Below are positions 1-64,000 of a DNA stretch of 64,000 bases, piece after piece. The DNA comes from Maridesulfovibrio sp. (GTDB lineage Bacteria; Desulfobacterota; Desulfovibrionia; Desulfovibrionales; Desulfovibrionaceae). Position 1 is the first letter of the stretch, and each line of letters begins with the position of its first letter. The DNA lies in contig NZ_OY787459.1 in assembly GCF_963678865.1 (NCBI RefSeq), forward strand, positions 1,268,501-1,332,500. The letters are read 5' to 3'. The notes beneath the pieces were generated by a model. It had not been told where the DNA came from, searched no databases, and saw only the letters and a program-made list of their open reading frames with translations. Both the position numbers and the translations under genes were made by a program.

Positions 1-114
1 GTTGCAACTGAAATGACTGAGTTCACCCGTAACCAGATCCTGACCCAGTCTGCAGTAGCCATGCTCTCGCAGGCTAACAGCATGCCCAGAATGGCAATGC
101 AGCTCATCGGTTAA
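1..114 (+). CDS. Flagellin, C-terminal end (5' truncated)
   Basis: The first 37 codons in frame 1 end at TAA 112-114. They read as the conserved C-terminal helix of bacterial flagellin: a segment with TRNQILTQSAVAMLSQAN followed by a short Met-rich tail ending in LIG. This D0 helix packs in the core of the filament and is bound by the FliS chaperone before export. Location next to fliD and fliS supports the call. The start lies outside the window, so length and paralogue type (FliC/FlaA/FlaB) cannot be judged. Confidence 0.9.
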   Translation, partial: VATEMTEFTRNQILTQSAVAMLSQANSMPRMAMQLIG

Positions 115-169
115 TAAAACCGCATACGCCGCATGAATCATTCTGACTAAGTCAGACCACATGAGAAAA

Positions 170-200
170 GCCGGGTCCGGCAAAACCGGCCCGGCTTTCT
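170..200 (+). terminator. Rho-independent terminator after flagellin gene
   Basis: A GC-rich hairpin (GCCGGG-T-CCGG paired with CCGGCCCGGC, loop CAAAA) is followed by TTTCTT. It lies 55 bases after the flagellin stop and separates that gene from fliD. Confidence 0.8.
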
Positions 201-257
201 TCACCTTAATCAAATCCGCTACTTAATACTTAACACAACTTAATTTTACATTAATAT

Positions 258-275
258 TTGGCATCCTGATTGCAA
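258..275 (+). promoter_or_regulatory. Sigma-54 (RpoN) promoter of fliD
   Basis: The sequence TTGGCATCCTGATTGCAA has the -24 GG (260-261) and -12 GC (272-273) with exactly 10 bases between them, and matches the RpoN consensus TGGCA-N6-TTGCA well. It lies about 50 bases before the fliD start. Middle and late flagellar genes are often RpoN-dependent in this group, so fliD-fliS probably need an enhancer-binding activator such as FlrC/FleQ. Confidence 0.75.
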
Positions 276-323
276 CGGATGAGGTGAGAATAGAATCAGG
301 GAAAAAAGTTCCCGGAGAAAATT

Positions 324-2060
324 ATGTCTGATTACACCTCAGGAAATATCAACTTTACCGGACTCGGGTCCGGAACCGACTTCCAGTCGCTTATCGACGG
401 GCTGATCAAGCTTGAGCGGGTCCATATCAACAGGCTCGAAAGCTGGAAAAGCACATGGAGTGATAAAGTTGAAAAATTTCAGGAACTGAACACCGCCCTT
501 CTCGGCCTTCAGAGCACGCTGAAGTCCATGGATACCCTTGATGAATTCATGACTAAAGCTGTGTCAACCACAGACGCAGACACAATAACAGCGACAGCTA
601 ACAGTGAAGCAGACATTGCCAGCCACACAATTGAAGTCAACCAGTTGGCACAAAATGATAAGATAGTAGGATTCAACGGACTTCCCTCTGAAAGCGATCA
701 ATTTTTTACCTCTACGGGGACATTTTCATTTTCATACGCAGGGGAATCAATAACACTTAGCAATATTCCAGCAGGAACGACCCTTCAGGGGTTCGTAAAT
801 ATGATCAATGCCCATGCCGACACGCGCGATAAAATCAGGGCTGCGACCATCGACGACGGAAGCGAAGTCCATTTACAGATTTACGGGCTGGATCTCGGTG
901 CAGACAATGTAATCATTCTCTCCAATATTTCCGGTGCAGTATATGACGAAACAAACTTTTTCCGTTCACAAAACGCCCAGAACTCTCAGATAAAAGTAGA
1001 TGGCTATCCTTTTTTAGCTGCTCAGTGGATTGAGCGCGATTCAAACACCATTGACGATGTTATTCCTGGTGTAACTCTAAATTTGAAAAAAACAACCCCC
1101 GCAGGTTCTCCCATCAATATCGGTATTACGACTGATAAAGAGGGAATGGTCGAAAACGTTCAAAATTTTGTCGAACAAACGAATGTTATCCGGGAAATGA
1201 TCAAGGACCTGACGTCGGTAAAAACTTCATCGGACTCTGCTAAGGGATCCATCCTCACCGGTAACTATGGTGTCGAACTTTTAATCGGCCAAAGATTGAA
1301 AGATGTAGTTGCCAACAAGGGTATCGGATTTTCATGGTTTTACGAAGACCCTGCCACCGGTCATACTTCGGGGGACAGGTACTCTGCTCTGTCCCAGTTG
1401 GGAATTAAGACCAACGCAGATAGCGGCGGCGCCAACATGGGTATGCTGGAGCTTGATACTGACGAACTGACAAAAGCCTTGAATGACGATCCGATGGCTG
1501 TGGCGAAACTTTTTGCGGCAAACTATATGGGAGAATCAGAATCCCCTAACCTGACTTACTTATCCCACATTAACGGAGTTACCAAAGCAGGGGACTACAA
1601 TGTTCAATATGAAGTAGCCGGCGGCACACTTATCTCTGCAAGTATCAACGGCCATACAGCATCAGTGGACCCCGGAACATGGCAGATCACCGGGGCATCT
1701 GGCACCGATGAAGCAGGTATGTCCCTACGTGTTGAAAACAGGGCAGACGGAACATACGGTAATGCCGACAGCAGCGCATCAGATGCTATGAATATCAACC
1801 TCAAGCTGGGTAAGATCAGTGAAATGGTTGGCATTCTTGGTGAAATAACCAGTAAAAACGGTCCTCTTGAAATTCTGCAGAACAACTACGACACCATCAT
1901 GAACAATATCGATAAGAAAATTGATTATGAAGAGGATCGGATTGCACTGAAGAAAAGAATGCTGACCGATAAATACGCTAGATTGGACAAGTTGCTTGGT
2001 AACTATCAGGGAAAAACAGCGGCACTGACTGCAAGTGTAACCCAGTTAATGAAGAGCTAA
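324..2060 (+). CDS. fliD: Flagellar hook-associated protein 2 (filament cap FliD)
   Basis: FliD forms the pentameric cap at the filament tip that folds incoming flagellin subunits. The 578-residue protein has the FliD N-terminal signature near residues 10-35 (GLGSGTDFQSLIDGLI, then a charged coiled coil) and the FliD C-terminal region up to about 570, ending in a coiled coil (about 510-575) rich in Lys, Asp and Tyr that would lie in the D0/D1 part. The length is normal for the family, whose middle domains vary. GGAGA lies 7 bases before the ATG. It follows an RpoN-type promoter and is 79 bases ahead of fliS, as in many flagellar clusters. Confidence 0.95.
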   Translation: MSDYTSGNINFTGLGSGTDFQSLIDGLIKLERVHINRLESWKSTWSDKVEKFQELNTALLGLQSTLKSMDTLDEFMTKAVSTTDADTITATANSEADIASHTIEVNQLAQNDKIVGFNGLPSESDQFFTSTGTFSFSYAGESITLSNIPAGTTLQGFVNMINAHADTRDKIRAATIDDGSEVHLQIYGLDLGADNVIILSNISGAVYDETNFFRSQNAQNSQIKVDGYPFLAAQWIERDSNTIDDVIPGVTLNLKKTTPAGSPINIGITTDKEGMVENVQNFVEQTNVIREMIKDLTSVKTSSDSAKGSILTGNYGVELLIGQRLKDVVANKGIGFSWFYEDPATGHTSGDRYSALSQLGIKTNADSGGANMGMLELDTDELTKALNDDPMAVAKLFAANYMGESESPNLTYLSHINGVTKAGDYNVQYEVAGGTLISASINGHTASVDPGTWQITGASGTDEAGMSLRVENRADGTYGNADSSASDAMNINLKLGKISEMVGILGEITSKNGPLEILQNNYDTIMNNIDKKIDYEEDRIALKKRMLTDKYARLDKLLGNYQGKTAALTASVTQLMKS

Positions 2061-2139
2061 TCTGAATCAAAATGTTTTTTAAAAAAACCTCTAATGTTTT
2101 CTGATAAGGCTGCCGATCAGTAAGTCAGGAGGAGCAAAT

Positions 2140-2682
2140 ATGAACAAAGCCGCTCAAGCTTATTTATCAACACAGATCCATACCACTTCCAAGGGAGAAC
2201 TTCTCCTTATGCTTTATGATGCTGCCATCAAATTCATGAAGCAGGCCAAGGTGAAGATCAACGAGAAAGACTATGCCGCCAAGGGAATCCTTATTTCCAA
2301 AGCAATTGAAGTCATTTCCGAACTTGCTTCCAGCCTGAACAAGGAGAAGGGTGGTGAGCTGGCTGAGAACCTCAGTAAGCTCTATATATACTGCAACACC
2401 AGACTGCTGCAGGCTAACCTTAAGATGGACACCGAAAAGCTCGATGAAGTAATCAAGATCATCGACGGCATTGCTTCCGCATACCGGGAAATCATCCCCA
2501 CGGAAGAAGCACAGGCTGCAGTTCCCCTGCAGGCCTCTGCCACTGCAAACAGCGGATCTACCAACGTAAACCGCAGCTTTGTAAATGATGCGGGATACGG
2601 ACTGCCGAAGGCACAAAATATACCTGCTCCCAATGCCTTCCAGCTGAAAAAGGCTGCTAACGCATACGGTGGCAGAGCATAA
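2140..2682 (+). CDS. fliS: Flagellin export chaperone FliS
   Basis: FliS binds the C-terminal helix of flagellin in the cytoplasm and stops premature polymerisation. Residues about 1-120 match the four-helix FliS fold, with the typical KGELLLMLYDAAIKFMKQA block near residues 18-36. The protein is 180 residues against roughly 125-150 in most species. The excess is a C-terminal tail (about 125-180) rich in Ala, Asn, Pro and Ser with no clear domain. A strong AGGAGG lies 7 bases before the ATG. It is the second gene after fliD and is closed by a UUCG-loop terminator. Confidence 0.95.
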   Translation: MNKAAQAYLSTQIHTTSKGELLLMLYDAAIKFMKQAKVKINEKDYAAKGILISKAIEVISELASSLNKEKGGELAENLSKLYIYCNTRLLQANLKMDTEKLDEVIKIIDGIASAYREIIPTEEAQAAVPLQASATANSGSTNVNRSFVNDAGYGLPKAQNIPAPNAFQLKKAANAYGGRA

Positions 2683-2725
2683 TACTCCGGCAACAATTTG
2701 CTCCGGATTACTTTACAGGTTATGT

Positions 2726-2752
2726 AGCCCCTGCTTCGGCAGGGGCTTTCTT
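2726..2752 (+). terminator. Terminator after fliS
   Basis: A perfect 9-bp stem AGCCCCTGC / GCAGGGGCT with a TTCG tetraloop is followed by TTCTT. It closes the fliD-fliS unit. Confidence 0.9.
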
Positions 2753-2820
2753 ACGTGGTCAGCCATATATATGAAGTCCATACTTTACATCGGGCTTTCT
2801 ATCTGCCATCTATTTTAATC

Positions 2821-3906
2821 ATGGGAAATAACAGAGTAAGGGTACTTCAAATATCTCCGTCACTGGGACTGGGCGGCACGGAAAAAGTCATGCAGTCTTT
2901 TGCTGCCAACCTGGATAGAAACACTTTTCAGACAGCAGTCTACTCCCCTACAGACGGGCCAAGGGGAAAACTCCTCCGCAAACAGGGTATTCCAACATTT
3001 ATCGGATCCGACCTCTTTTCCGTACTGGAAAAATTCACCCCCCATGTGGCCCACATCCATCGCGCGGGATGGACAGAACCGGGGTCACTGCGCCCTTTTA
3101 AACTGGCCCGGACCCCTGTACTGGTAGAAACAAATGTCTTTGGACATCACGACCCCAGTCCGGAAGCAAAGCTAATTGACCGTCATTTGTTTGTCTCCCG
3201 GTTCTGTGCAGAACGCTTCGCTAAAGTAAATTCCATCCCGGCCAGAGAACCGAAATACTCGGTACTTTATAATCCGGTCGATACAGACTTTTTTCGTGAT
3301 CACTGTCCGGCCGGTCGTGATCTTCCCCAAAACTCTTTTGGCAGAATTTCCCGGGCGGATAAGGGGAAATGGTCCAACCTCGCCCTTGAGTTCCTGCCCC
3401 TGCTGGAAGAACAGGTAAAGAAAAAAGAACTCCTTCCTTTCAGCTATAAAATCATCGGCGGCATTCCCGAAGCGCATCAATTTGTTGCTGACAAGAATCT
3501 GGAACAATATGTACATTTTCTGCCTCCGGTACTTACCGACGGAGAGATTGCCGAATTCCTCAATTCCATAAGTTTTCTGGTGCACGCTAATGATACCGGA
3601 GAATCATTCGGACTGGTCATTGCTGAAGCCATGGCGGCAGGACTTCCTGTCATAACCCACCCCAGCAGGGATATGCGTGACAACGCTCAACTGGAACTTG
3701 TTGATCATGGAGTAACCGGGTTCGTGGCCCGAACCGCCGCCGAATATGCACAAGCAGTTAAATTCCTGCTCACTCATCCCCATGAAGCCAAACAAATGGG
3801 TGAAAAAGGAAGAACCAAAGCTGAAAAATTATTCCGGGCACAGGATATCGCTACACAACTGGGACATATTTACCTGGAACTGCTAAAGACAAAAAAATTA
3901 ATTTAA
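2821..3906 (+). CDS. Glycosyltransferase family 4 (GT-B fold)
   Basis: This is a cytoplasmic sugar-nucleotide-dependent transferase of the GT4/RfaB-like group. The N-terminal half starts with a beta strand and the acceptor loop LGLGGTEKVMQ. The C-terminal half has the donor-site pattern ESFGLVIAEAMAAGLPVI, the usual E-x7-E motif. An upstream GTG at 2755 would add 22 residues, but it abuts the fliS terminator and has no ribosome site, so the ATG at 2821 (361 residues) is preferred although its own Shine-Dalgarno is weak. Position between fliS and another glycosyltransferase suggests flagellin glycosylation. Lipopolysaccharide or exopolysaccharide synthesis is also possible. Confidence 0.8.
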   Translation: MGNNRVRVLQISPSLGLGGTEKVMQSFAANLDRNTFQTAVYSPTDGPRGKLLRKQGIPTFIGSDLFSVLEKFTPHVAHIHRAGWTEPGSLRPFKLARTPVLVETNVFGHHDPSPEAKLIDRHLFVSRFCAERFAKVNSIPAREPKYSVLYNPVDTDFFRDHCPAGRDLPQNSFGRISRADKGKWSNLALEFLPLLEEQVKKKELLPFSYKIIGGIPEAHQFVADKNLEQYVHFLPPVLTDGEIAEFLNSISFLVHANDTGESFGLVIAEAMAAGLPVITHPSRDMRDNAQLELVDHGVTGFVARTAAEYAQAVKFLLTHPHEAKQMGEKGRTKAEKLFRAQDIATQLGHIYLELLKTKKLI

Positions 3907-3909
3907 AAT

Positions 3910-5097
3910 ATGCCACACAATTTTGAGCTCTACTCAGCCCGCATTCTTGATTACAGTCTGGCCGGACAACAGCAGGAAGAATTTAGCACCTGCCCCGGCA
4001 CAGCTACTGAAACTGCGGAGAAACACCTGCGCTTTGCTGATAGGCGCGGAGCAGACACGCTTATTCTTTTCGGAGCAGCAGATGGAAGACTGGCTGAAGC
4101 TCTGGTGAAAAAAAAGCACGCAGATCAAGAGCTGGTGATCTGCGATCTTTATCCTGAACAAATCAGACAGCTCAATTTGAGCGGCTTCGATAAAACGCTG
4201 GATGAAAGATGTGCAATTCTCACAGACTCGTCAATCTGGGCGCAATTACTTCTGCTTTTCCAGAACGGCTATGGTGCAACAGAGTCACACCTGATTTTAA
4301 ATCCCGGTCTGACCGGTAAAAGTAAATCCAGGCACCAGAACCTGCAAAAACTATTTTCCGGAACAAAGAACATAGAAATCCCGAATAAAGGCGAAAGCAG
4401 TACAATATCGGCGGCCGCAATTCTCAGCCCAGATGAACCGGAACTGGAAAAATTCATAAGTTGTTTTCCTGACTGGATTGAGGAGATTGTTCTGGTTTGG
4501 GATTGCCGTGAATCCGAAAGTATCCCGGAGTTGAGGAAATTTCATAATGCAGAAATTATCAATATCCGCCATCCCCTTAATGCGGACTTTTCCGCCCAAC
4601 GGAATTGTATGCTTACGCATTGTTCCGGCGATTGGATAATCTATCTGGATGCAGACGAGCGTCTTGATAATGAAAACTGGGAAATAGTCAGGAGGGCGGC
4701 AGCTTCCTCAGAATGCAAAAGTTGGTACCTGCCGCGCATGACTTTTTACCCCGATAAGGACCATTGCCGTGTCGGTTACGGACTCTGGCCTGACCTGCAG
4801 CTTAGGCTATTTAAAAACAATGACAAAATTAAATTTGTCAATAAAATCCATGAACAACTGACCGGACTGGAAGGATCGACAGGAATTCTGCCCGACTGCC
4901 CCATAAAGCACCTGACCCATCTCTTAAAAAGCAGAGAAAAAATAGAACTTAAGCTGAAAAACTTCGATCAATCCACCGACGGTAGATTCAACCATCATCT
5001 AGGAACTGAATATCCACATATTTTAAATGATTTTATCAGCCCCCGAAAAGGCTGTGAAGTAGGGCCATTATTGCTTCCGGACATTAATATGTCATAA
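3910..5097 (+). CDS. Glycosyltransferase family 2 with an extra N-terminal nucleotide-binding-like domain
   Basis: The 395-residue protein has two parts. Residues about 165-395 are a GT-A enzyme of the WaaE/SunS-like group: a beta strand ending in VLVWDCRES, then AQRN, and the metal-binding YLDADERLD near residue 250. Residues 1-150 form a separate domain with a glycine loop (LILFGAADGRLAEAL) and an acidic strand end (LVICDL) like the Rossmann core of methyltransferases or of Maf (motility accessory factor) proteins. The gene starts 3 bases after the preceding glycosyltransferase, so the two are co-transcribed. Modification of flagellin is the likely role by context, but the sugar is unknown. 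Confidence 0.75.
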   Translation: MPHNFELYSARILDYSLAGQQQEEFSTCPGTATETAEKHLRFADRRGADTLILFGAADGRLAEALVKKKHADQELVICDLYPEQIRQLNLSGFDKTLDERCAILTDSSIWAQLLLLFQNGYGATESHLILNPGLTGKSKSRHQNLQKLFSGTKNIEIPNKGESSTISAAAILSPDEPELEKFISCFPDWIEEIVLVWDCRESESIPELRKFHNAEIINIRHPLNADFSAQRNCMLTHCSGDWIIYLDADERLDNENWEIVRRAAASSECKSWYLPRMTFYPDKDHCRVGYGLWPDLQLRLFKNNDKIKFVNKIHEQLTGLEGSTGILPDCPIKHLTHLLKSREKIELKLKNFDQSTDGRFNHHLGTEYPHILNDFISPRKGCEVGPLLLPDINMS

Positions 5098-5184
5098 TGT
5101 TCATGCACAAATGGCATTGCCTAACAGTATAAAATTTATTAGGTCTGACCAAAATATTCAGACAAACAGCTTCAAGGAATTAAT

Positions 5185-6228
5185 ATGAAAGTTACTTGTC
5201 CCGAGTGCGATTTCAGCAGTGAGATTCCGGAGGATAAAATTCCCTCCACTGCCCAGATGGCAACCTGTCCGAAATGTCAGGCAAAATTCAAATTCAGAAA
5301 CCTTGATCAGGATACAGCCCCTCTTCCGGAGCCGAATCCTGAAGAAATCAGACATCCTGACCCCGAAGAAGAATATGGTGAAGCTGCAGCTTATGTTCAG
5401 CAGCATGCCCATGAAGAAATCTCTTCCGATGCTCAGGATCCGGTAAGCCCCGCTCCGTATGATGATCAATTCGGGCAGCAGCCTGAATACAAACTGGAAG
5501 ACCAGCCCGAAGAAGAAAAATCAGACTTATGGCAACGTCTTGATTCCATGAAACCCGAAGGCGATATCCATGAAGAAGAACAAGACTTCGGACCTGAAAG
5601 CAACGGAAACGAAGTCCCTTTTGAAAATCTGGAAAAGTACGGTTTTTTTCCCGGTTTTTTCCTGACCATCAAGCAAGTGATCCTCTCCCCGGCTAATTTT
5701 TTCAAGGATATGCCGCTAAAAGGATTTTTGATGCCCTTGTTCTTCTTTATCCTGCTGGCAGAATTTCAGGAAATCTGTAATTTCATATGGGCCATGACCG
5801 GAGTTGATTCCTCCATGGGCAGCGATGTCGGCAGGATCATGAATGATTCCATGATTGCGGATTCCCTGAAGGACGGAACAGGTCCGGCCCTGCTATCCCT
5901 GCTGCTATATCCATTGATGCTGGCCGGAATCAGCTTTCCGCTGATCGGTGTAACCCATATCCTGCTCATGATTTTCGGAGCTGGGGAAAAGGGTTTTCAG
6001 GCCACTTTCAGAGCTACGGCTTATTCCTATGCGCCTATTATCCTCTGCGTTATCCCCGTTGTCGGCGACATGATCGGCGCATTGATAAGTATGGCTATCT
6101 CAATTATCGCCTACAAAAATATCCATAATACGACATACATGCGGGTTGTTCTTTCAATGGTGATGCCTATTGTGTTACTGTTGGTCATTCTGGGCTTCTA
6201 CATGCAGTTCAACCAGCCCACAATCTAG
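5185..6228 (+). CDS. Zinc-ribbon / Yip1-domain membrane protein
   Basis: The N-terminus is a zinc ribbon of the MJ0042 type (C5, C8, C28, C31). A long acidic Glu/Asp/Pro linker (about 40-150) is probably disordered. From about 160 to 347 there are five or so hydrophobic segments typical of the Yip1 family, including Gly/Pro-rich helices near 185, 235, 260, 290 and 330. The soluble zinc ribbon would face the cytoplasm. Bacterial Yip1 proteins have no settled function. AAGGAATTAAT precedes the ATG. The next gene starts 16 bases downstream and probably shares the transcript. Confidence 0.75.
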   Translation: MKVTCPECDFSSEIPEDKIPSTAQMATCPKCQAKFKFRNLDQDTAPLPEPNPEEIRHPDPEEEYGEAAAYVQQHAHEEISSDAQDPVSPAPYDDQFGQQPEYKLEDQPEEEKSDLWQRLDSMKPEGDIHEEEQDFGPESNGNEVPFENLEKYGFFPGFFLTIKQVILSPANFFKDMPLKGFLMPLFFFILLAEFQEICNFIWAMTGVDSSMGSDVGRIMNDSMIADSLKDGTGPALLSLLLYPLMLAGISFPLIGVTHILLMIFGAGEKGFQATFRATAYSYAPIILCVIPVVGDMIGALISMAISIIAYKNIHNTTYMRVVLSMVMPIVLLLVILGFYMQFNQPTI

Positions 6229-6244
6229 CTGACCGGGGATATTT

Positions 6245-6580
6245 ATGTTTGGATGGATAAAAGGGAAAATGGACAATGCCAAGGAACGCATCCGCATTGC
6301 CAAAGAAATAAACCCTAAAAGCTTCAGGGTTATGGCCAGGGAAATTTCCGAGCTGGCCGATGCCTGTTCACAGGTATGTTCACCTGAAAGTGAGCTGTTG
6401 CAGAGAGTGGAAAGAATAAAAAGCGAAATGGAACAGCTCACCGAACTTACCCGCCAACCGGAATTCAGAAAACTCTCGGTACAGCGCAAGATGGAACTGA
6501 GACAAAGCCTGATTCAATCGAAGGAACAGATACTTGAATCCATGCAGGCGGCACCATCCCCCACCAAACTGATACAATAA
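6245..6580 (+). CDS. Small coiled-coil protein of unknown function
   Basis: The 111-residue protein is charged and almost entirely helical, with heptad-like Leu/Ile spacing from about residue 35 to 100 and no signal peptide or Cys pair except near residues 42-46. I do not recognise a family. It lies 16 bases after the Yip1-domain gene and is followed at once by a strong terminator, so it is likely the last gene of that pair and may be a partner of the membrane protein. Confidence 0.65.
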   Translation: MFGWIKGKMDNAKERIRIAKEINPKSFRVMAREISELADACSQVCSPESELLQRVERIKSEMEQLTELTRQPEFRKLSVQRKMELRQSLIQSKEQILESMQAAPSPTKLIQ

Positions 6581-6585
6581 AATCA

Positions 6586-6619
6586 AAAGCGGCTCTCCCG
6601 GCGGGAGCCGCTTTTTTCT
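6586..6619 (+). terminator. Terminator after the Yip1/coiled-coil pair
   Basis: AAAGCGG...CTCCC pairs with GGGAG-CCGCTTT around a GGC loop, with a two-base bulge, and runs into TTTTTTCTT. Confidence 0.9.
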
Positions 6620-6714
6620 TACCTGTAAACTCACGGCATATTTTTTGCTATATTTCCGGTACACGTAGTATGGTCAATTTTCAGACACGATAAAAAAACC
6701 ACCCGGTTAACGAC

Positions 6715-7863
6715 ATGAAAAAATTTCTGCTTATATTCGTCCTTGCCCTTTCGGCCTGCACACATTTTGAACCGCAGATAGCCACCCAGTCCATCTATTA
6801 TCATGATGCAGAGGTTCAGCTCTCGCAGCTTATGGTTTATTCAAGGCCGGAGAAGCCGCACTATGGTCCGCTTTCCGCTCTTTTTTACCCTTTCCACGTA
6901 ACCCAGACTATGTATAAAGGAAGCGACTGGGGGCATAGGGTTTCTAGAGGAATATGGCAGAACTGGACAGGACTGCAAATTTTTCCATCCATGGTCTATG
7001 ACGAAAAACTGACCTACCGCGGACTTGATGAAGCCCTTTTTACCGCCCGCTCGCGAGGCTACGACCTGCTGGTTGTAGGCTTCGTACCATACCTCTATCT
7101 GGGGCATACCATGGATGATTCAGCTTTGACTGTTCATGTAAAAATTTATGAAACCAAACGTGGGCAGATGGTCTGCTCCTTTGAACAAAGCGGACGTATT
7201 GAGAAAAAAATGGATGATGATTTCCTCATTGTCAAACGAGAACACCGCATGCCTGATTCAGCTTTCTATAATATAATTCAGGCTATTGCCACGGATATGG
7301 CAGTCCCGCTGACCTCATGGGCCCGTTACGAGAATACTGATCAGGGCATGATTGCCGGTCTGATGCCCAACATGGTTCAAATTCAGGCTCCCCCGCAGAA
7401 TGTTCAAACCGGGCAACAGAACAGTCCACGCAGCACACCGCAGGAAATGCAGGCACCGGCCCCCCGCAGCACAGAGGCCCCCGTCTCTGCAACTTCGCCG
7501 AAACCAACACCAAAACCGCGCTCAATCAACCTTGCAGTGCAGTTTGATGTGAATTCTTCCGATATCAAACCGGAATCGTACCCCCTGCTGAATGAACTCG
7601 GAAAAGCTCTAATCAGCGACAACCTGAAAAACAAGCGGGTTATAATCGGAGGTCACACCGACTCCGACGCATCTCCTGAATACAATATGAAACTGAGCAA
7701 AGAGCGGGCCGAAGCAGTAAAAAAATACCTGACTACTAATTTCCCCATTGCTCCCCAACGCATCGGGACTACAGGCTTCGGTGAATCCAATCCTCTAGTA
7801 CCCAATACCACCAAGTATAACAAATTGCTCAATAGACGTGTTCAAGTTTCCATTGCACCGTAA
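6715..7863 (+). CDS. Outer-membrane lipoprotein with C-terminal OmpA domain
   Basis: A lipoprotein signal (residues 1-15) ends in the lipobox LSAC with the acylated Cys at 15. Residues about 20-215 form an unassigned periplasmic domain. A Pro/Gln/Thr-rich linker (about 220-270) leads to an OmpA-like peptidoglycan-binding domain (about 275-382) with GGHTDSDASPEYNMKLS and the RAEAVKKYL helix. Such proteins anchor the outer membrane to the cell wall. The sequence ends at a terminator, so the gene is monocistronic. Confidence 0.85.
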   Translation: MKKFLLIFVLALSACTHFEPQIATQSIYYHDAEVQLSQLMVYSRPEKPHYGPLSALFYPFHVTQTMYKGSDWGHRVSRGIWQNWTGLQIFPSMVYDEKLTYRGLDEALFTARSRGYDLLVVGFVPYLYLGHTMDDSALTVHVKIYETKRGQMVCSFEQSGRIEKKMDDDFLIVKREHRMPDSAFYNIIQAIATDMAVPLTSWARYENTDQGMIAGLMPNMVQIQAPPQNVQTGQQNSPRSTPQEMQAPAPRSTEAPVSATSPKPTPKPRSINLAVQFDVNSSDIKPESYPLLNELGKALISDNLKNKRVIIGGHTDSDASPEYNMKLSKERAEAVKKYLTTNFPIAPQRIGTTGFGESNPLVPNTTKYNKLLNRRVQVSIAP

Positions 7864-7870
7864 ATAAAAG

Positions 7871-7910
7871 CCTCCCCACTTTAAATACACACCTAGTGGG
7901 GAGGTTTTTT
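7871..7910 (+). terminator. Terminator after OmpA-type lipoprotein gene
   Basis: A perfect 10-bp stem CCTCCCCACT / AGTGGGGAGG with a 14-base loop is followed by six T. Confidence 0.9.
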
Positions 7911-8076
7911 GTTTCATGTCCACTTTTCATTGATTATTCGATTCAAATATTTAATCATATTTTTCAATAGCTTAAGCCATACAGCCAAACCTCCCAATTA
8001 CCCCTTTTCCCCCGCCTACATTTGTGTTACTTGAAAACTCGCTCTCTCATTACGCATAACCGATTGATTTTCCCGG

Positions 8077-8104
8077 TTGACTGCTTATAAACAGTAATTA
8101 TTAT
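8077..8104 (+). promoter_or_regulatory. Candidate sigma-70 promoter of ahbC
   Basis: TTGACT (8077-8082) and TATTAT (8099-8104) are separated by 16 bases and lie about 80 bases before ahbC. The remaining gap from 7911 to 8181 is AT-rich and holds no gene I can support. Confidence 0.45.
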
Positions 8105-8181
8105 TACTTCCAACATAGGGAAAAACATCGTCAAAACTGATAGCCTGGCACGTTTTAACGCAGCTAGGGAGGATCTTATAA

Positions 8182-9366
8182 ATGATTGGTATTTCAAAAC
8201 TTTACTGTGGCGCGGTAGAAACTTCCGATGCCCTGCGCTATGGTCGTGAATCTGGAAAACTGCCTTCTCATCTTTTACAGTTTTCTAAAGATAAAAAACC
8301 CGTTGTTGTCTGGAACATGACCAGACGCTGCAACCTTAAATGTGTCCACTGCTACGCACAGGCTGTTGACCCTGACGGAAAAGACGAAATTTCCACCTCA
8401 AAAGCAAAAGAGATTATCGACGATCTCGCAGCATTCGGCGCCCCGGTGATGCTTTTCTCCGGTGGCGAACCGCTGGTGCGTAAGGACCTCGTTGAGTTGG
8501 CAAGCTACGCTACCGGTAAAGGTATGCGTGCGGTTATTTCCACCAACGGAACCCTGATCACCAAGGAAAAAGCCCGTGAACTGAAAGACGTAGGCCTTTC
8601 CTACGTAGGAATTTCCCTCGACGGAACAGAAGAAACCCACGACAAATTTCGCGGTGTTTCCGGTTCCTACAAAAAAGCCCTCGAAGGTGTTGAAAACTGT
8701 AAGGCCGAAGGTCTTAAAGTTGGTCTGCGCTTCACCATCAACAAACGTAACTGGACTGAAGTTCCTTCTGTCTTCAAAGTCCTGCGTGACCTTGAAGTCC
8801 CCAGAGCATGCTTCTACCATCTGGTATACTCCGGCCGTGGTTCCGAACTCATCAAAGAGGATCTGAGCCACGCTGAAACCCGCCAGTTGCTCGACCTGAT
8901 CATGGATGAGACCAAGGCTCTCTTCGACGCCGGCATGCCCAAAGAAATCCTGACCGTTGATAACCACGCTGACGGTGTTTACGTATACCAGCGCCTGCTC
9001 AAAGAAGATCCCGAACGCGCCAAGGAAGTTTTAGAACTGCTTCAGTTCAACGAAGGCAACAACTCCGGTCGCGGAATCGGCTGCATTTCCTGGGACGGTC
9101 AGGTTCACGCTGACCAGTTCTGGCGCAACCACACCTTCGGCAACGTTCTGGAACGTCCTTTCTCCGAAATCTGGATGGACGAAAAGATTGAGTTGCTGCA
9201 CAAACTCAAAGACAAGAAACAATACGTTGGCGGACGCTGCGCGACCTGCCGTTACCTGAACATCTGTGCCGGTAACTTCCGTGCCCGCGCCGAAGCATAC
9301 TACGACGACATCTGGGCTCAGGACCCGGCTTGCTACCTCACTGACGAGGAAATCAAGAAGGACTAG
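8182..9366 (+). CDS. ahbC: 12,18-didecarboxysiroheme deacetylase AhbC (radical SAM)
   Basis: AhbC removes the two acetate side chains of didecarboxysiroheme to give Fe-coproporphyrin III in the siroheme-dependent heme pathway. The 394-residue protein has the radical-SAM cluster motif C50-x3-C54-x2-C57, the SAM-binding FSGGEPL near residue 93, and a C-terminal auxiliary-cluster region with Cys in GCISW, GRCATC and NICAG plus a late Cys. The N-terminus MIGISKLYCG is the pattern I associate with this subfamily rather than with NirJ. GGGAGGATC lies before the ATG. A terminator follows, and then hemB and ahbD. Confidence 0.88.
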   Translation: MIGISKLYCGAVETSDALRYGRESGKLPSHLLQFSKDKKPVVVWNMTRRCNLKCVHCYAQAVDPDGKDEISTSKAKEIIDDLAAFGAPVMLFSGGEPLVRKDLVELASYATGKGMRAVISTNGTLITKEKARELKDVGLSYVGISLDGTEETHDKFRGVSGSYKKALEGVENCKAEGLKVGLRFTINKRNWTEVPSVFKVLRDLEVPRACFYHLVYSGRGSELIKEDLSHAETRQLLDLIMDETKALFDAGMPKEILTVDNHADGVYVYQRLLKEDPERAKEVLELLQFNEGNNSGRGIGCISWDGQVHADQFWRNHTFGNVLERPFSEIWMDEKIELLHKLKDKKQYVGGRCATCRYLNICAGNFRARAEAYYDDIWAQDPACYLTDEEIKKD

Positions 9367-9423
9367 GCCCACTGTTTTGAAAAACGTTTCATGACGGTCG
9401 TCCTGTCGACGATAAATATTATT

Positions 9424-9460
9424 AAATCCCGGCGGGCCACTAGGTCTGTCGGGATTTTTG
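9424..9460 (+). terminator. Terminator after ahbC
   Basis: AAATCCCG (9424-9431) pairs with CGGGATTTTT (9450-9459), followed by TG. It is placed 57 bases after the ahbC stop, so ahbC can be transcribed without hemB. Confidence 0.75.
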
Positions 9461-9463
9461 TTC

Positions 9464-9693
9464 GCCTCTGGACTTTTCCCCTTCCCAAAACGCGTTGCTA
9501 ATTTTAGCAAATGGAAGCTGGAAACCATCAGAGACTTGAATAATACCCCGCAAAACTTACCGCGGGAAAAAATATTTTTAAATATAGCAAACACAATGCC
9601 CCTGCGGTGACGCCCTATCAAATACTTTTGAAAGGATGGGGTCTGATGAAGGGAAACTTTTGCAAAAGTTTGTCCTTCACCAGCCGCCGGAGG
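9464..9693 (+). repeat. Intergenic GCCTCCGGC/GCCGGAGG-bounded element, copy 1
   Basis: The gap before hemB has a degenerate left boundary GCCTCTGGA (9464-9472) and a right boundary GCCGCCGGAGG (9683-9693). Between them, at 9647-9679, is an imperfect hairpin with arms TGAAGG..AACTTTT and AAAAGTT..CCTTCA. The same layout occurs before darP and mqnC. It ends 19 bases before the hemB ATG. The 9367-9712 gap holds no gene. Confidence 0.6.
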
Positions 9694-9712
9694 TAAAAAA
9701 GGAAGGTCTGAA

Positions 9713-10696
9713 ATGGTATTTGACTTTCACAGGGGACGCAGACTTAGACGTACCCCGGTTATTCGTGATCTGGTCCGTGAAACAACTCTTTCCGCCAGCG
9801 ATCTTATGATGCCCTACTTCGTCTACGAAACAGACGATGAAAATTACAAAAAAGAAATTTCCTCCATGCCCGGCCAATTTCAGCTCAGCCTGAAACAGCT
9901 GGAAATCAAAGTTGAGGAAGCTGTTGAAAATGGCCTCAAGAGCCTGATTCTTTTCGGCATTCCAGCTGAAAAGGACCCCGTAGGTAGTCAGGCATATGAT
10001 GATAACGGGATTGTGCAGCAGGCAATACGCATAATTAAAAAACGTTGGCCTGAACTGCTGGTCTGCACCGATGTCTGCCTGTGTGAATTCACCTCACACG
10101 GACATTGCGGACTCGTCAAGGATGAGGAAATCCTCAACGACGCAACCCTCGACCTGCTGGCAAAGACAGCCCTCTCCCACGCCAAGGCCGGGGCGGATAT
10201 GGTCGCACCTTCAGACATGATGGACGGTCGCGTAGCTGCCATCCGCGAAATTCTGGATGAAAACGGTTTTGCAAACCTACCGATCATGTCCTACTCAGTT
10301 AAATATGCATCATCTTATTACGGTCCTTTTCGCGAGGCAGCTGAAGGCGCCCCTCAGTTCGGGGACCGCAAGACCTACCAGATGGACCCGGCCAACGCCC
10401 GTGAAGGTCTGCGCGAAGCGGCAGCGGACGTTATCGAAGGCGCTGACATTCTTATGGTTAAACCTGCCGGACCATATATGGACATCATCCGCCAGACCCG
10501 CGACAATTTCGACCTGCCTGTAGCGGCATACCAAGTCAGCGGAGAATATTCCATGATCAAAGCTGCAGCATTGAACGGCTGGGTGGATGAAGAATCCGTG
10601 GTCTGGGAATCCCTCCTCGGACTCAAGCGGGCCGGTGCTGATCTGATCCTGACCTACTTCACTGAAGACGTACTTAAAAGACTGAAAGAGAAATAA
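9713..10696 (+). CDS. hemB: Porphobilinogen synthase (delta-aminolevulinate dehydratase)
   Basis: HemB condenses two 5-aminolevulinate molecules to porphobilinogen, the step common to siroheme, heme and cobalamin. The 327-residue length is normal. The two Schiff-base lysines are K197 (SYSVKYAS) and K250 (MVKPAGPY). The zinc-type metal site is present as C122, C124 and C132 in the segment from CTDVCLC to GHC, so it is a Zn-dependent form rather than the Asp-rich Mg form. GGAAGG lies 6 bases before the ATG. It is 1 base from ahbD, so the two are coupled. Confidence 0.97.
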
Positions 10697-10697
10697 T

Positions 10698-11897
10698 ATG
10701 AGTGATAAAAAAATGACAGGTGGACATCCCGGAGGGCATCCGGGTAGCGGACATCCGGGCGGCCACCCCGGAGCTAAATCGGGACATCCCGGAGGGCATC
10801 CGGGAGTGCATCCCATCCCCCAAAAGAATGCTGACGGCTCCCCGCCGCTGCGTCTCATCGCATGGGAAATCACCCGCTCCTGCAACCTTGCCTGCAAGCA
10901 CTGCAGGGCTGAAGCTCACCCCGAACCTTATCCGGGTGAACTTTCAACAGAAGAAGCAAAAGCGCTTATCGATACCTTTCCCGAAACCGGGGATCCGATC
11001 ATCATTTTCACTGGTGGTGAACCGCTTCTGCGCCATGATGTATTCGAGTTGGTCTCCTACGCCAACGAGAAAGGCCTGCGTTGCGTCATGGCTCCCAACG
11101 GAACCCTGCTCACTGCAGAAAATTCAGTCCGGCTCAAGGAAGTAGGCATTCAGCGCTGCTCCATTTCCATCGATGCTGCTGAAGCCCAATATCACGATGA
11201 ATTTCGTGGAGAAAAAGGCGCATTCGATCAGGCCATGAAGGGTATTCAGTACTTGAAAGATGCTGGAATAGAATTCCAGATCAATACTACCGTGACCCGC
11301 AACAACCTGCATATGTTCAAGGATATCTTCAAGCTTGCCAAAGATCTTGGCGCATCCGCATGGCACATTTTCCTGCTGGTGCCCACCGGACGTGCTGCAG
11401 AACTTGGCGCGGAAATAATTTCCGCCGACGAGTATGAAGATGTCCTCAACTGGTTCTACGATTTCCAGAAAACCACCGACATGCAACTCAAGGCAACCTG
11501 CGCACCGCATTACCACCGCATCCTGCGCCAGAGAGCCAAAGAGGAAGGCATTGCAGTAAACTTCGAGAACTTCGGTCTTGATGCTGTCAGCCGAGGATGC
11601 CTCGGCGGTGTGGGCTTCTGCTTCATTTCACATCGCGGGCAGGTCCAGCCCTGCGGTTACCTCGAACTCGATTGCGGTAACGTGCGCGAAATTCCTTTCC
11701 CGGAAATCTGGGCTAAATCCCCACAATTCCTCAATCTGCGTAACCCGGACACTTATGACGGCAAGTGCGGTCACTGTGAATATGAAAAAGTCTGCGGAGG
11801 TTGCCGTGCGCGCGCCCAAACCATGGAAGACAACTATCTCGGACCGGAACCGCTCTGTTCCTATGAGCCCAAAAAAAAGCCCAGAAAGGATAAATAG
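10698..11897 (+). CDS. ahbD: Heme synthase AhbD (radical SAM) with His-Gly-Pro tail
   Basis: AhbD oxidatively decarboxylates the two propionates of Fe-coproporphyrin III to the vinyls of heme b. The 399-residue protein has the radical-SAM motif C62-x3-C66-x2-C69, TGGEPLL for SAM binding, and a C-terminal SPASM-like set of Cys (GGVGFC, CGYLELDC, then CGHCEYEKVCGGC and a late C). Residues 8-39 are an added low-complexity tail of GHPGGHPG units with seven His, which could bind metal or heme. Gene order hemB-ahbD-AhbA/B-type gene with 0-1 base gaps fixes the pathway assignment. Confidence 0.9.
   Translation: MSDKKMTGGHPGGHPGSGHPGGHPGAKSGHPGGHPGVHPIPQKNADGSPPLRLIAWEITRSCNLACKHCRAEAHPEPYPGELSTEEAKALIDTFPETGDPIIIFTGGEPLLRHDVFELVSYANEKGLRCVMAPNGTLLTAENSVRLKEVGIQRCSISIDAAEAQYHDEFRGEKGAFDQAMKGIQYLKDAGIEFQINTTVTRNNLHMFKDIFKLAKDLGASAWHIFLLVPTGRAAELGAEIISADEYEDVLNWFYDFQKTTDMQLKATCAPHYHRILRQRAKEEGIAVNFENFGLDAVSRGCLGGVGFCFISHRGQVQPCGYLELDCGNVREIPFPEIWAKSPQFLNLRNPDTYDGKCGHCEYEKVCGGCRARAQTMEDNYLGPEPLCSYEPKKKPRKDK
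10722..10804 (+). repeat. Direct repeat encoding the AhbD GHPGGHPG tail
   Basis: A 23-base unit beginning GGACATCCCGGAGGGC is present twice with no difference, at 10722-10744 and 10782-10804, offset by 60 bases. A diverged unit lies between. The repeat is in frame and encodes GHPGGHPG. Confidence 0.85.
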
Positions 11898-12362
11898 ATG
11901 GATGCAGTAGATAAACAGATCCTCGGTATCATCCAATCTCATTTCCCTATTGTTTCCCGCCCTTACGCTGAGATAGGGAAACAGGTGGGCGTGTCCGAAG
12001 ATGAGACCCTTTCAAGGGTCAACACCATGCGTGAAGACGGTGTTATCCGCCGCGTAGGAGCCAACTTCGGCTCCCGCGAACTGGGATGGCACTCAACTCT
12101 TTGCGCAGCCAGTGTGCCTGAAGAAAAAATAGATGAATTCGTAGCCGAAGTTAACCGTCATAGCGGAGTTACCCATAACTACCTGCGCGAAAACGACTTT
12201 AATATCTGGTTCACCTTCATCGGGCCGGACAAGGAGACCGTGATAGCAACCCTTGATGCAATCACTGAAAAAACAGGTATCCGCGTTCTTTATCTGCCCG
12301 CCACCAAACTGTTCAAGATCAAAGTTGATTTTGACATGAAGGAAGACAAGGAGAAAAAATAA
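11898..12362 (+). CDS. Siroheme decarboxylase subunit (AhbA/AhbB family)
   Basis: The 154-residue protein looks like an AsnC/Lrp regulator: an N-terminal winged helix (about 1-60, DKQILGIIQSHFPIVSRPYAEIG) and a C-terminal alpha/beta domain. The conserved R-P-Y in the first helix pair, the NFGSRELGWHSTL block and the NYLRENDFNIWFT segment are features of AhbA/AhbB, which together decarboxylate siroheme to 12,18-didecarboxysiroheme. Co-transcription with ahbD supports the enzyme rather than a regulator. I cannot tell the alpha from the beta subunit by eye. Its partner subunit is not in the window. The stop overlaps the rpe start by 1 base. Confidence 0.85.
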   Translation: MDAVDKQILGIIQSHFPIVSRPYAEIGKQVGVSEDETLSRVNTMREDGVIRRVGANFGSRELGWHSTLCAASVPEEKIDEFVAEVNRHSGVTHNYLRENDFNIWFTFIGPDKETVIATLDAITEKTGIRVLYLPATKLFKIKVDFDMKEDKEKK

Positions 12363-13033
12363 TGGCAGCCAAGGAAACCATCATTTCCCCGTCCCTGCTT
12401 TCCTGTGACTTCAGCCGCCTTGCCGATGAATTAAAGGCACTGGAAGAAGCGGGACTCAAATGGGCTCACCTTGATGTAATGGACGGCAAGTTCGTACCCA
12501 ACATCACTTTCGGTCCTCCGGTAATCAAATCCATGCGCAAGGAATGCAACCTGTTCTTTGATTGCCATCTCATGATCGAACAACCCGAGCGTTACATTGA
12601 TGAATTCTGTGATGCCGGAGCCGACCTGCTCTGCATTCATGCCGAATCCACCGTACACCTTGAACGTGCTGTAGCCGCCATTGCCGAGCGTGGAGTAAAA
12701 CCTGCAATCGCACTTAACCCGGCTACCCCTCTGGAATCCATCAAATACCTGATCCCTCAGCTGCACATGGTGCTGATCATGTCCGTCAACCCCGGTTTCG
12801 GCGGACAGAAGTACATCCCATTCTGTACTCAGAAGGTGCGCGACCTGCGGGCCATGATTGATGAAATGGGTGCAGACACACTCATTCAGCTGGATGGCGG
12901 AGTGACCATGGAGAATTGTCGTGAGCTTGTTGAAGCAGGAGCTGATGTTCTTGTTTCCGGGTCCGCATTCTTCAAATATCCGCCTTACGCAGAACGTCAT
13001 AAACTCTTTCTGGAAACCTGCGCCGGAAAATAA
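12362..13033 (+). CDS. rpe: Ribulose-phosphate 3-epimerase
   Basis: Rpe interconverts ribulose 5-phosphate and xylulose 5-phosphate. The 223-residue TIM barrel has all signatures: SPSLLSCDF at the N-terminus, the metal-ligand HLDVMDGKFVPN, DCHLMIEQP, SVNPGFGGQ and the C-terminal phosphate-binding LDGGV and VSGSAFF. It overlaps the preceding AhbA/B-type gene by 1 base and is the last gene of the heme unit. The reason for coupling a pentose-phosphate enzyme to heme synthesis is not evident from sequence. Confidence 0.97.
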   Translation: MAAKETIISPSLLSCDFSRLADELKALEEAGLKWAHLDVMDGKFVPNITFGPPVIKSMRKECNLFFDCHLMIEQPERYIDEFCDAGADLLCIHAESTVHLERAVAAIAERGVKPAIALNPATPLESIKYLIPQLHMVLIMSVNPGFGGQKYIPFCTQKVRDLRAMIDEMGADTLIQLDGGVTMENCRELVEAGADVLVSGSAFFKYPPYAERHKLFLETCAGK

Positions 13034-13060
13034 GCAGATATTCCAGCTTGAATATACAAA

Positions 13061-13094
13061 CGGGAGAATGCCATACAGCACTCTCCCGTTTTTT
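13061..13094 (+). terminator. Terminator after rpe
   Basis: CGGGAGA (13061-13067) pairs with TCTCCCG (13082-13088) and is followed by six T. It ends the hemB-ahbD-ahbA/B-rpe unit. Confidence 0.85.
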
Positions 13095-13099
13095 ATTTC

Positions 13100-13132
13100 A
13101 AAAAAACGCTCCCGGAAAATTATACCGGGAGC
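13100..13132 (-). terminator. Terminator after the secreted coiled-coil gene
   Basis: On the minus strand GCTCCCGG (13125-13132) pairs with CCGGGAGC (13108-13115) and runs into a T stretch (13101-13106). It faces the rpe terminator. Confidence 0.85.
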
Positions 13133-13156
13133 ATTTTATCAATCCATATGTATTTT

Positions 13157-14347
13157 TTACTTATTATTTCCCTTACCGTTTCCACCTTTATTGCCCCTGC
13201 TGGAACTCTTACCTTTGGAACCGCCGGCGGCATTGGAATTGGAAGTTGCGGCACCGACACCGCCGCTTACGCCTCCCTTGGAATTACCACGGCCTCCAGA
13301 AGCGGAGCTGCTTGAAGCAGATGCAGAGCCTTTGCCGCCACTCTGAGCCTTGCTGGACGCCCTGCTAAGCCCTACAGCCTTATCACCGCTACCTCCGGAG
13401 ACTCCAGGAGTCTTGGAAACACCGGTCTTGGTGTTACGCGAAGTTGCAGCTGCGGTTGTGGACTTTTTGCTCTGGCCGTAATTCTTGGCAGTTGCAACAG
13501 TTTCCGCTGATGCAAGAGCTGTGGCGGTACGTGCCTGAGCCTGTTTCTGGTGTCCAAGTCCGAGAGTACTGGGATGTACTCCAAGTTCCTGTGCAATTTC
13601 ACCCCATCCCATACCTTGCTCACGCATGGAGGCAATAGCATCAGTACCGATTGATGCTGCAGCAGACAAGGTTTCGTCAGCAGTAGTTTTTGCAGTTTCC
13701 AAACTGCTTTGAGCAGCAGAAAGATCAGCTTCAGCCGCATCACGTTCAACTTCAGCAGCGGCAAGACCGGTTTCAGCGTCAGCCTTGGCTGTCTCTGCGG
13801 CAGTCAAATCATTCTGTGCTGCATCTAAAGCCGTTTGTGCATCAGCCAGTGCTTCAGCATCATCTGCAGCTGTTGCAGCGTCAACGGCTGCGGTAGCTGA
13901 CGCAATTGCATCATTTGCTGCAGCTATGTCTGCTTCAGCTGTTTCAATATCTGAATTATAGCCATCCACCGCTGACTGAGCGCTTTCAACAGAAGAAGCT
14001 GCCACGTCCACGGTTTCCTGTGCAGAGGCGACTTCGGCTTCAGCTTCGGCAATGGCATCACCGAATTCTGCAGCCTTGGCTTCGGCGTCAGCAGCAGCAA
14101 GTGCATCAGCCTTGGCAGCCTGTGCAGGATTAGCAAATGAAGGAGCTTCTACCTCTTCTGCTGCACCATCTTCGGCGGTATTATCATCCGTTGTGCCTTC
14201 TTCAGTTGCACCGGTATCAGTTGTTTCCGTTACTTCATCAGTTCCAGCTTCCGGGGTATCCTGCGCTAAAACACATGGAACAACCAGAATTCCGATCAAA
14301 ACCAGAACCGCCATCCACCACATCGTTCTCTTAAGTTGTTTTTTCAT
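13157..14347 (-). CDS. Secreted Ala-rich coiled-coil protein with HTH-like motif and Gly/Ser/Lys tail
   Basis: A signal peptide (1-28, cleavage after VLA) is followed by an acidic Thr/Glu segment (30-70) and then a long Ala/Asp/Glu-rich coiled coil (about 75-230). Residues about 232-267 hold a compact motif, MREQGMGWGEIAQELGVHP followed by STLGLGH, that resembles a helix-turn-helix but sits in an exported protein. The rest (about 270-396) is low-complexity Gly/Ser/Asn/Lys with a basic end. I know of no assigned function. GGGAGGAG precedes the ATG. It is 15 bases after the TPR lipoprotein gene and is co-transcribed with it. Confidence 0.75.
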   Translation of the reverse strand: MKKQLKRTMWWMAVLVLIGILVVPCVLAQDTPEAGTDEVTETTDTGATEEGTTDDNTAEDGAAEEVEAPSFANPAQAAKADALAAADAEAKAAEFGDAIAEAEAEVASAQETVDVAASSVESAQSAVDGYNSDIETAEADIAAANDAIASATAAVDAATAADDAEALADAQTALDAAQNDLTAAETAKADAETGLAAAEVERDAAEADLSAAQSSLETAKTTADETLSAAASIGTDAIASMREQGMGWGEIAQELGVHPSTLGLGHQKQAQARTATALASAETVATAKNYGQSKKSTTAAATSRNTKTGVSKTPGVSGGSGDKAVGLSRASSKAQSGGKGSASASSSSASGGRGNSKGGVSGGVGAATSNSNAAGGSKGKSSSRGNKGGNGKGNNK

Positions 14348-14362
14348 AGACTCCTCCCTCCC

Positions 14363-15322
14363 CTAGTTGACTACAGTTATAAATTGTATGGATTCATCCA
14401 GCTTGAAAGTCTTTCCATCCCGCTTCACCTCTTCTGCTGTTCCAAACCAGCTTAAAGGCATCCTTGCAGGATCAAAATCAGGATGACCACTCAATATATA
14501 ATCACGGACTCCCATAGCCCGTTTTTTCGCAAGGTCTGAATCTCCATTCACATAAGCCACAACATGAAAACTAAGCTTCTTGTTCTCTTCCATCATCGCG
14601 GCAATAACATGCAAAGAACTTTTACTTTCAAAATCGGATTCAACTTTACCGGGCTTATATTTAATACTACGCAAAGTGACATTACGGGTACCAAAAATAA
14701 AATTACGGTAAGAAAAATCACCAAGCAGGTTAAGCTTATCAGCACCACTCATGGCCAGAATTCCGTCAGGATAATACTCAAGGTATTTTTTCCATGCTTT
14801 GACAGCTTCCGCCTTCTTGCCCTGCCGGCCTAGGATATCAGCACGGTTGTAGAGGGCCTCAGGATTGTACTGGTCGAGTTTGATGACTTTGTCGTAAAGG
14901 ACGAGAGCCTCAACAAGCTTTCCTTCTTCAAAATAGCTGTGAGCAAGGTAGAGATTGGCTGAGATATGATTCGGATCAAGAGCAAGGACTTTGCGATAGG
15001 CAGATCTTTCCTTACTGAATTGCTTCAAGGCCCAGTAATTAACACCGGACCAGAAAAGATAATCAACATTATCAGGATCAACACGGAGTGCAGTGGAAAA
15101 ATAAGGCTGGGCTTTCTTAGGCTTTTTTAAAGCCATGTAATAACGGCCTACATAGTAGGCTGTTCCGGCATCATCAGGGTCTTCTTGCAATTTTTCGCTG
15201 AATGCCTTGATCCCCTCTTTATACTTATGATTTTTAAGATAGTAAGGACCAGAGAGATTGGCACACCCTGAAACAGACAGCACAATAAATGCAACTGCCA
15301 ACAGAAAAACAAATCGTTTCAC
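14363..15322 (-). CDS. TPR lipoprotein with OmpA-like C-terminal domain
   Basis: A GTG at 15322 is chosen as start because GGAGG lies 5 bases before it and the protein then begins with a clean lipoprotein signal (lipobox VSGC, Cys 20). An in-frame ATG 17 codons upstream has no such support. Five or so TPR units span about residues 28-190 (repeating A.YY.GRYYMAL, YLFWSGVNYWAL, ANLYLAHSYFEEGK, ALYNRADILGRQGK). Residues about 225-319 look like a degenerate OmpA peptidoglycan-binding fold (FHVVAYVNGDSDLAKKRAMG). It is probably an outer-membrane-anchored assembly factor. The secreted coiled-coil gene follows 15 bases later. Confidence 0.75.
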   Translation of the reverse strand: MKRFVFLLAVAFIVLSVSGCANLSGPYYLKNHKYKEGIKAFSEKLQEDPDDAGTAYYVGRYYMALKKPKKAQPYFSTALRVDPDNVDYLFWSGVNYWALKQFSKERSAYRKVLALDPNHISANLYLAHSYFEEGKLVEALVLYDKVIKLDQYNPEALYNRADILGRQGKKAEAVKAWKKYLEYYPDGILAMSGADKLNLLGDFSYRNFIFGTRNVTLRSIKYKPGKVESDFESKSSLHVIAAMMEENKKLSFHVVAYVNGDSDLAKKRAMGVRDYILSGHPDFDPARMPLSWFGTAEEVKRDGKTFKLDESIQFITVVN

Positions 15323-15362
15323 AACATCCTCCACAGGTTGGAGTTTGTGTTTACGACCCCTC

Positions 15363-15409
15363 AAAAAAAACAATCCCGTCTACAGATATAAATACCTGCA
15401 GACGGGATT
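15363..15409 (-). terminator. Terminator after the DUF445 gene
   Basis: On the minus strand AATCCCGTCTGCAG pairs with CTGTAGACGGGATT (one mismatch) and is followed by a run of eight T after a G. It lies between the DUF445 gene and the TPR lipoprotein gene, so the latter probably has its own promoter. Confidence 0.9.
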
Positions 15410-15433
15410 AACAATTCTTTAGATAACATTATT

Positions 15434-16036
15434 TTATAACAGAAAGATTCCCACCTGAATCAGACCGATAATAAAGCCGAGAATTCCACCGATAACTTCA
15501 ATAAACTTAAACTCTTTCTTCATAATGGAGAAAAGGATGGACTCAAGCTGCTCCATAGAAAAACATTCCACTTTATCCTGAACAAGACACTTAAAATCCA
15601 AAGAACATTCAAGCTGGGATGAAGTGGTTTCGATAAGCTTGGGCAACATGGAATCGAGCTCCTTGGAAAGCATACCCTTAACTGTCTTCATTGTCTCATC
15701 GTTCAGAAACATGCCTACCATCGGGTGCAGTGAGGTCAACTTCTCACGGAAAAAGACATCCAAGTACTCAAGAACAACTTCTTTATGCTTATCAAGAAAG
15801 GTCGGATCATGAATGACATTTTTAATATCAGTATGAGAAATAAGTTCTCTTTCAATCATCTCACCGAGACGCAGGGCCAGTTCCTTCTGACGTTTGGGAA
15901 AAATCCCCTGAATGGAAAAAGGACCGATCTTAATCGGATTGTGCGGATGGAAAAGCATTTTTACCGCAAGGAAATTTGTGAACCAGCCGATAAGGGCACA
16001 GATTACAGGTGAAAGAAGGAGCTTCAATGTTATCAT
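15434..16036 (-). CDS. DUF445 family membrane protein
   Basis: The 200-residue protein has an N-terminal membrane helix with the family pattern GWFTNFLAVKMLFHP, followed by GIFPKRQKELA, a soluble helical middle and a C-terminal membrane helix (about 180-200). These are hallmarks of DUF445 (YheB-type) proteins of the cytoplasmic membrane, whose role is unknown. The form is short, about half the length of the two-repeat members. It stands alone between a terminator and a divergent diguanylate cyclase gene. Confidence 0.8.
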   Translation of the reverse strand: MITLKLLLSPVICALIGWFTNFLAVKMLFHPHNPIKIGPFSIQGIFPKRQKELALRLGEMIERELISHTDIKNVIHDPTFLDKHKEVVLEYLDVFFREKLTSLHPMVGMFLNDETMKTVKGMLSKELDSMLPKLIETTSSQLECSLDFKCLVQDKVECFSMEQLESILFSIMKKEFKFIEVIGGILGFIIGLIQVGIFLL

Positions 16037-16155
16037 TAAGTTTTTCCTGAATTATTTTATTGATTATTCACAAAAGAAGTGCGCGCACATCTTTGTCTAA
16101 AATCAGGCAAAGTGCAAGCAAATAAGACTACAGATAACATCTTAACTAAAAATAC

Positions 16156-16183
16156 TTGATTAGTTTACAAATCAGTGTATATT
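16156..16183 (+). promoter_or_regulatory. Candidate sigma-70 promoter of the GGDEF gene
   Basis: TTGATT (16156-16161) and TATATT (16178-16183) are spaced by 16 bases, about 45 bases before the chosen ATG. Confidence 0.5.
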
Positions 16184-16227
16184 GTTCCCCCTAATAGGGT
16201 GGAGTAAAATTGTGGGGGCAATTTATC

Positions 16228-17379
16228 ATGAAAAATCTAAGTCATTCGCGGTCAATTTATTCCGAGCTATCAGAGCTCAGGGATAAAAACAAAAGCCTGG
16301 AAGAGTCTTTAAATTCCATTCGTTCAGACTGTGAGCAGCTTTGGTTTAAAAATTTATTTGCCTCTGCAGCTTCCGCAATCGCTATTCTGGATACAAAAGG
16401 CAGGATACTCTTTACCAATCCGGCTTTTACCGAAATCACAGCATACACTCCTGATGAATGCTCACGGTTGCCCCTGCATGAAATTATCATCCCCGCACAT
16501 GACGTTGAGGGGCGTGAATATCTCCGCAATCTCTTCCTGGGACCAACCAGCAAAAGCAGTCTAAGTCTTACAATTATAGATAAAAACGAACATCTTCATT
16601 TTGTTGATATGTCCGTTGCCACCATTTGCACTGCCTGCGAGACCCCTGAAAACTGTATCTGTATAATGCACGACGTTACTGCTGAAAAAGAGGCTGAACT
16701 GCGGCGAGAAGAATTGATTGAAGAACTGATGGAAGTAAAAGAACTTCAGGAAGACAATGCTGCCCAGTTGGCAACCCTGCTTCATGAGCTTGACGAAAAA
16801 AACAATGCTCTTGAACAGGAAATAGCTGAAAGAAAAAATGCCGAGCAAAAACTAAAGGAAAGCGAAGAACGCTTCAAATATATGAGCATCACCGACCAGC
16901 TGACCGGACTTTTCAACCGCCGCCATATGCTGGAAGTTGCAGAAAAAGAAATTTCAGAAAGCCGCAGTTCTGGCAGTCCGTTAAGTGTATTGCTTATGGA
17001 TGTTGATGATTTCAAAATGTTCAACGACACTTATGGTCATGCTGCCGGAGACGAAATTCTCGAATCAATAGGCGCAATCATCCGAAAGAATATCCGCAGC
17101 ACAGACAAAGCCTTCCGCTACGGGGGGGAAGAATTCATGGTCATCCTTCCGCAGACAAGAGGACAGGAGGCAATGAGAATTGCTGAAGACATCCGCGAAG
17201 CTCTGGAGAACTATGAATACCGTCCCCAAAACGGCACTCCGGTCTACAAAACTATAAGCATCGGCGTGGCTGAATTCTCAAACGACGAAACACTGGAAAA
17301 AATGATCAAACGAGCTGACGACAACATGTACCGTTGCAAAATAAAGGGTAAAAACAGGGTTCATTTCTCCTGTGAATAA
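16228..17379 (+). CDS. PAS-GGDEF diguanylate cyclase
   Basis: This enzyme would make cyclic di-GMP from two GTP. A PAS sensor domain (about 35-155) is followed by a coiled coil (about 160-215) and a GGDEF domain (about 220-383). The catalytic motif is intact as GGEEF, and RSTD five residues before it matches the product-inhibition I-site, so it should be active and feedback-inhibited. No membrane segment is seen, so it is cytoplasmic. The ATG at 16228 is preferred over an in-frame TTG at 16210 because a G-rich ribosome site lies just before it. Its last 19 bases overlap the end of the convergent Mla lipoprotein gene. Confidence 0.88.
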   Translation: MKNLSHSRSIYSELSELRDKNKSLEESLNSIRSDCEQLWFKNLFASAASAIAILDTKGRILFTNPAFTEITAYTPDECSRLPLHEIIIPAHDVEGREYLRNLFLGPTSKSSLSLTIIDKNEHLHFVDMSVATICTACETPENCICIMHDVTAEKEAELRREELIEELMEVKELQEDNAAQLATLLHELDEKNNALEQEIAERKNAEQKLKESEERFKYMSITDQLTGLFNRRHMLEVAEKEISESRSSGSPLSVLLMDVDDFKMFNDTYGHAAGDEILESIGAIIRKNIRSTDKAFRYGGEEFMVILPQTRGQEAMRIAEDIREALENYEYRPQNGTPVYKTISIGVAEFSNDETLEKMIKRADDNMYRCKIKGKNRVHFSCE

Positions 17380-18047
17380 TCCTGCGCTGAATCAAAATTA
17401 TTCGCGCTGATTCTTTCAGCCAGATCTTTTTCCAGTTCGATAAAGATCTCATTCAAGCCCTTGTTCATGGCTTTAACGAGGGCATCCGGCCCTGTACCGT
17501 CAATCCGCACTTCACGGCTGAAATTACGGGAATAAATAATCGGCAAGTCAGGATTACCGTTATCCAGCATTATAAACTGCATTTTCAGCACGGCCTTGTG
17601 GTCCGGCCCTGAATAATCGCCGTATATAGAATTGACCACGCCTTCCAGAAGAAGCTCCCCGGTCCCCATACTGTCCGGCCCCAGCACATTGGCAAATATT
17701 CCCGACTCCCCCATCCAGACACGCAGTTCCTGCGTGACCATAGCTGCCGGGGGAACAAAAAACGAATTGTAATAGTCGGATTCGAACCCGTTTTCACCCA
17801 CCTTGTAAACCAGATCTCGGTCCTCATAACGCGGAGAAATTTTAACCCGGCGAACAATCAGATTCTTATCGGTATGGATAGAATTCTTAGCCTTATCAGC
17901 ACGTACAACATCGAGGGTAAAATACTTACGGTCAAGAGTAGGCCGTTCCAATTTCACACACCCAGCCAGAAAGCAGGTAAGCAGAACAGCCAATAACACT
18001 GCCGTTTTCGCGGCTCCATAAATTTTATATGAATTGTCCTGTATCAT
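17361..18047 (-). CDS. ABC-type transport auxiliary lipoprotein (PqiC/MlaX-like)
   Basis: A lipoprotein signal ends in the lipobox LAGC with Cys 30. The mature part (about 31-228) has the pattern of the ABC_trans_aux family: a first strand with KYFTLDVVR, then LIVRRVKISPRYEDRDLVYK and a late helix with MNKGLNEIFIELEKDL. Such proteins sit on the outer membrane as partners of an MCE transporter. The start is 3 bases after the mlaD-like stop, which makes it the last gene of this four-gene set. Confidence 0.8.
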   Translation of the reverse strand: MIQDNSYKIYGAAKTAVLLAVLLTCFLAGCVKLERPTLDRKYFTLDVVRADKAKNSIHTDKNLIVRRVKISPRYEDRDLVYKVGENGFESDYYNSFFVPPAAMVTQELRVWMGESGIFANVLGPDSMGTGELLLEGVVNSIYGDYSGPDHKAVLKMQFIMLDNGNPDLPIIYSRNFSREVRIDGTGPDALVKAMNKGLNEIFIELEKDLAERISANNFDSAQDYSQEK

Positions 18048-18049
18048 TT

Positions 18050-19198
18050 TTATTCTCCACTACTTCCCTTTTTCGGCGGATCTCCGAAAAGCACTCCGGC
18101 CGGATACTGTTTCGCCTCGCTGCTCAACTCCCGCAGATTTTCCATCAGCCTGCGGACATTATCCAGAATAGCTTCAATATTGCCCTGCTGTCCGGCCACG
18201 GTCATATTCACTCTTGAGAGGGTTGATTCAAACCGTGCTGCAGCTCCCTTAATTCTGTCGGAAGCCTCGCTGATATTGTTAAGGGTTTTGGAAAGATCAG
18301 CCAGAGTCTGCTTGCCTTTCGGGCCGGAAAGATATTCTTCCATACCACCGGTAACATTTTTAGCGCTTGCCGACGCTTTCCGTATATCCTTCATCGCTGC
18401 TACAATGTCCCCGGAAGAGTTTTCCATGACCATACGCATATTGCGGGCAGCAGCAGCTACATCCGGCATCAGGTTATCCACTTCCGGTGCAGCAAGAAGC
18501 TGGTTGATCCGGGTTATGAATTTCTCAGCCTCATCCAATGTTCCGGTCAAATGTTTACTGATTTCTCCGGTGTCTGCATTTTTGAGAAAAGTGCTGAGAT
18601 TCTGTGCAACTTCACGGACATCCTCAATTGCATCAGCTATGTTTGCCTTGTTAATATCTTCCAGAGTATCACTGATGGACGCCACGGCACTTTCCACCCG
18701 GCTCATCATGGATGGAGCTGAAGGCACATACAAATGCTTCGGCTTCCATGTTATCTCAAGAGGGGGATTTTTTGCAGGATCCACATAATCAATCTCGAGA
18801 AAAAGCTGTCCGGTCAGTCCCAAAGAAACCGGTCGGGCGCGCAGCCCCCGATCAACCTCCCTTTTCAAAGCAGCAACAAGATCCCTTCCCTCTTTGGTCT
18901 TGAACATTTTATGATTCAGGTCACCGAGCAGATAAACATAGCGCAATGCGCTGTGTCCGAGGTCTACATAATGATCTGTGACAAAACCGATATGACTGAC
19001 CGTACCGATTTTAACCCCGCGAAACTTGATGGGAGACCCAACTTCAAGGCCATTTACCGACTCGTTGAGATAAGTTTCCATTTTCACACTGCGCTCAAAA
19101 ATCTTGCCGGCCCCAAGAATAGCCAGCACAGAAACAAAGAGCAGCATGCCGATAATAATAAACAGTCCCAGCCTGAACGGGTTGCTTTTCCGACTCAT
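18050..19198 (-). CDS. mlaD: MCE-domain lipid-binding protein (MlaD/PqiB type)
   Basis: An N-terminal anchor helix (about 11-32) precedes one MCE domain (about 38-145, with VNGLEVGSPIKFRGVKIGTV) and a long helical region (about 165-370) typical of MlaD-like proteins that form a hexameric tunnel for phospholipids across the periplasm. It is longer than E. coli MlaD (183 residues) and carries one MCE domain rather than the three of PqiB. Its start overlaps the ATPase stop by 4 bases (ATGA). Confidence 0.88.
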   Translation of the reverse strand: MSRKSNPFRLGLFIIIGMLLFVSVLAILGAGKIFERSVKMETYLNESVNGLEVGSPIKFRGVKIGTVSHIGFVTDHYVDLGHSALRYVYLLGDLNHKMFKTKEGRDLVAALKREVDRGLRARPVSLGLTGQLFLEIDYVDPAKNPPLEITWKPKHLYVPSAPSMMSRVESAVASISDTLEDINKANIADAIEDVREVAQNLSTFLKNADTGEISKHLTGTLDEAEKFITRINQLLAAPEVDNLMPDVAAAARNMRMVMENSSGDIVAAMKDIRKASASAKNVTGGMEEYLSGPKGKQTLADLSKTLNNISEASDRIKGAAARFESTLSRVNMTVAGQQGNIEAILDNVRRLMENLRELSSEAKQYPAGVLFGDPPKKGSSGE

Positions 19199-19992
19199 AT
19201 ATTCTCCGTAGCCAACTGATGTTGCGTGGCTTTTCCTTCGACTTCACGGTGAAAAAATCTGCGCACCTGCGGATGCTCCGTTTCTTTGCTGAGCACTCTG
19301 GGATCACCTTCGGCAATTATGCCCCGGACAGTTTTGTCCAACATGATAACCCGGTCCGCAATGGAAAAAATAGATTGCAGTTCATGGGTTACGATAACAA
19401 AAGTAACTCCCAATGAACGTGAAAGGCTGCGTATCAATTCATCAAGTTCTGCAGAAGTGACCGGATCAAGGCCGGCAGAAGGCTCATCCAAAAATAATAT
19501 TTTCGGATCAAGCGCCATAGCCCGGGCAATGGCTCCGCGCTTCAGCATTCCACCGGAAAGTTCCGAAGGCATCTTGTCCGCCGAACCTTCCAGTCCCACA
19601 AGAGAAAGCTTCATGCGGGCGGTATAATCCATGGCTTCACGGGGCATGGAGGTAAACTCTTCCAAAGGAAGACGCACATTCTCAAGCAGGGTCATGGAGC
19701 CGAATAAAGCCCCCATCTGATACATAACCCCGATACGCTGCAGGATTTCCAGACGCTTCGATCCGTATGCGGAACCTATATCATCCCCGGCAATTAGAAT
19801 CCGCCCGTTTGCAGGAGGGTACAGTCCGATCATATGTTTAAGCACTGTACTTTTACCGCAACCGGAACCGCCGAGGATAATAAATATTTCGCCTTTCCTG
19901 ACATCAAAAGAAATATTGTCGATGATGACGGTGTCCCCGTAAGCACAGGTCAAATCCCGCACATTGATTATATTCTCTACATCATGGGACAA
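19195..19992 (-). CDS. mlaF: Lipid ABC transporter ATPase (MlaF type)
   Basis: The 265-residue ATPase has Walker A GGSGCGKST (about 38-46), the ABC signature LSGGMLKRGAIARA (about 145-158), Walker B ILFLDEPSAGLDP and the switch His in VTHE. It powers the MlaE permease. It starts 1 base after the permease stop and overlaps the next gene by 4 bases, so the cluster is translationally coupled. Confidence 0.93.
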   Translation of the reverse strand: MSHDVENIINVRDLTCAYGDTVIIDNISFDVRKGEIFIILGGSGCGKSTVLKHMIGLYPPANGRILIAGDDIGSAYGSKRLEILQRIGVMYQMGALFGSMTLLENVRLPLEEFTSMPREAMDYTARMKLSLVGLEGSADKMPSELSGGMLKRGAIARAMALDPKILFLDEPSAGLDPVTSAELDELIRSLSRSLGVTFVIVTHELQSIFSIADRVIMLDKTVRGIIAEGDPRVLSKETEHPQVRRFFHREVEGKATQHQLATENI

Positions 19993-19993
19993 C

Positions 19994-21094
19994 TTAAATA
20001 CCTGCCAGAAAATAGATTACCGCAAAAATTCCGTCAAAAACCGCAATGAGAACAATCCCGCTGACAACAGCACTGGTAGTGGAATCACCAACCGCACTTG
20101 CGCCGGACTTGGTAACCAGCCCGCGCTGGCAGCCGATACCGGCAACTAAAAAACTGAATACTACTGCTTTGATCATGCCGCCGGAAAAATCCATCCACTG
20201 CACATTCTGAAAAACACGCCCGCAATAAGTGGTCAGAGGGTACCCCATGGAAAGCATGACCAGCGCTCCACCCACGAGGCTCATAAAATTGAAAAAAAGA
20301 GTCAGTAGCGGGGTGACAAAAACCGTAGCCAGCACCCGTGGCAAAACCAAAAAGCTGACCGGATTAAGTCCCATTGTGTTCAGGGCATCCAGTTCTTCGT
20401 TTACTTTCATGGTCCCGAGCTCTGCGGCAAACGCAGATCCGGTCCGCCCGGCAAGCAGGATAGCTGTAACCATAGGTCCCAGCTCACGAAACATAACCAG
20501 CCCGAGCATATTGGGTACAAAAATTTCCGCCCCGAAACGCATTAGGGAAACAGCAGACTGAAAAGACATGATCAGGCCCATCAAAAAACCGATCAGCAAT
20601 ATTATGGGCAGCCCGTCGGCTCCAACTTTTTCACATGTGAGCCAGAAATCAGGCCAGCGCAATTTATTCTTACGGGTGGCTGTACTCAGGGATGCGAGCA
20701 CACAGTTACCTGTAAATTCAACCTGTTCGCGCATATCCTGAAGCATCTCCTGGCCGGAAAGACCTACGGAAGTAATCCATCCCCGTATGCCACCCTTGGC
20801 TTTTGCTTCTTCCTTTGGCGGGGTGGCTTTATCCGGATCGAACAAATCAAGAAAGGCTGCAAATTCAGGACGCAATCCATTGATAGAAAGAGTCTTGCCC
20901 CTATTCCGGCATTCAGCTTTCAGCATCATAAATAACGATGAACCGCCACCGTCCAGATAATCTACACCCGAACAGTCAATTATATAGCAACCAGCCGTCA
21001 CAGCAGAACGGGCCTGCTCCCAGACGGCTCCGGCTCCTTCCGCATCCAGGCGGCCTGAAATTGTCATATTTGAATTAGATTTCTTAAACAACAT
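19994..21094 (-). CDS. mlaE: MlaE-type permease fused to an N-terminal STAS domain
   Basis: Residues about 1-90 form a STAS domain, the role played by separate MlaB in E. coli. Residues about 115-366 are the MlaE permease with five membrane helices and conserved blocks such as MFRELGPMVTAILLAGRTGSAFAAELG (given here only in part: residues near 240-265) and the following NEELDALNTMGLNP. In the STAS domain the usual Asp-Ser before the Gly is Asp-Gly (YLDGGG), so the regulatory Ser is missing. No good ribosome site is seen before the ATG. It is the first gene of the mlaE-F-D-lipoprotein unit. Confidence 0.9.
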   Translation of the reverse strand: MLFKKSNSNMTISGRLDAEGAGAVWEQARSAVTAGCYIIDCSGVDYLDGGGSSLFMMLKAECRNRGKTLSINGLRPEFAAFLDLFDPDKATPPKEEAKAKGGIRGWITSVGLSGQEMLQDMREQVEFTGNCVLASLSTATRKNKLRWPDFWLTCEKVGADGLPIILLIGFLMGLIMSFQSAVSLMRFGAEIFVPNMLGLVMFRELGPMVTAILLAGRTGSAFAAELGTMKVNEELDALNTMGLNPVSFLVLPRVLATVFVTPLLTLFFNFMSLVGGALVMLSMGYPLTTYCGRVFQNVQWMDFSGGMIKAVVFSFLVAGIGCQRGLVTKSGASAVGDSTTSAVVSGIVLIAVFDGIFAVIYFLAGI

Positions 21095-21263
21095 AAAGGC
21101 TATTACCGTATATAATACACTCTTTTACAATTATAAACCGTACGTTAGCAGTTGGTAACACGAAAGGGAAGCAGGAAATATACCAAAGACAAGTGCTTAC
21201 CTATCATTTTTATTCTGGATAATCAGCACATAACAGCCGCAGCAACATAAATGCAAGGAACTT

Positions 21264-21306
21264 AATGGGCCGAAGTACTCTTCATGACACTGCGGCCCAT
21301 TTTATT
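21264..21306 (+). terminator. Orphan terminator-like hairpin in the mlaE / chemoreceptor gap
   Basis: AATGGGCCG (21264-21272) pairs with CGGCCCATT (21293-21301) around a 20-base loop and is followed by TTATT. Both flanking genes are transcribed away from it, so it has no gene to end. The 21095-21520 gap holds no coding sequence I can support. The element may close a small RNA. Confidence 0.45.
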
Positions 21307-21471
21307 GACCAACTATCTATCCTCTTTATTTTCCAGCCATACAAATAAAATAACGCATTGAAAAACTTAAAAACGGGTAGTTTCGCCTCAGCTTCCGGGT
21401 AATAATACCCCAAAAATTTTAAATAGATACACAACATATTTAGCACTTTTAAGTTGCATATTAATATTTAC

Positions 21472-21477
21472 TATAAT
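21472..21477 (+). promoter_or_regulatory. Candidate -10 box of the chemoreceptor gene
   Basis: A perfect TATAAT lies 43 bases before the ATG in an AT-rich stretch. A -35 match is poor (TTAAGT at 17 bases). Confidence 0.3.
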
Positions 21478-21520
21478 AACTTTGCAGCCAAATCCCGCAT
21501 AAATGCGAAAGGAGATTAAT

Positions 21521-23485
21521 ATGACTATCAAAGCAAAACTCTGGATAATAGGCATGCTGGCAACAGCAGGATTTGTAATCATTTTTACCGTCGGTATTAT
21601 CGGCAAAAATATAATGGAAGAAGCAAACTGGATTGAACAGCAGGCGGCAGAAGCAGAAGTTGCCATGCTGCAGGCCCGCAGAGCTGAAAAGAACTTCCTG
21701 ATCAGAAAAGACCTGAAATACGTTGAACTTGTAGAAGCCAGCACCAAAACAATGCAAACAAAGCTTACCGGCTTGCAAAATACAAAACTGGGAACCTATG
21801 CCGAAAATGGATTAACGGCTGTATCAGCCTATATATCTGCCTTCAAAGAAGTAGTAACAGACCTGAAAAAGATGGGTCTGGATCAAGACTCCGGAATTCA
21901 GGGACAACTCAGGAACACCATTCGCAATGTTGAGAAAATATGCATGATATATGACTCAAGTCTTGAATCAGGCTTACTGAGGCTGCGTAGGCATGAAAAA
22001 AACTACATTTTGTATCACGATGGTACACATCTCGAAGAAGTGAACAAAAGCATGGATGAATTCACACAATCCATCAATAACTCAGCTCTCAACACCGAGC
22101 AGAGATCAGCCCTTGGAGATCAGCTCAACTCCTACCAGCAACTTGTTACAAATTACGCCCAGCTTTCCAGTAAAATAGAAAGAAATAAACAGTCATTCAT
22201 CAAGTCAGTCCGCACTATGGAGCCGCTTCTGGAAAAAATGGCCTCAGAAGCTGAAACAATGCTCAAATCGCGAAGCAATATCATTTCCCGGACAACCCTT
22301 GCAGTCGAGATCTCAACTATACTGATTCTTCTTGTATCTATAGCTTTCATTATCAAATCCATAACATCCCCACTGAAAGCCCTTGAAATCTGTGCCGATT
22401 ACGTCAGTGAAGGAAACTTTGATGCCTGTGAAAAAATACATTTAACCGGGGAACTTGAGTCTTTGCGGGAAACTATGGCCCTGATGATAGTTAAACTGAA
22501 ACAAAGCATGGACGACGCACAAAATAAAAGCATTGAAGCAAAAAGGCAGGCCCAAAAAGCCAGTGAAGCTATGCATGAAGCCAACTCCGAACGAGAAAAC
22601 ACAGCCGCTATGCTCGCAACAATGTCTGCAATTTCCGAAGAGGCTGATTTGATCACGGAAGAACTTCATGTTGTAGCTCACAATCTGGCATCAGAAGCTG
22701 AAGAAATTAAGAAAGGAGCGGACAGCCAACGCCGTAAAACTGATGAAAGTGCCATAGCGGTACAACAAATGAACGGCTCCATCACAGGAGTTGCCGATAA
22801 AGCTTCGCAGGCTTCCAAGGGAACAGACGAGGCCAGCCGCAGGGCAAAAGAAGGATTTCAGCTGGTAAGCTACGTTGTTGATTCAACCGACCGGGTTAGA
22901 ATTCAAACCCAGAACCTCAAAGAAGCTTTATCTGAGTACAGTTATCAGGCGGAATCAATCGGAACCATCATGGGAGTAATTTCAGACATCGCAGACCAGA
23001 CCAACCTGCTGGCCTTGAATGCTGCGATTGAAGCTGCCCGTGCGGGTGAGGCTGGTCGCGGTTTTGCCGTTGTTGCCGATGAAGTCCGCAAACTTGCGGA
23101 AAAAACAATGCATGCAACACAGGAAGTAGGGGACGCTATATCCGGCATCAGAAGCGGCACCGAGGCCAGTATGACAATTATGGATGAGACTGAGGGGGCG
23201 GTAACCCAGTGCTTTAATCAGGCAAAAGATGCAGGCCAGTCGCTTCAGGATATTGTCAGCATAGTTGCCGAATCAGCAGGAGAAGTCCAATTTATAGCAT
23301 CTGCAACCGAAGAACAATCAGCCGCCTGCCAACAAATTAATTCTTCTTCAATGGAAATAAACAATGTTTCCAACGAAACTTCAACAAGGGTTGACCACTC
23401 TTTTGCAGCCATCAACAACATCACACAACTGGCTTCAAACCTTAAGGAACTGACCGGAAAACTGAATAACTGCAAAATCAGCTAA
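21521..23485 (+). CDS. Methyl-accepting chemotaxis protein with HBM sensor domain
   Basis: The 654-residue receptor has a first membrane helix (about 7-28), a periplasmic helical bimodular (HBM) domain (about 30-265) shown by the paired [11 protein letters not shown] and [11 protein letters not shown] motifs, a second membrane helix (about 268-290), a HAMP region (about 291-345) and a signalling domain. The CheA/CheW-binding tip is at about 488-528 ([20 protein letters not shown]). HBM receptors such as McpS sense organic acids. The ligand here is unknown. AAAGGAG precedes the ATG at 21521, which is favoured over an ATG 18 bases upstream. Confidence 0.92.
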
Positions 23486-23502
23486 ACCATCTCAAGAAAA
23501 AA

Positions 23503-23543
23503 AACACCGCAATACCATTCCGTATTGCGGTGTTATTTTTATT
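23503..23543. terminator. Bidirectional terminator between the chemoreceptor and putA
   Basis: A perfect 13-bp stem AACACCGCAATAC / GTATTGCGGTGTT with a 6-base loop has T-rich tails on both strands and lies between two convergent genes. Confidence 0.92.
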
Positions 23544-23568
23544 AAACAGACTTAGTTCTTTTAAGATC

Positions 23569-26500
23569 TTATGCTACCCAATCATCGTCCTCGGAGATCG
23601 GGGCGAAGCCGCGACGCATGGTATTTTCGCATACAAGACGTGGATCCATGAACTGGAGCAGGTAGTCAGGGCCGCCGGACTTGGAACCGACGCCGGACAT
23701 CTTGAATCCGCCAAATGAGTGGCGCTCAACCAAAGCACCTACGCTGGGCTTGTTCAGGTACAGGTTGCCGACGCGGAACTCACGGGAGGCCTTTTCAAGA
23801 TGCTTGGGACTTCTGGAATAGACCGCACCGGTGAGCGCGAATTTGGTAGAGTTGGCAATATCAAGGGCTTCATCAAAATCATTGGCCCGCATGATGGACA
23901 ACACAGGCCCAAAGACTTCTTCCTGAGCTATGCGGTGTTCCTTGGTAATACCGTCCACGACCAGCAAAGGAGTGTAGCAACCGCCCTTCTCGCGGTATTC
24001 TGCCGGAGCTTCATGCTTAATGACAACATTGCCTTCTTCTTCAGCAAGCTTGCAATACTCAAGCACGTTCTTCTGGGCTGCCTTATCAACAACCGGTCCC
24101 ATGTAATTTGTTGGATCTTCAGAGGGACCGAGCTTGATGGATGCAGCAGCTTCCTTCAAACGGTGGATAAACCGATCATAAATGGAATCAAGAACTATAA
24201 CGCGCGAACAAGCTGAACATTTCTGCCCCTGAAAGCCGAAGGCAGCATAAAGAACACCGAGTACGGCTTCATCAAGGTCTGCGTCGTCATCAATGATAAT
24301 ACCATTCTTACCGCCCATTTCCGCGATAACCTTCTTGCACTGTTCCTGTCCGGGCTGAACCTTGGCAGCACGCTCCTGAATACGCAGACCGACTTCCATT
24401 GAGCCGGTAAAAGCGATTACCGAAACATCAGGATGATCGACCAGATGATCCCCCATTACGGAGCCACGGCCGGGACAATAGTTGAACACTCCGTCAGGCA
24501 GCCCTGCGGCCTTGAACATCTGGACCAGGCCGTAGCCGACAGCAGAGGAAATGCCTGCAGGCTTGTATACAACCGGACAGCCGGCAACAATGGCGGCAGA
24601 GACCATGCCCACACTGATAGCCAGCGGGAAGTTCCACGGGGCGATAACTGCGGCAACACCCTTACCCTGATAAAAATACCGGGAATATTCGCCCGGAGCA
24701 TTACCCATACGTCTGGGTGCGCCGAGGCGGATCATTTCGCGGGCATAGTACTCAAGAAAGTCAATGGCTTCGGCAACGTCTGCCTGAGCCTGATCCCACT
24801 GCTTACCGACTTCAAGGACCTGCAGTGCACAAAGGTCATACATATTATCTTTAAGATATTGAGACGCCTTGAGCAGGTACTGGGCACGCTCCTTGTGATC
24901 GACATCACGCCAGTCCAGATAAGCTTCCTTGGCTGTTGCTACTGCTTTATCAACTTCAGCTATGCCGGCCTGACATACGGAACCAATTATTTCGGAAGGA
25001 TCAGCAGGGTTGTAGGATTCAAGGACATCCTCGGTAACAACCTCCTGCCCGCCGATGTAGAGCGGATAACGCTTACCGAAATCCTGACGGACTTTAGCCA
25101 TGGCAGCAGGGAAACCGTCACGCTCCTCCTTAACAGTAAAATCTGCAGGCGGAAAGTTATTGAATCTGGGCAGTTCCCCTTCCGGCAGTTCCTTTTTCTT
25201 CTTGGGCGGCTTGGCTTCCAATTCCCGCTTAAGGGTGATTTCAGGATTCTCCAACAACCGGCTTACATCTGCCTCATCGGCAAAAGTCTGTTTGAGGAAC
25301 GACTCGTTGGCGGTATTCTCCAGCAGCCGGCGAACAAGGTAGGCCATACCCGGAATAAGGTCGCCGTAGGGGCAGTAAAGACGGACACGCTTGGCAACAT
25401 TTTTCAAGCCCTTACGTACCGGTTCAGCCATACCGTAAAGAACCTGAAATTCATATTTATCTTCAGGAACACCAAGCTCATTGGCAACTTCCATGACAGA
25501 AGAAATCGTACGAATGTTGTGAGATGCACAAGCAAAGTGGCAGATATCGTGGTTCTCAAGAATCATTTTGGAAACACGCTCATAAGCCATGTCCGACTCC
25601 GGCTTATGGGTCCATACCGGTACAGGCCAGTCATTCTGTTTGGCAAGAACGGTTTCGTAATCCCAGTAAGCACCTTTTACCAGACGTATGGAAATGGGCA
25701 GGTTCTCTTCACGCGCCCAATTCAGCATATCTGAAACATCATCTTCCACACTGCGCAGATAGGCCTGAAAAACAATACCGATGTGCGGATAATCGGGATA
25801 TTTTTTTCTGAACCGCTTATACATTTCAACAGTAGGCTCTTTATACTTAAGAGCTTCCATATCGATGCACATGAAGCCGCCCATGTCCATGACCTTCTTG
25901 TACACAGGTTCAATGGCATCCATCATACCCTGTACGGTGCCTTCAAGATCTACCGGCTTGGACTGGGAATAAAAGGCGGAAGGTTTGACTGCAACATTGA
26001 TCTTGGGAGCATGTCCCCAATCAAGGTCGCCGGAAGCGTCAAGGGCATCCCATTTTTTATACTCTTTTTCTATAGCATCAAGAACTTCCAGATATCCGTC
26101 ACGATAAGCGGCAGCTTCTTCATGAGAAACAGTGGCCTCTCCAAGCAGGTCAAGGACAAATGCAAAACCGTCCTTGCGCAGTTTGCGGATACCTTTTACG
26201 GCTTCCTTTGATTTCTGGCCGATTATGAACTGACGGGCCATACCCTCGATATTAGAACGTATGGTCTTGTTCAGCACCTTGGCTACAAGCCCACCGCCAA
26301 ATCCGGTCTTGGAGGCACCCCATTTGAGTACATCGGGAATATTGCTGTCTTCACCGGCAAAATACTCTTCAATATGCCTTGAAAGGGACTCGGATGTATT
26401 GAGGTACGGCAACACATCGACAAAACGGAACATCTGGACCTTGAAATCTTCATTTTTCATGGACCAGTCCATTACCTTACCTGTCCACCAGCCCTTGTTG

Positions 26501-26592
26501 AAGATCGAAGGAGCTTCCCCGGATATGGAATCAAAAAACTGTTTACCGCGTTCTATTACCTTGCTGTCCAGAGTGGAGACTTCTGCGTTCAT
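23569..26592 (-). CDS. putA: Bifunctional proline dehydrogenase / glutamate-semialdehyde dehydrogenase
   Basis: PutA oxidises proline to glutamate in two steps. The 1007-residue protein has an alpha-helical N-terminal part (1-180), an FAD-dependent proline dehydrogenase barrel (about 180-480, with CIDMEALKYK, RLVKGAYWDYE and the FACASHN block) and an aldehyde dehydrogenase domain (about 530-1000, catalytic C792 in GQKCSAC, EMGGKNG for the Glu). There is no N-terminal ribbon-helix-helix domain, so it is not a self-regulator. AGGAGAGGCAGGT precedes the ATG. The upstream Lrp-family gene, 135 bases away on the same strand, is the likely regulator. Confidence 0.96.
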   Translation of the reverse strand: MNAEVSTLDSKVIERGKQFFDSISGEAPSIFNKGWWTGKVMDWSMKNEDFKVQMFRFVDVLPYLNTSESLSRHIEEYFAGEDSNIPDVLKWGASKTGFGGGLVAKVLNKTIRSNIEGMARQFIIGQKSKEAVKGIRKLRKDGFAFVLDLLGEATVSHEEAAAYRDGYLEVLDAIEKEYKKWDALDASGDLDWGHAPKINVAVKPSAFYSQSKPVDLEGTVQGMMDAIEPVYKKVMDMGGFMCIDMEALKYKEPTVEMYKRFRKKYPDYPHIGIVFQAYLRSVEDDVSDMLNWAREENLPISIRLVKGAYWDYETVLAKQNDWPVPVWTHKPESDMAYERVSKMILENHDICHFACASHNIRTISSVMEVANELGVPEDKYEFQVLYGMAEPVRKGLKNVAKRVRLYCPYGDLIPGMAYLVRRLLENTANESFLKQTFADEADVSRLLENPEITLKRELEAKPPKKKKELPEGELPRFNNFPPADFTVKEERDGFPAAMAKVRQDFGKRYPLYIGGQEVVTEDVLESYNPADPSEIIGSVCQAGIAEVDKAVATAKEAYLDWRDVDHKERAQYLLKASQYLKDNMYDLCALQVLEVGKQWDQAQADVAEAIDFLEYYAREMIRLGAPRRMGNAPGEYSRYFYQGKGVAAVIAPWNFPLAISVGMVSAAIVAGCPVVYKPAGISSAVGYGLVQMFKAAGLPDGVFNYCPGRGSVMGDHLVDHPDVSVIAFTGSMEVGLRIQERAAKVQPGQEQCKKVIAEMGGKNGIIIDDDADLDEAVLGVLYAAFGFQGQKCSACSRVIVLDSIYDRFIHRLKEAAASIKLGPSEDPTNYMGPVVDKAAQKNVLEYCKLAEEEGNVVIKHEAPAEYREKGGCYTPLLVVDGITKEHRIAQEEVFGPVLSIMRANDFDEALDIANSTKFALTGAVYSRSPKHLEKASREFRVGNLYLNKPSVGALVERHSFGGFKMSGVGSKSGGPDYLLQFMDPRLVCENTMRRGFAPISEDDDWVA

Positions 26593-26727
26593 ACCTGCCT
26601 CTCCTTAAGATTTTAAATGGTTCTTCAAAATCAAATTTTGCAGACCGCTCAAAATCATTCCGCACCTGAATCATCAGATAAGAACAGGTCCACACTGCCG
26701 AACCTGTACACGGTATTTTACAGTCTG

Positions 26728-27207
26728 CTATGATTCGTAATCGTCCTCTTCCAGAGGAATAGCCCGAGACTCCTTGATAGTGTTCAATACGATGGTTGAG
26801 TTGGTGTCCCTAACGGTTTCGATTCTTCCAATCTGCCCCAGCATAATGGCCAGTCCGTCGGTATCCTCGCAGCGAACTTTGATAAGATAGCTGTCTCTCC
26901 CCGCGCAGTAATGAACTTCCAGTACTCCGGGTACACGGGAAAGTTCTTCACCGGTGGAGGTGGCGCCCACGCCTTCATTAACGTTCACAAAGATAAAGGC
27001 GGTGAGGGAACGGCCAACGGCCTTGGGATTAACTATGGCTTCATATCCGGTAAGCACGTCTTTACGTTCCAGCTTGCGGACACGCTCAAGTACAGCTGAA
27101 GGGGCCATACCGACCTTACGTGCGATATCAGCGTTAGAGACCCGGCCACTATTCTGAAGTATTGTCAGAATTTTACGATCTGTTTCGTCAATTTTTCTCT
27201 TACTCAT
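26728..27207 (-). CDS. Lrp/AsnC family regulator, probably of putA
   Basis: The 159-residue protein has an N-terminal helix-turn-helix (about 8-55, DRKILTILQNSGRVSNADIA) and a C-terminal RAM ligand domain (about 70-150) with the typical VLEVHYCAGRDSYLIKV strand pair. Proline or another amino acid may be the effector, judged from the neighbouring putA. The last residues are acidic. No Shine-Dalgarno is visible before the ATG, and the predicted promoter would give a 5-6 base leader. Confidence 0.85.
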   Translation of the reverse strand: MSKRKIDETDRKILTILQNSGRVSNADIARKVGMAPSAVLERVRKLERKDVLTGYEAIVNPKAVGRSLTAFIFVNVNEGVGATSTGEELSRVPGVLEVHYCAGRDSYLIKVRCEDTDGLAIMLGQIGRIETVRDTNSTIVLNTIKESRAIPLEEDDYES

Positions 27208-27219
27208 TTGTTTTTTAGA

Positions 27220-27248
27220 ATAAAATTCAATTTTAGAAGTTTTGTCAA
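27220..27248 (-). promoter_or_regulatory. Promoter of the Lrp-family gene, giving a near-leaderless transcript
   Basis: On the minus strand TTGACA (27243-27248) and TTTTAT (27220-27225) are exactly 17 bases apart. A start site about 7 bases beyond the -10 would lie about 6 bases from the ATG. Confidence 0.5.
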
Positions 27249-27787
27249 GAAGATTTTACATTAAAACACACACCTAAACATCAAAAGTTAAGCAAAACAG
27301 TCTTATATGCGAATTATTTTCTATACATCTCCTTGTATACCTGAATTTTTGACTGATGCACACCAAAACATATTACCAATTCATTCATTTGCTGATTAAC
27401 TGATCAAACAAAATTGTCACACATTTTTGTACAACATACATTTTTGTAGTGATTTTCCACAACAAAAAGCATTGAACAACATTAATCGCTAGAGTAAAAA
27501 TGAAAAAACTAATACATCTGGTCGGATTTATTGAAATGCGAAAAACACAATGCAAGTGTCGGGAAGAAGATTGAGACCAAGCGGAGCTTGACGAATTAAG
27601 TTCGCATATTATGTAATAAAACAGAACAAAGCAAGCATTCCGAACATTCTTCGGATCACACAATTTAACACCCTCAAGTTTCGTTTAACTCAAACTTTTT
27701 GCCTCATCCTCTAATAATCCGTAAGCAGTAGCTCCAAGCCCGGCTAAAACAAGAAGCAACTCATTACTAAAACCAGACGAGTCCTCA
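27249..27787. other. AT-rich gap without a recognisable gene
   Basis: I see no convincing coding frame. The stretch holds small inverted repeats: 27441-27468 (TTTTTGTAGTG against CACAACAAAAA), 27578-27590 (CAAGC-GGA-GCTTG) and 27640-27654 (CCGAA-CATTC-TTCGG). A 92-codon open frame on the minus strand has an amino-acid mix (many Cys, Ile, Phe, Ser) unlike a real soluble or membrane protein. Confidence 0.5.
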
Positions 27788-28225
27788 ATGAATGGGAAAA
27801 AAGCACGGCATTACTTTGAAACGGGATACTTATGCGCAGAGAGCGTATTACTGGCAGGCGCCGACATTCTCGAGATAAACAATCCTGCAATCCCGGCCAT
27901 GGCAACCGCTTTCTGCTCCGGGACATCTCGTACACGGGGAACCTGCGGGGCGTATCAGGGAGCCGTTCTGCTGATCAGCATCCTCCATGGCAGAAGTAAC
28001 TCTGGACAAGACTTGGACTTTTGTTATGGACTTGTTCAGGATCTTACAGAATGGTTTAGAAACAATTACGGAACCACTGATTGCCTTCAAATAACAGGAT
28101 GTGACTTCAGCCTGAATTCCGGGCGAAAAAAATTCAAGGAAGAGGGAATCAAGGTCAGCACATGCTACCCCCTTGTGGATAATACAACTGAATTTGTCAC
28201 CAAACTTCTTAAGGAAAATTCTTAA
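27788..28225 (+). CDS. C_GCAxxG_C_C family putative redox protein
   Basis: The 145-residue protein matches this small Cys-rich family. Cys 16 lies in LCAESVL and Cys 43 in FCSGTSR. The signature CGAYQGA follows in RGTCGAYQGAVL near residues 51-62, and further Cys occur at GLVQ (FCYGL), TDCLQITGC and VSTCYP. Such proteins are thought to bind a metal or undergo thiol redox, but no reaction is established. It is followed 5 bases later by an EamA transporter gene, so the two probably share a transcript. The ribosome site is weak. Confidence 0.8.
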   Translation: MNGKKARHYFETGYLCAESVLLAGADILEINNPAIPAMATAFCSGTSRTRGTCGAYQGAVLLISILHGRSNSGQDLDFCYGLVQDLTEWFRNNYGTTDCLQITGCDFSLNSGRKKFKEEGIKVSTCYPLVDNTTEFVTKLLKENS

Positions 28226-28230
28226 TCGAC

Positions 28231-29112
28231 ATGTCATCACCTGCACTGCTCTACTTCAAACTTATCGGCTCAGTAATATTCTGGGGCGGAACATGGATTG
28301 CCGGAAGAATTCTTGCCGGACACCTGACCCCGTATTCTGCTGCATTCCTGCGCTTTTTCTTTGCCACTATTTTCATGTTCTTCCTCAGTTGCCGGGTTAC
28401 AGGTCATAAACCATCCTGCTCCCGCAAAGATATCTTACCGCTTGCTTTCCTCGGTCTGAGCGGGGTTTTCCTGTATAATATACTGTTCTTCAGCGGTTTG
28501 CAGACTGTCAACGCTGGCAGGGCCGCACTTATTATTGCGGCCACACCTACGTTCATCGCCCTTGGCTCGGCCCTGATTTTCAAAGAAAAATTCACTCTAT
28601 GGAAAATTGCCGGATTCTTACTGGCCCTGACCGGGGTCAGCACCATCATCGGACACGGGAATCCCATATCCATACTGACCGAAGGGACCAGTTACGGAGA
28701 TCTATGCATAATAGGATGTGTAATTAGCTGGGCTGCTTATTCACTTGCCGGGAAACCGGTCATGAAAAGGATAAATCCTATTGAGACGGTTTACTGGTCC
28801 TGCCTGTTCGGAGCATTAATGCTTCTGGGACCAGCCCTGTATCATGGACTTGTTTCAGAGATAATCAGTGCATCACTCATAGATTATAGCTGTATACTGT
28901 ATCTTTCCCTACTCGGAACAGGATTAGGATTCAGTTGGTATTTTGAAGCAATACAGGAAATAGGTCCATCCAAGACCGGAATATTCATCAACCTCGTCCC
29001 AGTTACGGCAGTGGCTCTGGGGGCGGTTATGCTTGGCGAGCCCGTTGACCTGTTTCTCGTAACCGGGGGAGCACTGACCATCTTCGGGGTCTGGCTAACC
29101 AACCGCAGCTAG
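28231..29112 (+). CDS. EamA/DMT family transporter
   Basis: The 293-residue integral membrane protein has ten predicted helices in two EamA repeats (about 8-135 and 150-290). The typical first-helix pattern is IGSVIFWGGTWIAGR, and the repeat ends PTFIALGSALIFKEKFTLWK and VTAVALGAVMLGEPV are classic. Substrate is unknown; relatives export amino acids or other metabolites. It is directly after the C_GCAxxG_C_C gene. Confidence 0.85.
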   Translation: MSSPALLYFKLIGSVIFWGGTWIAGRILAGHLTPYSAAFLRFFFATIFMFFLSCRVTGHKPSCSRKDILPLAFLGLSGVFLYNILFFSGLQTVNAGRAALIIAATPTFIALGSALIFKEKFTLWKIAGFLLALTGVSTIIGHGNPISILTEGTSYGDLCIIGCVISWAAYSLAGKPVMKRINPIETVYWSCLFGALMLLGPALYHGLVSEIISASLIDYSCILYLSLLGTGLGFSWYFEAIQEIGPSKTGIFINLVPVTAVALGAVMLGEPVDLFLVTGGALTIFGVWLTNRS

Positions 29113-29157
29113 ACTTTTACAATTTGATGCGCTACGCGCTTTTGATAAATAGATTTA

Positions 29158-29378
29158 GCCTCCGGCAGGAGAAAAGACAGAGACCCTCTACACTCCTTAG
29201 TAGGGCTTTGCCTCCGGAGACATTACATTGCAATTAATTTCAATTAAACGTTCCTCAGCACAGGGTGTGCGAACGTAAATTAAAAACAACAAAACCGGCG
29301 CAACCTTAATAAAAAGTTCTGGGATTCTTAAACCCTTTTCCCAAAAGAGTTTAAGCCCCCGGCAGGGCCGCCGAAGGC
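29158..29378 (+). repeat. Intergenic GCCTCCGGC/GCCGGAGG-bounded element, copy 2
   Basis: A left GCCTCCGGC (29158-29166) and a degenerate right GCCGAAGGC (29370-29378) bound the gap before darP. A further GCCTCCGGA is at 29210-29218. An internal hairpin CTTAAAC-C-CTTTT / AAAAG-A-GTTTAAG lies at 29327-29355. The right end is 9 bases from the darP ATG. Confidence 0.55.
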
Positions 29379-29387
29379 ATACTGAAC

Positions 29388-29903
29388 ATGTACGACGCAG
29401 ATGATTTATATAATGATGAAGAGGAATATTCCGGTCCCAGCAGATCGCAAAAAAAGCGGGATATGACCGCTCTGCAGAATATGGCCGAGAAACTGATGAC
29501 CCTTGGCCCGGAACTGGTCAAAAAATGCGGGTTGCCGGACTACTTTATTGAAGAAGTTCTCGATGCCATGGCCATCAAATCCCATGAAGCAAAACGCCGT
29601 AAAACACAATACATCGGCAAGCTTATACGCGAGGTTGACCCGCAACCGCTCATTGATTTCCTTGAAGACATTGAGACCGGAAACAAAGCCGACAACATGA
29701 AATTCCATGCCCTTGAACAATGGCGCACCAGGCTGATTGAAGGTGATTTTTCCGTACTTGATGAAATTTTGGAGCAACATCCTCAGGCAGACCGCCAGAG
29801 GATTTCACAGTTAGCCCGCAATGCAAGAAAGGAAAAAGAAAAATCCAAGCCTCCCAAGTCCGCACGTGCCCTTTTCAAAACCCTGCGTGAACTATCTGAG
29901 TAA
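29388..29903 (+). CDS. darP: Ribosome-associated protein DarP (YjgA, DUF615)
   Basis: The 171-residue protein matches DarP, which helps late 50S subunit maturation. It has the acidic N-terminus followed by SRSQKKRDMTALQ, then LPDYFIEEVLDAMAIKSHEAKRRK-type blocks (about 62-85), the QYIGKLIR motif and a basic C-terminus. A conserved pattern of charged helices and no Cys or membrane segment fits a cytoplasmic ribosome partner. GAAGG from the repeat element lies 10 bases before the ATG. Confidence 0.9.
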   Translation: MYDADDLYNDEEEYSGPSRSQKKRDMTALQNMAEKLMTLGPELVKKCGLPDYFIEEVLDAMAIKSHEAKRRKTQYIGKLIREVDPQPLIDFLEDIETGNKADNMKFHALEQWRTRLIEGDFSVLDEILEQHPQADRQRISQLARNARKEKEKSKPPKSARALFKTLRELSE

Positions 29904-29997
29904 ACGGGCTTGACTCGGGAAAATTTAATATTACTTTACTTGTGTTGTGAATTAATTCACACTCCCGTTTCCAAGAAAACAATCAAGGAGAAATACC

Positions 29998-30255
29998 GTG
30001 ACTTATACTTTTAGTGGTGTAGAACTGGAAGAAAGAACCTGCCCCCATTGCGGGGAAGAACTCAGCCCCTGGATTGCACCGCCGGAATCCGGCTGGGGTG
30101 TAATCGTGGTCTGCAACAACAATAAATGCCCGCACTACGTCGGTTCGGACTGCGATATCGTCAACAAGCGTGATGATTCCAATCTCGGATGCCGTTATGC
30201 AGAAAACCCTGATAACAATTACACACCGTTCAACCTCCTTGCATGGACAAGATAA
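29998..30255 (+). CDS. Small zinc-ribbon protein of unknown function
   Basis: The GTG start has AAGGAG 8 bases before it. The 85-residue protein has a four-Cys ribbon (C15, C18, C39, C44; CPHCGEE and CNNNKCPHY) with two extra Cys at 52 and 65. Trp and Tyr content is high in the second half. I do not recognise the function. It stands alone between darP and a terminator. Confidence 0.75.
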   Translation: MTYTFSGVELEERTCPHCGEELSPWIAPPESGWGVIVVCNNNKCPHYVGSDCDIVNKRDDSNLGCRYAENPDNNYTPFNLLAWTR

Positions 30256-30277
30256 CAGCACTATAAACACAATAATT

Positions 30278-30313
30278 AAAATCCCCGCAAACTGGTGTTT
30301 GTGGGGATTTTTT
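30278..30313 (+). terminator. Terminator after the small zinc protein gene
   Basis: AAATCCCC(G)CAAAC pairs with GTTTG-TGGGGATTT around TGGT and is followed by TTTT. Confidence 0.9.
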
Positions 30314-30425
30314 ATTTTAAAGTCTCTTTTTCACTGTTTGCGAAAGAAATGACATATTGACAAAGCAAATCACAATTCCTATTCAAAATTCCCGGCTCCG
30401 AAACAACTTTCCCGTGAGGGTCACT

Positions 30426-31313
30426 ATGTCCTTTCTCCAAGCTCAATATGTTGCAGTGGTTGCCCTGCTTACAGCAGTGCTGCTCTGGTCCAGCTCATTT
30501 GTTGCCTTAAAGCTTGCTATGGCGGTATATGACCCCACTTTCGTAATCTTCGGAAGAATGATGCTGGCCACAATCTGCTTCCTGTTTTTTATACCGAATT
30601 TTAAAAAGCAGCCCATCCATAAAGGAGACTTCAAGTGGTTGATCTTTATGGCCTTTTGCGAACCATGCATGTATTTCGTCTTCGAAAGTCAGGCCATAAC
30701 GTATACTTCCGCCTCGCAAGCGGGGATGATTTGCTCTACCCTTCCTCTACTAATGGCTGTTTCTGCACGGTTTATCTTAAAAGAAAAGCTCAGCCGCAGG
30801 ACCCTGATCGGATTTACTCTGGCTGTTTGCGGAGGAATATGGCTTTCCCTTTCCTCAGAATCCACTGAAAACGCGCCCAATCCCATACTTGGAAACTCGC
30901 TTGAGTTTTTGGCCATGTGCTGTGCGGTTGGATACATGACCGTTCTGAAGAAAATGACCGCCCGCTACTCTTCCCTTTTCCTGACCGCATTTCAGGCTTT
31001 TATGGGAGCAATATTTTACCTGCCGCTACTGGCCTTACCTTCCACCGATCTACCTACGGTTTTCGATCCGCTTGCAGCAGGCAGCATTGTTTATCTTGGA
31101 ATAGGTGTAACCATAGGCGGATACGGACTCTACAACTTAGGTATGTCCAAACTTCCGGCCAACCAGACCACCGCCTACATAAACCTGATCCCGGTATTTA
31201 CCCTCTTCTTCGGTTGGCTGATTCTTGATGAAACCTTTACCTCCACGCAATTTCTCGCCGCAGCACTGGTCATGGGCGGGGTTATTTTAAGTCAGGACAG
31301 GAGGCGTGGATAA
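30426..31313 (+). CDS. EamA/DMT family transporter
   Basis: The ATG at 30426 is chosen because GAGGGT lies 5 bases before it, and the protein then starts with a short cytoplasmic tail and the first membrane helix. A TTG 23 codons upstream is not supported. The 295-residue protein has ten helices in two EamA repeats, with LLWSSSFVALKL in the first helix and FTLFFGWLILDETFT near the end. Substrate unknown. It is not closely similar in detail to the other EamA protein at 28.2 kb. Confidence 0.85.
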   Translation: MSFLQAQYVAVVALLTAVLLWSSSFVALKLAMAVYDPTFVIFGRMMLATICFLFFIPNFKKQPIHKGDFKWLIFMAFCEPCMYFVFESQAITYTSASQAGMICSTLPLLMAVSARFILKEKLSRRTLIGFTLAVCGGIWLSLSSESTENAPNPILGNSLEFLAMCCAVGYMTVLKKMTARYSSLFLTAFQAFMGAIFYLPLLALPSTDLPTVFDPLAAGSIVYLGIGVTIGGYGLYNLGMSKLPANQTTAYINLIPVFTLFFGWLILDETFTSTQFLAAALVMGGVILSQDRRRG

Positions 31314-31410
31314 TTTCTCAGGAAATCCCGAAAGAGATCCCCAAGACCTTAAAAGTTATCTCTGAACTGTTTCCAATTTTTAAACTGAGATCAGATGTCC
31401 TGACCGTGAA

Positions 31411-31469
31411 AACCCCAAAATAAAACCGCAATATCTCAAAGTATTGCGGTTTTATTTTGGGGTTTTTAT
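31411..31469. terminator. Bidirectional terminator with a 23-bp perfect stem
   Basis: Arms 31411-31433 and 31442-31464 are perfect inverses around an 8-base loop, with a T-rich end after the plus-strand arm. It lies between the convergent EamA and mqnD genes. Confidence 0.93.
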
Positions 31470-31475
31470 ATTAAA

Positions 31476-32324
31476 TTATATTTCAATGAAAATCGGCAGA
31501 TCAGGCAATTCAATTCCATCCATTCGCGCTGCTTCTTCAAGTAATCTTGAAACAGCCTGTTCTCCTTCTTCTCCGACATCTTCGGAATAGTCGGTAACAA
31601 AAGTCTTGATGTGCTCATGGATCACATCATCATCCATTTCCTGCGCATTTTCTTTAATGTAAGGCCACGCGGATTTTTCATCTATATGAGAAAGCGTGAG
31701 GGATTTACGGATAGCGGCATTGACAAGTGAAGCGGTTTCCGCACCGAGAGAGCGTTTGATGGCGATGGAGCCGAGCGGGATAGGCAGACCGGAAAAATCC
31801 TCCCACCACTGACCAAGATCAGCAAGTCTGGATAAACCGAGAGCTTCATAAGTAAAACGGCCTTCGTGGATAACCACCCCGGCATCAACCTCCCCGTTCT
31901 TAATGGCTGGCATAACCTGATCAAAGACCATCTCCACCAGCTCTATGTTGATTCCTGCTTGGCGACACATAAGGCTGAACAATAAATTTGCGGTTGTATT
32001 GCGTCCCGGTATAGCAACACGCTTGCCATCAAGGTCATCTATGATGCAAGGTGCTCCGGTAAGCAGCAACGGCCCTACGCCACGCCCCATGGCTCCACCG
32101 GCGCGCAGAAGAATATAATCATCCATGATATGCGCTGCGGCATGGACGGAGACCTTACATATGTCCATCCTTCCGGACCGGGCCATGGAATTCAATTCCT
32201 CGACATCAGCGAGGGTGACGTCAAGTTTAAAAGGGTCTATGCTGACTGCCCCGCTTGCGAGGGCATGAAAAATAAACGTATCGTTCGGGCAGGGCGAATA
32301 GCCCAGTTTCAATATTTTGCTCAT
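31476..32324 (-). CDS. mqnD: 1,4-dihydroxy-6-naphthoate synthase
   Basis: MqnD cleaves cyclic dehypoxanthine futalosine to 1,4-dihydroxy-6-naphthoate in menaquinone synthesis. The 282-residue protein has the family opening LGYSPCPNDTFIFHAL and the periplasmic-binding-like fold with RVAIPGRNTTANLL (about residues 105-118) and DAGVVIHEGRFTYE, where the His is the catalytic base in this family. The ATG at 32324 is chosen over a TTG two codons upstream; neither has a clear ribosome site. It is divergent from mqnE across 91 bases. Confidence 0.93.
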   Translation of the reverse strand: MSKILKLGYSPCPNDTFIFHALASGAVSIDPFKLDVTLADVEELNSMARSGRMDICKVSVHAAAHIMDDYILLRAGGAMGRGVGPLLLTGAPCIIDDLDGKRVAIPGRNTTANLLFSLMCRQAGINIELVEMVFDQVMPAIKNGEVDAGVVIHEGRFTYEALGLSRLADLGQWWEDFSGLPIPLGSIAIKRSLGAETASLVNAAIRKSLTLSHIDEKSAWPYIKENAQEMDDDVIHEHIKTFVTDYSEDVGEEGEQAVSRLLEEAARMDGIELPDLPIFIEI

Positions 32325-32363
32325 GGGCAAGGTTTTATATTTTTAAGAGCCGGAAATCCAGTG

Positions 32364-32392
32364 TTGACACGGATGGAAGCGACTTTTATTTA
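32364..32392 (+). promoter_or_regulatory. Promoter of mqnE
   Basis: A perfect TTGACA (32364-32369) is followed after 17 bases by TATTTA (32387-32392), about 24 bases before the mqnE ATG. AAGGTG serves as ribosome site. Confidence 0.5.
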
Positions 32393-32415
32393 CGGCTGAA
32401 CAAAGGTGAATATAA

Positions 32416-33504
32416 ATGATCTCAAAAAACTACTTTAAAGCTGCCGGACTCGAACGTATCCTCGACAAAATTCTTGACGAGGAACGACTTTCCATCGAGG
32501 ACGGGCTTACCCTCTTTAATTGTCCCGACCTTAATGCGCTGGGCGCACTTGCTTCCATCCGCAGACGTCAATTACACGGCAACAAGACATTCTACGTAAT
32601 CAACCGCCACATCAATTATACAAACATCTGTGTGAACGGCTGCCTTTTCTGTGCCTATGCCCGCAAGCCCGGTGAAAAAGGCTCTTTCAAACTCAGCAGG
32701 GAAGACATCCTCGAAAAGCTGAAAAATGCACCAATCCCTCCCCGTGAAGTCCACGTGGTCGGTGGGTGCCATCACGATATTCCGCTATCATTTTTCGAAG
32801 AGACCTTCGTTGAAATCAAAAAAATGCTTCCGCAGTCAGCAATTAAATCCTTCACAGCTGTAGAAATCGACCATTTTTCTAAAGCAGAAGGCATCTCCAC
32901 GGTTGAAGTGCTCAAACGGCTTAAAGCTGCCGGTTCCGAGATGCTTACCGGTGGCGGAGCTGAAATCTTCAACCCGGAAGTACGCGCCAAAATCTGCCCG
33001 GAAAAACTTCCCGGCGAAGATTGGTTACGCATCCACGGAGAAGCCCACGGGCTCGGTTTCACCACCAACTGCACTATGCTCTATGGACATGTGGAATCAT
33101 ATGCCGACAGGATTGATCATCTGGACAGGTTACGCCGCCAACAGGATATTTCCGGTGGTTTTAACTGCCTAATTCCCTTACCCTTCCTGACAGAAAACAG
33201 CAGACTGAAAATTGATAATCCTCTTACTGGGGTTGATGAATTACGTAATATTGCTGTTTGCCGACTCATGCTGGATAACATCCCGCACATCAAGTCCTAC
33301 TGGGTAATGCTCGGCGTAAAGCAGGCGCAGACCGCCCTCCATTTCGGCGCCGACGATTTTGACGGAACCGTTGTCGAGGAAAAAATCGGACATATGGCCG
33401 GAGCAGAATCCGAACAGGGATTGAGCCGAACCGAAATCGAAGAAATGATCATCGGCTGCGGGTTCATCCCGGTCGAACGCGATGCTGCTTTTAATGAAAT
33501 TTAA
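32416..33504 (+). CDS. mqnE: Aminofutalosine synthase (radical SAM)
   Basis: MqnE joins the MqnA product to an adenosyl radical of SAM to make aminodeoxyfutalosine. The 362-residue enzyme has the cluster motif C72-x3-C76-x2-C79 (ICVNGCLFCAY) and the family blocks VHVVGGCHHDIPLSF, TGGGAEIFNPEVR and NPLTGVDELRNIAVCRLML (about 272-290), the last one separating it from MqnC. It is followed by a 269-base repeat element and then mqnC. Confidence 0.94.
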   Translation: MISKNYFKAAGLERILDKILDEERLSIEDGLTLFNCPDLNALGALASIRRRQLHGNKTFYVINRHINYTNICVNGCLFCAYARKPGEKGSFKLSREDILEKLKNAPIPPREVHVVGGCHHDIPLSFFEETFVEIKKMLPQSAIKSFTAVEIDHFSKAEGISTVEVLKRLKAAGSEMLTGGGAEIFNPEVRAKICPEKLPGEDWLRIHGEAHGLGFTTNCTMLYGHVESYADRIDHLDRLRRQQDISGGFNCLIPLPFLTENSRLKIDNPLTGVDELRNIAVCRLMLDNIPHIKSYWVMLGVKQAQTALHFGADDFDGTVVEEKIGHMAGAESEQGLSRTEIEEMIIGCGFIPVERDAAFNEI

Positions 33505-33508
33505 GAAT

Positions 33509-33760
33509 GCCTCCGGCGCCCCTTCGGGGACCAGAAAAACTTTTTGAAAAAAGATTCTCTGGTCTCTTCAAAAACTTTTAATAGTTTTGGTCAGTCATTA
33601 AGTTTCTTGACTGGCACTGACAATATTTAAAAAAGGGTTAATTTTTAAATTCACCCTAATCTTCATAAGCCACTGACGCGAAGCCCGTTAAAAAGTTTTG
33701 ATGGGGGAGTCCAGAGGGGGAAACTTTTCCCGAAAGTTTCCCCCTCTGGCCGCCGGAGGC
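33509..33760 (+). repeat. Intergenic GCCTCCGGCG/CGCCGGAGGC-bounded element, copy 3 (best preserved)
   Basis: Nearly all of the mqnE-mqnC gap lies between the perfect 10-base inverse ends GCCTCCGGCG (33509-33518) and CGCCGGAGGC (33751-33760). Just inside the left end is an imperfect hairpin with ACCAGA/TCTGGT arms (about 33530-33577). Just inside the right end is a perfect 17-bp stem (33711-33727 with 33733-33749). It contains no gene. Confidence 0.75.
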
Positions 33761-33773
33761 AAAAAGGTGCAAT

Positions 33774-34871
33774 ATGAATAATCTTACTCAAAGCCCTGCT
33801 GAAGTTCTTGAAATCGGCAAAAAAGTTGAAGCCGGAGAACGCATAAATTTTGATGAGGCCCTGACTCTTCTGGAAAAGGCAGATCTATTTGATCTCGGCA
33901 GCCTTGCCCACTCCATTCGGATGAAAAAACACCCTGAGCCGAATGTTACATACGTCATCGACCGCAACATCAACTATTCGAATATTTGTGACTGTGGGTG
34001 TCGTTTTTGCGCTTTTTACGTTGCGCCGGGTAAAGACGGCGGCTTCGTAATCAGCAAGGAAGAACTGGGACAAAAGATTCAGGAAACTATTGATCTGGGC
34101 GGGACCCAGATTCTCATGCAGGGCGGGCATCACCCGGATCTTCCGCTCTCTTTTTATGAAGATATGCTACGCTTCATCAAAGAGAATTACCCTGTCCATA
34201 TCCACGCCTTCTCCCCTCCGGAAGTGGTTTACTGGAGTGAACTGAACGGATTATCCATCAAAGAAGTTCTGGAAAGACTGATTAAAGCAGGTCTGGCCTC
34301 CATCCCCGGCGGTGGTGCAGAAATTCTGGTTGACGAAGTCCGCAGTCATATAGCGCCCAAAAAATGCAACACTGCCAAGTGGTTGGAAGTAATGGAAACC
34401 GCCCACAATCTGGGGCTGCGCACTACTGCGACAATGATGTTCGGTCATGAGGAAAAACCTGTTGACCGCATAAAACACCTCTTTGCCCTGCGTGAAGTTC
34501 AGGACCGCACTCACGGATTTACAGCTTTCATTCCATGGACCTTTCAGCCTGACAACACAAATATCCCTGATGCCCGCAAGATGACCAGCGTAGAATACCT
34601 GCGCACACTTGCAGTCTCTCGTATCGTGCTCGATAACTTCGACAACGTACAGGTTTCCTGGGTGACCATGGGGCCTAAAATATCGCAATTGGCACTTTAT
34701 TATGGCGGCAATGATTTTGGCTCCACCATGATCGAGGAGAACGTTGTCAAGGCTGCCGGTGTGAGCTTCAGGCTTTCTGAAGCTGAAATTCACAACTTGA
34801 TCATTAAAGCCGGATTCGTACCCAAGCAAAGGCTTATGGATTACACCCTTGCGGAGAAAATTAATGGATAA
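33774..34871 (+). CDS. mqnC: Cyclic dehypoxanthinyl futalosine synthase (radical SAM)
   Basis: MqnC cyclises dehypoxanthine futalosine. The 365-residue enzyme has the cluster motif C72-x3-C76-x2-C79 within DRNINYSNICDCGCRFCAFY, then GGTQILMQGGHHPDLPLSFY, HAFSPPEV and PWTFQPDNT (about 258-266), which identify MqnC rather than MqnE. AAGGTG lies 4 bases before the ATG. It overlaps mqnA by 8 bases. Confidence 0.94.
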   Translation: MNNLTQSPAEVLEIGKKVEAGERINFDEALTLLEKADLFDLGSLAHSIRMKKHPEPNVTYVIDRNINYSNICDCGCRFCAFYVAPGKDGGFVISKEELGQKIQETIDLGGTQILMQGGHHPDLPLSFYEDMLRFIKENYPVHIHAFSPPEVVYWSELNGLSIKEVLERLIKAGLASIPGGGAEILVDEVRSHIAPKKCNTAKWLEVMETAHNLGLRTTATMMFGHEEKPVDRIKHLFALREVQDRTHGFTAFIPWTFQPDNTNIPDARKMTSVEYLRTLAVSRIVLDNFDNVQVSWVTMGPKISQLALYYGGNDFGSTMIEENVVKAAGVSFRLSEAEIHNLIIKAGFVPKQRLMDYTLAEKING

Positions 34872-35688
34872 TGTAAAAATAGGCCGCATTTCTTACCTGA
34901 ATGTCTTGCCAATCTATTATCCACTGGAAGCCGGGTTGATCGAAAACAATTTTGAATTCGTCTATGGTCCGCCAGCACAGCTGAATAAAATGATGTCCGA
35001 AGGGTTAATGCACATCGCGTCTAACTCATGCATAGAATACCTGCGTCATTCCGAGCAGTATTTGCTGCTGCCTGATCTGGCAATCGGCAGCCGGGGCCCG
35101 GTGCAGTCCGTTATCATGATCAGCCGCAAACCGCTTGAACAACTCAAAGGATGTAAAGTACTGGTCAGCGCACAGACACACACCTCTGCTGCTTTGCTAA
35201 AAGTGCTTCTGTCTGAATACATTCCTCTCAACGCTACTTACGAAACAGGAAATGCTACAGAAAGACTCGAAGCTGGCGAGCAACCAGAGGCGATACTTTG
35301 CATTGGTGACGAAGCCCTGAACCTACGTAAGCATGAAGACTACCCCTACATCTTTGATCTCGGTGAGGAATGGATAAGATGGACCGGCCTGCCGTTTATC
35401 TTCGGTATCTGGACCGTACGCCGCGATGCTGCTGAACGCGAAGACGTAAAACAGGCCATACGAGATCTGATCAGGGCCAAAAAATGGGGCCAAGCCAATA
35501 TTGAAAAAATCTGCGAAATGACCGCCGACAAGACGATGCTCAATATGGAAGAAAGCCGTTCATACTATGACGGACTTGTATATGATTTAGGCAAAACAGA
35601 AATCGAAGGTCTTAAAGTTTTCGCGAAATATCTGGTTAAGACCGGACAAATAAATCATATTCCTGAACTCGAATTTATTGAAATATAA
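34864..35688 (+). CDS. mqnA: Chorismate dehydratase
   Basis: MqnA removes water from chorismate to give 3-enolpyruvyl-benzoate, the first step of the futalosine route. The 274-residue protein has a periplasmic-binding-like fold with the family start IGRISYLNVLPIYYPLE, then SNSCIEYLRH, SRGPVQSVIMIS and GLPFIFGIW. The ATG at 34864 is chosen because GCGGAG lies about 8 bases before it. A TTG five codons upstream is less likely. Overlap with mqnC by 8 bases implies translational coupling. Confidence 0.93.
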   Translation: MDNVKIGRISYLNVLPIYYPLEAGLIENNFEFVYGPPAQLNKMMSEGLMHIASNSCIEYLRHSEQYLLLPDLAIGSRGPVQSVIMISRKPLEQLKGCKVLVSAQTHTSAALLKVLLSEYIPLNATYETGNATERLEAGEQPEAILCIGDEALNLRKHEDYPYIFDLGEEWIRWTGLPFIFGIWTVRRDAAEREDVKQAIRDLIRAKKWGQANIEKICEMTADKTMLNMEESRSYYDGLVYDLGKTEIEGLKVFAKYLVKTGQINHIPELEFIEI

Positions 35689-35798
35689 TAAAATCCACTA
35701 TGGAAAATCAAGGTTCCGGGAAGCCCATGCAAAAATTATCTCAAATTGATTCTAAATATTTTTTAAGTTAGCTGATGCTGAATTTAAAATAGCCCCAC

Positions 35799-35840
35799 AA
35801 TAAAGGCCTTAATATCATTAAAGATATTAAGGCCTTTATT
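35799..35840. terminator. 18-bp inverted repeat, probable bidirectional terminator
   Basis: Perfect arms AATAAAGGCCTTAATATC and its inverse flank ATTAAA. It lies between the convergent mqnA and LysR genes. No long T run follows, so the terminator role is inferred. Confidence 0.65.
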
Positions 35841-35940
35841 AATAAATACTTACAAAACTAACTGCAAAACGCAGCCAAGAATTTTGGGAATCTTAAAAAA
35901 GTATCAATAGGATTTTAAGCACTGTCAGAGCCGCTGAAAC

Positions 35941-36834
35941 CTATCCTGCAAGCTGCTTAACGTGTTCAATAAAATAACGCACAGCAGGGAAAAATTCTCG
36001 TCCCTGCAGATGTGCAAGATAGAAGCTTCTTTCCAGATTCAAAGGCAGGTCCTTGATATGAACAAGCTCCCCGGAATCGATAAGTGACTGTGCCGCAAGC
36101 CTTGAAGTTACGCTTACCCCAAGCCCAGCCCTAACACACTGAACTACAGCCTGAGTGGATTCTACCCAGACAGTTACATTCAGTTCACGTACGCTGGTAC
36201 CCATTTCAGTCAAGCCGGCTTCAAGCGCTTTGCGGGTGCCAGAACCGCCTTCACGCATAACCCATGGCAGCTCGGCCAGATGCTGGATATCATCAATACC
36301 GTCATAGTTGCGCACAAGCACAGGAGGAGCAACGATAACAAGCTCATCCCTCATGATGGGGACAAACTCGATATTTGGTACATCGACAGTTGCACCCACA
36401 ACACCGAGAATTAGCTCACCACTGCGAACTTTTTCGAGTATTTCAGTCGTATCACCAACAGAAAGATGAACACTGACATCAGGATATTTTTTGCAATAGT
36501 TGTATAAAAGATCAGGCAAAAGATAGTGCGATGGAATCGTACTACCACCGATCTCCAGATCGCCAACTACTTTATCACGCAGGATATTTATTTCATTTTC
36601 GGCTTTACCTATCAGATGGTAAATATCCTTTGCATTACGGTAAAGAACTTCGCCGGCCTGCGTTGCCATAATAGACCGCCCCAAACGATCAAACAAGTGA
36701 ACGCCAAGCTCTTCTTCAAGGGTAGAAATATGAGCACTGATAGTTGGCTGAGAAAGAAATAGTTCTTTGCCTGCCTTAGAAAAACTTTTTAATTCATAAA
36801 CTTTGCAGAAAGCTTCGAGTCGACGTAAATCCAT
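35941..36834 (-). CDS. LysR family transcriptional regulator
   Basis: The 297-residue protein has the LysR winged helix (about 1-60, with SFSKAGKELFLSQPTISAHI) and an effector domain (about 90-295) of the CysB/CysL-like group with GGSTIPSHYLLP and VREGGSGTR-type phosphate/sulfur-ligand loops (here WVMREGGSGTRKALE). Targets are not shown by context, since both neighbours are in other units. Its closest annotated type may be the selenium- or sulfur-metabolism LysR group, but this is a guess. Confidence 0.85.
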   Translation of the reverse strand: MDLRRLEAFCKVYELKSFSKAGKELFLSQPTISAHISTLEEELGVHLFDRLGRSIMATQAGEVLYRNAKDIYHLIGKAENEINILRDKVVGDLEIGGSTIPSHYLLPDLLYNYCKKYPDVSVHLSVGDTTEILEKVRSGELILGVVGATVDVPNIEFVPIMRDELVIVAPPVLVRNYDGIDDIQHLAELPWVMREGGSGTRKALEAGLTEMGTSVRELNVTVWVESTQAVVQCVRAGLGVSVTSRLAAQSLIDSGELVHIKDLPLNLERSFYLAHLQGREFFPAVRYFIEHVKQLAG

Positions 36835-36871
36835 GTAATCTCTCGTATCGAAAATATCTATATGTAATTAT

Positions 36872-36904
36872 AAAAAAAAGGGACGGAATGACTTCCGCCC
36901 CTTT
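36872..36904 (-). terminator. Terminator at the end of the alpha operon
   Basis: On the minus strand AAAGGGGCGGAA pairs with TTCCGTCCCTTT (one G-T pair) around GTCA and is followed by more T. It lies 15 bases after the rplQ stop. Confidence 0.88.
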
Positions 36905-36918
36905 GAATAAGCATTGAT

Positions 36919-37329
36919 TTATGCTTCCTGAGCTTCTTCAGCAGGTGCTGCTGCTTCAACAGAAGCTTCAGCACGTTTGGTAAGCTCGATGATGCACATA
37001 GGAGCGCAATCACCCTTACGGGGATCAGCGAGCTTGATGATGCGTGTGTAACCACCACCGCCGCCAACATAGCGGGGTCCGATTTCATCGAAGAGCCTCT
37101 TAACAAGACCATGGTTCTCAAGAGTCTTGTATGCAAGACGTCTGGAGTGGAGATCATTGCGAAGGGCAAGGGTGATCAGCTTTTCACAGGAGCTTCTCAG
37201 TTCCTTTGCCTTGGGCTCTGTGGTACGGATATGTTCGTAGGTCAGCAGGGAGCGAACCATGTTTTTCAGCATGGCTTTCCTGTGAGAATTGCTCCTGTTG
37301 AACTTTCTTCCGGACTTTTTATGCCTCAT
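36919..37329 (-). CDS. rplQ: 50S ribosomal protein L17
   Basis: L17 binds 23S rRNA near the exit tunnel. The 136-residue protein starts [20 protein letters not shown] as expected and holds GYTRIIKL and [11 protein letters not shown]. An Ala/Glu-rich tail of about 20 residues follows the core. Its start overlaps the end of rpoA by 11 bases, so translation is likely coupled. It is the last gene of the run and sits just before a terminator. Confidence 0.97.
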
Positions 37330-38359
37330 TTTTCTCTTTCCTCTTCAGCCATTCCTGATGCTTTTTATCGAAATCCTCGAGGATCATACCGAACTTGAGA
37401 TCCATGCTGTCAAGAACACGACGGATTTCGTCGAGAGACTTACGTCCGAAGTTCTTGGTTTTAAGCATGGCCTGTTCAGTGCGCTGCACAAGTTCACCAA
37501 CAATACGGATGTTGGCAGCCTTGAGGCAGTTTGTAGCACGAACGGACAGTTCGAGTTCATCGATGCTCTTGAACAGATTCGGGTTAAGATCGAGGTCGCT
37601 TTCTTTGGACTCTTCCTGCTCGGATCCCATTTCATCAAAATTGATGAATACGGAGAGCTGATCCTTGAGGATTTTTGCACTGTAGGCAATTGCATCCTCA
37701 GGGGTAACGGAACCGTCAGTGAAAACTTCGAGGATAAGTTTGTCATAGTTGGTCATCTGACCGACACGGGCCTGCTCCACACTGTAAGCAACCTTACGAA
37801 TGGGAGAGAAGCTTGAGTCGAGCACAATATGACCGATCTCATTGACAAGACCATCGTGCATGTCAGCAGGAACATAGCCCTTGCCCATGCGGATCTCGAA
37901 AGTCATCTCCATGTCCATCTTCTCAGACAGAGTCGCAATAATCTGCTCAGGATTGAGGACTTTGACGTTCTGGTTTTCCTGAATATCAGCTGCGGTGACG
38001 ACGCCCTGTTTGTTTACCCTGAGGGTAAGAAACTGGGGTTCATCTGTAGTCATTGCGAATCTGATCTGCTTGATGTTCAGAACAATCTCAGTCACATCTT
38101 CCATCACACCTTCAATAGTGGTGAATTCGTGCTGAACTCCTTCGATCTTTACAGCAACCGCGGCAGCTCCCTGCATTGAGGAGAGCAGCACTCTCCGAAG
38201 AGAGTTACCGATGGTTGTTCCAAATCCGCGCTCAAGGGGTTCACAAATGAACTTACCGTAAAGCTCGTTAGACTTGGGGTCACGCACAAGCTGTTCCGGC
38301 TTAACCAGCTCGGCCCAGTTGCGGGTGTTGATGAGTTTGTCACCGTCTTGAATAAGCAT
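37319..38359 (-). CDS. rpoA: RNA polymerase subunit alpha
   Basis: The 346-residue alpha subunit has the assembly domain (about 20-235, with [17 protein letters not shown]) and the promoter-binding C-terminal domain (about 260-325, with [14 protein letters not shown] and [11 protein letters not shown]). A short Lys/Glu tail ends it. Place between rpsD and rplQ is the classical alpha-operon order. The 13-base gap to rpsD and 11-base overlap with rplQ imply one transcript. Confidence 0.98.
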
Positions 38360-38372
38360 GCACTAATCCTTC

Positions 38373-38999
38373 TTATTTGGAGTACAGCTCGACAATCAGC
38401 TGTTCGTTGATAGGGAACTGGATATCTTCCCTAGTCGGCATCGCTTTAACTTCACCTTTAAATTTTGCGCCATCGGATTCAAGCCACTCAGGGCAACCGC
38501 GACGGGCAATAACTTCCTGTGCTTCAGTAATCACGGGGATTTTACGGGATTCTTCACGAACCTCGATTACATCACCGGGCTTAACGTGCATAGAAGGAAC
38601 ATTAACACGTCTGCCGTTTTTGGTGAAGATGCCGTGTTTCACGAGCTGGCGAGCCTGCGCACGGGAGTTGGCAAAACCAAGACGGTAAACAGTATTATCA
38701 AGGCGGGTCTCAAGAAGCATGAGCAGGTTCGCACCGGTAACACCCTTCATGGAATCAGCACGCTTGAAATAGCTGCGGAACTGGCCTTCCAGGACACCGT
38801 ACATGCGACGCACTTTCTGCTTCTCACGAAGCTGAATAGCGTAGTCACTCATTTTCTTTCTCATGCGACCGGCAATACCGGGAGCATAAGGACGACGTTC
38901 ATAAGAACACTTATCAGTAAAGCAGCGGTCGCCTTTAATGAAAAGCTTTTCGCCTTCTCGGCGGCACAGTCTGCATTTTGCTTTAGTATATCTGGCCAA
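38373..38999 (-). CDS. rpsD: 30S ribosomal protein S4
   Basis: S4 starts 30S assembly by binding the 5' domain of 16S rRNA and often represses its own operon. The 208-residue protein keeps the N-terminal zinc site (C9, C12, C26, C31), which many bacteria have lost, and the S4 RNA-binding domain (about 98-160, [11 protein letters not shown]). The start is TTG at 38999, supported by GGAG 8 bases before it. Confidence 0.97.
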
Positions 39000-39018
39000 G
39001 GTTATTACTCCTTCGAAA

Positions 39019-39408
39019 TTAGACCCTGCGACGTTTCGGCGGACGACAGCCGTTGTGCGGGATGGGTGTTATATCGCGAATGAAGTTAACCTTCATACCG
39101 ACGTTACCGATTGCGCGCATAGCTGCTTCACGACCGGAGCCGGGGCCTTTGACAAAAATACCAACAGTACGCATACCCTGATCCTGAGCTTTTCTGGCAG
39201 CGGTTTCAGCAGCAACCTGTGCAGCAAAGGGAGTAGATTTTCTGGATCCCTTGAAACCGGAAGCACCGGAAGTAGCCCAGCTGATTACGTTACCTTTCAG
39301 ATCAGTGAAGGTAATGATGGTATTATTGAATGTTGCTTTTACGTGAGCGATGCCCACGGGAACATTCTTTTTCTCTTTTTTCTTGCCGGAACGGCGAGGT
39401 CTAGCCAT
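39019..39408 (-). CDS. rpsK: 30S ribosomal protein S11
   Basis: The 129-residue protein is the 30S platform protein S11, with [42 protein letters not shown] and the C-terminal [14 protein letters not shown]. Length is standard. It lies 72 bases after rpsM and 19 bases before rpsD. Confidence 0.98.
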
Positions 39409-39480
39409 ACCATTCTCTCCAGAATGAATTTATATCAGCAGCACGAAGACCTTATCATGGTCTGACAACTGCGGATTGAA

Positions 39481-39852
39481 TTATTTCTTCTTTCTGCTCA
39501 TGACAGAGCGACGGGGACCTTTGCGAGTTCTTGCGTTGGTCTTAGAGCTCTGACCGCGCACGGGCAATCCGCGACGGTGACGCAGTCCGCGGTAACATCC
39601 GATATCCATCAGACGCTTAATGTCAGCAATCTGATCGCGGCGAAGGTCACCTTCAACTTTGTAATTATCTTCAAGTTCCTTACGGATGGTGTTCACCTGC
39701 TCGCCACTGAGATCGTCAGTTTTGAGTGTCCAGTCAATACCAACAGTATCAAGAATCTTGAGAGCGGTAGTCCGACCTACACCGTAGATGTAAGTCAGTG
39801 CAATATCCAAACGCTTATTTTTCGGAAGGTCTACTCCAGCGATACGAGCCAC
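39481..39852 (-). CDS. rpsM: 30S ribosomal protein S13
   Basis: S13 sits at the 30S head and bridges to the 50S subunit and P-site tRNA. The 123-residue protein has [13 protein letters not shown], the helix-two-turn-helix [15 protein letters not shown] and the [14 protein letters not shown] motif with a basic C-terminal tail. The start codon is GTG with GAGGT upstream. It follows rpmJ by 12 bases. Confidence 0.97.
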
Positions 39853-39864
39853 AGTTATACCTCT

Positions 39865-39978
39865 CTATCCTTGACGCTGTTTGTGTCTGGGGTTGTCACA
39901 AATAACCCTCAGAACACCCTTGCGTCTGATTACTTTGCATTTGGGACAAATCTTCTTAACAGATGGTCTTACTTTCAT
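39865..39978 (-). CDS. rpmJ: 50S ribosomal protein L36
   Basis: L36 is the smallest 50S protein. The 37-residue frame [14 protein letters not shown] and onward keeps the zinc ligands C11, C14, C27 and H32 of the C+ form. It has no paralogue in the window. It is the first gene after a structured leader and a probable promoter, not directly joined to map. Confidence 0.96.
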
Positions 39979-40107
39979 GACCGTCTCCAAATAATGCAGT
40001 TAAACAGTTTCAACAGTCGGGAGCTAGCCGACTGTGGGCCTAATGCCTCAGCTACCCACTGAAGGGTAACCGTACCATGCCAGTCTTTCGTTGCCGCGAA
40101 ATTCAAG
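39979..40107 (-). promoter_or_regulatory. Structured 5' leader of rpmJ-rpsM-rpsK-rpsD-rpoA-rplQ
   Basis: The transcript from the promoter at 40114-40142 would carry about 130 bases before rpmJ. It contains a perfect 8-bp hairpin (40013-40020 with 40028-40035, ACAGTCGG/CCGACTGT) and a 5-bp hairpin (40053-40057 with 40064-40068, TACCC/GGGTA). E. coli represses its alpha operon through S4 binding to the leader of rpsM; a similar role here is inferred, not shown. Confidence 0.45.
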
Positions 40108-40113
40108 ACGTGT

Positions 40114-40142
40114 ACTCTACAGAATGATTTTAAAAAAATCAA
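40114..40142 (-). promoter_or_regulatory. Internal promoter upstream of rpmJ-rpsM
   Basis: On the minus strand TTGATT (40137-40142) and TAGAGT (40114-40119) are 17 bases apart, in the 189-base gap between map and rpmJ. Confidence 0.5.
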
Positions 40143-40167
40143 CCCCTCTGGAGTACCTAAAAATAAT

Positions 40168-40935
40168 TTATGACAGGCTCAAAATCTGAGGCCCGTCCGC
40201 AGTAATGGCAATGGTGTGCTCGAAATGGGCGGACAGCTTCCCGTCCTTGGTCACAGCGGTCCAATTGTCATCGAGAATCTCGATATCGTGAGAACCTTCG
40301 GTCACCATCGGTTCGATGGCGAGGACCATTCCCGTTCTAAGCTGCACACCTGGAAGACCCGAGGGTACAAAGTTGGGTACTTCAGGTTTTTCATGAAGGT
40401 TTCGCCCGATGCCGTGCCCCACAAAACGGCGCACAACTCCGAACCCTGCTCCTTCAGCATATTCCTGAACTGCCCGGGAAATATCATAAAGACTGTTACC
40501 AGGCAATGCCTGTTTGATACCGAGCATAAGAGATTCACGGGTAACATCAAGGAGCTTACGGGTAGAGTCAGCAATAGCACCTACCGGGTAAGTACGGGCT
40601 GAGTCCCCATAAAATCCCTGATAAATAACACCCATATCAATGCTGACTATATCACCTTCTTCAAGAACTCTTTTCTCAGAAGGAAATCCGTGAACAATTT
40701 CCTCGTTCACAGAGCAGCAAAGGGCGAATGGAAATCCGTGGTAACCTTTAAAAGCCGGTTTAACCCCGAAACCTTCGCAGGCTTGGCAGGCTGCTTCTTC
40801 AAGGCTCATGGTCGTAATCCCCGGCTTGATAGCCTCGCCCAACATATCCAGTATGGTAGAAACAAGACGATTGGCCTCACGCATGAGGCCAATCTCCTTG
40901 TCATTTTTGAGGTAGATACCTCTGTACTTTTTCAA
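40168..40935 (-). CDS. map: Methionine aminopeptidase type I
   Basis: Map removes the initiator Met. The 255-residue enzyme has the five metal ligands in order: D in VSIDMGVIYQGFYGDSA (two Asp), H in VGHGIGRNLHE, E in LAIEPM and E in FEHTIAI. It is the type I form. Start is TTG at 40935. It lies 5 bases after secY and shares that transcript. Confidence 0.96.
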   Translation of the reverse strand: MKKYRGIYLKNDKEIGLMREANRLVSTILDMLGEAIKPGITTMSLEEAACQACEGFGVKPAFKGYHGFPFALCCSVNEEIVHGFPSEKRVLEEGDIVSIDMGVIYQGFYGDSARTYPVGAIADSTRKLLDVTRESLMLGIKQALPGNSLYDISRAVQEYAEGAGFGVVRRFVGHGIGRNLHEKPEVPNFVPSGLPGVQLRTGMVLAIEPMVTEGSHDIEILDDNWTAVTKDGKLSAHFEHTIAITADGPQILSLS

Positions 40936-40940
40936 AGCAA

Positions 40941-42251
40941 TTACCTGCCTTTGATCTTACTGCCCTTACCCATGAGTCCCTCATACTGACGGGAAATCAT
41001 GTAGGATTCAATCTTACCCATAAAGTCCATGGCTACACCGACAACGATGAGCAGTGCGGTTCCACCAAAGTAGAAAGGCACGTTGAACTGAGCGATCAGA
41101 ATCATAGGCAGTACGCAGATAGCTGCTACGTACAGAGATCCCCAGAGAGTGATCCTGGTCAGAATACGGTCAATGTATTCACGTGTTCTGTTACCGGGAC
41201 GAATACCGGGAATAAAACCACCCTGTTTCTGAATATTCTCTGCTATTCCTTTGGGATCAAACATGATCGCAGTGTAAAAATAACAGAAGAATATAATCAG
41301 GGCGACGTATACAAGGTTATATACGATGGAAGACGGAGCGAAGTACGCAGAGAACTTGGAAAGAATCTCATTGTTCGAAAAACTGGCCAAGGTTGCTGGG
41401 AACATCAGGATACTGGATGCAAAGATGGGGGGAATAACACCGGCGGTGTTAATTCGCAGGGGCAGATGTGTGGTCTGTCCGCCCATCATTTTACGTCCCA
41501 TCATGCGCTTGGCATAATGGATTGGAATCCTGCGCTGTCCACGCTCCATATATACGATAAAAGCGAGAATGGCGACCATAAATGCCAAAACAAAAAGAAG
41601 CAGGAAAAGTGTAATCTCACCAGCCTGCATCAATCTGAAAGTATTGAAAATAGCGGCGGGAAGTCCTGCCACAATACCGGCAAAAATGATCATAGAGATA
41701 CCGTTACCAATGCCTTTCTCGGTCATTTGCTCACCGAGCCACATCAGAAAAACAGTACCTGCTGTCAGAGTCAGGATGGTTATTCCGCGGAAAGCCCATC
41801 CTGCATGCAGTACAACAGGGGCACCGGTAGGACTGGTCATACTTTCCAGCCCGACAGCGATGCCGAAACCCTGAACTAATGTAATCAGTACAGTGCCGTA
41901 TCTGGTGTACTGTGTAATCTTCTTGCGTCCCTGAGCCCCTTCTTCCTGAAGCCGTTTAATGGTGGGACTGACCACACCTAGAAGTTGAACGATAATAGAC
42001 GCGGATATATAGGGCATGATCCCTAACGCGAATATGGACAAGTTACGCAACCCGCCGCCTGAGAACATGTCAAAAAGGCCGAAGAGAGTGTTGGAAACAC
42101 TCTCAAAAAAATCGGCCAATGCTGAGCTGTCTACGCCCGGGACCGGGATATGAATCCCGATCCGGTAGACAGCCAGAAGAAGAAAAGTCCAAAGGAGCTT
42201 TTTCTTCAGTTCCGGCAGTCGGGAAAGATTATCAACTCCAGACAATGCCAC
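40941..42251 (-). CDS. secY: Protein translocase subunit SecY
   Basis: SecY is the pore of the general secretion channel in the cytoplasmic membrane. The 436-residue protein has ten membrane helices and the family blocks TGTVFLMWLGEQMTEKGIGNG and RRIPIHYAKRM (the cytoplasmic loop C4), and ends QYEGLMGKG. Start is GTG at 42251 with AAGGA 6 bases before. It follows rplO, as in the classical spc operon. A 5-base gap to map shows co-transcription. Confidence 0.97.
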   Translation of the reverse strand: MALSGVDNLSRLPELKKKLLWTFLLLAVYRIGIHIPVPGVDSSALADFFESVSNTLFGLFDMFSGGGLRNLSIFALGIMPYISASIIVQLLGVVSPTIKRLQEEGAQGRKKITQYTRYGTVLITLVQGFGIAVGLESMTSPTGAPVVLHAGWAFRGITILTLTAGTVFLMWLGEQMTEKGIGNGISMIIFAGIVAGLPAAIFNTFRLMQAGEITLFLLLFVLAFMVAILAFIVYMERGQRRIPIHYAKRMMGRKMMGGQTTHLPLRINTAGVIPPIFASSILMFPATLASFSNNEILSKFSAYFAPSSIVYNLVYVALIIFFCYFYTAIMFDPKGIAENIQKQGGFIPGIRPGNRTREYIDRILTRITLWGSLYVAAICVLPMILIAQFNVPFYFGGTALLIVVGVAMDFMGKIESYMISRQYEGLMGKGSKIKGR

Positions 42252-42254
42252 GTT

Positions 42255-42701
42255 TTATCCTTCCAGGGCTTTGGCAGTACCACCTGCCTTTGTGATCTTT
42301 TCAGTCGCAGATGCGCTGAAGCGGTGTGCTTCGATGGTTACGGCAGCACCAACTTCACCCATACCGAGGACTTTAACGAGTGCACCTTTTTTGCAAAGGC
42401 CTTTTTCGTAAATGTCTTCAAGGGAGATTTCGGTTTTACCTTCGAAGGCGCCAAGAATCTGACCTACGTTGAGAGCTACGTACTCTTCGCGGAAAGGATT
42501 CTTGAAACCGCGCTTAGGCAGACGACGAGCCAGAGGCATCTGACCGCCTTCAAACCAGGCAGGGACACCGCCGCCGGAGCGAGCATTCTGTCCTTTATGA
42601 CCCTTGCCGGAGGTTCCACCCCAGCCGGAGCCGCCGCCGCGACCTACGCGCTTGCGATTTTTACGTTCCTCTTCGAACGGATATATTTCGTGCAGCCTCA
42701 T
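42255..42701 (-). CDS. rplO: 50S ribosomal protein L15
   Basis: The 148-residue protein has the L15 glycine/Arg-rich N-terminal extension ([21 protein letters not shown]) and the globular C-terminal fold with VKVLGMGEV. The start overlaps the rpmD stop by 4 bases (ATGA), so translation is coupled. Confidence 0.97.
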
Positions 42702-42871
42702 GATTCAGTTACCTCCACAAGGTGCTCAACTTTTTTGATCATCCCTCTGATGACGGGAGAATCTTCAAAGCTTTTTTCCTGTCTGATCTTGCGCAGTCCC
42801 AGTGCCTTAACAGTGGCACGCTGTTTGGGATTGCAGCCGATCATGCTGCGTACGAGTTTTACCTTAAGCAT
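42698..42871 (-). CDS. rpmD: 50S ribosomal protein L30
   Basis: A 57-residue frame, [20 protein letters not shown] and on, is the typical L30 ferredoxin-like fold, with the family's LGLRKI and [13 protein letters not shown] blocks. It overlaps rplO by 4 bases and follows rpsE by 12. It is short but clearly real by position and pattern. Confidence 0.96.
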
Positions 42872-42883
42872 AACTATGTCCTC

Positions 42884-43375
42884 CTACTTTCTGGGAGTCA
42901 CAACTGTCTTCCCGCGAAGCTGACCAACTTCTTCAGCACTGCGAAGGGAAGCAAGTCCGGCGATAGTCGCGCGAAGGACGTTATGCGGGTTGTTGGTGCC
43001 GATAGCCTTAGTAAGGATATCGTGTACGCCTACAACTTCAAGTACCGCACGCACAGGACCACCGGCGATGATACCGGTACCCTTGGAGGCGGGCTTGAGC
43101 ATTACGCGTCCTGCACCGTAACGGCCGAGAACTTCGTAAGGGAGAGTTCCGTCCAGCAAAGGAACGGAGATCATTTCTTTGCGAGCTTTCTCAGAAGCTT
43201 TTCTGATAGCTTCAGGAACCTCGTTTGCCTTACCAAGTCCGAAACCGACCTGACCTTTACCGTCACCTACCACAACCAGGGCGCTGAAGGAAAACCTTCT
43301 ACCACCCTTAACAACTTTAGCTACTCGGTTGAGGTAAACGATTTTTTCAATCAGACCCAGATCATTCTGTTCCAT
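42884..43375 (-). CDS. rpsE: 30S ribosomal protein S5
   Basis: S5 lines the mRNA entry and aids decoding accuracy. The protein has the S5 N-terminal dsRNA-binding domain ([29 protein letters not shown]) given here only as residues about 8-38, and the C-terminal domain with [17 protein letters not shown] and [12 protein letters not shown]. The ATG at 43375 (163 residues, starting MEQNDLG) is preferred over one at 43387 because of a G-rich ribosome site and the usual family start. Confidence 0.95.
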
Positions 43376-43391
43376 GGATATTCCCATAAGT

Positions 43392-43751
43392 TTAGAATTT
43401 CAGGCCACCCTCACGAGCGCCGTCTGCCAGGGCCTTGACCCTGCCGTGATAGATATAACCGCTACGGTCGAAAACAACTGTTTCGATCTTGAGTTCCTTA
43501 GCCTTTGCAGCAATGTCTTTACCGACCTGAGCTGCAGTCTCGCAGGTAAGCTTAAGAGCTTCACCGTCTTTGGCGAGGGCTTTGGAAGAAGAAGCGGTCA
43601 CGGTTTTGCCAATCAGATCATCCACGAGCTGAGCGTAGATGTGCTTATTTGAACGGAATACAACAAGACGCGGGCGAGCTGCAGTACCGCTGATTTTTTT
43701 GCGGATGCGGATCTTTTTACGCTGTCTTGCCTGTTCTTTAGTCATTTTCAT
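43392..43751 (-). CDS. rplR: 50S ribosomal protein L18
   Basis: L18 brings 5S rRNA into the large subunit. The 119-residue protein has the conserved [20 protein letters not shown] stretch (about 29-48) and [21 protein letters not shown]. Length is standard. Gap to rplF is 12 bases. Confidence 0.97.
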
Positions 43752-43763
43752 GGCTTTACCCTA

Positions 43764-44300
43764 CTATTTACCGGACTTACCGGCTTTACGTCTGATCTGT
43801 TCATCGATGTACTTGACGCCCTTGCCTTTATAAGGCTCCGGCGGACGTACACGACGCAGCTGCGCTGCAACTTCACCGACCAACTGCTTGTCTACGCCGC
43901 TGATGGTGAGCTTTGTGTTGCCTTCTGCGCTAGCTTCAATTCCAGCAGGCAGTTCATAGTTAACGGGGTGGGAGAAACCAACGTTAAGAACGATGTTTTT
44001 ACCCTGTACGCTAACCTTGTAACCAACACCGACTACTTCCAAAGTCTTGGAGAAGCCTTTGGAGACTCCTTCAATGCAGTTGGAAAGCAGGGAACGGTGC
44101 AGGCCGTGCTGAGCACGTTCCTGACGGGAATCGCCAGACCTCTTCACCTCGACCACATTATCAGCAACGGAAAAGCTGACCATGGGGTGTACCGGGGTGG
44201 TGATGGTGCCTTTGGGTCCCTTTACGGAAACCACATCTGCACCAACAGTTACTTCCACTCCGGAAGGTATATCAATAGGTTTTTTTCCAATTCTGGACAT
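43764..44300 (-). CDS. rplF: 50S ribosomal protein L6
   Basis: L6 is a two-domain protein near the sarcin-ricin loop. The 178-residue protein has SRIGKKPIDIPSGVEV, VKGPKGTI and the C-terminal signature PPEPYKGKGVKYIDE before a basic end. The length is standard. Confidence 0.98.
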   Translation of the reverse strand: MSRIGKKPIDIPSGVEVTVGADVVSVKGPKGTITTPVHPMVSFSVADNVVEVKRSGDSRQERAQHGLHRSLLSNCIEGVSKGFSKTLEVVGVGYKVSVQGKNIVLNVGFSHPVNYELPAGIEASAEGNTKLTISGVDKQLVGEVAAQLRRVRPPEPYKGKGVKYIDEQIRRKAGKSGK

Positions 44301-44312
44301 AATAAAACCTCT

Positions 44313-44696
44313 CTACCAGATTTCGCACAAGAGTTCGCCGCCAACGTTAAGCTCTTTAGCTTTAACGCCGTCAACTACGCCCTTTGAAGTGGAAAGTATG
44401 CAAATCCCAAGTCCGTTGAGGACTGAGGGAATATCTTCAACGCCTACAAACACGCGACGACCGGGTGTGCTGATTTTTTTCATGCCACTAATAAGGGCTT
44501 TTCCATCAACATACTTGAGGGTGACGTTAATTTCGTTATCTTCAGCAGTGAAGTCAACGATATAACCTTCATCCTTGAGAATCCCGGCGATAGCTGTTTT
44601 GATCTTGGACCCGGGAATGGACACGGACTTATGATAAGCACCGTGAGCATTGCGAATGCGGGTCAGCATATCGGCGATAGGATCGACAACAGGCAT
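44313..44696 (-). CDS. rpsH: 30S ribosomal protein S8
   Basis: S8 binds the central domain of 16S rRNA and in E. coli represses the spc operon. The 127-residue protein has DPIADMLTRIRNAHGAYH at the start and the C-terminal GVGICILSTSKGVVD-like block (here NGLGICILSTSKGVVDG) with GGELLCEIW at the end. Length is standard. Confidence 0.98.
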   Translation of the reverse strand: MPVVDPIADMLTRIRNAHGAYHKSVSIPGSKIKTAIAGILKDEGYIVDFTAEDNEINVTLKYVDGKALISGMKKISTPGRRVFVGVEDIPSVLNGLGICILSTSKGVVDGVKAKELNVGGELLCEIW

Positions 44697-44711
44697 TTTA
44701 AACTCCTTATA

Positions 44712-44897
44712 TTACCAGCTGGCTTTACGCACGCCGGGAAGTTCACCCGCAAGGGCCTTTTCCCTGAAGCAGATACGGCAGATGCCATATTTGCGCAGGA
44801 ATGCACGAGGACGACCGCAGATGGGACATCTGTTATATTCGCGCACTTTGAACTTAGGCTTACGTTTCGCCTTAACTTTTAAAGCTGTCCTGGCCAA
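44712..44897 (-). CDS. rpsN: 30S ribosomal protein S14, zinc type Z
   Basis: The 61-residue form keeps the four zinc Cys (C24, C27, C40, C43; CPICGRP and GICRICF), so it is the zinc-binding S14 type Z. Start is TTG at 44897 with AGGAGG before it. The family's R-FRE end is present. A zinc-independent paralogue is not in the window. Confidence 0.97.
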
Positions 44898-44909
44898 AAC
44901 GATATCCTC

Positions 44910-45449
44910 CTATTTCTTGAAGGGCATTCCAAGAAGCTCGAGGAGCATCTTGCCTTCTTTATCAGTTTTAGCGGAGGTGACGATAGTCACGTTCATCCCT
45001 TTAGTAATCTCGATTTTATCGAGCTGAATCTCAGGAAAGATAGTCAGTTCCTTGATTCCGAGGGTGAAGTTGCCGCGTCCATCGAAGCCTTTGTCAGGAA
45101 TTCCGCGGAAGTCGCGAACACGAGGAAGTGCAAAGCTGATCAGCTTATCCAGGAAGTCCCACATGAGATCTCTGCGAAGAGTTACACGGGAACCTACAGG
45201 CATTCCTTCGCGCAGCTTAAAAGCTGCAATTGACTTTTTCGCTCTGGTGACAACTGCGCGCTGACCTGCAATAGCAGTCAGTTCTTCAACAGCACCGTCG
45301 ATGAGCTTAGCGTTCTGGCTTGCTTCACCGAGTCCGATGTTCAGAGAGATTGCCTTTATACCGGGAATCTCCATCGAACTCTTGTACCCGAACTCTTTGT
45401 TAAGAGCCGGGGCGACCTTGTCCGTATATATTTTTTCGAGACGTGTCAT
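44910..45449 (-). CDS. rplE: 50S ribosomal protein L5
   Basis: L5 contacts 5S rRNA and P-site tRNA. The 179-residue protein has [18 protein letters not shown] (about 27-43), [15 protein letters not shown] and the C-terminal [20 protein letters not shown]. Length is standard. It lies 9 bases after rplX. Confidence 0.98.
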
Positions 45450-45458
45450 CGCAAAACC

Positions 45459-45776
45459 CTAGTCGATGATTTCGTTACATTTTTTACAAAAACGGATGTT
45501 TTTTCCGTCTTCGGTCTCACGTACGCCAACTCGGGTTGCTTTAGTGCAAGCGGGGCACACAACCTGAATGTTGGAGATGTGAATAGGGGCTTCTTTCTCA
45601 ACGATTCCGCCGGGCTGGTTTGCATAAGGGTTCGGCTTGGTGTGCCTGGAAACCATATTAACCTGCTCTACAAGGACAGTGTCCTTCTTGCGGTTGATCT
45701 TGAGGACCTTACCGATCTTCCCCTTATCCTTGCCGGCGATGACCATTACTTTGTCATCAACATGTATCTTGTTCAT
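45459..45776 (-). CDS. rplX: 50S ribosomal protein L24 with zinc ribbon
   Basis: L24 starts 50S assembly. The 105-residue protein has a KOW motif (about 8-35, [17 protein letters not shown]) and a C-terminal four-Cys ribbon (C74, C77, C97, C100; CPAC and CKKC) that is present in many but not all bacteria. It follows rplN by 25 bases. Confidence 0.97.
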
Positions 45777-45801
45777 GCCGTTTACCTTCTTGTGATAAGG
45801 A

Positions 45802-46170
45802 TTACAGAACCTCGGGAGCGAGAGAAACGATCTTCATGAAGCCTGCGCCTCTGAGTTCTCTTGCTACGGGCCCGAAGATACGGGTCCCTACCGGGTCCAT
45901 GGAGTTGTTCAGAAGAACGGCAGAGTTATTGTCGAACTTGATGTAGGAACCGTCAGGACGACCAATTTCTTTTTTGGTACGAACAACAACTGCCTTCATC
46001 ACAGCGCCCTTCTTCACTTTGGAATGGGGCATCGCTTCCTTAACGGAAACCACAATAATGTCTCCGACACTGGCGTAGCGTCTCTTGGAACCGCCAAGTA
46101 CCTTGATGCAAGATACTTTTTTGGCACCAGAGTTATCTGCTACGTCAAGTTTAGATTCTACCTGAATCAT
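45802..46170 (-). CDS. rplN: 50S ribosomal protein L14
   Basis: L14 sits at the subunit interface. The 122-residue protein is highly typical: [20 protein letters not shown] at the start, then [23 protein letters not shown] and [20 protein letters not shown]. Length is standard. Confidence 0.98.
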
Positions 46171-46181
46171 AGCTAATACCC

Positions 46182-46448
46182 CTAAACTGCTTTTTCCAGA
46201 ATTTTATCGAGATGCCACCTTTTGCGCCGGCTAAGGGGGCGGAATTCAACAATCTGCACCTTATCGCCGATACCGCACTCGTTGGACGGATCATGTGCCA
46301 TGAATTTGGTGTGGCGACGGATGAATTTTTTATACAGGGGGTGCTTAACGAGGGTCTCACAACGAACGACAATTGTCTTGTCGGCTTTGTCGGAGACAAC
46401 AACGCCGGTCAGCACGCGCCTGTTTCCTTTCAGATTAAGCTCTGCCAT
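46182..46448 (-). CDS. rpsQ: 30S ribosomal protein S17
   Basis: S17 is an OB-fold primary binder of 16S rRNA. The 88-residue protein has [19 protein letters not shown] and [21 protein letters not shown] with a basic end. A 3-base gap to rpmC indicates coupling. Confidence 0.97.
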
Positions 46449-46451
46449 GGC

Positions 46452-46646
46452 TTATGCTCCCAGTTCCTTTTCACGCTGCACGGTGAGGATCTTTGCGATG
46501 TCTTTTTTAACATCGGACAGTCTCTGGGTGTTTTCCAGCTGAGCAGTAGCGTGCTGGAAACGAAGGTTGAAAAGCTCCTGACGAGCTTCTGCAAGCTTCT
46601 CATTCAGAGCAGCGTTGTCGAGTTCACGAAGTTCTTTGGCTTTCAT
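46452..46646 (-). CDS. rpmC: 50S ribosomal protein L29
   Basis: L29 sits at the tunnel exit near L23. The 64-residue helical protein has MKAKELRELDNAALNEKL and LFNLRFQHATAQLENTQRL. Its start is 1 base after rplP, so it is translated with it. Confidence 0.96.
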   Translation of the reverse strand: MKAKELRELDNAALNEKLAEARQELFNLRFQHATAQLENTQRLSDVKKDIAKILTVQREKELGA

Positions 46647-46647
46647 T

Positions 46648-47061
46648 TTACAATCCCTCCTTGACTACAATGGTAGTTTTAACAGGAAGCTTGTGAGATG
46701 CACGGACCAAAGCTTCTTTGGCCAGTTCAATATCAACGCCCTTAACTTCGTACAGAATACGACCGGGTTTAACCGGGGCAACCCAACCGACTGGGGAACC
46801 TTTACCTTTACCCTGTCTGACTTCAGCAGGCTTGGCAGTGATAGGCATGTCGGGGAAAACCCTGATCCAAACCTGACCGCCACGCTTGATGTGACGCATG
46901 ATAGCGATACGAGCTGATTCAATCTGGTTGTTGGTAAGTTTTCCGTGTTCCAGAGTCTTAATCGCGATATCGCCAAAAGCGATAGTAGAACCGCGCTGGG
47001 CTTTACCTTTCAGACGACCTTTCTGACGTTTACGGAATTTAACTTTCTTAGGTGATAGCAT
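46648..47061 (-). CDS. rplP: 50S ribosomal protein L16
   Basis: L16 lies in the A-site finger region. The 137-residue protein has [16 protein letters not shown], the conserved [18 protein letters not shown] (about 77-94) and [15 protein letters not shown]. Start overlaps the rpsC stop by 1 base. Confidence 0.98.
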
Positions 47062-47702
47062 TACTGTTCCACCTCGTGGTCGAGAATTTCACCTTTGAAG
47101 ATCCAGACCTTGATGCCAATGACACCGTAGGTGGTGTTAGCTCTTGCTACACCGTAATCGATGTCAGCTCTAAGAGTCTGAAGGGGCACACGGCCATCGC
47201 GGTACCATTCGGTACGAGCAATTTCAGCACCGGCAAGACGACCGGCACAAGCCACTTTGATACCCTCTGCGCCGAACTTGCGGGCAAGGCCCACAATGCG
47301 CTTCATAGCGCGGCGGAAAGCCACACGGCGCTCAAGCTGCTGTGCAATATTTTCAGCAACGAGCTGCGCGTCGGTTTCGGGACGGCGAATTTCATTTACT
47401 TCGAGAGCGAATTCTTTATTGAATTTTCTACGAAGATCTTCACGGAGCTTTTCGATCTCAACACCTTTACGGCCGATAACGATACCGGGACGTGCAGTGT
47501 GGATGATCAGACGGATTTTGCCGCCGGCACGCTCAATCTCGATTTTGGAGACACCTGCGTGAAAGATCTTCTCTTTTACATATTTACGAATGCTGTCGTC
47601 TTCGTAGACGAAAGCGGGATAGTCCTTACTGGAGAACCATCTGGAAAGCCAGTTCTTGGTGTATCCAAGTCTGAAGCCGTATGGATGTACTTTCTGACCC
47701 AT
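47061..47702 (-). CDS. rpsC: 30S ribosomal protein S3
   Basis: S3 forms the mRNA entry and has a KH domain (about 38-105, [10 protein letters not shown] with VIGR). The 213-residue protein has [18 protein letters not shown] at the start and the C-terminal [20 protein letters not shown]. Length is standard. Confidence 0.98.
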
Positions 47703-47711
47703 GACACTACC

Positions 47712-48044
47712 CTACATTTCTTTTACTACGACGGTTATATGGCTGGTGCGCTTGCGAATGCGATACGCACGACCCATAGCCCTGGGCTGAATTCTCTTCC
47801 AGGTAGGACCTTCGTCAACTTTAACGATGTCCACGCAGAGAGAGTCAACATCCACTCCGGGAATCTGCTCGGCATTAGCCACTGCAGAGTAAAGCACTTT
47901 ACTGAGCATTTCAGCACCCTTTTTGGGAGTGAATTTCAGAATGTTGAGGGCTTCCTCAACCGGCTTTCCCTTGATGTTTTCCGCTACCAAGCGCACTTTC
48001 CTAGGAGAAATGCGCATATATTTTGCAATAGCTCTTGCTTCCAT
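47712..48044 (-). CDS. rplV: 50S ribosomal protein L22
   Basis: L22 has a beta-hairpin that lines the exit tunnel. The 110-residue protein has the family opening AIAKYMRISPRKVRLVAE and the C-terminal MGRAYRIRKRTSHI that builds the hairpin region, and ends VVVKE. No macrolide-resistance-type insertion is evident. Confidence 0.97.
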   Translation of the reverse strand: MEARAIAKYMRISPRKVRLVAENIKGKPVEEALNILKFTPKKGAEMLSKVLYSAVANAEQIPGVDVDSLCVDIVKVDEGPTWKRIQPRAMGRAYRIRKRTSHITVVVKEM

Positions 48045-48057
48045 TGCTCAACACCTT

Positions 48058-48339
48058 CTAGCGTTTGGCCTTGCTTTTCTTATCTGCAGCGTGGCCGTAG
48101 TAGGTACGGGTGGGGGAGAATTCGCCCAACTTATGTCCTACCATGTTTTCGGTCACGAAGACAGGAATAAACTTACGGCCATTATGTACTGCGAAGGTCA
48201 AACCTACCATTTCGGGAATGATAGTTGAGCGACGGGACCAGGTCTGGATAACCTTGCGGTCACCTGATTCCTGAGCTTTTACGACCTTTTTAAGCAGATG
48301 ATCGTCAATAAACGGGCCTTTTTTCAGTGATCTTGGCAT
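48058..48339 (-). CDS. rpsS: 30S ribosomal protein S19
   Basis: S19 lies in the 30S head with S13. The 93-residue protein has [34 protein letters not shown] and [17 protein letters not shown], the canonical blocks. Length is standard. Confidence 0.98.
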
Positions 48340-48348
48340 TACAGTCTC

Positions 48349-49179
48349 CTACCTCTGCCCGCGGCGTTTAACGATGAGCTTGGAAGAAGGTTTCTTCTTA
48401 CTGCGGGTCTTGTATCCCTTAGCAGGCATACCCCAAGGAGAAACGGGGTGTCTACCACCGGAACTGCGACCTTCACCACCACCGAGGGGGTGATCGATCG
48501 GGTTCATGGCAACACCACGAACTTTAGGTCTGCGACCCAGCCAGCGGTTACGGCCAGCTTTACCGAGGGTAATGTTTTCGTGGTGGATGTTACCAACCTG
48601 ACCTACGGTTGCACAGCAAGTAGCGAGCACCTTGCGGACTTCGCCGGAAGGCATGCGCAGAAGAGCATATTTGCCTTCTTTAGCAATGAGCTGTGCATAG
48701 GTACCGGCAGCGCGGCAGAACTGTCCACCTTTTCCGGGATACAATTCGATATTGTGAACGATAGTACCAACAGGAATGTTCTTCAGCAGGAGAGCGTTAC
48801 CGGGTTTGATATCGGCTTTTTCACCAGCCAGAATCATATCACCCTTGTTCAGTCCTACAGGACAAAGAATGTAGCGCTTTTCACCGTCTGCGTAGTGAAG
48901 CAGAGCGATGCGTGCGGACCTGTTGGGATCATATTCGATTGAAGCAACAGTTGCGGGTACTTCAACTTTATTACGTTTGAAGTCGATGATACGGTAAAGA
49001 CGTTTAACGCCACCGCCACGACGACGAGAAGTAACCCGGCCGTTATTGTTTCTACCGGCCTTCTTGGTCAGACCCTTGGTAAGGGACTTTTCCGGAGTAG
49101 ACTTGGTAATCTCCTCAAAGGTGGAGATAGTCTGGAACCGGCGACCCGGCGAGGTCGGCTTCAGTTTACGAGTAGCCAT
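48349..49179 (-). CDS. rplB: 50S ribosomal protein L2
   Basis: L2 is needed for subunit joining and peptidyl transfer. The 276-residue protein has [12 protein letters not shown], the core strands with [15 protein letters not shown], the [20 protein letters not shown] segment near residues 227-247 and a basic C-terminal tail. Length is standard. Confidence 0.98.
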
Positions 49180-49182
49180 CTC

Positions 49183-49473
49183 TTAAACTCCTTCGAAGAA
49201 TTCGATTTTTTCGCCTTCGGAAAGCTTAACGTAAGCTTTCTTGTAGCCGGACAATTTGCCGACAACACGGCCGAACTTTCTGCGAAGACCAGGTCTTTTA
49301 CGTACGATACGTACGGAATCAACCTTGACGTCAAAAGCAGATTCAACTGCTTTTTTGACTTCAGTCTTGTTGGCAGAAGGCAGCACGTAGAAGGCAACCT
49401 GATTGGCTGCTTCCTTAATGTCAGTAGCCTTTTCCGATATTACCGGTTTGATAAGAATCTGAGTATAGTCCAT
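49183..49473 (-). CDS. rplW: 50S ribosomal protein L23
   Basis: L23 lies at the exit tunnel and docks signal recognition particle and trigger factor. The 96-residue protein has ILIKPVISEKATDI near the start, YVLPSANKTEVKKAVE, and the extended loop with RKRPGLRRKFGRVVGK. Length is standard. Confidence 0.97.
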   Translation of the reverse strand: MDYTQILIKPVISEKATDIKEAANQVAFYVLPSANKTEVKKAVESAFDVKVDSVRIVRKRPGLRRKFGRVVGKLSGYKKAYVKLSEGEKIEFFEGV

Positions 49474-49475
49474 GA

Positions 49476-50096
49476 CTATTTCAACCTCTCCTGCAGATCC
49501 TGTGCTGCGTTCTCAAGCATTACCAGCTGACGAGCTTTCAGAATGTCATAAACATTCAGCTGATCGGCAGTGATAAGCTTAATGCCGGGGATGTTCCTCG
49601 CAGAAAGGAGGAGTTTGTTATCTGCGTCCTTGACAACGACCAAGGCTTTTTCAAGACCAAGAGCTTCAGCAACTTCAACGAAGAGCTTAGTCTTAATCTC
49701 GGGCAGGTCGATGTTCTTTACAACCATCATCTTTTCTTCGCTGAATCTGGAAGTAAGAGCCATCCTGAGAGCAAGACGGCGGACCTTTTTATTAACCTTG
49801 AAGGAGTAGTCGCGGGGCTGGGGACCGAAAGTAGTTCCACCACCACGCCACAGGGGTGAACGTGTGGAGCCTGAACGAGCACGACCGGTGCCCTTCTGAC
49901 GCCAAGGCTTAGCACCACCGCCACGTTTCATACCACGAGTTTTGGTGGCATGAGTACCCTGACGTTTGGCTGCAAGCTGGGAACGTACTACGAGATGCAG
50001 GATTTCAGGCTTGACCGGAACTTCGAAAACTTCCGGAGCCAGATCCATGCTCCCGACTTCCTTTTTAGTTTGATCATATATAGTAATGGTAGCCAT
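49476..50096 (-). CDS. rplD: 50S ribosomal protein L4
   Basis: L4 has a long loop in the tunnel and in E. coli represses the S10 operon. The 206-residue protein has the loop stretch RGMKRGGGAKPWRQKGTGRARSGS (residues about 54-77, shown only in part) and the globular domain. Length is standard. Confidence 0.97.
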   Translation of the reverse strand: MATITIYDQTKKEVGSMDLAPEVFEVPVKPEILHLVVRSQLAAKRQGTHATKTRGMKRGGGAKPWRQKGTGRARSGSTRSPLWRGGGTTFGPQPRDYSFKVNKKVRRLALRMALTSRFSEEKMMVVKNIDLPEIKTKLFVEVAEALGLEKALVVVKDADNKLLLSARNIPGIKLITADQLNVYDILKARQLVMLENAAQDLQERLK

Positions 50097-50108
50097 TTTT
50101 TAATTCCT

Positions 50109-50741
50109 CTAGCTGGTCTTACGGATCATAACGAGACCGTTCTTAGGTCCGGGAACCTGTCCCTTAACCACGAGAACGTTTTCGTCTGCACGAACGTCTA
50201 CGATTTCAATGTTGGAAACAGTAACGCGCTCGTTACCCATCTGACCGGGCATTTTTTTGCCTTTGAATACTTTGCCAGGGAAAGTAGCGTGGCCGATGGA
50301 ACCAGGAGAACGGTGTACCTTTTCAGCACCGTGGGACGCACGGGAACCAGCAAAGTTCCAGCGCTTCATTACACCCTGGAAACCTTTACCCTTTGAGGTG
50401 CCGGTAACTTTTACCTTTTCACCTGCGGCAAAGATGTCCACGGAAATTTCCTGGCCCAGTTCGTAGTCAGCTACAGACTCAAGGGGAAACTCACGAAGGT
50501 GACGGAAGTAGCCTTTACCGGCTTTTTCCTGATGGCCTTTCGCGGGTTTGTTAACCTTGCGCTCGGGAAGAGCGTCGTAGCCGAGCTGGATGGCGTTGTA
50601 GCCTTCCTTATCTTCAGTCTTAACCTGCATTACAGGGCAAGGACCTACTTCGAGAACAGTGACAGGCACGATAGAACCGTCGTCCGCAAAGACGCGGGTC
50701 ATGCCCAGTTTTTTACCGAGTAAACCGATAGTTTTTGCCAT
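50109..50741 (-). CDS. rplC: 50S ribosomal protein L3
   Basis: L3 starts 50S assembly and reaches the peptidyl-transferase centre. The 210-residue protein has [19 protein letters not shown] at the start and the conserved [15 protein letters not shown] and HRSPGSIGH with a Gln-type methylatable site in [11 protein letters not shown]. It follows rpsJ by 14 bases. Confidence 0.98.
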
Positions 50742-50755
50742 GTTGAATCCCTCCC

Positions 50756-51073
50756 TTACAGCTTGATTTCAACGTCAACACCAGCGGGCAGGCTAAGCTT
50801 GCCGAGTGCGTCAACGGTCTGCTGGGTGGGTTCAAGAATATCAAGCAGACGCTTGTGGATTCTCATCTCAAACTGCTCACGAGACTTTTTGTCTACGTGT
50901 ACAGAACGCTGAATGGTAGTACGGCTGATCTGTGTAGGCAGCGGGATGGGACCTGCGATAGCAGCTCCGGTATTGCGGGCAGTATCCACAATCTCGGTAA
51001 CTGCTTTATCAAGGATACGGTAGTCGTATGCCTTGAGCTTGATCCTGATACGATCACTAGTCATAGAAACCAT
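50756..51073 (-). CDS. rpsJ: 30S ribosomal protein S10
   Basis: S10 acts in the 30S head and with NusB in transcription antitermination. The 105-residue protein has [30 protein letters not shown] and [18 protein letters not shown]. An AGGAG lies 8 bases before the ATG at 51073. It is the first gene after a long leader, so it begins the S10-spc run. Confidence 0.97.
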
Positions 51074-51184
51074 GTTAATTTCTCCTAAATGAATTCAGAG
51101 ACGGCCTTTTACGTGCAACGGTAAGAAGGATTGTGAGGTGTCTCCTTCCTGGCCTGGTATGGTCGTCCAGCCAGCATGCCGGAC

Positions 51185-51190
51185 CTTATA
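51185..51190 (-). promoter_or_regulatory. Candidate -10 box of the S10 operon
   Basis: On the minus strand TATAAG lies about 112 bases before rpsJ. No convincing -35 is seen. The resulting leader could form a GGAAGGA/TCCTTCT hairpin close to 51122-51150, which could be a regulatory leader. Confidence 0.25.
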
Positions 51191-51223
51191 CCCTATCTCT
51201 GTGGTTTCACGGGGCGGTTCCCG

Positions 51224-51263
51224 TAAAAATAAGAACCTCCCGAACACTATGGGTCCGGGAGGT
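51224..51263 (-). terminator. Terminator after fusA
   Basis: On the minus strand ACCTCCCG (51256-51263) pairs with CGGGAGGT (51235-51242), followed by TCTTATTTTT. It lies 57 bases after the fusA stop and separates the str unit from S10. Confidence 0.88.
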
Positions 51264-51319
51264 ATATTGCTTTTTCAGCACTGCTGTCAAGCTAAAATGA
51301 GCTTAAAATTAAATTTAAT

Positions 51320-53386
51320 CTAATTTTTATTGATCAGCTCTTCAGCAATGGAAGCAGGAACAGGCTCGTAATGGTCGAATTGCATGGTAAAAGTAGCACG
51401 GCCCTGAGTCTTGGAGCGGAGGTCAGTTGCATAACCGAACATTTCGCTCAGAGGAACGTCGCACTTAACAACCTGTGCATTAGCACGGGCTTCCATGGAA
51501 CCGACACGGCCACGGCGACCATTAAGGTCACCCATGACGTCGCCGAGGTACTCTTCAGGAGTAACAACTTCAACAGACATGATGGGCTCGAGCAACTGGG
51601 GAGCAGCTTTCTTAACAGCTTCCTTCAGCGCCATAGAACCGGCGATGTAGAACGCCTGCTCGGAGGAGTCAACATCGTGGTAGGAACCGAAGGTCAGTGT
51701 GGCCTTGATGTCTACGAGCGGGTAGCCGGCGATAACACCGTTCTTCATTGCATCGTGGATACCACGGTCAACTGCGGGAATGTATTCTTTCGGAATTACG
51801 CCGCCTTTAATTTCGTCGACGAATTCGTATTCAGCTTCTTTGTTGGGCTCGATGGTAACGACAACGTGACCGTACTGACCACGACCACCGGACTGCTTTG
51901 CGTACTTATGGTCAACTTCCACCTGCTTGGTGATAGTTTCGCGGTAAGCAACGCGGGGAGCACCGACGTTTGCGTTAACATTGAACTCACGGAGCAGGCG
52001 GTCAACGATAACTTCGAGGTGAAGTTCGCCCATACCTGCAATAAGAGTCTGACCGGTTTCCTCGTCACCTTTAACGCGGAAAGAGGGGTCTTCCTTAGCG
52101 AGCTTTGCAAGCCCCTGACTGAGCAGATCGCGGTCAGCCTTGGTCTTGGGTTCAATTGCAACTTCGATTACAGGCTCGGGAATATCGAGGGATTCGAGTA
52201 CAACTGCATTTTTCTGCTCACAAAGAGTGTCACCGGTAGCCATGTTTTTGAGACCAACAGCAGCTACGATGTCACCAGCGTATGCTTCCTTGATTTCTTC
52301 ACGCTTGTTGGCATGCATCTTCAGCAGACGACCAATACGCTCTTTTTTACCAGTTGCGCCGTTGATGAAAGTAGCACCGGATTCAATTTTACCGGAGTAC
52401 AGGCGCAGGAAGGTAAGGTGACCGACAAAGGGGTCGGTCATGAGCTTGAAGGAAAGAGCTGCGAGAGGAAGATCATCATCACAAGGACACTTAATTTCCT
52501 TTTCACTGTGAGGATCAATACCAACAATAGCTTTAATATCAAGCGGAGAAGGAAGATAATCCACGACAGCGTCAAGCAGGGGCTGAACACCTTTGTTCTT
52601 GAAAGCGGTACCGCAAAGAACAGGGCAGATGGTCAGATTGATTGTTGCTGTACGGATACCCTTGATGATTTCTTCGGGGGTGAGTTCTTCTCCTCCGAGG
52701 TATTTATCAAGAAGTTCTTCATCTTCTTCAGCAATGGCTTCGATCATTTCGAGGCGCATGGCTTCGTATTTATCCATCAGGTCGGCAGGAATATCCTCAA
52801 TGGAATAATCCTTGCCCATGACGTCGGTGTAGATGAATGCCTTACCAGTGATAAGGTCAACTGCACCCTGATATTCATCTTCAGCTCCGATAGGAATCTG
52901 AAGGGGAACGGCTTTTGCGCCGAGACGGTCCTTGAGCATTTCTACACAACGGAAGAAGTCTGCTCCGATACGGTCCATCTTGTTAACGAAAGCCATACGG
53001 GGAACTTTATATCTATCAGCCTGACGCCATACAGTTTCAGACTGAGGTTCAACACCGGCAACTGCGTCGAAAACGGCTACTGCGCCGTCAAGTACGCGCA
53101 GCGCACGCTCAACTTCCATAGTGAAGTCAACGTGACCGGGAGTATCAATAATGTTGACGCGGTGATCTTTCCACATACAGGTAGTTGCAGCACTGGTAAT
53201 GGTAATGCCGCGTTCCTGTTCCTGAACCATCCAGTCCATGGTGGCTTCGCCGTCATGAACTTCACCGATTTTATGAGAAACACCAGTATAGAAAAGGATG
53301 CGCTCTGTAGTGGTAGTCTTACCCGCATCAATGTGGGCCATGATACCAATGTTACGCTGTTTATCTCTAGCAACCTGTCTAGCCAC
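51320..53386 (-). CDS. fusA: Elongation factor G
   Basis: EF-G drives translocation. The 688-residue protein has the GTPase motifs [13 protein letters not shown] (P-loop near residue 17-24), the switch-region [16 protein letters not shown] and NKMD, and the usual five domains including the C-terminal domains IV-V with [11 protein letters not shown]. It is a single canonical EF-G form with no insertion visible by eye. The start is GTG at 53386 with CGGAG before it. rpsG precedes it by 12 bases. No tuf gene follows. Confidence 0.98.
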
Positions 53387-53398
53387 TTTGTACTCCGA

Positions 53399-54267
<869 letters not shown>

Positions 54268-54306
54268 GAACCCTCCAAATTTAATTTTATTGCAAAGACC
54301 GACGCA

Positions 54307-54334
54307 GTTAGACTAATATTTCACAATTTGTCAA
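54307..54334 (-). promoter_or_regulatory. Promoter of the str unit (rpsL-rpsG-fusA)
   Basis: On the minus strand a perfect TTGACA (54329-54334) is followed after 16 bases by TCTAAC (54307-54312), about 40 bases before rpsL. It separates rpoC from the str genes. Confidence 0.6.
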
Positions 54335-54422
54335 GGACAAATGTGCAATACTTCATCAACACCCCTCAAGTCAGGCTGCAACCACCTGCTCTTCCGGATG
54401 AGTCTGCGTACTGGCGCCAGCA

Positions 54423-57400
54423 CTATCTTTCGTTAACGAGCAACGGCTCATCTTCAAGTTCTTCAAGGAACTTATCAGCACGTTCAGGCTGGTCTGGAAC
54501 GACAATGTCAGTACGTGCATACTTGCGGAAACCGGTCCCGGCCGGAATGAGTCGACCAACAATGACGTTTTCTTTCAGGCCGCGCAGATAGTCTTTCTTG
54601 CCGCACAAGGATGACTCGGTAAGAACCTTGGTAGTCTCCTGGAAAGAAGCAGCTGATATGAAAGAAGCGGTTGAAAGAGAAGCCTGAGTGATACCGAGAA
54701 CATGTGTCTGTGCGGTAGCAGGCTTAAGTCCGTTGGCGACAGCGTCCTGGTTGGTTTCCATGAAGCGCTGCTTGTCCACCTGTTCGCCCACAAGAAAATG
54801 GGTCTCACCGGGATCAACGATGCTGACCTTCTTGAGCATCTGGCGGACAATAACTTCGATGTGCTTATCGTTAATTCCAACACCCTGGAAACGGTAAACA
54901 TCCTGAATTTCTTCAACCAGAAAGCGTGCGAGATATTTCTCACCCTTAACTTTCAGGATGTCGTGCAGTTCAGGCAGGCCTTCAGTCATCAGGTCACCGG
55001 CTTCTACGAAGTCGCCTTCCTGAGCTGTGATATGACGGCCTTTAGGCACAAGATATTCTTTGGTTTCACCAATTTCAGGGGTAACAACAATTTTGCGCTT
55101 GCCTTTGGATTCAGGTCCATAGGAGACCACACCATCAATCTCCGAAATGATTCCAAGTTCCTTTGGTTTACGCACTTCAAACAGCTCCGCAACTCGGGGA
55201 AGACCACCAACAATGTCTTTGGTCTTTGAAGTTTCACGAAGCTTACGGGCGATAATATCACCAGCATTGACGATATTACCATCCCTAACCATCAAAATCG
55301 CACCGACCGGAAGCGGATAAATCGCTTTCAAGGTGGATCCTGGACGAGTCAGGGGTTCACCTTCTTCGTCGCAGATGGAGAGTGACGGTTTAAAGTTGGT
55401 GGTACGATATTCCTGGATTGTGAAGGTAGTCTGCCCTGTGGCTTCGTCAACACGCTCCTGATAAGTTTTACCTTCAACGAGGTCGGTAAACTTAACCGTA
55501 CCGGTTACTTCTGTGATGAAGGGTTCTGCAAGCGGATCCCACTCGGCCAGCATGGTTCCCTGTGTGATCTGCTGCCCTTCTTCAACAAAAAGTTTTGCAC
55601 CAAGCGGGAGAACGTATTTTTCACGCTCCCTGCCCTGCTCGTCCACGATACCTATCTGGCAACTCTTACCAAGGACCATCTGATGGCCGTCGGCGTTGCG
55701 GACGGAGCGCATACGGTTCAGAACAACAGAACCGTTATGCTGTGCTTCAAAAGATGACTGCTGAATTTCACGGCTTGCTGTACCACCGATGTGGAAGGTA
55801 CGCATTGTCAGCTGTGTTCCAGGCTCACCAATGGACTGCGCTGCGATGATACCTACGGTTTCACCTACGTTTACAACATGCCCTCTCGCAAGGTCACGCC
55901 CATAACACATGGCGCATATACCGTGCTTCGAACGGCAGGTCAAAGGAGAACGCACAGTCATGGAGTTGATACCGTTTTCATCAATGATCTTGGCTGCTGC
56001 TTCATCAATAAGAGAATCGGCAGGGACAAGGATCTCACCGGTATCTTCCTTGACAACGTCGTAAATTGTCACGCGGCCGAGAACTTTTTCCGCCAGTCTT
56101 TCCTTGATTTCGCCACCCTTGATGTAGTGGGTCAACTCAAGTCCATCGACTGTGCGGCAGTCGTGTTCAGCAATTGTCACGTCCTGAACTACGTCAACGA
56201 GACGACGGGTAAGATAACCGGAGTTCGCTGTTTTCAGCGCGGTATCGGCGAGACCTTTACGAGCACCGTGAGTAGAAATAAAGTACTGGAGAACGGAGAG
56301 ACCTTCACGGAAGGATGAAGTAATCGGAGTTTCGATAATTTCACCGGAAGGTTTCGCCATCAGACCACGCATACCTGCAAGCTGACGCATCTGGTCCTGG
56401 TTACCACGAGCACCGGAATGTGCCATCATGAAGACCGGGTTGAAGGAAGAGTTTGTTACCTGCTTACCTGTCTTGGGATCAACCATGACATCGGTGGACA
56501 TTTCGTTGGTCATCTCAGTTGATACGTCGTTGGTTACTTTGGTCCAAACGTCGACAACTTTGTTGTACTTCTCAGTACGGGTGATGATACCTTCGCGGTA
56601 CTGGGATTCAATGTTTTCAACTTCGGCGTAAGCTGCGTCAAGCAGGCCCGCTTTCGCAGCAGGAATGGTTAAGTCTTTAACGCCGATGGTCACTGCAGCG
56701 CGGGTTGCGTGCTCGTAACCAAGGTCCTTGAGGCGGTCACAAAGAATGACAGTCGCTTTGCTGCCTGCGGTGCGGTAGGCACTGGAAACCAGCTTGGCAA
56801 TGTTTTTCTTGGTCATGACCACGTTGGCGTACTCGTAGCCCATTCCTTCGGGGAGCAATTCACCTACAAGGATACGTCCGGGAGTTGTTTCCACGAGCTG
56901 GCCTTCGACACGAACCTTAACGCGAGCGTGCATGCTGACAACTTTTGCATCCAAAGCGGCAATAACTTCCCACGGTGCCGTGAAAACCATGCCTTCCCCT
57001 TTGGAGAAAGAACGCTCAACAGTCAGATAGTACAGACCGAGAACAATATCCTGAGAGGGGTTGATGATCGGCTGCCCGTTAGCAGGCGACAGGATGTTGT
57101 TTGAAGACATCATCAGAACACGACACTCAATCTGCGCTTCCACAGAAAGAGGAACGTGAACAGCCATCTGGTCACCGTCAAAGTCAGCGTTGTATGCAGA
57201 ACATACCAGCGGATGCAACTGAATAGCCTTACCTTCTACCAGAGTCGGCTCGAAAGACTGGATACCAAGACGGTGAAGGGTCGGAGCACGGTTGAGCATA
57301 ATGGGGTATTCGCGAACAACATCGTCGAGGATATCCCAGACAACAAGGTCTTCACGCTCAACCATCTTTTTAGCGCTCTTGATGGTTGTAGCGATCTCCC

Positions 57401-58580
57401 TGCGCTCAAGTTCAGCGTAAATAAAGGGCTTAAACAGTTCCAGAGCCATCTTCTTGGGAAGACCGCACTGGTGCAGTTTCAGCTTCGGACCAACGACAAT
57501 TACGGAACGGCCTGAGTAGTCAACACGCTTACCAAGCAGGTTCTGACGGAAGCGGCCCTGTTTACCCTTGATCATGTCTGAAAGAGATTTCAAGGGACGA
57601 CCATTGGTACCGGTGATTGCGCGGCCACGACGTCCATTGTCGAACAATGCGTCGACGGACTCCTGCAGCATACGCTTCTCGTTGCGGATGATAATATCCG
57701 GAGCACCGAGTTCAATGAGTCGCTTCAAACGGTTGTTCCTGTTAATAACGCGGCGGTAAAGATCGTTAAGATCTGATGTTGCAAAACGGCCGCCATCAAG
57801 AGGAACCAGAGGACGAAGTTCGGGCGGAATAACCGGCACAACATCCATGATCATCCACTGACAATCGTTACCGGATTCAAGAAAAGCTTCGACGATCTTA
57901 AGACGTTTGGTCAGCTTTTTCTTTTTGGTCTGGGAACGTGTAGTCAGGGATTCTTCGCGGAGCTCATGGCGAAGTGCAGGCATATCAATCTGAGCCAGCA
58001 GACCTTTGATGGTCTCAGCACCCATGCCGACTTCAATGGCTTCTTCACCGTAGTGGTCGATAACCTGAAAATACTGGTCCTCGGAAATAATCTGATACTG
58101 CTTGAGAGGAGTTTCACCCGGATTCAGTACAATGTAGGAATCGAAGTACAGAACCTTTTCAAGATCGGCCATGGTGATATCCAGCAAGGTACCAATCTTG
58201 GAAGGCAGTGTCTTCAAAAACCAGATATGGGCGACAGGAGCGGCAAGCTCAATGTGGCCCATGCGTTCACGTCTGACTTTGGAAGCGATAACTTCAACAC
58301 CGCATTTTTCACATACGATGCCGCGGTGTTTCATGCGCTTGTACTTACCGCAGTTACACTCGTAGTCTTTTACGGGTCCGAAAATTTTAGCGCAGAAAAG
58401 ACCATCTCTTTCCGGCTTGAAAGTCCTGTAGTTGATGGTCTCGGGCTTCTTGACTTCACCGAAAGACCACTCTCGGATCTTCTCGGGAGAAGCAATGGAA
58501 ATCTGAATACCTTTGAGGCCGCGTCCAGCGAGGCCTGCACCGGATGTTCTACGCATAGTGAACAGTTCGTCCAGACTCAT
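54423..58580 (-). CDS. rpoC: RNA polymerase subunit beta-prime
   Basis: The 1385-residue subunit carries the active-site motif NADFDGD (in [15 protein letters not shown]), the N-terminal zinc ribbon (C75, C77, C90, C93) and a second Cys cluster with [13 protein letters not shown]. Near the C-terminus is [16 protein letters not shown], and the end is rich in acidic residues. The length is typical for proteobacteria. It is 65 bases after rpoB, with a GC hairpin in the gap. Confidence 0.98.
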
Positions 58581-58614
58581 TAATATACCCCTTACATGAA
58601 AAGGTTTTATTCAT

Positions 58615-58641
58615 CGCGGGGGCCTTTTTCAGACCCCCGCG
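58615..58641 (-). promoter_or_regulatory. GC-rich hairpin between rpoB and rpoC
   Basis: A perfect 8-bp stem CGCGGGGG / CCCCCGCG with an 11-base loop lies between the rpoB stop and the rpoC start. There is no T run, so it is not a normal terminator. It may be an RNA processing or pausing site. Confidence 0.5.
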
Positions 58642-58645
58642 TTCA

Positions 58646-62752
<4,107 letters not shown>

Positions 62753-62946
62753 CGTATCCTCAATCAAGTGAGAAGGTTAGGGTTGGAATGAAGCAATTTG
62801 ACGAACATCAACCAATAAATAGTCAGTTACAAGTCAAAAAGTACAAGATAAACGTAGGCGGCAGAACAACATGCCTGAAAAGAAATTTTTAGAAGGTTAT
62901 TTTGATCGCGCTTAAAGATCCGGCTGCGCCTTTTCCGAATCCTACC

Positions 62947-62974
62947 AAAATAATTGATCAGGCAATTTTGTCAA
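62947..62974 (-). promoter_or_regulatory. Promoter of rpoB-rpoC
   Basis: On the minus strand a perfect TTGACA (62969-62974) and TATTTT (62947-62952) are 16 bases apart. The transcript would have a leader of nearly 190 bases before rpoB. The 62753-63054 gap holds no gene. Confidence 0.5.
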
Positions 62975-62992
62975 TCTTTTTAACAGCGAGAA

Positions 62993-63025
62993 GAGCGCAA
63001 CCCCGTTTTACAGGGGTTTGCGCTC
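62993..63025 (-). terminator. Hairpin between rplL and rpoB, likely partial terminator or processing site
   Basis: On the minus strand GAGCGCAA-A-CCCC pairs with GGGG-TTGCGCTC around an 8-base loop. The downstream TTCTCGC is only weakly T-rich. E. coli has an attenuator and an RNase III site in this gap. Confidence 0.6.
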
Positions 63026-63054
63026 CTCTTGCATTAGCGATAAATTCGCTTGAA

Positions 63055-63444
63055 TTACTTCATTTCGGCTTCAGCACCGGCTTCTTCAAGCTGCTTGAGA
63101 GCTTCTTCAGCTTCTGCTTTTTCAACGCCTTCTTTGATAGCTGCGGGAGCTTCGTCAACTTTAGCCTTGGCTTCTTTGAGGCCGAGACCGGTCAGAGCGC
63201 GAACAGCTTTGATTACAGCAATTTTGTTGCCGCCAGCAGACTTCAGAATTACGTCGAATTCAGTCTGCTCTTCGCCAGCTGCTGCTTCGCCGCCAGCTGC
63301 GCCGGGCATAGCTGCTACTGCTGCTACGGGAGCTGCAGCGGAAACGCCGAATTTTTCTTCAAGTTCTTTGATGAACTCGGAGAGTTCGAGAACGGTCATA
63401 TTGGAAATAAAATCAACTACCTGATCTTTGGTGATATCTGCCAT
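63055..63444 (-). CDS. rplL: 50S ribosomal protein L7/L12
   Basis: L7/L12 forms the flexible stalk that recruits translation factors. The 129-residue protein has an N-terminal dimer domain (about 1-32), an Ala/Gly hinge (about 33-55) and the C-terminal domain (about 56-129) with [20 protein letters not shown] and VEGA-type helix (here [12 protein letters not shown]). Multiple copies bind the L10 scaffold. Confidence 0.98.
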
Positions 63445-63492
63445 GGAAATTTCCTCCTTGGGAATATACTTTGATTTGCCTTGACTAGGCTG

Positions 63493-64000
63493 TTATGCAG
63501 CTTCTTTCTGATCTTTCAATGCAGTCAGAACGTTCAGGAAACCGCGGGGTACATTTGCGAGCAAGCTCACAAAGTTGGTAGGTACTGCATTCATTGTACC
63601 CAGAGTTTTGCCGAGGAGCTCTTCCTTGCTCGGGAGCTTGGAAAGCGCCTTCACGCCATCTTCGTCAAGATATTTGCCCTCAAGGGATGCGAAACGCATA
63701 TCGAAAGTTTTGCTTTCTTTTGCGAAATCAGCGACTGCTTTTGCTGCTGCAACAGGATCATCATATCCAATTACTACAGCGCAGTTTTCCTTGAATTTGT
63801 CAGCCAGTACTTCATGATCAGTACCAGTGAAAGCCAACCGGGCCAGAGTGTTCTTGACTACATGGCAATCGACACCGACGCTTCTCAGGCTTGCGCGCAG
63901 ACGAGTAAACTCTTCTACTTCAAGGCCTTTAAAGTCGGTAACGATGGCAATACTCGCCCTTTCAGCTTTTTCTTTAAGCTGCTCAATAATCTGGGCTTTT
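63493..64000 (-). CDS. rplJ: 50S ribosomal protein L10, 5' end cut by window edge
   Basis: The frame is open to the right edge and reads back from the edge as [20 protein letters not shown], the usual L10 opening less a few residues. The visible 168 residues include [26 protein letters not shown] and [19 protein letters not shown]. The apparent ATG-like start at 63837 is an internal codon. L10 is the base of the L7/L12 stalk and represses its own operon in E. coli. Confidence 0.95.

Follow-up and report, generated by a model that had tools for sequence, protein, structure and literature searches.

The 269 nt gap between the menaquinone (vitamin K2) genes mqnE and mqnC of Maridesulfovibrio sp. 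is nearly occupied by one copy of a palindromic repeat, which recurs in many intergenic copies in this 4.35 Mb genome (G000) and in many genera of the Desulfovibrionaceae. The repeat has a high copy number, lies between genes, keeps its foldback while its sequence changes, is gained and lost at orthologous gaps, and is placed a few nucleotides past stop codons. The explanation we favour, with moderate confidence, is that it is an apparently undescribed, non-autonomous and non-coding palindromic repeat of Desulfovibrionaceae, similar to REP/BIME elements, that is probably transcribed with its neighbours and would act on translation at gene ends; its transcription and its effects on ribosomes are proposed by analogy. 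The spread of the family, its hairpin classes, its placement at stop codons, the Shine-Dalgarno sequence in its outward end and the gain and loss at the mqnE–mqnC gap all go beyond the preliminary description of this DNA. Positions without a contig name refer to the window, i.e., the whole stretch of 64,000 nt that was analysed.

Anatomy of the element between mqnE and mqnC

Read directly from the sequence, the element comprises 252 bases (33509–33760), and its features are listed in Table 1. The perfect 10-base inverse ends claimed in the preliminary description are present, and T33508 and A33761 add an eleventh pair. A repeat search recovered the hairpin inside each end and the 17 bp perfect right stem, as described earlier, the latter being the core of a longer pairing (33706–33727/33733–33754, 91% complementary). 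The element had also been called well preserved, a relative term here, since the left hairpin is mismatched and the best other nearly full-length BLAST match in the genome is only 72% identical. In other copies, the position of the small insert holds, for example, TCTCCGAGGG or CCCTGCCGGGGG. In the predicted fold of the element the two ends are paired together, with a hairpin near each end. The z-score was −8.0 for the RNA fold of 33495–33790 and −7.4 for the DNA fold of 33509–33760, and in both cases none of 200 shuffles was as stable.

Table 1. Features of the mqnE–mqnC element, its flanking genes and the two other family copies in the window.
Feature	Positions	Strand	Details
mqnE, upstream gene	32416..33504	+	NCBIfam MqnE TIGR03700, 475.4 bits (cut-off 434.55); stop codon 33502–33504
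Left terminal repeat	33508..33518	.	GCCTCCGGCG at 33509–33518, 11 bases with flanking T; sequence and predicted pairing of 33508–33518 with 33751–33761
Small insert hairpin, between left end and main left hairpin	33519..33529	.	CCCC-TTC-GGGG
Left hairpin, imperfect	33529..33564	.	GACCAGAAAAACTTTTT/AAAAAGATTCTCTGGTC; arms 33529–33545/33548–33564, 88% complementary (repeat search)
Inner arms around centre	33568..33701	.	TCAAAAACTTTTAA (33568–33581)/TTAAAAAGTTTTGA (33688–33701), 86% complementary (repeat search)
Right hairpin, 17 bp perfect stem	33711..33749	.	CCAGAGGGGGAAACTTT/AAAGTTTCCCCCTCTGG; arms 33711–33727/33733–33749
Right terminal repeat	33751..33761	.	CGCCGGAGGC (33751–33760) and A33761
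AAGG, likely Shine-Dalgarno of mqnC	33764..33767	+	6 nt spacer; outside element
mqnC, downstream gene	33774..34871	+	NCBIfam MqnC TIGR03699, 503.4 bits (cut-off 428.1); nearest named relatives of MqnC in Desulfovibrio sp. MAGs
Second, diverged family copy	29158..29378	.	ends GCCTCCGGCA and GCCTTCGGCG; right end 9 nt before a start codon
Third, diverged family copy	9601..9694	.	recognised by its right half only (hairpin CTGATGAAGGGAAACTTTTGCAAAAGTTTGTCCTTCACCAG and end CCGCCGGAGGT); approximate boundaries, set by eye

The element fills the gap with its boundaries close to both genes, as had been noted, and such hugging is common in the family. The first base of the left 10-mer is 4 nt past the mqnE stop codon. 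Inside the right end there is a GGAGG (33755–33759), which is 14 nt from the mqnC start and therefore outside the usual Shine-Dalgarno distance. This copy supplies no Shine-Dalgarno, because mqnC keeps its own AAGG, the better site; the A-run plus GGT at this site has counterparts in two congeners (G266 and G269). An Rfam search of the element gave no family match (best 30.2 bits against a gathering score of 92), and plasmid and phage records searched in distant mode gave no match at E up to 0.01.

Copy number, unit plan and spread of the family

Word counts were compared with those of the same word reversed. In the Maridesulfovibrio sp. genome, GCCTCCGGCG occurs 76 times forward and 76 times in reverse (reversed word, 3 and 2), and the 12-mer GCCTCCGGCGGC occurs 65 + 59 = 124 times (reversed word, 0). 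BLAST with the whole element returned 85 match rows at E up to 10, self included; apart from the match mentioned above, nearly all of the others are partial, and since the two halves are inverse copies of one another, many places gave matches in both directions. Within the window, the 10-mer exceeds chance only slightly if one mismatch is tolerated, with 9 occurrences (expectation 3.2); 1 shuffle in 100 has at least as many.

Genes were called by home-made scripts rather than a standard gene finder, and for the intergenic count and gap census of Maridesulfovibrio sp. the caller scored Shine-Dalgarno-like sites with a bonus. In an evenly spaced sample of this genome together with the window (864 kb, with 11.5 kb counted twice where one stretch overlaps the window; 83% coding), all 20 exact GCCTCCGGCGGC ends lie outside called genes, one of them being the right end of the mqnE–mqnC element itself (binomial p = 5e-16, with ends treated as independent, which paired ends are not). 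The motif is therefore found beyond chance in intergenic DNA, the point on which the preliminary description had made its proposal depend. Exact ends inside called genes numbered 2 of 61 in all fetched DNA of this genome (motif-picked loci included), 2 of 69 in the congeners G265 and G266, and 5 of 31 in G319, a genome of another genus with 65% GC.

The plan of the unit was examined in 76 halves ending in GCCTCCGGCG or GCCTTCGGCG, taken from the fetched DNA of the same genome. A half unit is about 50–70 nt long. It usually starts with the end word, which closely matches its own complement, followed by a hairpin and a trailer, with a small insert before the hairpin in some units. The element of the family is made of two such half units (GCCTCCGGCGGC, a covarying hairpin and a class-linked trailer) that point towards one another across a variable centre, and many copies are single halves. 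Among 81 element-bearing gaps, with ends of up to 3 mismatches, there are 21 plain +/− pairs (15 of which span 194–334 nt), 50 single-ended copies and 10 others. Three hairpin classes with linked trailers dominate the 33 longer-stemmed halves: CCAGAG/CCAAAG...-ACTC, CTGGGG...-ACCCCATCC and CTTAAACCC...-AATCCC. The listed units of G319 follow this plan; their stems are GC-rich and their trailers mostly resemble GACCC. A TTTGATGCGCTTCGCGCTTTT-like hairpin stretch stands about 30 nt outside some ends (e.g., at 428606, 102296 and 2929034 of contig 1 of Maridesulfovibrio sp.), as if a long-ended form of the element existed.

The 76 halves have 70 distinct 5′ arms, and their best-hairpin scores (median 12.1, against 6.0 in letter shuffles) exceed the shuffles' 95% point in 57 cases. 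Covariation was counted in 33 of the 76 halves (22 distinct stems), selected by stem length and first letters. In the distinct stems, 94.5% of cells are paired, against a mean of 58.8% when the arms are re-dealt (maximum of 500, 75.9%), a fraction that leans high since the stems were picked by a pairing search. Cells changed on both sides number 92, against a mean of 28 (maximum of 500, 58), and the number of pair types in these stems equals the shuffles' value (33 vs 33.0). The foldback is kept while the sequence changes, and the hairpins diverge yet remain paired.

Across 348 genomes of the class, the 12-mer is strongly above its reversed control in many genera of Desulfovibrionaceae and near the control in other genera of that family. 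Counts range from 1 to 317 among 16 congeners (highest in G266, second in G265) and from 130 to 388 in 14 genomes of genus g39 of the same family (388 in G320). In the order's five other families (60 genomes) the maximum is 11 (G004, control 1). A sample of the phylum (395 genomes, 17 of the same family, that of Maridesulfovibrio sp. included) contained one genome outside Desulfovibrionaceae, G383, with clear enrichment (32 + 44 against 3 + 2 for the reversed word), and one family, f21, with a mild excess, e.g., 9 + 14 against 1 + 1 in G656; these are possibly independent or transferred families.

Inverted doublets of a palindromic unit, intergenic and in copy numbers that vary so widely among congeners, are what would be expected of a classical REP or REPIN mobilised by a RAYT (Y1 tyrosine transposase), and such a link had been raised in the preliminary description. 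G265 has three Y1 matches, and at least one match is present in 8 of the 14 genomes of the copy-rich genus g39. However, 14 of the 16 congeners have none, including G266, G262 and G268, nor does G320. The one partial match of Maridesulfovibrio sp. has no exact end word nearby, and two 9-mers with one mismatch occur in its 3.2 kb. Fourteen Y1 loci were fetched, chosen from those listed in other genomes and leaving out the three of G265; 12 of these are without an exact end, and in the others it lies at 132 nt (L280) and 1670 nt (L277). A GTAG or CGTC tag, found at one end of the palindrome in the REP definition of PMC3733652, is absent from the unit ends, as judged by eye in the mqnE–mqnC copy and the half units. 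Mobilisation by a RAYT is for these reasons highly improbable, and the proposed link to a REP transposase was not borne out. The single Y1_Tnp match of Maridesulfovibrio sp. (L141, G000:C1:340872-341066) covers profile positions 55–120 of 121 and so looks truncated.

Placement at gene ends and turnover at orthologous gaps

Element-bearing gaps, with ends of up to three mismatches, are rarely divergent. In the sample of Maridesulfovibrio sp. 1 of 41 is divergent, against 94 of 420 background gaps of at least 60 nt (p = 5e-4), and in 800 kb of G265 and G266 the numbers are 2 of 56 against 97 of 426 (p = 5e-5). Codirectional gaps account for 33 of the 41 and 35 of the 56, and in G265 and G266 convergent gaps are 19 of 56, against 75 of 426 in the background.

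Ends that face a stop codon lie close to it. In G265 and G266, of the 42 exact ends facing a stop codon, 31 start no more than 11 nt from it, where 13.6 (sd 2.1) would be expected if they were placed uniformly in the remaining gap, with single-ended copies taken as 80 nt and gaps shorter than 25 nt excluded (42 of 43 stop-facing ends remained). The tendency is weaker in the sample of Maridesulfovibrio sp. (12 of 26 within 11 nt), and in stretches from five syntenic relatives it is 5 of 8. In G319, 19 of the 31 exact ends follow a stop codon at 2–78 nt, the 7 others outside called genes facing a start. Since stop-facing placement recurs in all of these sets, stop adjacency is the most general placement seen.

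A position after stop codons and in convergent gaps, together with rarity in divergent ones, is also what a transcription terminator or bidirectional 3′-end element, spread by recombination rather than transposition, would show. Against this, the listed trailers have no U-run directly after the hairpins, which bears on intrinsic and not on factor-dependent termination, and the majority of element-bearing gaps are codirectional, a setting in which termination would leave a next gene without its own promoter untranscribed. Neither a promoter nor a terminator beyond chance was found in the mqnE–mqnC gap, and there are no terminator-like sites in 33200–34000. Termination as the role of the family is thus very unlikely; an intrinsic terminator in particular is rejected, there being no U-run after the GC-rich hairpins of the mqnE–mqnC gap or the listed trailers.

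The mqnE–mqnC gap was compared in 17 genomes of the genus, and a full element was found in two, Maridesulfovibrio sp. (269 nt) and G266 (223 nt). Both have TAAGAAT before the element, while the hairpins and centre differ, and the element is followed by AAAAAGGTGCAAT in the former and AAAAAAGGTACAAC in the latter. In G269 the gap is 27 nt and consists of TGCCTGCTGAGGC, read as a remnant in which the two ends are fused, and then AAAAAAGGTGTAAT. Four genomes (G262, G263, G265 and G268) have a gap of 4–6 nt, with a GAGG inside the mqnE tail instead, and seven more distant congeners (G256–G260, G264 and G267) have 18–20 nt with AAGGA or GAGGA. The gaps of G271 (59 nt) and G270 (91 nt) differ from these, and that of G261 (269 nt) contains family-like pieces by eye (a CCAAAGGG/CCCTTTGG hairpin and AAAACTTTTATTAAGC) without the end word. 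In a tree of mqnE and mqnC, G266 is sister to the element-empty G265 (94/94), so that either several losses, or transfer or recombination, or repeated insertion at one site has to be assumed. In a syntenic neighbourhood, G266 carries a full element where Maridesulfovibrio sp. and G269 have 0 nt, G262 has 7 nt, and G268 has 84 nt resembling a decayed half element. Filled, empty, remnant and re-filled states at orthologous gaps of congeners mean that the element turns over, and the differences between gaps are real gain or loss.

Inverted ends, filled and empty orthologous gaps and fused-end remnants would also be left by a MITE without a role for the host, moved in a cut-and-paste manner by the transposase of a DDE-type insertion sequence. 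Placement next to stop codons is, however, unexpected under neutral insertion, and the hairpins stay paired as they diverge. No regular target-site duplication was seen by eye in the flanks examined, with one possible case of 4–5 nt in G266. No transposase that could serve as mobiliser and no autonomous copy was found in the few places examined, where neighbouring elements enclose ordinary genes (recR, lptE, radA and atp, by eye). We regard a purely selfish MITE as unlikely. The gaps on both sides of recR hold elements (G000:C1:1000010-1001049), and further elements lie near atp, radA and lptE, i.e., beside housekeeping genes (all genes named by eye).

Relation to known repeats and possible effects on translation

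BIMEs are built of units in opposite orientations, a likeness to the facing halves of this family. The family is palindromic, repeated and extragenic as REPs are, has the inverted doublets of REPINs, and has terminal inverted repeats as MITEs do. The earlier assignment to a REP/BIME/MITE type therefore holds as far as an interspersed palindromic repeat with many intergenic copies is concerned, but the GTAG/CGTC tag and the link to Y1 genes are lacking. The family unit begins with GCCTCCGGCGGC and belongs to another bacterial family; paired copies span 194–334 nt (15 cases), and there are three main hairpin classes and a GGAGG in the outward end, all unlike REP/BIME elements. As with enterobacterial REP/BIME, part of the copies are found a few nucleotides past stops (PMC12306157). 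The half unit is longer than the 20–40 bp given for REPs, and under the definition in PMC3733652 the missing tag rules out a tagged REP. REPINs as described in PMC3116915 also share singlets that are read as decayed doublets and the loss of a unit from a site. Differing from REPINs with a RAYT, most congeners have no Y1 genes, and none was seen flanked by the element; a RAYT-driven REPIN was discarded because no repeat-flanked RAYT gene was found (12 of the 14 Y1 loci being without an exact end).

The BOX, RUP and SPRITE repeats of pneumococcus, in the account of PMC3049150, are likewise small, interspersed and partly modular, with strong foldback. SPRITE, for which a target duplication is not established, is enriched near the 3′ ends of genes. 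The likeness is one of description, as no sequence relation was seen, and the GC-rich terminal repeats with a Shine-Dalgarno in the end are a difference from all three. A literature search, lying mostly outside subscription journals, found no such family named for Desulfovibrio in titles or the starts of abstracts, in agreement with the preliminary description, which knew of no described family with exactly this layout. To the extent of that search, there is apparently no earlier description of the repeat family, of its ends or of its hairpin classes.

In E. coli, REPs at a distance of under 16 nt from a stop codon are reported to hinder terminating ribosomes (Liang et al. 2015, as cited in PMC12306157), a range that includes the 11 nt within which most stop-facing ends of G265 and G266 begin. 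By analogy with these, an mRNA stem starting a few nucleotides past a stop codon would hinder the terminating ribosome and tune expression of the upstream gene, and in operons the element may also separate a closely spaced stop and start. For the mqnE–mqnC copy such hindrance is possible, as its stem starts 3–4 nt past the stop; replacement of a Shine-Dalgarno is not used there. If this explanation is right, a large and apparently unnamed repeat family, able to take over ribosome binding sites, is present at many gene ends in a large part of a major family of sulfate reducers, and offers a test, outside enterobacteria, of whether stop-adjacent palindromic repeats control translation. The family also needs to be masked when genomes are annotated or searched for structured RNAs.

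A bolder proposal is that the element is a portable switch for translational coupling. The left end, read as the anti-Shine-Dalgarno-like CCUCC, would fall inside the footprint of a ribosome that terminates on the upstream gene. In full copies it would pair, over about 190–330 nt, with the right end and hide the GGAGG there as a landing site, until the terminating ribosome opens the stem and licenses downstream translation. By spreading, the element would then provide neighbouring genes with a ready-made regulatory link. We consider this quite unlikely.

Under the favoured explanation, an action at gene ends, a copy landing just before a start codon could replace the gene's own Shine-Dalgarno, as its outward end reads GGAGGC, and such insertions would thereby be tolerable. 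Read outward, the whole end is GCCGGAGGC, which contains the Shine-Dalgarno core GGAGG. Spacings to starts were counted with a start caller blind to Shine-Dalgarno-like sites. In six genomes, 21 ends are within 30 nt of a start, and 13 of these lie 4–11 nt from it (p = 5e-4 against uniform, with orthologous gaps of several genomes counted separately), as do 6 of 9 in G265 and G266 (p = 0.012), where one start, with an in-frame ATG at 6 nt from the end, was taken at the called distance of 24 nt. None of those 6 ends has another Shine-Dalgarno-like site between it and the start; of all 1090 called genes, 613 carry such a site. In G265 and G266 start-facing ends do not lie closer to starts than they would if placed uniformly (6 of 24 vs 6.8 expected), and in G319 none of 7 is within 50 nt of a start, which makes the supply of Shine-Dalgarno sites opportunistic. 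We regard it as a by-product that is tolerated and at times co-opted, and do not see in it the reason why the family exists.

Two gaps in the window illustrate this supply. In the gap at 9366 (9366–9713), which holds the third copy, the same start codon is used in the five mappable genomes (G265 excluded). Three of them (Maridesulfovibrio sp., G262 and G269) have the element end and then a native AAGGAAG, and in G266 and G268 the GGAGG of the element, 7 nt from the ATG, is the only visible candidate. If the favoured explanation is right, such gaps offer natural experiments in which the effect can be measured, with the same start codon present with and without the site of the element. In the gap at 29112, which holds the second copy, the interior is deleted or decayed in several of six genomes, and a GGAGG, GAAGG or CGAGG 8–10 nt before the ATG is kept in all six, being GAAGG in Maridesulfovibrio sp.
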